Positions 1 to 22,308 of a stretch of 22,308 bases of DNA are shown piece by piece. Position 1 is the stretch's first letter; each line of letters opens with the position of its first letter. The notes under the pieces are model-generated. The model was not told the DNA's origin. It worked only from the letters and a program-made list of their open reading frames with translations, and did not search any database. Where the stretch lies: the IMG/VR virus record IMGVR_UViG_3300000239_000021, positions 1 through 22,308 of that record; one strand, 5' to 3'. The stretch comes from a virus. Position numbers and translations under genes: made by a program.

Positions 1-437
1 CTCCCACTCCAACTCCGACTCCAGAAGAAACTCTAACTCCCACACCAACTCCAACCCCCACACCAACTCCAACTCCCACACCAACACCAACTCCAACTCC
101 GACTCCAACTCCCACACCAACTCCGACTCCAGAAGAAACTCCTACCCCAACACCAATACCAAACAAACCGGAACGAGAAATTGTGGACGAGAACATTACA
201 TCCACCCCACTCTATGACACCGAAGAAGAGGAACCGGAGAATATGGGTCCATATTATGTTCCGTGGAAGAGAAGTTCAATGGAATATTACAACAAATCCC
301 TTCCTCAAGAAGATGCCATTGCCAGTGCCCGGTATGTGTCTGGATATATATCTGGCAGTTTTGTCGGAAATGTTGGAACGGACATACCACCAACTGACGT
401 AGAAACAGAAGAACAGGACAACGACAGAAAAAAATAA
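1..437 (+). CDS. Pro-Thr-repeat virion/tail protein, 3' end only (5' partial)
   Basis: The reading frame is open from base 3 to the TAA at 435-437 and gives the last 144 residues of a protein that starts before the window. The first 50 or so residues are an almost pure Pro-Thr alternation, broken twice by a PEET block. An acidic, Tyr-containing tail follows (VDENITSTPLYDTEEEE) and ends in a charged DRKK. Such (PT)n stretches act as extended linkers in surface proteins. A shorter Thr/Pro linker precedes the C-terminal lectin-like domain of the 10128-17915 gene, so this may be the end of another tail-fibre or adhesin-type protein; that is inference. The GTG at 183 could be read as a start for an 84-residue ORF, but the open frame upstream with consistent codon structure argues for one continuous gene. 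The C-terminal 90 residues match no family I recognise. Confidence 0.75.
   Translation, partial: PTPTPTPEETLTPTPTPTPTPTPTPTPTPTPTPTPTPTPTPTPEETPTPTPIPNKPEREIVDENITSTPLYDTEEEEPENMGPYYVPWKRSSMEYYNKSLPQEDAIASARYVSGYISGSFVGNVGTDIPPTDVETEEQDNDRKK
3..170 (+). repeat. Low-complexity CCA/ACT repeat encoding (PT)n
   Basis: The sequence is built from ccaact, ccaaca and ccgact hexamers, encoding alternating Pro and Thr. A 23-base block spanning the PEET motif occurs identically at 11-33 and 119-141, which suggests unit expansion by slippage or recombination. The array is cut by the left window edge, so its full length is unknown. Confidence 0.85.
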
Positions 438-461
438 TATTTTATATATACTGTTGTTGTC
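417..461 (+). terminator. Hairpin over the 3' end of the PT-repeat gene, possible weak terminator
   Basis: GACAACGACAG (417-427) pairs with CTGTTGTTGTC (451-461): 11 pairs including one G-U wobble. The 23-base loop is all A/T and contains the TAA stop. Only TTT follows the stem, so a classical rho-independent U-tract is lacking. It may terminate weakly or protect the 3' end of the upstream mRNA. The stem is clear by eye; its function is inferred. Confidence 0.4.
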
Positions 462-518
462 TTTGATGGAAATTTATAGTATATCCCCAATGGTTCTTGT
501 TTTATTTTATATGCACAT

Positions 519-668
519 ATGAGTGGGAAAACAATAACCAATTACATTGAACACACATGCGGAGATGCAGTTAGTGTTTTTGTCAGAAACCTATGGGATG
601 GAAACGGATGGCCAATAGTAAGTTCTATATTAGTGTTGACAGATTGGAATTTTTTGTGTTTAGTGTAA
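519..668 (+). CDS. Possible 49-residue small protein
   Basis: ATG at 519 opens a 49-codon frame ending at TAA 666-668. The product begins MSGKTITNYIEHTCGD and has a Trp-rich, hydrophobic second half (NLWDGNGWPIVSSILVL). Its stop lies only six bases before the ATG of the next gene and in the same frame, an arrangement that would allow coupled translation. There is no clear Shine-Dalgarno sequence, and I recognise no homologue. The alternative is that 438-674 is a plain AT-rich untranslated leader. The short length keeps confidence low. Confidence 0.35.
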   Translation: MSGKTITNYIEHTCGDAVSVFVRNLWDGNGWPIVSSILVLTDWNFLCLV

Positions 669-674
669 TATGTT

Positions 675-944
675 ATGGCAGATATATATGTATATATTTT
701 AGTAAGTGGGGGGTCGATGTTTATATGCATTCTAATGTATATTATATGGAATTTGTACAACAAAAACAAAACATATGAACAATGGATACTACAAACGAGG
801 GATGATGTAGATACATTAAATGAAACAGTGACTGAATTGGATAGTCAACAAATATTTGAAAAGGACGACGAGGTGGGGGCGGTCTTCACAGGAATTAAAG
901 AACTTATACAGAGTTTTAAAAAAAAGGTTAAGGATGGAACATGA
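675..944 (+). CDS. Small membrane-anchored coiled-coil phage protein
   Basis: 89 residues. Residues 3-28 form one hydrophobic membrane segment (YVYILVSGGSMFICILMYII). An Asn/Lys stretch follows, then a polar, probably coiled-coil region (VDTLNETVTELDSQQ), and then FEKDDEVGAVFTGIKELIQSF. The FE-DDEVG...F..IK pattern resembles small conserved proteins of unknown function that I recall from marine T4-like phages, so I regard the gene as real. Its TGA (942-944) overlaps the ATG of the sigma-factor gene (941) as ATGA, which implies translational coupling. An in-frame TAA at 666 limits the start to this ATG or an internal codon. There is no good ribosome-binding site. Whether it acts on the sigma factor or at the membrane is unknown. 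Confidence 0.7.
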   Translation: MADIYVYILVSGGSMFICILMYIIWNLYNKNKTYEQWILQTRDDVDTLNETVTELDSQQIFEKDDEVGAVFTGIKELIQSFKKKVKDGT

Positions 945-1744
945 CTAAAACAAAAACAAAAAAAGTAACAAAAGTAGCAAAAGAAAAACCCCAGAAAACA
1001 GAAGTTCCAAAAAAACCAATAAAAAGAAGACGTCGAAGGAAGAAGGGTAAATCTAAAATGTATTTTACCCAAGATACGGAGGACGCAATTGTAGAATACA
1101 ATGGTTCCGAGGATGTTAACTTCCGAAACACTATATACAACGCCCGTATAAGTTATGCATTTGATAAACTTGCGGAAAACATACTAAACACTTTTAAGTT
1201 TTCTTATTTTCAGTGCAGTCACGAAGAAGTTCAGAAAGAAGTAGTAAGTAATTTGGTGAGTAACATACACAAGTATAAACAAGAAAACGGAAAGGCCTTC
1301 TCTTATTTTAGTATTATAGCAAAGAACTTTTTGATATTATATAATAATGGAAACTATAAAAAATTTAAGAGGCATACCAGTGTTGATGACGATGAGGTTG
1401 TGTATGATCACAAGGAGTTGACTGTATTTCCAAAGGCCGAGATAAAAAGACGAGAGTTATCTGAGTTTCTTGAATTGATGATTGATTTTTGGGACACCAA
1501 TCTTGAAAAAATGTTTAAAAAAGAAAATGAATTTCGCATTGCATCGGCCGTAGTCGAGATTTTTAGAAATTGTGCCACGATAGAAAATTTCAATAAAAAG
1601 GCCTTGTATTTATATATACGAGAGATGACAAACTGTAAAACTCAAAATATTACTAAGGTTATCAACAAGATGAAGAATGCACAGAAGAATATACAAGAGC
1701 AATATAGGAAACTTGGGTATATTGAGGTGGACATACATAAGTGA
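941..1744 (+). CDS. gp55: Late-transcription RNA polymerase sigma factor (T4 gp55 type)
   Basis: 267 residues. The first 40 are extremely basic (KRRRRRKKGK at about 28-37). A gp55-like core follows: YFTQDTEDAIVEYN, then IYNARISYAFDKLAENILNT, then GKAFSYFSIIAKNFLI at about 118-133. This matches sigma region 2 as seen in phage late sigma factors, which bind host RNA polymerase core and recognise TATAAATA-type promoters with the sliding clamp as activator. The C-terminal half (KALYLYIREMTNCKTQNITKVINKMK) looks like a helix-turn-helix DNA-reading segment. T4 gp55 is 185 residues, so this form is longer at both ends. AAGGA at 930-934 is a good ribosome-binding site with a 6-nt spacer, and the start overlaps the previous stop. 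In the T4-like phages I know, this gene is not normally inside the baseplate cluster, so its place here is unusual. Confidence 0.85.
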   Translation: MTKTKTKKVTKVAKEKPQKTEVPKKPIKRRRRRKKGKSKMYFTQDTEDAIVEYNGSEDVNFRNTIYNARISYAFDKLAENILNTFKFSYFQCSHEEVQKEVVSNLVSNIHKYKQENGKAFSYFSIIAKNFLILYNNGNYKKFKRHTSVDDDEVVYDHKELTVFPKAEIKRRELSEFLELMIDFWDTNLEKMFKKENEFRIASAVVEIFRNCATIENFNKKALYLYIREMTNCKTQNITKVINKMKNAQKNIQEQYRKLGYIEVDIHK

Positions 1745-1774
1745 CGTAGTTCTGTAAAAAAATATATATGTCTA

Positions 1775-1782
1775 TATTTATA
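1775..1782 (+). promoter_or_regulatory. TATTTATA box immediately upstream of the 1787 gene
   Basis: TATTTATA ends four bases before the ATG at 1787, in a 42-base AT-rich gap. It is the exact reverse complement of the T4 late promoter TATAAATA. Read on the + strand it could serve as a -10 element, which would place the transcript start at about the ATG (leaderless mRNA). Read on the - strand it would fire into the sigma gene. The same geometry recurs at 20202-20209. Direction and activity are unproven. Confidence 0.35.
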
Positions 1783-1786
1783 ATTT

Positions 1787-2197
1787 ATGGAAAAAGACAT
1801 AGAGATTTTTGAAGGAAAAACATTTTCCTCGTTGGTTCGGGATATCTATAATAATTCATCTCATAAAAAGGATCAGATAAATCAACTTATCAAAGATTTG
1901 CATGGGATGATTAAAGATGTCGGAGGTGCTACTGTAGTTGCACCAATGATAAAGGACTATCTTGATGTGGGCATAAAAAACGACGACCAACTTGTAAAAC
2001 TTTCTGCCGTTTTACAACGAGTTATAAATGGTGGAAGCTCTGGTGACGAGAGTGGAGACTACACTTTAAGTGAAGACGAAAAAGAACAATTACTTAAGAG
2101 TGTCCAAGGTGAATTAAAGGACATCAAAGTGGTGGACACTGCGATAACCAATCAACTCGATGAGATAACCGAGACTCCAAACAAAGATGGCCCATAG
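1787..2197 (+). CDS. Conserved phage protein of unknown function, between late sigma and gp5
   Basis: 136 residues, mostly helical and acidic. The centre reads VVAPMIKDYLDVGIKNDDQLVKLSAVLQRVI (about 47-77), a pattern (IKDYL.V..KND..LVKL..V.QR) that I recall from small uncharacterised proteins next to baseplate genes in marine T4-like phages. A Gly/Ser linker (GGSSGDESGD) follows, then a second helical, acidic part. No catalytic motif or membrane segment is visible. No Shine-Dalgarno sequence precedes the ATG; a TATTTATA box sits four bases upstream. The 3' end overlaps the gp5-like gene by 11 bases in another frame, so the two are probably co-translated. A baseplate assembly role is only a guess from position. 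Confidence 0.75.
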   Translation: MEKDIEIFEGKTFSSLVRDIYNNSSHKKDQINQLIKDLHGMIKDVGGATVVAPMIKDYLDVGIKNDDQLVKLSAVLQRVINGGSSGDESGDYTLSEDEKEQLLKSVQGELKDIKVVDTAITNQLDEITETPNKDGP

Positions 2198-5100
2198 TAA
2201 ATATTATAAACGGTCTGAAAGTAGAGACCTGGAAATTATGTCGTTGATGACCCAACGACAAGTTTACAATAGAAAACCTGAGGGAATTTTATTTTATGAA
2301 CTCGAACCGGCCGTGGTTATTGATGTAATTAGGGACGAATCGCACTCTGTGTTCAAGAAGGACAAAGGGTCACCACATCAAAATCACAACGAATGGCCAA
2401 GTGGTTATAATAATACAGAGGACTTGGATTATGCGTGGATAGGTAGAATCAAGGCAAGGGAAATCAACAGTCAGGAAACGGTTCCAGTCAACGAACTGGA
2501 TTGGATACTTCCACTGGAAGCAGGTCTCATGGAATACCCATTGGTAAACGAACTTGTGATAGTGGTGGAGTTCATGGGTTCGAAATATTACTCAAGGAGG
2601 CTGAACACCCGAAATTTCATAAACAACTCGGCCGATTTTAGATACGAACATCAATATGGAAAAAATGACGGAGTTACTTCACACACAAGTGATAACTTGG
2701 TCGGTGCCAGAAATCGTTCTAATCTGGGTCCTTCACAGGCATCATATGGTTCGTTTCTCGGAAAATACTTTAAGGCAAATAACAAAATAAGACCACTGAG
2801 GCACTACGAAGGTGACACTATATTAGAGAGTAGATTCGGAAGTAGTGTACGGTTTGGGTGTTATGTGGATAATCCAATATTTGATAGGGGAACATCAAAG
2901 GGACATGGAGAATCATATGATGGAAACTATGGGAACCCGATGGTATTAATAAGAAACCGGCAACACATAACAACGGACAAAGAAACCAAATTTCAGTTTA
3001 ACATACTTGAGGATATAAACCGTGACGGAAGTTCAATACATATGACATCTGGTAATACAAAGTCTGAGTTTTTATCAACCATCAGTCATTCATATGATAA
3101 TGTGTGGTATGGGTGTATTGGGTGTAGGCGTGGTGGATTTAGTGGTTTATATGCACTGGCGAATTCGGTAATAGGGTCGAAGAAAGTAAAAAGCATAGAT
3201 AATTCAGAAGAGAAGAAGGGATCACTGGGAGGACTATCAATACCGAACGAGTCTGATATGATGGCAACCACCCTGGGAGGAGGAGTGGGGGCAGCCGCCG
3301 GACTAAATCCGTTCTCTGACATATCCAGTTCACTAAAAAAGGGTGACTTGGGAGGGGCCATGGGATCTGCAATGGGAACCGCGGTCGGCGGCCCACTAGG
3401 TTCTAAGATAGGAAAACGACTGGGTGGAATTGGAACGAAGTCGATTAAGAAATTTATAAGTTCACCTGGGTCACCTGCATCCGGTAGAAAGTCTCAACGA
3501 AAGAAGTTTGTAAAATCAATAGCATCCGGAAACTTTTCCCTCAACCCACAATATGAGCGGGGTATTGTTAAATCGGTGGTTTCTGCCAGAACTGCCGGAA
3601 AGTCCTCATTAATGGGTTCCTCAGTTGGTAGTGCTATCTCGGCCGCAACATCTCTCGGAATAGGCATTCCTGGTCTGGATGATTTGGGGATAGATTCCAA
3701 TGACAGTCCGATGTTTAAATTGTTTAAATTGGCCGCATTCGGCATCAGGGCAATATGCGCTGCGTTGCGAAAAAAACACGGACGTGGTTATGGGTCTAAG
3801 ACTGAAGAAAAACTGGGATGGTTACTATCATTGGGGATTGACTTGTCATTACTTGCCATGCTCAAGGCCTTGTTTGATAAACTTCGGGGTTTGAAGTTTA
3901 ATTTTGGTTCATTTAAGTCGTTGAACTTAAATGACCTACTAATGGATCTATGTGACTGGTTAACACAGGTTGATTATAAATCTTCGTTGGTTGATACTTT
4001 TAGGAGTGAAACAAACAAACTATTAACTGACTCGGAATTGACAAAACAATTGGGTGACAAATTTGTTGGAGATGGAACCTACGGAACATATGCCAGGAAT
4101 CATCCAAAATTTGATACCAATTATAGGTCATTGACGGGAGATGTGGATGCACTGGTAGCTGCGTCAAAAACATTCGGACAAACATCTCTATCACTGACCA
4201 AAGGTGGGCAGGAAAAAGCCCATGTGAAATTTGATCCACTCACAGGATTGTTTAGAGAGAAGCAACCAACAACTGGAAATCAACAGGCCGTCCAACAAGG
4301 GACACTTTCAACATCACTACCCGGTATAGCATCACTATTTACAGGAACATCCACAGAATCCACAACTCCCCCCGTGGGAATGTCATCATCTAGCAGGTCA
4401 GATTCCGCAGTAAGTGCGTCTCAAACCCCAACAACTGGAATAGCAGCTTTGCTTGGTGGAGAACTTTCGTCAACCCCAACCATACCCCAACAAACTCCAC
4501 CAAGAAAAGAGGCCTCCACAACAAGTGCAAAAACGACTACAAGTGGTATAACCTCGGTTGGGGGGGTTGAACTTCCTGCTGGACAACGGGTTATCCAATC
4601 ACCGTCACAACCAACCGCAAATGTAACCCCGGTGAGTGCGACGGCAACCAAAGTGACATCCTTCATGAGTGGGAAAGAAATATCCAAAGCCTCCTTACAG
4701 GGAACTGTGCTTGCCAGTGCCGACCTAAATGCAGTTGCATTGCTGGACGAAGAAGATTTAACAACACTCATGGACACTCCACGAATCGAAGCAGAAATAA
4801 ATACGGCAAAAAAGGTACATGACAAGACTTTCAACGAGGAGATGGAAAAGGTTGAAAAGTCAATTTTGGAAAAAACAGATGGTGACGCGATTTTTGGAAA
4901 ACAACTACCCACACTTACAGGCAATCAAATCATAATCAACTCGGAACGAGTAATAATATCATCAAAAACTCAAGAAACTGGAATTTTTTCCAAAAAGAAG
5001 TTTTTTGTTACAACGGATGATGAAATAACAATGGATGCAAAGCAACGGATAGTTATGCGTTCCGACAAGCATGTCTCCATAGTGTCACCGAGTGTGCATT

Positions 5101-5306
5101 TGGGATTATTTACATCTCAGTGTCACCCAACGTTGAAGGGAGACTGTACAACAGCGTGGTTATCAGATTTGTGTGGTTGGTTATCATCTCATGTCCACCA
5201 TGACCCGTACATTACAACATCCAGACCCGCACAACAGGGGTCATTGGCAAGTTTACGTGCAAGATTGCCAACATTATTGAGTGAAAGAATATTTATATCT
5301 GGATAG
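2187..5306 (+). CDS. gp5: Baseplate hub/spike protein, gp5-like (OB-fold plus C-terminal spike)
   Basis: 1039 residues. The N-terminal 190 carry an OB-fold-like region (WILPLEAGLMEYPLVNEL, VIVVEFMGSKYYSRRLN) as in gp5/VgrG-type hubs. Residues 345-430 are Gly/Ala-rich. Residues 478-570 contain hydrophobic helices (FKLAAFGIRAICAALRKK, LGWLLSLGIDLSLLAMLKAL), and about 690-825 is a Ser/Thr/Pro-rich linker. From about 905 a beta-rich part (NQIIINSERVIISSK, then DEITMDAKQRIVMRS) resembles the intertwined needle of gp5/VgrG trimers. A Cys/His stretch (CHPTLKGDC ... SSHVHHDPY) and a LPTLLSERIFIS end follow. In T4, gp5 is the trimeric spike that punctures the envelope and carries a lysozyme domain. 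I see no lysozyme domain here, and at 1039 residues it is far longer than T4 gp5 (575). It is followed closely by gp25 and gp6. Confidence 0.75.
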   Translation: MAHSKYYKRSESRDLEIMSLMTQRQVYNRKPEGILFYELEPAVVIDVIRDESHSVFKKDKGSPHQNHNEWPSGYNNTEDLDYAWIGRIKAREINSQETVPVNELDWILPLEAGLMEYPLVNELVIVVEFMGSKYYSRRLNTRNFINNSADFRYEHQYGKNDGVTSHTSDNLVGARNRSNLGPSQASYGSFLGKYFKANNKIRPLRHYEGDTILESRFGSSVRFGCYVDNPIFDRGTSKGHGESYDGNYGNPMVLIRNRQHITTDKETKFQFNILEDINRDGSSIHMTSGNTKSEFLSTISHSYDNVWYGCIGCRRGGFSGLYALANSVIGSKKVKSIDNSEEKKGSLGGLSIPNESDMMATTLGGGVGAAAGLNPFSDISSSLKKGDLGGAMGSAMGTAVGGPLGSKIGKRLGGIGTKSIKKFISSPGSPASGRKSQRKKFVKSIASGNFSLNPQYERGIVKSVVSARTAGKSSLMGSSVGSAISAATSLGIGIPGLDDLGIDSNDSPMFKLFKLAAFGIRAICAALRKKHGRGYGSKTEEKLGWLLSLGIDLSLLAMLKALFDKLRGLKFNFGSFKSLNLNDLLMDLCDWLTQVDYKSSLVDTFRSETNKLLTDSELTKQLGDKFVGDGTYGTYARNHPKFDTNYRSLTGDVDALVAASKTFGQTSLSLTKGGQEKAHVKFDPLTGLFREKQPTTGNQQAVQQGTLSTSLPGIASLFTGTSTESTTPPVGMSSSSRSDSAVSASQTPTTGIAALLGGELSSTPTIPQQTPPRKEASTTSAKTTTSGITSVGGVELPAGQRVIQSPSQPTANVTPVSATATKVTSFMSGKEISKASLQGTVLASADLNAVALLDEEDLTTLMDTPRIEAEINTAKKVHDKTFNEEMEKVEKSILEKTDGDAIFGKQLPTLTGNQIIINSERVIISSKTQETGIFSKKKFFVTTDDEITMDAKQRIVMRSDKHVSIVSPSVHLGLFTSQCHPTLKGDCTTAWLSDLCGWLSSHVHHDPYITTSRPAQQGSLASLRARLPTLLSERIFISG
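5290..5297 (+). promoter_or_regulatory. TATTTATA box before the 5328 gene, within the end of the gp5-like gene
   Basis: TATTTATA lies in the last codons of the gp5-like gene, 30 bases before the ATG at 5328. It is the same octamer found upstream of 1787, 17989 and 20213. Because it overlaps coding sequence and the octamer also occurs deep inside other genes (for example 1607-1614), chance is a real alternative. Listed as a weak candidate for a late promoter serving 5328-gp25-gp6. Confidence 0.2.
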
Positions 5307-5327
5307 AAAGGTTAATAAGAAAGAGTT

Positions 5328-5783
5328 ATGAAGAAAAAAGAGTTAATAGAAATCATTAGGTTTGCAGTAAGACAGGAACTAAAGAAAAGTCTGCCTGCGA
5401 TTATAAAGGAGTGTGTAAACCCTACACCAAAACCCAAGGTACGTAAACGTTTGGTACGAGAAACTGACCCGGTACAATTGGCAAAACAGGTGTTAAAGAC
5501 AGAAACTAAGGTTGTATCTGCACCAAAAAAGAAGAATCTTGTTAAATATGCAAAAGACCCTGCACTTAATGAGGCACTAAATGCTACGCTCGGTGGGGTC
5601 CCCCAGGACGGAGGCCTTAGTAGAGTTGGGGCAGAGGGAATAACCTCGGATGAAGGACTGACCGACCTTAGTGGGAATCCTGTCAACGAAGAGGATCTTC
5701 CACCAGAACTATCTGCGGCTCTTACACGAAACTATTCGGACTTGTTGGGTGCTATCGATAAAAAACGAAATGGGGGTGCGTAA
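5328..5783 (+). CDS. Small charged phage protein between gp5 and gp25, function unknown
   Basis: 151 residues. The N-terminus is a basic amphipathic helix (KKKELIEIIRFAVRQELKK), then a Pro/Lys linker, then YAKDPALNEALNATLGGVP (about 84-102). The C-terminus is acidic and Leu-rich (NEEDLPPELSAALTRNYSDLL). The order of a Lys-rich amphipathic start followed by a DPALN.ALN.T.GG.P motif is one I recall from uncharacterised proteins located beside gp25 in marine T4-like phages. No enzymatic motif, signal peptide or membrane span is present. AAGAAAGAG upstream provides a modest ribosome-binding site. Only five bases separate its stop from the gp25 start. An assembly or scaffold role for the hub-wedge junction would fit its position but is speculative. 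Confidence 0.75.
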   Translation: MKKKELIEIIRFAVRQELKKSLPAIIKECVNPTPKPKVRKRLVRETDPVQLAKQVLKTETKVVSAPKKKNLVKYAKDPALNEALNATLGGVPQDGGLSRVGAEGITSDEGLTDLSGNPVNEEDLPPELSAALTRNYSDLLGAIDKKRNGGA

Positions 5784-5788
5784 GTTAA

Positions 5789-6175
5789 ATGACAACAACA
5801 ATACCACTTGGCATTAAACTACCGTACAGAAAGGGCAGTGGTGGATACTTTCTACAAACACATTCGGACATGGAGAGGGCCCTGATAAACCTAAAGATGT
5901 TACTTATGACTGCAAAGGGAGAACGTCCCATGATGCCAACATATGGAAGTGATCTGAGGGAGTTGTTGTTTGAACCAAACATGGACGACCACATGGACGA
6001 CCTATTCGAAGATTCGGTGAAGGAAGCAACTGCAATTTGGATGCCCGAAGCAATGATACTATATGTTAGAGTGGAGCGGGATTTGATTAACACACCAAGT
6101 TCTGCAACCCTTCACATAGGATTCAAGGTGACAAACATCCCAGATTCTGAACAAATTTTAATATTAGAGATATGA
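5789..6175 (+). CDS. gp25: Baseplate wedge protein gp25
   Basis: 128 residues, close to the 132 of T4 gp25. The core signature MPTYGSDLRELLFEPN (about 49-64) matches the gp25/TssE family (GS.L..LLFEP), whose members plug the inner end of the wedge and bind gp6 and the sheath initiator region. The N-terminus (IPLGIKLPYRKGSGGYF) and the paired segment NLKMLLMTAKGERPMM are also typical of the family. Older annotations call the family lysozyme-like, but its role is structural. It starts five bases after the previous stop, and its TGA is one base before the gp6 ATG, matching the conserved gp25-gp6 pairing. No anomalies were seen. Confidence 0.93.
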   Translation: MTTTIPLGIKLPYRKGSGGYFLQTHSDMERALINLKMLLMTAKGERPMMPTYGSDLRELLFEPNMDDHMDDLFEDSVKEATAIWMPEAMILYVRVERDLINTPSSATLHIGFKVTNIPDSEQILILEI

Positions 6176-6176
6176 T

Positions 6177-8156
6177 ATGGCAGACGGATTTGAAACTACC
6201 CCAGTAAAACTTGCATCCAGAGATATAAATTATCTGGGGAAAGACTTCAACGCGTTCAGACAGAATTTAATCAACTACGCTAAATCTTATTTCCCACAAA
6301 CATATAAGGATTTTAGTGAGAATTCCACCGGAATGATGTTCATTGAAATGGCAAGTTATGTAGGTGATGTGTTATCGTATTACATAGATTATCAATTCAA
6401 AGAGGGGTTTATACAACACGCAGAAGAACGAAAAAATGTAGTGACACTTGCGAACTATTTGGGGTATAAACCAAAACCGGCAATTTCGGCAGCCACATCA
6501 CTGGAAGTGTACCAACTCGTTCCGGCAAAGACTAATTCTTCAACAGGAACAACCGAACCCGATTATAAATTTGCTTTAAATATTGCCCAGGGTATGGAAA
6601 TTACATCGGGTGAGTCAACTCCCGTAGTATTTAGAACACTTGAATCGGTTAATTTTACAGAGGAGAGTGAAAACCGACCACGTGTAGTTTCGGTGTTCGA
6701 TAGAGATCCAGTTACCAGTGAACCCACGTTTTACTTATTAAAGAAAACTACGATGGCCTCGGCCGGCACACTGAAATCCAGAGAGGTTGTTGTAGGAAAT
6801 GGTGAACCATTTTTCGAGGTGGAACTTATAGAACCAAATGTTCTTGAAATAGTCTCGGTGAAAGATTCTTCCGGCCAACAATATCACGAGGTGCCTAATT
6901 TGGCCCAAGATACTATTTTTGTAGAAGAACCAAACACCGACAACCGAAACCCATTTTATAGCAAATATTCAGAAACAACACCATACATAATGAGATTGTT
7001 GCGAACATCTAGACGATTTATTACACGAGTGAATTCCGACAATACGGTGACATTAGAGTTCGGCGCAGGAACTGATAAGATAGATGATGAGATAATAATA
7101 CCAAACTTAAACAATGTCGGTAGAATATTGAAAACTGAAAAGGGATTTGAACTTGCGTATGATCCATCAAACTTTCTCAAGACAAAAAGTTACGGTGAAG
7201 CTCCGGCAAATACAACACTCACCATACAATATTATGTTGGTGGAGGACTTACATCAAATGTAGCATCAAATTCGTTGAATAATATTTCATCAATTTCATT
7301 TGAAGACCAAAGTGAATATTTGACTGCACAGGAATCATCCATACTTGATACTATCCGAGGTAGTATTCGTGCAAATAATCCAGACCCTGCACTGGGGGGT
7401 GAAAATGCCGAACCAACCGAGGAAATAAGAATGAATGCCCTTGCGTATTTTTCCGCACAAAATCGTGCGGTTACACGGGAAGATTATGTTGTCCGAGCAT
7501 ATTCAATGCCCAATAAGTTCGGAAGCATCGCAAAGGCATATGTAACACCCGACGGAATATTGGACTCCGCAACACAACTGTCATTGATAAAATCACTAGA
7601 GGCACAACCGACTAAGACAAGTCCGGCAGGATTAACTACTGCATATGGAGAAATAAACAATCCGTTTGCAATTAATATGTATGTGCTGAGTTATGACAGG
7701 GACAAACACCTTGTCTCTCCCAACGAATTGATATTTAAGAATCTTAGAACATATCTGGGTCAATATAAATTAATGACAGACGGAATAAATATAACGAACG
7801 CGTTTGTTATTAATGTTGGAGTGGATTTGGAAATATCGGTATTTCAAAACTACAATAAAATTGATGTGCTGAGTGAAACCATCCGTGCAGTTAGGTCTTT
7901 CTTCAATATAGACAAGTGGCAAATTGCTCAGCCAATTGAACTGGGTGACTTGGAACTTACGATTGCCCGTGTTTACGGAGTTAAGTCGGTGGTTAGTTTG
8001 AGAGTTTACAACAAAACACTTGAGGATGGAAATTACTCTAGCAATGTATATGATGTGGACTCGGCCACATTTAATAAAGTTGTATATCCATCAATGGACC
8101 CATCCATATTTGAGTTAAAGTTTCCAACCCGTGATATTGTGGGGAGGGTTGTATAG
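6177..8156 (+). CDS. gp6: Baseplate wedge protein gp6 (J-like)
   Basis: 659 residues, essentially the length of T4 gp6 (660). The N-terminus (LASRDINYLGKDFNAFRQNL, then STGMMFIEMASYVGDVLSYY) is the hallmark of the gp6 family. The central segment RAVTREDYVVRAYSMPNKFG (about 426-445) matches the conserved AVT.EDY core shared with phage P2 gpJ, and the C-terminal part is also family-like. gp6 dimers tie neighbouring wedges into the baseplate ring and drive the hexagon-to-star change. The gene directly follows gp25 and its TAG shares one base with the next GTG start. The tight packing indicates one transcript. The reading frame is intact. Confidence 0.93.
   Translation: MADGFETTPVKLASRDINYLGKDFNAFRQNLINYAKSYFPQTYKDFSENSTGMMFIEMASYVGDVLSYYIDYQFKEGFIQHAEERKNVVTLANYLGYKPKPAISAATSLEVYQLVPAKTNSSTGTTEPDYKFALNIAQGMEITSGESTPVVFRTLESVNFTEESENRPRVVSVFDRDPVTSEPTFYLLKKTTMASAGTLKSREVVVGNGEPFFEVELIEPNVLEIVSVKDSSGQQYHEVPNLAQDTIFVEEPNTDNRNPFYSKYSETTPYIMRLLRTSRRFITRVNSDNTVTLEFGAGTDKIDDEIIIPNLNNVGRILKTEKGFELAYDPSNFLKTKSYGEAPANTTLTIQYYVGGGLTSNVASNSLNNISSISFEDQSEYLTAQESSILDTIRGSIRANNPDPALGGENAEPTEEIRMNALAYFSAQNRAVTREDYVVRAYSMPNKFGSIAKAYVTPDGILDSATQLSLIKSLEAQPTKTSPAGLTTAYGEINNPFAINMYVLSYDRDKHLVSPNELIFKNLRTYLGQYKLMTDGINITNAFVINVGVDLEISVFQNYNKIDVLSETIRAVRSFFNIDKWQIAQPIELGDLELTIARVYGVKSVVSLRVYNKTLEDGNYSSNVYDVDSATFNKVVYPSMDPSIFELKFPTRDIVGRVV
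8142..8148 (+). promoter_or_regulatory. Strong Shine-Dalgarno fixing a GTG start at 8156
   Basis: GGGAGGG lies 7 bases before GTG 8156, inside the last codons of gp6. It is one of the few strong ribosome-binding sites in the window. It supports the GTG, which overlaps the gp6 TAG by one base, as the true start of the DNRLRE-type protein. Confidence 0.7.
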
Positions 8157-9508
8157 TGAACATTTTTTTATACGCAGCTGCGGACTCAACTATATATAAA
8201 CACAAAGATCTTGTAGACCTAAACACAGGATTTGACGAGATATTGGAACTGGAAAATACATATAGTGAACTGTCCGGACATCGAGTTTCCAGATTTTTAA
8301 TGAGATTTGATTTTGAAAACTCCGGAGTGTCCGATGATATATTGGTGAACTCGGAGTATTTTTTAAATCTGAAAATAACAGAATCCAAGGAAGTTAAGCA
8401 CAAAGGTGCATTGCAGGTTTTTCCAGTTGCGGAGTCGTGGGAAGAGGGTGTTGGTAGAAGGTACGACACAGAAGTTTCATATGAAGGTGTTACTTGGAAA
8501 TCAAGAAGTAACACAAGACTTTCCTGGGAAAGTGAAGGGGCTTCGTTTATTAGATCCACAGAAAGTGGGCCAGATGCGGAAGAATTGGTATGTGAATATA
8601 AATTCGTGAAGAGAACATCCGATGTATCACTCAATATAACAAAGATAGTTGAGAAGTGGATAACCGGAGATATTGAAAACAACGGACTCCTGATAAAATT
8701 TAAAGATGAGAATCTTTCGGCCGAAGGAAAGATAGACTTCTTTTCAAAAGATACGAACACGATTTACAGTCCTTATGTTAGAATTGGATATAACGATTAC
8801 TATTTCGACCCGTGCGAATGTATCCCATCGGAGAAACTTGAATGTTTATATGAAACGCAAGACGAACAGACAAATACGACAGGATCAACCTTGACACAGG
8901 GAAGTCCATGTATCATAAGTGGAAGTGCAGGGTTGGTCAGTGGAAGTGATTGCATAGTAACATCGGATTGGTCAGGACTACCATCCGGAAGTCCATGTAT
9001 CATAAGTGGAAGTGCAGGGTTGGTCAGTGGAAGTGATTGTGCGGTAAGTGGAAGTCTATCTACACCGAACGATACATCAGATTGTAATGCAATATTGTCC
9101 CGGACAACAACACTACAACAATCAAAAATTAACCACATAACAGAGGATGATGTGGTTATAAAGTTGCGCGGCATCAAGGCAAAGGTTTCGGTAAAAGAAA
9201 GTGTTCGTATAAAAGTTGGTGTGCGTGAAAAATATCCACCAAAAACATTCCAAAAACATTCCAACTATTCACAAAATAATTACGTAGACCACCCAATATA
9301 TTATTCGATTCGCGACGCAGATACGCATGAGATGCGAGTGCCGATGGATAAGTATTCACGTATAAATTGCGATGCCAACGGTCACTATTTTGATTTTGAT
9401 TTTGGGTGCTTGAGTGTCGGCAGAATTTATGAATTTATAATTAGAATGGAAACACCTACACAAACACTGGAGCACATCGATAAAGTAAAATTTATGGTAA
9501 CGACATGA
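8156..9508 (+). CDS. DNRLRE-type carbohydrate-binding-like virion protein with SGS/Cys repeat insert
   Basis: 450 residues, GTG start. Residues 1-220 resemble the DNRLRE beta-sandwich seen in secreted and phage surface proteins: AAADSTIY ... RFLMRFDFEN, then VFPVAESWEEGVG, GVTWKSR, LNITKIVEKWITGDIENNG and FFSKDTNTIYSPYVRIGYND. Residues 249-305 are an insert of SGS-type repeats with paired cysteines (GSPCIISGSAGLVSGSDC twice). From about 325 a second conserved beta-domain follows (SVRIKVGVREKYP, YYSIRDADTHEMRVP). Such proteins are likely appendages or decorations bound to the baseplate; sugar binding is inferred from the fold, not shown. It lies between gp6 and the gp7-like gene, and its TGA overlaps the next ATG as ATGA. 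Confidence 0.7.
   Translation: MNIFLYAAADSTIYKHKDLVDLNTGFDEILELENTYSELSGHRVSRFLMRFDFENSGVSDDILVNSEYFLNLKITESKEVKHKGALQVFPVAESWEEGVGRRYDTEVSYEGVTWKSRSNTRLSWESEGASFIRSTESGPDAEELVCEYKFVKRTSDVSLNITKIVEKWITGDIENNGLLIKFKDENLSAEGKIDFFSKDTNTIYSPYVRIGYNDYYFDPCECIPSEKLECLYETQDEQTNTTGSTLTQGSPCIISGSAGLVSGSDCIVTSDWSGLPSGSPCIISGSAGLVSGSDCAVSGSLSTPNDTSDCNAILSRTTTLQQSKINHITEDDVVIKLRGIKAKVSVKESVRIKVGVREKYPPKTFQKHSNYSQNNYVDHPIYYSIRDADTHEMRVPMDKYSRINCDANGHYFDFDFGCLSVGRIYEFIIRMETPTQTLEHIDKVKFMVTT
8900..9039 (+). repeat. 53-bp exact direct repeat encoding GSPCIISGSAGLVSGSD
   Basis: Bases 8900-8952 and 8987-9039 are identical over 53 bases. The offset is 87 bases (29 codons), so the frame is kept. Perfect identity at synonymous positions indicates a recent duplication or gene conversion. 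It lies in the linker between two beta-domains of the 8156-9508 protein. Confidence 0.93.
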
Positions 9509-10110
9509 CGATGAAAAAACTTTTCCCAACATACATAACCGCATACGATTTTAACCAAGAATCGTATGATGAGTTTATAAAGACACCAAATGATGGTTCA
9601 CAACTTGATGAATATAGTAATCTTATATTAAGTTCAAATTCCGATGATCTTGATATTGTGGAGGTCGATAAGTTTTTAATAAAGGTAACTCCACGGAAAA
9701 ATATGTTCGATCAAGTACAGGTAGAAAATTTTTTTGATACGAGAGTTTCAGAGTTTACGGACACCGAATCCGATCCAGAAAATACCTCTACGGATGAAGA
9801 GTTGGTAGTGGAGTTTGCAGATGAGATTGAGGATGAACTTGGAGATCAACTAGCGCAAGAACAAATACTTCAAAGTCAGATAGACGAATTGTCGGACACA
9901 CTTGATACAGAGATTGAAAGGGGAGTAAAATTTCAAGAAAATGCCTCGGAGAATTTTTCGGCCTCGAAGGATTTGATTATTTCACAGAGGATTTCACTCG
10001 GACAGGGGACAACTGACACGGATTTCAGTGAAAAGTTTCCATTTCTACCAAAGTCTGAAGATGAGGTTGAAGAAACTGCGGATAGTTTCCCATTTATGAG
10101 TGGATCATAA
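9505..10110 (+). CDS. Acidic protein of unknown function, baseplate cluster
   Basis: 201 residues, strongly acidic. It opens with MTMKKLFPTYITAYDFNQES; ATG 9505 overlaps the previous stop as ATGA, and a second ATG at 9511 is an equally possible start. The middle (VVEFADEIEDELGDQL, then ILQSQIDELSDTLDTEIERG) is a probable coiled coil at about 110-145. The C-terminus holds two related aromatic peptides, FPFLPKS and FPFMSGS, which may be short docking motifs. I do not recognise a family. Acidic coiled-coil proteins of this size can be assembly chaperones, and its place directly before the giant 10128 gene would suit that, but there is no direct evidence. Confidence 0.65.
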   Translation: MTMKKLFPTYITAYDFNQESYDEFIKTPNDGSQLDEYSNLILSSNSDDLDIVEVDKFLIKVTPRKNMFDQVQVENFFDTRVSEFTDTESDPENTSTDEELVVEFADEIEDELGDQLAQEQILQSQIDELSDTLDTEIERGVKFQENASENFSASKDLIISQRISLGQGTTDTDFSEKFPFLPKSEDEVEETADSFPFMSGS

Positions 10111-10127
10111 ATTAATATGAATTGGTT

Positions 10128-13100
10128 ATGGCAAACTATCACAAATTTGTAAAGAAATTTTCAACTGCTACCAATAGAGAGTTTGATTTCCCCCGAGGTT
10201 CACCTATTGATGAATCGATGTTTGATTTGCTCGCCGGAAATGAGATCTCCCAAGTTCCTCTGGAATTCGGTAGAAGTCAGAAGGATGTTGTAGAATTTGC
10301 CGTATACTCATCCGACAATGAATTAATTACATCGAATGTAGTTGAACGAAATGAAATTTTTGTAAAACGAGACTATGATTTTATTGATTATAACGGAGAG
10401 CATAGAATTGGTTCGTTGTCCACATTTGATAGAAATTATCCAGTTACTGCCGCTGGTGAGGTTGTCATATCACCAACACATGAACTAAAAAATTTGGGAT
10501 ATACTGACGGAACGCACAATATAGGAGTTTCGTTTAGGAATGAAATAATAGGTGCGTCGGATTCCGATTCAAAACTTGTAATAAAAAACATATCACCTTC
10601 ACGAACAGAACTCAAGGTGATGCCAAGTTCATTGAAGACATCCCGAAAACCACTTGAAGTTGCTTTAAATTTTGAATATGAAAACTTTTTCAATAAACGA
10701 ACATTGGTTGCTCATGTTTACAACGAAACTTTTAATTTTATAAAAACCGAGGGAATTCGCACATATGTTGATAGAGTAATTGCGGATAATGAAATAGAGG
10801 GGTACTCGGATTTGATATACGGTGTGGTCACGGCGTTTAAGTTCAATTCTTACCACGATTTTACAGACGAATGCACCGAGTTTCATGATAAGAGTGTTGA
10901 GTTATTTTCCAATGTTATGTTGTGGAAGTATAATGAAGTTTTTTCCGAAAAACAATTTGCCATTGAGTATATCAAGTGCATTGACTGGGTGCTTGACAAC
11001 AGTAAACGATTTTCAAACAAAGATGTAGATGCAACACTATCCGATCCATATGATGTATACCGACAAACATTGATTGCTCAATATAACACCGCACTAGTAT
11101 CTGCTATTTATACCGCAAGATTTGATTCGTATTTTTCAAATGTTCTTAATTTTGGTGGGGGCAGAATAATAACGTTTATTAGTGCGTCACGGGGCACAGA
11201 AAATTCAAACGATAACCGAAAACACCGGCCACTGGTAATAAAACTAATCGAACCACTACCAACGGATATTGTGGTAGGGGGGTCACTTCACATATCAAAC
11301 ACGTCATATTCGGACGACATAATACAGACTGCGATTATGTACAAACGCACAGTTCCTGTGTTGTATAAAATGCGTGGCCCGAATATATCATTCACATCCT
11401 CCGGAGGAACGAGGGAATATACTTCGGAAGAACTTGACAAAACTAAATCGGAGATACAGAGAAATGCTTTGCTCGACTCAACTGCCGAACTGGACGAGGG
11501 TTTGCGAGAGAGACTTAAAGAACTTGAGGTAGAGTGGAGAACCGAGTTATACGGAACACCGTTGTCAATTACAGATGAGATTTCAAGGTATTTCCACGGC
11601 CGAACGGAAGACCAATATTTGACAATTGATTACTCCTCATTCGAAAATTTTGTGAAGTTTTCGTCTGCAAGAAAAAGATTGGATGTGTTTATCTTCAAAC
11701 TTGCAAAGGTATCGGAAATCGATAGACAACTAGAATCTATTCGAAGATCGTGGAGACTAACATCACCGGAGAAATTTGGCAAACTTTCATATGACACTCA
11801 AATGGAAGCATTGAGTTCGGAGAAATTGACTATGATGAAAGGATTTGATGGTTATGAACGGTTTCTATATTTTGAAGATATTATTAAACTGACCGATGAA
11901 GCCGAGGAGGTTCAATCTAAAATTGATGATATTATGTCCAAGGTTTATCAAAACGGAACAAACTATGAGTATGAGGAACGACTAGCAGAGTTGCGAGAGC
12001 AGTTGCTATATACATATGTAAGTTGGCCAAGAGCAGAATTCGATTGTGACGGGATTGACGATTGGTCATCTACAACGTTGGATTATACATATGGTGACCC
12101 AGCACTGCACGGTGAAGCAATCTGGTTGGTAAAACAAGACCAACATCCTGGACAAACAGACATCCCAGGTGAGTCCGATATGTGGGAATTTTTCTGCAAA
12201 TGTGGTGAATGTGTGGGAAAGAAAATACCCATGACCGATGCCAGTTATGTATTTTTGACATCTCGTACCTATTATAGACCACAACCAATACCAAGCACGA
12301 TGGCAGAATTTTCACAAAGTCCTGCGTATGCTTGGTATGCGGTGAAGGCAAAGGAGGCGGATTTCTATGACAAACATAATGATAATTCATTATTAAATAA
12401 TACACCAGAATTTATAACTAGGGATGATGATAATGTTGATTATTTTGATTTTTTGAATTTCATCGGACATCAATTTGATTTGATACATATGTACGTGGCT
12501 GGTATAGGGACGATTCGTGAACCGAGGAACAGTGCAGAAAAGGGAATACCAAATGACATGGTTTCCCATATGTTGAATTACTTCGGGGGGAATTTCAGTG
12601 GGTATGACGATGGAGAAATCAATGCCCTTACCAAGCAAGTTAAAACAAAAAGTCATTTGGAGTTTATTAAGAAGTTCAAAGAGAAAAAGAATGTTATATG
12701 GAGACGAATTCTAAACAACTTACCACAAATTTTAAAAACAGTTGGGACAGAACAATCCATTCGGGCGTTATTTAGATGTTATGGTGTACCAGACTATTTG
12801 TTCAGAACACGTGAATTCGGTGGGGTTGAATATAACACGGACTTAAGTGACGAGGCACTTTATAGTTTTGATACCTTTGACTATTACTTAACAATATCAC
12901 AGAAAAATCAGTATCTTGACATAGAGTGGTCCAGTCCAAACTATAATGTTGCTTCGGTGGAGTTTAGATTTGGATTTGATGATACACAAGTTGACAGAGG
13001 CAAATCGGTGGAAATTGTTAGAACGTCTGGGTGGCAATTTGGATTTGAACCGGAAGCAGATTCCACTTCGCATGAATATGGCAGATTTTACTTTAGAATT

Positions 13101-16100
13101 CTTATAGACGAGGGCGGATACGAAACATACGAAACCATCTATCTAAAAGATGTACAGACCGAAAAAACCCTGGTCACACCATACAACTCTACAAAATATG
13201 ATGTACTAATTAACAGGAACTCGGGTGATGCCGATAAACATAGGAGGGGTATACAAATATATGTGAAACGAGTCGAAGGTCAGGATGTAGTGTACTCATC
13301 ATATGCGGAATTTGCTACAAGTGATTTTTCATATGATAAATTTTACAATGGAAGTAATTCTGAATCAATTTCATTTGGGAATTATGTAGATTCTAATTTT
13401 TTTGGAAGGTTGGACAGGTTGCGAATGTACGAAACCCCACTACATGAATCCAGATTTGAAAACCACATACTATTCAATCAATCATATGATATGGATAACC
13501 CATATAGTTTGACCACGGATTTAATTTTTAAGGCAAACTTTGACTATCCATATTCACTAAATGCAACCGACACACAGTCATATGGTATAGTTGAGAATTC
13601 GGCATTTCGTAACGATGTACCAGTTTGTGCGAAGTGCTATAATTTTCAAAAACAAGAATACCCATATGACTTTGTGGGTGAGAATATTCGGCATTTCGCA
13701 AAATTACCTTCGTATGGTGCACAGGTTTTTAATAACAATAAGGTAAGAATAGAATCGCAGAAACTTATGACCCAACTTTCGGTTGCGTCTAGGTCAACAC
13801 TGAAGAGCAATGATAGATTAACCGCAGACACCAATACGGTGGGTGTGTATTTCAGTTCAAGTGACTTGATAAACCACGAAATAATAAGATTTTTCGGTAA
13901 TTTTAAACTGGGAGATTATATTGGAAATCCAGAGGATTTGTATAGTGAAACATATCAAGAATTTGAAAGAATTCGTGAGTTGTTTTTTAAACAAGGTTTC
14001 GGAAAACTGGACTTTACCGCTTATCTAAATATAGTTGAGTCATATGTAGATCCATCGTTGTTTGAAAATTTGAAAAAATTAGTTCCTGCCAGGAGCAGAC
14101 TTATTGCAGGTTTGGTGGTTGAACCTACCTTATTGGAAAGACCGAAAATAAGGCGAAGGCCTATAGTAAATGAGATTTTGAAGTTCGACGACATTTATTT
14201 TAATCTGAAACCAAATACAAAAAATATGGTTTCTCATGCAAATAGCAGGCCCTACGATCAAACGGACTTGGAAATCAACACAACAGGATATAAATTTTAT
14301 ACAAAACAGACACCCAAAGTTACCAACTGGTTTCCAACGGAGTATAACATGAACTCTGTCAAAAACATTCCAAACGAATTAATGTATGGGGTGAATTCGA
14401 TTCAAGGAATTTCGTCTGGATATAAGATAGAAAAACTTTCTCCTGTATATAAGAGATATGCAATTGATGGTGGAGGTAACAAAACCTACAATGCAGTAAA
14501 AATAAGTGGAACTCTGTTGAGTGAGTCTGAATTTGATTGTGTGTTTTATGGAAAATTGGGTTCCGCAATATCAAATAAGAAAGAATTAAAACGACATATA
14601 GCATGGATACACAAAGATACAACTATTAATGGAGAAAAACCAGATATATTCGGTGAGTTTAATACGGCAGGATATGCTATATTTGGGTATGTTTTTAACG
14701 GACACCGAGTGGTTGGAAAACTTTATGGAGACTTCATAGGACAAATACAAACTGGACACGTAAAACGACTGAGTGTACTTGGAAGGATTGGAGGTAGGGT
14801 GTATGATGAATGCGATGCGGTAACATTTGGTGGGTCGATATCCAAATCACTGTTGGGTGTATATAAGTTGACTGGTGCGATGGATCGTAAGTCGGAGAGT
14901 GATAAAACCAGAACACGGGAAATTGAAAGAGTTTTTACTGACGGTGATTTGAATGCAGTAAAAATACCAAACACAATACAAAAGAAAATTCCCATTGATA
15001 TTGAATATAACACACATTTCACGATTCAAAACACATCCAAGTCCGTCGCCACTGTTACTGGGGAGTATTCCGGAAAATTACAATTAGACGTTTCGGCGGT
15101 ATTTCACCCACCCACTGTGGCCACATTTGATATAGAATGGCAACAGGGCAAAGTGCTTAACAACACGGCCGGTGTATCCTATTTTAAGAAAACAAAAACA
15201 TTACTTAAGATACAGAAATCTTCATATGACTATGTGCATAATATAGTTTCGAGTGAATCAAATAGTTCGTCGATGACACCAGAGGATGCACTTAATTTGG
15301 ATGTAAAATTGGTAGGGCATGATACACAAGATTTGAATGTGGATGGGTTGCTTACTACAACTGCACAACAGAATTGCAATGGTAGTTCTGGTATTGAGGA
15401 CTATGTTGAAAAACAGACAAAACGAGAAATGTCACTCAGACAATACGATATAGTGGGTGATGCGTTTGCCAATGGATATGATGCGGAACTTTTTTATATT
15501 TCGGCAAAACCCCCAACACCGTTTCACGTCGGAGACAGAGTTTATTTGACAGGAGTGAATATGTGTTATTCGGCACACCCAACCAATCAACCAAGAGCAA
15601 ACTTCAATGATCAATATTATGTTATATCAAAAATTACTCACAATGAAGATAAAGGAACCATTGATATAGAGTTTCCCCATGAAAAAGATGTTTCCATAAA
15701 TGCAGGAGGGACATATGAATCTGGAGGTCAAGTGGGTTATAGTCCAGAGAAAATATTACCCATCGTAGATACTACCAAACACATAGGTGACTGGTCTACA
15801 CACTATGAGTATGATATACCATTTGAGTTTACACAACAAATGAGAACACCAACCGAAGATACGGATGGAGATGGATTTTATGATGTCTTTATGCGTAATA
15901 TACCACTGAGTGTTTCATATAAAAATGGAGAGTTTTTGGTGGAGTGGTCCAACCCACAACAAACGGATACGAGAGGAGAACCACAAACAGGACAATTAAA
16001 ACTAAATCTCACAGACGAAGGTGCAGTGTCAGATATGAAAGGGTTTTCTTCAGCAACATCCTCCTCCGCCTCGTGGTACTTTGGAGAATCCGTTACCAGT

Positions 16101-17915
16101 GAACTAGAACTACCAGATGCGGATTGTCAGATTGTATATAAACTAAAGGTTAATGCGAATTTAGCAAAACCCAAACCCACTACCACATACCCGATGATAA
16201 TAGATGAAAGTTTTAGTATGGGTGATACGGTGGAGGTGGTGTTTAGACGGGGAACCTATTTATGGCACTCCAGTGCAAGGGGGTTGGAATCTATAACTGG
16301 AGTGGTTACCTGTATATCGGAACTAGACGGAGAACGGTCAATAACCATAAAGAATGGAGACGATGTGGAAACTTTTACGATTTCCTCAACTCATGTTTAT
16401 AGTCTTAGAGTCGTTAAATCTGCCGACGAAACCCATACAAAGGAAATTGATTTTAACGAGACATACAGTGAAAAACTGAGAGGTATATCCGCAAGTGAGA
16501 AAAAGTATTATCCGGATAAGAATTTCAAAAAACTTCCAATTAAAATTAATGCATCAACATATGTCACTATCGAGAAACCGTTTGAATACTACAATATTAA
16601 GGACATAGGAACCCCAACTTTTAGTATACTTGAGGGGAAGTTTCCCCAACACAAGAGCAACTACCGAAATGTTTTTTCAGCTTCCAGTAAACGAAGGGGT
16701 GATATGTATTGCCGAAGATCAGTAAGTTCGACCAACACAACAATATCTCCAGATGGTGGCCCAGATAAAACTCCCGCAATAACTAGAAAGAGAAAAACAT
16801 CAATCCAAGACGGTGCAGGTGATTCCTTTTGGTATCTGGCGGATGAACCGGTGTCTACTCCAATAGATTGCGGGCACACAGAAACAACCCACATAGCATC
16901 GGAGGATGAGTGTACAACACCACCCACAACACTACCAACTCCAACACCCGAGTCACCGGAACCGTCGGACTTGCTGAACTTGGATTCGTTGCAATTACAC
17001 TATACATTTGAATCAGACGAAGAGTCGCAAATTATACATGATAAGTCAGGTAACCAAAGACACGGAACACTACATTCCGCGGAGATACGAGATGGAGGGG
17101 AGAGTAGGTCATATAGGAAACTTTTAAGACTAGACAACGATGTTAGGACTAATCCAGAAAATATGAACAGTTATCTTTCCGTCTCTCAAGGAACTCCCAT
17201 AGGTGCTTCTTCGGCAACTATTAGTTTTTGGATTAGACCGACCGGTATAAGTGACAGTGATGTGGGAATCGTTCTAAACAATTCAACCGAACCTAACAAT
17301 AGACACGGAATTATACTGAATCCAGGAGGAAACCGGTTTTCTCTTGGATATACTTGGCAAAGTGGTGTGGATTCCCACAATATAGACCTCGAAGTGGAGC
17401 TCCCACACGATGCGTGGACTCATGTGGTTATTTTAATATATGCCGAGGGGTTTGTACGGACGTTTGTCAATAAGTCGTTCGTAAACAACTATGACTTGGG
17501 GGTTAGGCACTCCGAGGTCACATTTGATAATTTGGAAATCGGTCGATTTTCGGGAATGATAGATGACATTCGGGTTTATAACGAGGTACTTGACTATGGG
17601 AATGTGATGTTAGCCAAAGAGGCAACAGGATTGGTCGGTGAGTTATACGATTCAACGAGACAAAATGATACATCACCCACCACATCTAACAGTTGCGAGG
17701 AACAGCCATATAACTATACATACCACCAATCATCGGCGTTTATACAGGCAAACGATGTATACGTTGATAATCCGGGAGATGATCCTATTGCAGATCCAGA
17801 AATTGACTCTAAACGGAAATTTGTAGTTCAGGGAGGTCCGAATGCAGGTATTGAAAAAAATGCAACAACTGAGTTTATGGGGAGTCTTTGTGGGAAACTG
17901 AAAGAGATTGTTTGA
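10128..17915 (+). CDS. Giant baseplate/tail protein: gp7-like core with two LamG-like domains
   Basis: 2595 residues from ATG 10128; a TTG at 10122 would add two residues but is less likely. Residues 1-900 are a long wedge-like region with a Cys cluster (CKCGEC, 690-695), then NTPEFITRDDDNVDYFDFLN and GIPNDMVSHML. At 872-899 is VGTEQSIRALFRCYGVP...REFGG, a motif I associate with large wedge/tail proteins of marine phages. Residues 930-1115 look like a LamG/ConA-type domain (ending GRLDRLRMYETPL). At 1311-1345 is LKKLVPARSRLIAGLVVEPTLLERP. Residues 1400-2250 are beta-rich and unrecognised, with a Ca-loop-like DTDGDGFYD near 1911. A Thr/Pro linker leads to a second LamG domain at 2285-2490 (LHYTFESDEE ... 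ATISFWIRP ... GMIDDIRVYNEVL). The position after gp6 fits a gp7 equivalent, but T4 gp7 has 1032 residues, so this is far larger. Glycan binding by the LamG parts is inferred. Confidence 0.8.
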   Translation: MANYHKFVKKFSTATNREFDFPRGSPIDESMFDLLAGNEISQVPLEFGRSQKDVVEFAVYSSDNELITSNVVERNEIFVKRDYDFIDYNGEHRIGSLSTFDRNYPVTAAGEVVISPTHELKNLGYTDGTHNIGVSFRNEIIGASDSDSKLVIKNISPSRTELKVMPSSLKTSRKPLEVALNFEYENFFNKRTLVAHVYNETFNFIKTEGIRTYVDRVIADNEIEGYSDLIYGVVTAFKFNSYHDFTDECTEFHDKSVELFSNVMLWKYNEVFSEKQFAIEYIKCIDWVLDNSKRFSNKDVDATLSDPYDVYRQTLIAQYNTALVSAIYTARFDSYFSNVLNFGGGRIITFISASRGTENSNDNRKHRPLVIKLIEPLPTDIVVGGSLHISNTSYSDDIIQTAIMYKRTVPVLYKMRGPNISFTSSGGTREYTSEELDKTKSEIQRNALLDSTAELDEGLRERLKELEVEWRTELYGTPLSITDEISRYFHGRTEDQYLTIDYSSFENFVKFSSARKRLDVFIFKLAKVSEIDRQLESIRRSWRLTSPEKFGKLSYDTQMEALSSEKLTMMKGFDGYERFLYFEDIIKLTDEAEEVQSKIDDIMSKVYQNGTNYEYEERLAELREQLLYTYVSWPRAEFDCDGIDDWSSTTLDYTYGDPALHGEAIWLVKQDQHPGQTDIPGESDMWEFFCKCGECVGKKIPMTDASYVFLTSRTYYRPQPIPSTMAEFSQSPAYAWYAVKAKEADFYDKHNDNSLLNNTPEFITRDDDNVDYFDFLNFIGHQFDLIHMYVAGIGTIREPRNSAEKGIPNDMVSHMLNYFGGNFSGYDDGEINALTKQVKTKSHLEFIKKFKEKKNVIWRRILNNLPQILKTVGTEQSIRALFRCYGVPDYLFRTREFGGVEYNTDLSDEALYSFDTFDYYLTISQKNQYLDIEWSSPNYNVASVEFRFGFDDTQVDRGKSVEIVRTSGWQFGFEPEADSTSHEYGRFYFRILIDEGGYETYETIYLKDVQTEKTLVTPYNSTKYDVLINRNSGDADKHRRGIQIYVKRVEGQDVVYSSYAEFATSDFSYDKFYNGSNSESISFGNYVDSNFFGRLDRLRMYETPLHESRFENHILFNQSYDMDNPYSLTTDLIFKANFDYPYSLNATDTQSYGIVENSAFRNDVPVCAKCYNFQKQEYPYDFVGENIRHFAKLPSYGAQVFNNNKVRIESQKLMTQLSVASRSTLKSNDRLTADTNTVGVYFSSSDLINHEIIRFFGNFKLGDYIGNPEDLYSETYQEFERIRELFFKQGFGKLDFTAYLNIVESYVDPSLFENLKKLVPARSRLIAGLVVEPTLLERPKIRRRPIVNEILKFDDIYFNLKPNTKNMVSHANSRPYDQTDLEINTTGYKFYTKQTPKVTNWFPTEYNMNSVKNIPNELMYGVNSIQGISSGYKIEKLSPVYKRYAIDGGGNKTYNAVKISGTLLSESEFDCVFYGKLGSAISNKKELKRHIAWIHKDTTINGEKPDIFGEFNTAGYAIFGYVFNGHRVVGKLYGDFIGQIQTGHVKRLSVLGRIGGRVYDECDAVTFGGSISKSLLGVYKLTGAMDRKSESDKTRTREIERVFTDGDLNAVKIPNTIQKKIPIDIEYNTHFTIQNTSKSVATVTGEYSGKLQLDVSAVFHPPTVATFDIEWQQGKVLNNTAGVSYFKKTKTLLKIQKSSYDYVHNIVSSESNSSSMTPEDALNLDVKLVGHDTQDLNVDGLLTTTAQQNCNGSSGIEDYVEKQTKREMSLRQYDIVGDAFANGYDAELFYISAKPPTPFHVGDRVYLTGVNMCYSAHPTNQPRANFNDQYYVISKITHNEDKGTIDIEFPHEKDVSINAGGTYESGGQVGYSPEKILPIVDTTKHIGDWSTHYEYDIPFEFTQQMRTPTEDTDGDGFYDVFMRNIPLSVSYKNGEFLVEWSNPQQTDTRGEPQTGQLKLNLTDEGAVSDMKGFSSATSSSASWYFGESVTSELELPDADCQIVYKLKVNANLAKPKPTTTYPMIIDESFSMGDTVEVVFRRGTYLWHSSARGLESITGVVTCISELDGERSITIKNGDDVETFTISSTHVYSLRVVKSADETHTKEIDFNETYSEKLRGISASEKKYYPDKNFKKLPIKINASTYVTIEKPFEYYNIKDIGTPTFSILEGKFPQHKSNYRNVFSASSKRRGDMYCRRSVSSTNTTISPDGGPDKTPAITRKRKTSIQDGAGDSFWYLADEPVSTPIDCGHTETTHIASEDECTTPPTTLPTPTPESPEPSDLLNLDSLQLHYTFESDEESQIIHDKSGNQRHGTLHSAEIRDGGESRSYRKLLRLDNDVRTNPENMNSYLSVSQGTPIGASSATISFWIRPTGISDSDVGIVLNNSTEPNNRHGIILNPGGNRFSLGYTWQSGVDSHNIDLEVELPHDAWTHVVILIYAEGFVRTFVNKSFVNNYDLGVRHSEVTFDNLEIGRFSGMIDDIRVYNEVLDYGNVMLAKEATGLVGELYDSTRQNDTSPTTSNSCEEQPYNYTYHQSSAFIQANDVYVDNPGDDPIADPEIDSKRKFVVQGGPNAGIEKNATTEFMGSLCGKLKEIV

Positions 17916-17934
17916 TTTCATATAAAAACGAAGT

Positions 17935-17950
17935 ATATAAATATTTATAT
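17935..17950 (+). promoter_or_regulatory. Palindromic T4-type late promoter before the 17989 gene
   Basis: ATATAAATATTTATAT is a perfect 16-base palindrome in the 73-base gap after the giant gene. It contains the exact T4 late promoter octamer TATAAATA on the + strand (17936-17943) and, because of the symmetry, the same octamer on the - strand. A + start near 17950 would give a leader of about 40 bases for 17989. The window encodes a gp55-type sigma, so recognition is plausible. Confidence 0.6.
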
Positions 17951-17988
17951 GGAAAAGGTACTTAGTTAAATATATATATTAAAGTGTC

Positions 17989-18651
17989 ATGGGTTATCTT
18001 AATAACGAAACAATTACGGTCGAGGCCGTCCTAACAAAAAGAGGACGAGAACTGCTTGCATCAGATAGTGGATTGAATATAACTAGTTTTGCATTGGCAG
18101 ACGATGAGATTGATTATACATTGTATGATTCAAACCATCCGGATGGTTCGCAATACTTTGATATGGCATTGCGGAATACTCCGGTATTTGAACCATTAAC
18201 CGATGAAACACAGTGTTTAAAATATAAGTTGGTAACCCTGCCCTCTGGCACGAAATATATTCCTGTAATTAAGTTGGGACAACAGAGTATCACTCTTGAC
18301 AAAGACTACAATGGGGTGGTTACATTAAACCCAACTACAAATCCTGTATATAATACACGACTTGGATATACGGCAGTTCTATCAAACAGGGAAGTAGGAA
18401 CTATCACCGGAACAGGAGTGGACGCATCTGTCGGACAAAATACTGCGATATTCTTGGGAGATACCGCAAGTACATATGCCCAAACCGCACTCGGCCTGTC
18501 ATTTGAATTTAGGGTAAACCCGTCAATAACTAGAAACGTGGGGGCCAATTTAACCGTCATTGGTAATGAAAGTGGAGGATCTATAACGATCCCGGTTAAT
18601 GTGTTAGCTGAACCACTTGAAGGGATTTCCGAAAGTGGAAATATAGGGTAA
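17989..18651 (+). CDS. Conserved phage structural protein (MGYLNN-type), function unknown
   Basis: 220 residues. The N-terminal 80 residues (MGYLNNETITVEAVLTKRGR, then FALADDEIDYTLYDSNHPDG, then DETQCLKYKLVTLP) match a highly conserved small protein that I recall beside baseplate and tail genes in many marine myoviruses; its function is not established. The C-terminal half is beta-rich and resembles an immunoglobulin-like fold (SITLDKDYNGVVTLNP ... LTVIGNESGGSITIPV). There is no signal peptide or membrane span. The ATG is preceded by a weak AAAGTG and, further up, the palindromic late promoter, so this gene probably starts a transcript. Its TAA shares one base with the ATG of the next gene. 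Confidence 0.8.
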   Translation: MGYLNNETITVEAVLTKRGRELLASDSGLNITSFALADDEIDYTLYDSNHPDGSQYFDMALRNTPVFEPLTDETQCLKYKLVTLPSGTKYIPVIKLGQQSITLDKDYNGVVTLNPTTNPVYNTRLGYTAVLSNREVGTITGTGVDASVGQNTAIFLGDTASTYAQTALGLSFEFRVNPSITRNVGANLTVIGNESGGSITIPVNVLAEPLEGISESGNIG

Positions 18652-20159
18652 TGATATTTAAGGAACTTGATAGCACGGACAAAGTTGCCGGCCGTGTAAC
18701 ATCGGTACATGATGGTTTGTTTTCCGGAGACCATCCTGGGGAATTGGATAGTTTCTATTATGATGAAACGGCCCACGAAGAAACACCCCTATCAAAATCA
18801 CACGATACATTGGGTTCGGCAAGAACTCACATGAATGAAAACTGGACACTTCCGAGAAAGGAAGACTACTATACTAACATATATCACGAAGAGTTGTACA
18901 TAGGAGGCTTAACAAATCAAGCATCCGAGCAACAATTTTCAGTGACATATGGAAATATATACGGATATGGTAGTCCACTTTCCCAAGCATTTGATTCAAA
19001 AAGTCCACGAATAACAAAGACAATCTATAGTCAGTATAAAAATATACTTTTAAATCCTGACGATAAGAAATTCACATTCACTCAGCAAATTTTACGAACC
19101 GATGGCACTCATGGTTTCGTGGGATATAATTCTGACTCAATTTATGCTATCAACTTTTCTACATCTCGTATGAAAGAACGACTTGATGAGGGTAATTTTA
19201 TGATGACACTGGGAGTCACGTTGGACGGAAATCCGTCATCGGAGATTAATTACAGAGCATCTTTCCAGGATAACAGTGTGTTCGGTACAGGTGTCAGTTA
19301 TGTTTCATCTTCACCACAATTCGGCCGTGTGTTTGATTTGGTCAAGGTTGAAAATTCGGACAGGTATAACACAGACGCAGCGGATGTAGTCCGAATGGTT
19401 AGTGCCCCGGACGATTATGCTGATGAAAGTGGTGAAGATATTCGGTATTGTCCTGAAAAAAATCTTAGTTTCGGTTTAGTTTATCCAGATTTGGGAATTA
19501 TAGTTTTAAATCCAGTAGCAATTGCTGAACAATTTAAACTCGGATTGCACAACGCACTTTTGAGAGATATGGCAGAGAAAGGTGAAACTACATTTCCGGT
19601 TGGATATGCGATTGAAGAAAACGAGGGGGCAAAACTGGCATGGTACGGAGATGTCAACCCAACAACTCACCGACTGGGTGATGTCTCGTCATTTGTGTCT
19701 AAACGGAATGAACATGAAAAAATAGTTGATAATCCAGATACATGGAGAGACTTGGAAGATCTGAAAACTGCCGGAGGGGATAGAAACTATCAAAACTTTC
19801 TTAAATTAGTAAACGCATTGCAGGTCGGAAAAAAGTTCGAATGTAGAAATACCGAAATAATCCCATCGAAGCATTATTTTATTAGAATAAAAAATACGGA
19901 TTTTAATTATAGTAACAATCCGTCATTCGTATATCAGGGGTTTGAAGCAGACACCGAAGCAAAGAAGGCAAATGCTTCTAGGGATGATTACTTGGGACGC
20001 GTACGACATGGTGACTTTATTACTGATCCAAGAGTTTATATAACAACAATTGGGTTGTATAATGAAGATAATGAGCTGGTTGCTGTTGCAAAATTGAGCA
20101 AACCTATATTAAAGACATTTGATTCCGAGGCCTTGGTTAAGGTTAAGTTGGATTTTTAA
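18651..20159 (+). CDS. Conserved phage tail/baseplate structural protein
   Basis: 502 residues. After a variable N-terminus, residues 75-180 carry NWTLPRKEDYYTNIYHEELY, QQFSVTYGNIYGYGSPLS, TKTIYSQYKNILLNPDDKKF and IYAINFSTSRMKERLDEGNF. This succession (QF...YG...GSG, then IYSQY.N.LL.P...FTF, then IYAI...R...KE.LD.GN) is one I recall in large virion proteins of marine T4-like phages whose exact place in the particle is unclear. The C-terminus ends with a typical beta segment (DPRVYITTIGLYNEDNELVA). It overlaps the previous stop by one base, so it is co-translated. A gp8-like wedge role has been considered for its position, but the length (T4 gp8 has 334) and motifs do not settle it. Confidence 0.75.
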   Translation: MIFKELDSTDKVAGRVTSVHDGLFSGDHPGELDSFYYDETAHEETPLSKSHDTLGSARTHMNENWTLPRKEDYYTNIYHEELYIGGLTNQASEQQFSVTYGNIYGYGSPLSQAFDSKSPRITKTIYSQYKNILLNPDDKKFTFTQQILRTDGTHGFVGYNSDSIYAINFSTSRMKERLDEGNFMMTLGVTLDGNPSSEINYRASFQDNSVFGTGVSYVSSSPQFGRVFDLVKVENSDRYNTDAADVVRMVSAPDDYADESGEDIRYCPEKNLSFGLVYPDLGIIVLNPVAIAEQFKLGLHNALLRDMAEKGETTFPVGYAIEENEGAKLAWYGDVNPTTHRLGDVSSFVSKRNEHEKIVDNPDTWRDLEDLKTAGGDRNYQNFLKLVNALQVGKKFECRNTEIIPSKHYFIRIKNTDFNYSNNPSFVYQGFEADTEAKKANASRDDYLGRVRHGDFITDPRVYITTIGLYNEDNELVAVAKLSKPILKTFDSEALVKVKLDF

Positions 20160-20167
20160 TCGGTTCA

Positions 20168-20195
20168 TTTTGAAAAACCTAAACGGTTTTCAAAA
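20168..20195 (+). other. Intergenic hairpin after the 20159 stop
   Basis: TTTTGAAAAACC (20168-20179) pairs with GGTTTTCAAAA (20185-20195): 11 pairs with one bulged A and a TAAAC loop. The downstream flank is A-rich, not U-rich, so it is not a standard + strand terminator. It may stabilise the upstream mRNA or pause polymerase before the next gene. Confidence 0.4.
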
Positions 20196-20201
20196 AAAAT
20201 A

Positions 20202-20209
20202 TATTTATA
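20202..20209 (+). promoter_or_regulatory. TATTTATA box three bases before ATG 20213
   Basis: TATTTATA ends three bases before the start codon and no Shine-Dalgarno sequence is present. As at 1775-1782, a -10 element here would give a leaderless transcript. It is the reverse complement of TATAAATA, so an antisense promoter is an equal possibility. Confidence 0.35.
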
Positions 20210-20212
20210 TTC

Positions 20213-22308
20213 ATGATTAAACCACTGAGAAGTTCGGATAAGATTGTCCGGCCCTTTAAAACATTCAAGACATGGACATATAAAAGCACCGACCTATCTG
20301 ATGTTATTTTGCTGGAACAAATCTATTATTCACCAGTGTCTGGTGGGATGGTGGGTGCGGTAGAGGTTTTAACACAATCACAGATAGAATCGCAGTGGGG
20401 TGAGTATTTCTCACATGATGAACTTGAAGTGAGTACCGAGGTCAATCAATCAAAAAAGTATTTAAATGTATATAACAGGGCAGACGATTCACTAATAGCA
20501 AGATATCAGGAAATCGACGCAACCAATCTATTGTCGTATGAAAGTGGTGACGGAGTATCACCAGAAACACAAGAAATACAAAAGGGGGAGTTTGGTATAA
20601 TTACCAAGCTTGGAAAAAACACAAAGGGAACATTTTATCCAACGGGACATCGATACTATGACTCAAAAAAGGAACCGATTAATTTTGACGGAACATACCA
20701 CAGAGTTGTGTATAATACAATAAAGCATTTGTTCTATAATGATTATTTTGTTAAACATTATGATTACAATTCAAACCATGAGTTGAATATAAAAAATCCA
20801 CTGATGTTATTTGGAGTGGAGAGTGCGGAATACCACGATCCAACTGTACTTGCGGATATTGATACCGGAGAGAAATACACGGATAGGAGAATAGAGAGAC
20901 GTGTAATCGGTGACAATATACTAGTGTTGGAAATTTCAAGGAAGAATTTTGGAGAGAAAATTAGACCAAAGTCTGTCAAGATAACCGATTATAGTTCGGA
21001 GTTTGAAGTGATAACTATCGAAGATGACGGTTTCACAAATTTAATTACTACGGAGGGAGTGTTTGAAAGTGTCCATCGTGTTGGCATGACATGGGCAGAA
21101 AAAATATCGGCACCAGACGAAGGTATGGGTGAGTTCGATCCTAGAGATTTTTCCTTCGGAGAGCAACTTGCTTCAAGTGGTATTTATTTTATATCCGGTT
21201 GCCCAATGAACACCGATGAAATGTCCGAGTCACAAACGGGCAGTGCGTTTATATATAAATTTGATAGTGAACACGACACATTCAGAGTCGTGCGACCATT
21301 TGTATGTCCGTTTACTCAAAATGGGTTGGCATTGGAGCAACGGCACGATCACAACAATGTATTACTAAAGCAGATTGGTGGAGTATTACTCGGACAGGAT
21401 TATTCGTTGAATGATAATTTCGGTGGTGCGGTTGACCTTACGGAGAACTATTGCGCGGTGGGCTCGTCGAGGTCACATATTAGAGGAAATTCCAGAGAAG
21501 CTCCGTCTGGACATGTTTTTATATATGAGAGAAATAAGGGAGGGAATGATCACTGGGGAATGTTGAATATACTTGAAGGACTACCTGGTTCCGAATTCGG
21601 AGCCTCCGTATCAATTGATGGTGATATGATGGCAATAGGTTCTCCTGGAATTGCGAATGGCAAGGGTGCGGTTTATATATTTCGCAAAGAAACCCGTACC
21701 ACGGAAAGTCCGTGGAGTCGAATTACTGATGTCCCCGAGGGTTACACATGGGATGGTGAGAATAAAAAGTTCAGGGGATACCCTGAAGATTTCGAGTTGG
21801 AGAGGATAAACGAGTCAACTACACGATGGAAAGTAAAAGGAGTTATTCCTGATGGCAATTTGTTAAAGTGTTTTTCTGACATAGGAACTTTTGAGTTGAT
21901 TTCGGGCAGTTATCCGACAGACACGATTGTGTCGGGAAGTATTATATCAGGCAGTTATCCGACAGACACGATTGTGTCCGGAAGTATTATATCGGGTAGT
22001 ATATCATCTGGGTCTATACCTAGTGAACTTGAGTGTATGTGTGATTTGTCGACATTTGGTGGGGAGGGTATAATTACACATGGCACTCTCAAGCATAATG
22101 AAGAGGAGTTCGATTCTGGATACGAACCACACGAATATTCGGAAACACCCAAACAATCTACCGGTGATTCAACTTGGGTTTTTGATTCATATGTGGTACC
22201 GGCAGAGTTGGAAAATTGTGAATCGTTTGGTGAGAAGGTCAAGTTGACAGGAAATTCGTTGTATGTTTCAACACCATCATCACATACGCAGGTTTGTTAT
22301 GTATTTGA
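20213..22308 (+). CDS. Virion protein with FG-GAP-type propeller repeats (3' partial)
   Basis: The frame is open from ATG 20213 to the window end (698 codons seen, no stop), so the gene continues outside. The N-terminal region (RPFKTFKTWTYKSTD ... NPLMLFGVESAEYHDP ... VLEISRKNFGEKIRPKSVKI) matches a widespread marine-phage structural family that I recall by motif. From about 310 come FG-GAP-like blades: SFGEQLASSGIYFISGCP, NFGGAVDLTENYCAVGSSR (about 401-420) and EFGASVSIDGDMMAIGSPG (about 460-479), each followed by a VYIF-type strand. Such repeats form integrin-like beta-propellers used for surface binding. At 564-604 lies an SGS-rich tandem repeat. No Shine-Dalgarno sequence is present; a TATTTATA box ends 3 nt upstream. 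Likely a receptor-binding or decoration protein; this is inferred. Confidence 0.75.
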   Translation, partial: MIKPLRSSDKIVRPFKTFKTWTYKSTDLSDVILLEQIYYSPVSGGMVGAVEVLTQSQIESQWGEYFSHDELEVSTEVNQSKKYLNVYNRADDSLIARYQEIDATNLLSYESGDGVSPETQEIQKGEFGIITKLGKNTKGTFYPTGHRYYDSKKEPINFDGTYHRVVYNTIKHLFYNDYFVKHYDYNSNHELNIKNPLMLFGVESAEYHDPTVLADIDTGEKYTDRRIERRVIGDNILVLEISRKNFGEKIRPKSVKITDYSSEFEVITIEDDGFTNLITTEGVFESVHRVGMTWAEKISAPDEGMGEFDPRDFSFGEQLASSGIYFISGCPMNTDEMSESQTGSAFIYKFDSEHDTFRVVRPFVCPFTQNGLALEQRHDHNNVLLKQIGGVLLGQDYSLNDNFGGAVDLTENYCAVGSSRSHIRGNSREAPSGHVFIYERNKGGNDHWGMLNILEGLPGSEFGASVSIDGDMMAIGSPGIANGKGAVYIFRKETRTTESPWSRITDVPEGYTWDGENKKFRGYPEDFELERINESTTRWKVKGVIPDGNLLKCFSDIGTFELISGSYPTDTIVSGSIISGSYPTDTIVSGSIISGSISSGSIPSELECMCDLSTFGGEGIITHGTLKHNEEEFDSGYEPHEYSETPKQSTGDSTWVFDSYVVPAELENCESFGEKVKLTGNSLYVSTPSSHTQVCYVF
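21902..21991 (+). repeat. Tandem 45-bp duplication encoding SGSYPTDTIVSGSII twice
   Basis: Bases 21902-21946 and 21947-21991 are adjacent 45-base copies differing at only two positions that I can see. Both encode the same 15 residues, and a degenerate SGSISSGSIPS tail follows. The unit is in frame and nearly identical at synonymous sites, so the duplication looks recent. Confidence 0.9.

Follow-up and report, generated by a model that had tools for sequence, protein, structure and literature searches.

P2 gpI, Mu gp48, T4 gp7 and TssG are published counterparts of one another (PMC6300606), and PMC8894135 describes the gp7-like part as a re-engineering hotspot. P2 gpI has 176 aa and its gene comes after a gp6/gpJ-type gene, while T4 gp7 has 1032 aa, is encoded directly after gp6 and carries an inserted beta domain (domain V, 766-861). 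In phage XM1, the 242-aa gp7 orthologue gp17 uses its insertion and C-terminus for tail-spike docking (PMC10457771). Wedge components with sugar-binding modules of their own have also been described already, namely Alg11 of AlgoCIS (PMC8894135) and gp119 of phage Vp4 (PMC11406892). The window analysed here, a virus record of 22,308 bases from IMG/VR, encodes a protein of 2595 aa that is probably the gp7/gpI-type wedge protein of its phage, an uncultured one from an aquatic setting. The ORF is uninterrupted (10122/10128-17915; ATG at 10128, stop at 17915) and, as a sequence-only reading of this DNA had stated, its product is about 2.5 times the size of the T4 protein. Independent contigs encode full-length orthologues of 2535, 2535, 2595 and 2597 aa, with 48-80% identity to the window protein in their best segments, and the length is therefore no frame artefact; a chimera, assembly or frameshift artefact is ruled out by the same contigs. 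The ORF and its neighbours are as follows.

5789..6175, plus strand: gp25-type wedge/sheath initiator gene, same cassette
6177..8156, plus strand: gp6-type wedge gene, same cassette
8156..9508, plus strand: 450-aa protein with DNRLRE/disaggregatase-type domain, between gp6 and the 2595-aa ORF; conserved neighbour
9505..10110, plus strand: 201-aa protein, function unknown; conserved neighbour in many relatives
10128..17915, plus strand: whole ORF, 2595 aa plus stop (ORF analysis; full-length orthologues of 2535-2597 aa)
17989..18651, plus strand: 220-aa protein, conserved downstream neighbour
18651..20159, plus strand: 502-aa protein, conserved downstream neighbour

The order gp25, gp6, DNRLRE protein, (201-aa protein), 2595-aa ORF family, 220-aa protein, 502-aa protein is kept in most of about 80 loci, where they reach far enough, including those of the cultured Microcystis and Flavobacterium phages. 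The ORF lies inside the baseplate operon, with the gp25/gpW- and gp6/gpJ-type genes before it, as is expected of a Tail_P2_I protein, and shares the operon region of T4 gp7 and the position of P2 gpI after a gp6/gpJ-type gene. It does not, however, stand right after gp6 as had been stated, because the ORFs for the 450-aa and 201-aa proteins intervene, and in this it differs from both P2 and T4. The DNRLRE domain of the 450-aa protein scores 40 bits in Pfam, against a cut-off of 34. The earlier suggestion that lectin modules are placed on the wedge instead of on separate fibres is contradicted by the fibre-like and tail-protein genes that follow the 2595-aa ORF: Pfam finds an FG-GAP repeat ORF at 20213 downstream in the window, and tail fibre/spike genes follow the family gene in the Flavobacterium phage. 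We note that the 450-aa protein, a conserved neighbour in most relatives, also has an SGS/beta-roll-like repeat (9003-9055), that the FG-GAP ORF (20213-22306), open at the window end, contains a 45-base tandem repeat at 21905-22005, and that a truncated ORF at 3-437 starts with a long Pro-Thr repeat made up of about 22 copies of a 6-base unit. The 267-aa protein at 941-1744, which we take to resemble a gp55-type late sigma factor, gave no match in a family search.

Relatives of the 2595-aa protein are encoded by at least 556 viral-contig stretches. Among 50,697 phage records they occur in only three lineages, those of Microcystis phage Mel-JY01, Flavobacterium phage immuto and an uncultured 484-kb phage, in all of which the family gene is without a named function, and among 84,980 prokaryotic genomes there were only three matches, all in metagenome bins. 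The helical core of the family is outside the reach of every PHROG, Pfam and NCBIfam model, and searches with phmmer, with hmmscan and of PDB sequences gave no direct homologue of this core. For the two cultured relatives, a literature search turned up no proteomic study of virions; neither proteomics nor a structure was found for any family member. Profile mapping over 85 members gave a common plan of variable N-terminus, conserved segment, helical core, insert, closing segment and tail, and the parts of the window protein are as follows.

10128..12197, plus strand: N-terminal region, residues 1-690 (alignment and profile location)
12300..12842, plus strand: helical core, residues 725-905, the most conserved part of the family
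12699..12824, plus strand: WRRILNNLP..K..GT..SIRA....YG.P motif, residues 858-899, the place matched by Tail_P2_I in 13 relatives
12855..13457, plus strand: internal LamG-type jelly roll, residues about 910-1110, inserted in the putative gpI-like module
13830..14162, plus strand: closing segment of the core, with a helix, the VPAR motif and a strand, residues 1235-1345 (1221-1344 in the profile mapping)
14163..16703, plus strand: stretch without database match, residues 1346-2192, apparently the variable tail region in expanded form
16707..16778, plus strand: motif similar to the one with which shorter members end at the C-terminus, residues 2194-2217 (visual comparison of tails)
16914..16970, plus strand: Thr/Pro-rich linker, residues 2263-2281 (from the sequence)
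17166..17591, plus strand: terminal LamG domain (Laminin_G_3), residues 2347-2488

Within the N-terminal region, residues 456-583, with an FSSA..R...F..K motif, are conserved in nearly all relatives, and residues 190-325 are specific to the window protein's clade in the alignment. The insert usually comprises 260-400 aa across the family. Tails range from 130 to 2100 aa, with 1,250 aa in the window protein; the largest relative (L013:6000-16160) has 3386 aa and a tail of 2111 aa, and the tail of another (L054:9957-10868) appears to carry a Hint/intein-type domain, a Pfam match seen in one of 41 tails. In shorter members, the tail closes with a GCKQT.TT.DG.P-like motif. Residues 2194-2217 of the window protein resemble this tail-end motif by eye, and therefore the linker and terminal LamG beyond it look like a later addition; residues 1346-2192 look like an expanded tail region. 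The Thr/Pro linker of the sequence-only reading is indeed present at about residues 2263-2281. The long beta-rich stretch that it described was unrecognised as claimed, there being no database match for residues 1346-2192, but its beta content comes only from a low-confidence model: AF2 prediction of residues 1400-2595 with 5 sequences gave a mean pLDDT of 32 and was unusable.

Support for the gp7 idea came, by another path than that of the sequence-only reading, from PF09684 (Tail_P2_I), the Pfam model of P2 gpI, which was searched in 50 related phage records. It gave 13 matches, and 13 of 13 lie in frame inside the family ORF at the helix-KGT-helix motif WRR..NLP..K.KGT; these matches come from related members and are not independent, and all of them, at 11.5-14.5 bits, fall below the Pfam cut-off of 20.6. 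The window's own copy gave no match, and in the 484-kb genome the only PF09684 match is the motif in the family ORF. The same model matched strongly in three P2-type phages and gave no match in seven phages without gpI (about 1.3 Mb). In a scan with the complete Pfam collection, more core members matched Tail_P2_I than any other family (5 of 55, best E 0.05). The KGT-type motif is present throughout the family, and hhalign aligns it to P2 gpI with P of 5e-4 to 8e-4. A HMMER rank test of the core against gpI and gp7 had two gpI proteins among the first six of about 940 sequences (about 920 of them decoy ORFs), which was not significant, and PF10076 (Mu gp48) had no match in 40 records. In the AF2 model the predicted elements after the motif are a strand (892-897), the LamG, a strand (1237-1242), a helix (1309-1318) and a strand (1324-1329), to which the gpI order of strand-strand-helix-strand can be matched with the LamG lying between strands, as far as predicted secondary structure goes. 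The gp7-like part would not be the first 900 residues, as had been proposed, but a recognisable gpI-type module at about 840-905 plus 1235-1345. Unlike P2 gpI itself, a protein less than a tenth as long, the module in this family would be split by a LamG domain.

The KGT-type motif is also placed by hhalign, in register, on T4 gp7 STKGIEASYKFLF with P of 0.02-0.07. The Pfam domains of T4 gp7 (Gp7_helical and Gp7_5th) gave only scattered chance-level matches. Domain V of T4 gp7 lies just after the T4 protein's own motif, so that both proteins have an inserted beta domain after it, LamG here and domain V in T4; in our reading of sequence and model, the two may occupy the same place. The AF2 model of residues 150-1345 was of moderate quality (pLDDT 73, pTM 0.45), and Foldseek found no wedge among the 50 PDB matches listed, which were either jelly rolls or unrelated proteins with weak similarity; from the viral library it listed uncharacterised viral relatives. 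Failure to find wedge similarity by fold search was the outcome that the sequence-only reading had named as telling against its own proposal, and formally it does so, but it is a weak result since the large lectin fold swamps the ranking of a small helical module and the pTM is only 0.45. The idea of a gp7-type wedge protein therefore stands on conserved synteny and the Tail_P2_I signal in relatives, and lacks over-threshold homology, a T4 gp7 domain and a wedge among the Foldseek matches listed. It could be argued from the fact that every gpI match is below cut-off, together with the weak rank tests and the lack of a wedge fold among the matches listed, that this is a structural protein with a core unrelated to gp7, in which the KGT motif resembles gpI by convergence or chance and the LamG domains serve mainly in host attachment. 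We consider this very unlikely, as all 13 matches fall at one motif in diverse relatives and none in the controls, and synteny with gp25/gp6 is strict.

The large baseplate protein of the VrlC kind (A511 gp106, DUF4815) is another described system that must be compared with this locus. It is likewise encoded after wedge genes and has homologues with C-terminal lectin-type domains, and the place of the 2595-aa ORF after a third baseplate-type gene, its large size and its lectin-type C-terminal domain resemble VrlC/gp106 of the Herelleviridae (PMC11406892). In addition, pelagi- and cyanomyophages have been reported to be without gp7 and to have VrlC instead (PMC7029224). The family protein could on these grounds be a peripheral baseplate or tail-fibre-network protein instead of a core wedge subunit, but we think this unlikely: the DUF4815 domain that Pfam assigns to A511 gp106 was unmatched in 26 related records, hhalign gave no signal to A511 gp106 or gp104, and the Tail_P2_I signal is specific to the family ORF. 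VrlC/DUF4815 and A511 gp104 were accordingly rejected as candidates. Taken as a whole, the data are best explained if the 2595-aa protein is the third core wedge subunit of this phage group and corresponds to P2 gpI and T4 gp7, an identity that we regard as probable.

The two LamG domains differ in how they were detected and in how widely they are kept. The terminal LamG is real, with a Laminin_G_3 match at residues 2347-2488 (E 2.4e-13; 51 bits against a Pfam cut-off of 27.6), and is a clade-specific addition. The internal LamG was missed by Pfam in the window's own protein, and the earlier claim of such a domain is borne out indirectly: Pfam found it weakly in the two closest relatives and matched Laminin_G_3 in 11 of 47 members, the family profile of this region matches neurexin LamG (E 2.5e-5), and Foldseek on the AF2 model retrieved PAPP-A/laminin LamG folds (E 6e-6). 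The insert with LamG is nearly family-wide and is missing only in the Flavobacterium phage, which has 34 aa there. One insert of about 600 aa (L065:8484-10337) appears to carry an RCC1 beta-propeller, a Pfam match in one of 47 inserts. Because it is conserved nearly family-wide, the internal LamG is probably a structural or docking domain, and not one for host-specific binding. That it is a bona fide glycan-binding receptor module at the wedge core is conceivable, given its LamG/pentraxin-type fold and the sugar-binding wedge proteins of AlgoCIS and phage Vp4 (PMC8894135, PMC11406892), but we lean against this, as a host-specific binder would not be expected to persist in almost every member, down to a phage of the cyanobacterium Microcystis. 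In Alg11 and Vp4 gp119 it is CBM folds that are found, on the spike cage (Alg11) or on baseplate wedge protein 3, and not LamG in a gpI/gp7-type protein. The glycan-binding role that the sequence-only reading gave to both LamG domains is putative; the terminal LamG would be the better candidate for glycan contact.

As a core wedge subunit, the protein would probably join two gp6-type subunits to form the wedge, assembling as a (gp6)2-gp7-type complex, and would offer attachment sites for receptor-binding parts. The corresponding P2 assembly is a (gpJ)2-gpI wedge that has a core bundle and a trifurcation unit. Its gpI-like module would be split by the LamG jelly roll, set where T4 gp7 has domain V. 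By analogy with docking by XM1 gp17 and with the gp7-like hotspot of re-engineering, this internal LamG would most likely be a family-wide structural or docking domain. XM1 gp17 similarly has an insertion and a C-terminal extension on a gp7-type core, but it is tiny and has no lectin domains. The C-terminal extension peculiar to this clade, which has a LamG of its own, would lie at the wedge periphery and make the first, low-affinity contact with glycans of the host surface. A more speculative and very unlikely extension is that the lectin fold in the conserved joint domain makes the wedge itself a glycan sensor: sugar bound at the baseplate core would help to set off the opening of the wedge and the contraction of the sheath, and the clade-specific terminal LamG would provide a second contact further out.

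The open-licence papers searched gave no example of a gpI-type module divided by a LamG domain. Our analysis gives a probable identity to a large family that is named in no database used and is present on at least 556 viral contigs. Many contractile-tailed phages of aquatic origin, on this evidence, may have kept a gpI/gp7 wedge subunit with a built-in lectin-type domain, and the family would show how far the re-engineering of gp7-type proteins goes and where such proteins accept domains.
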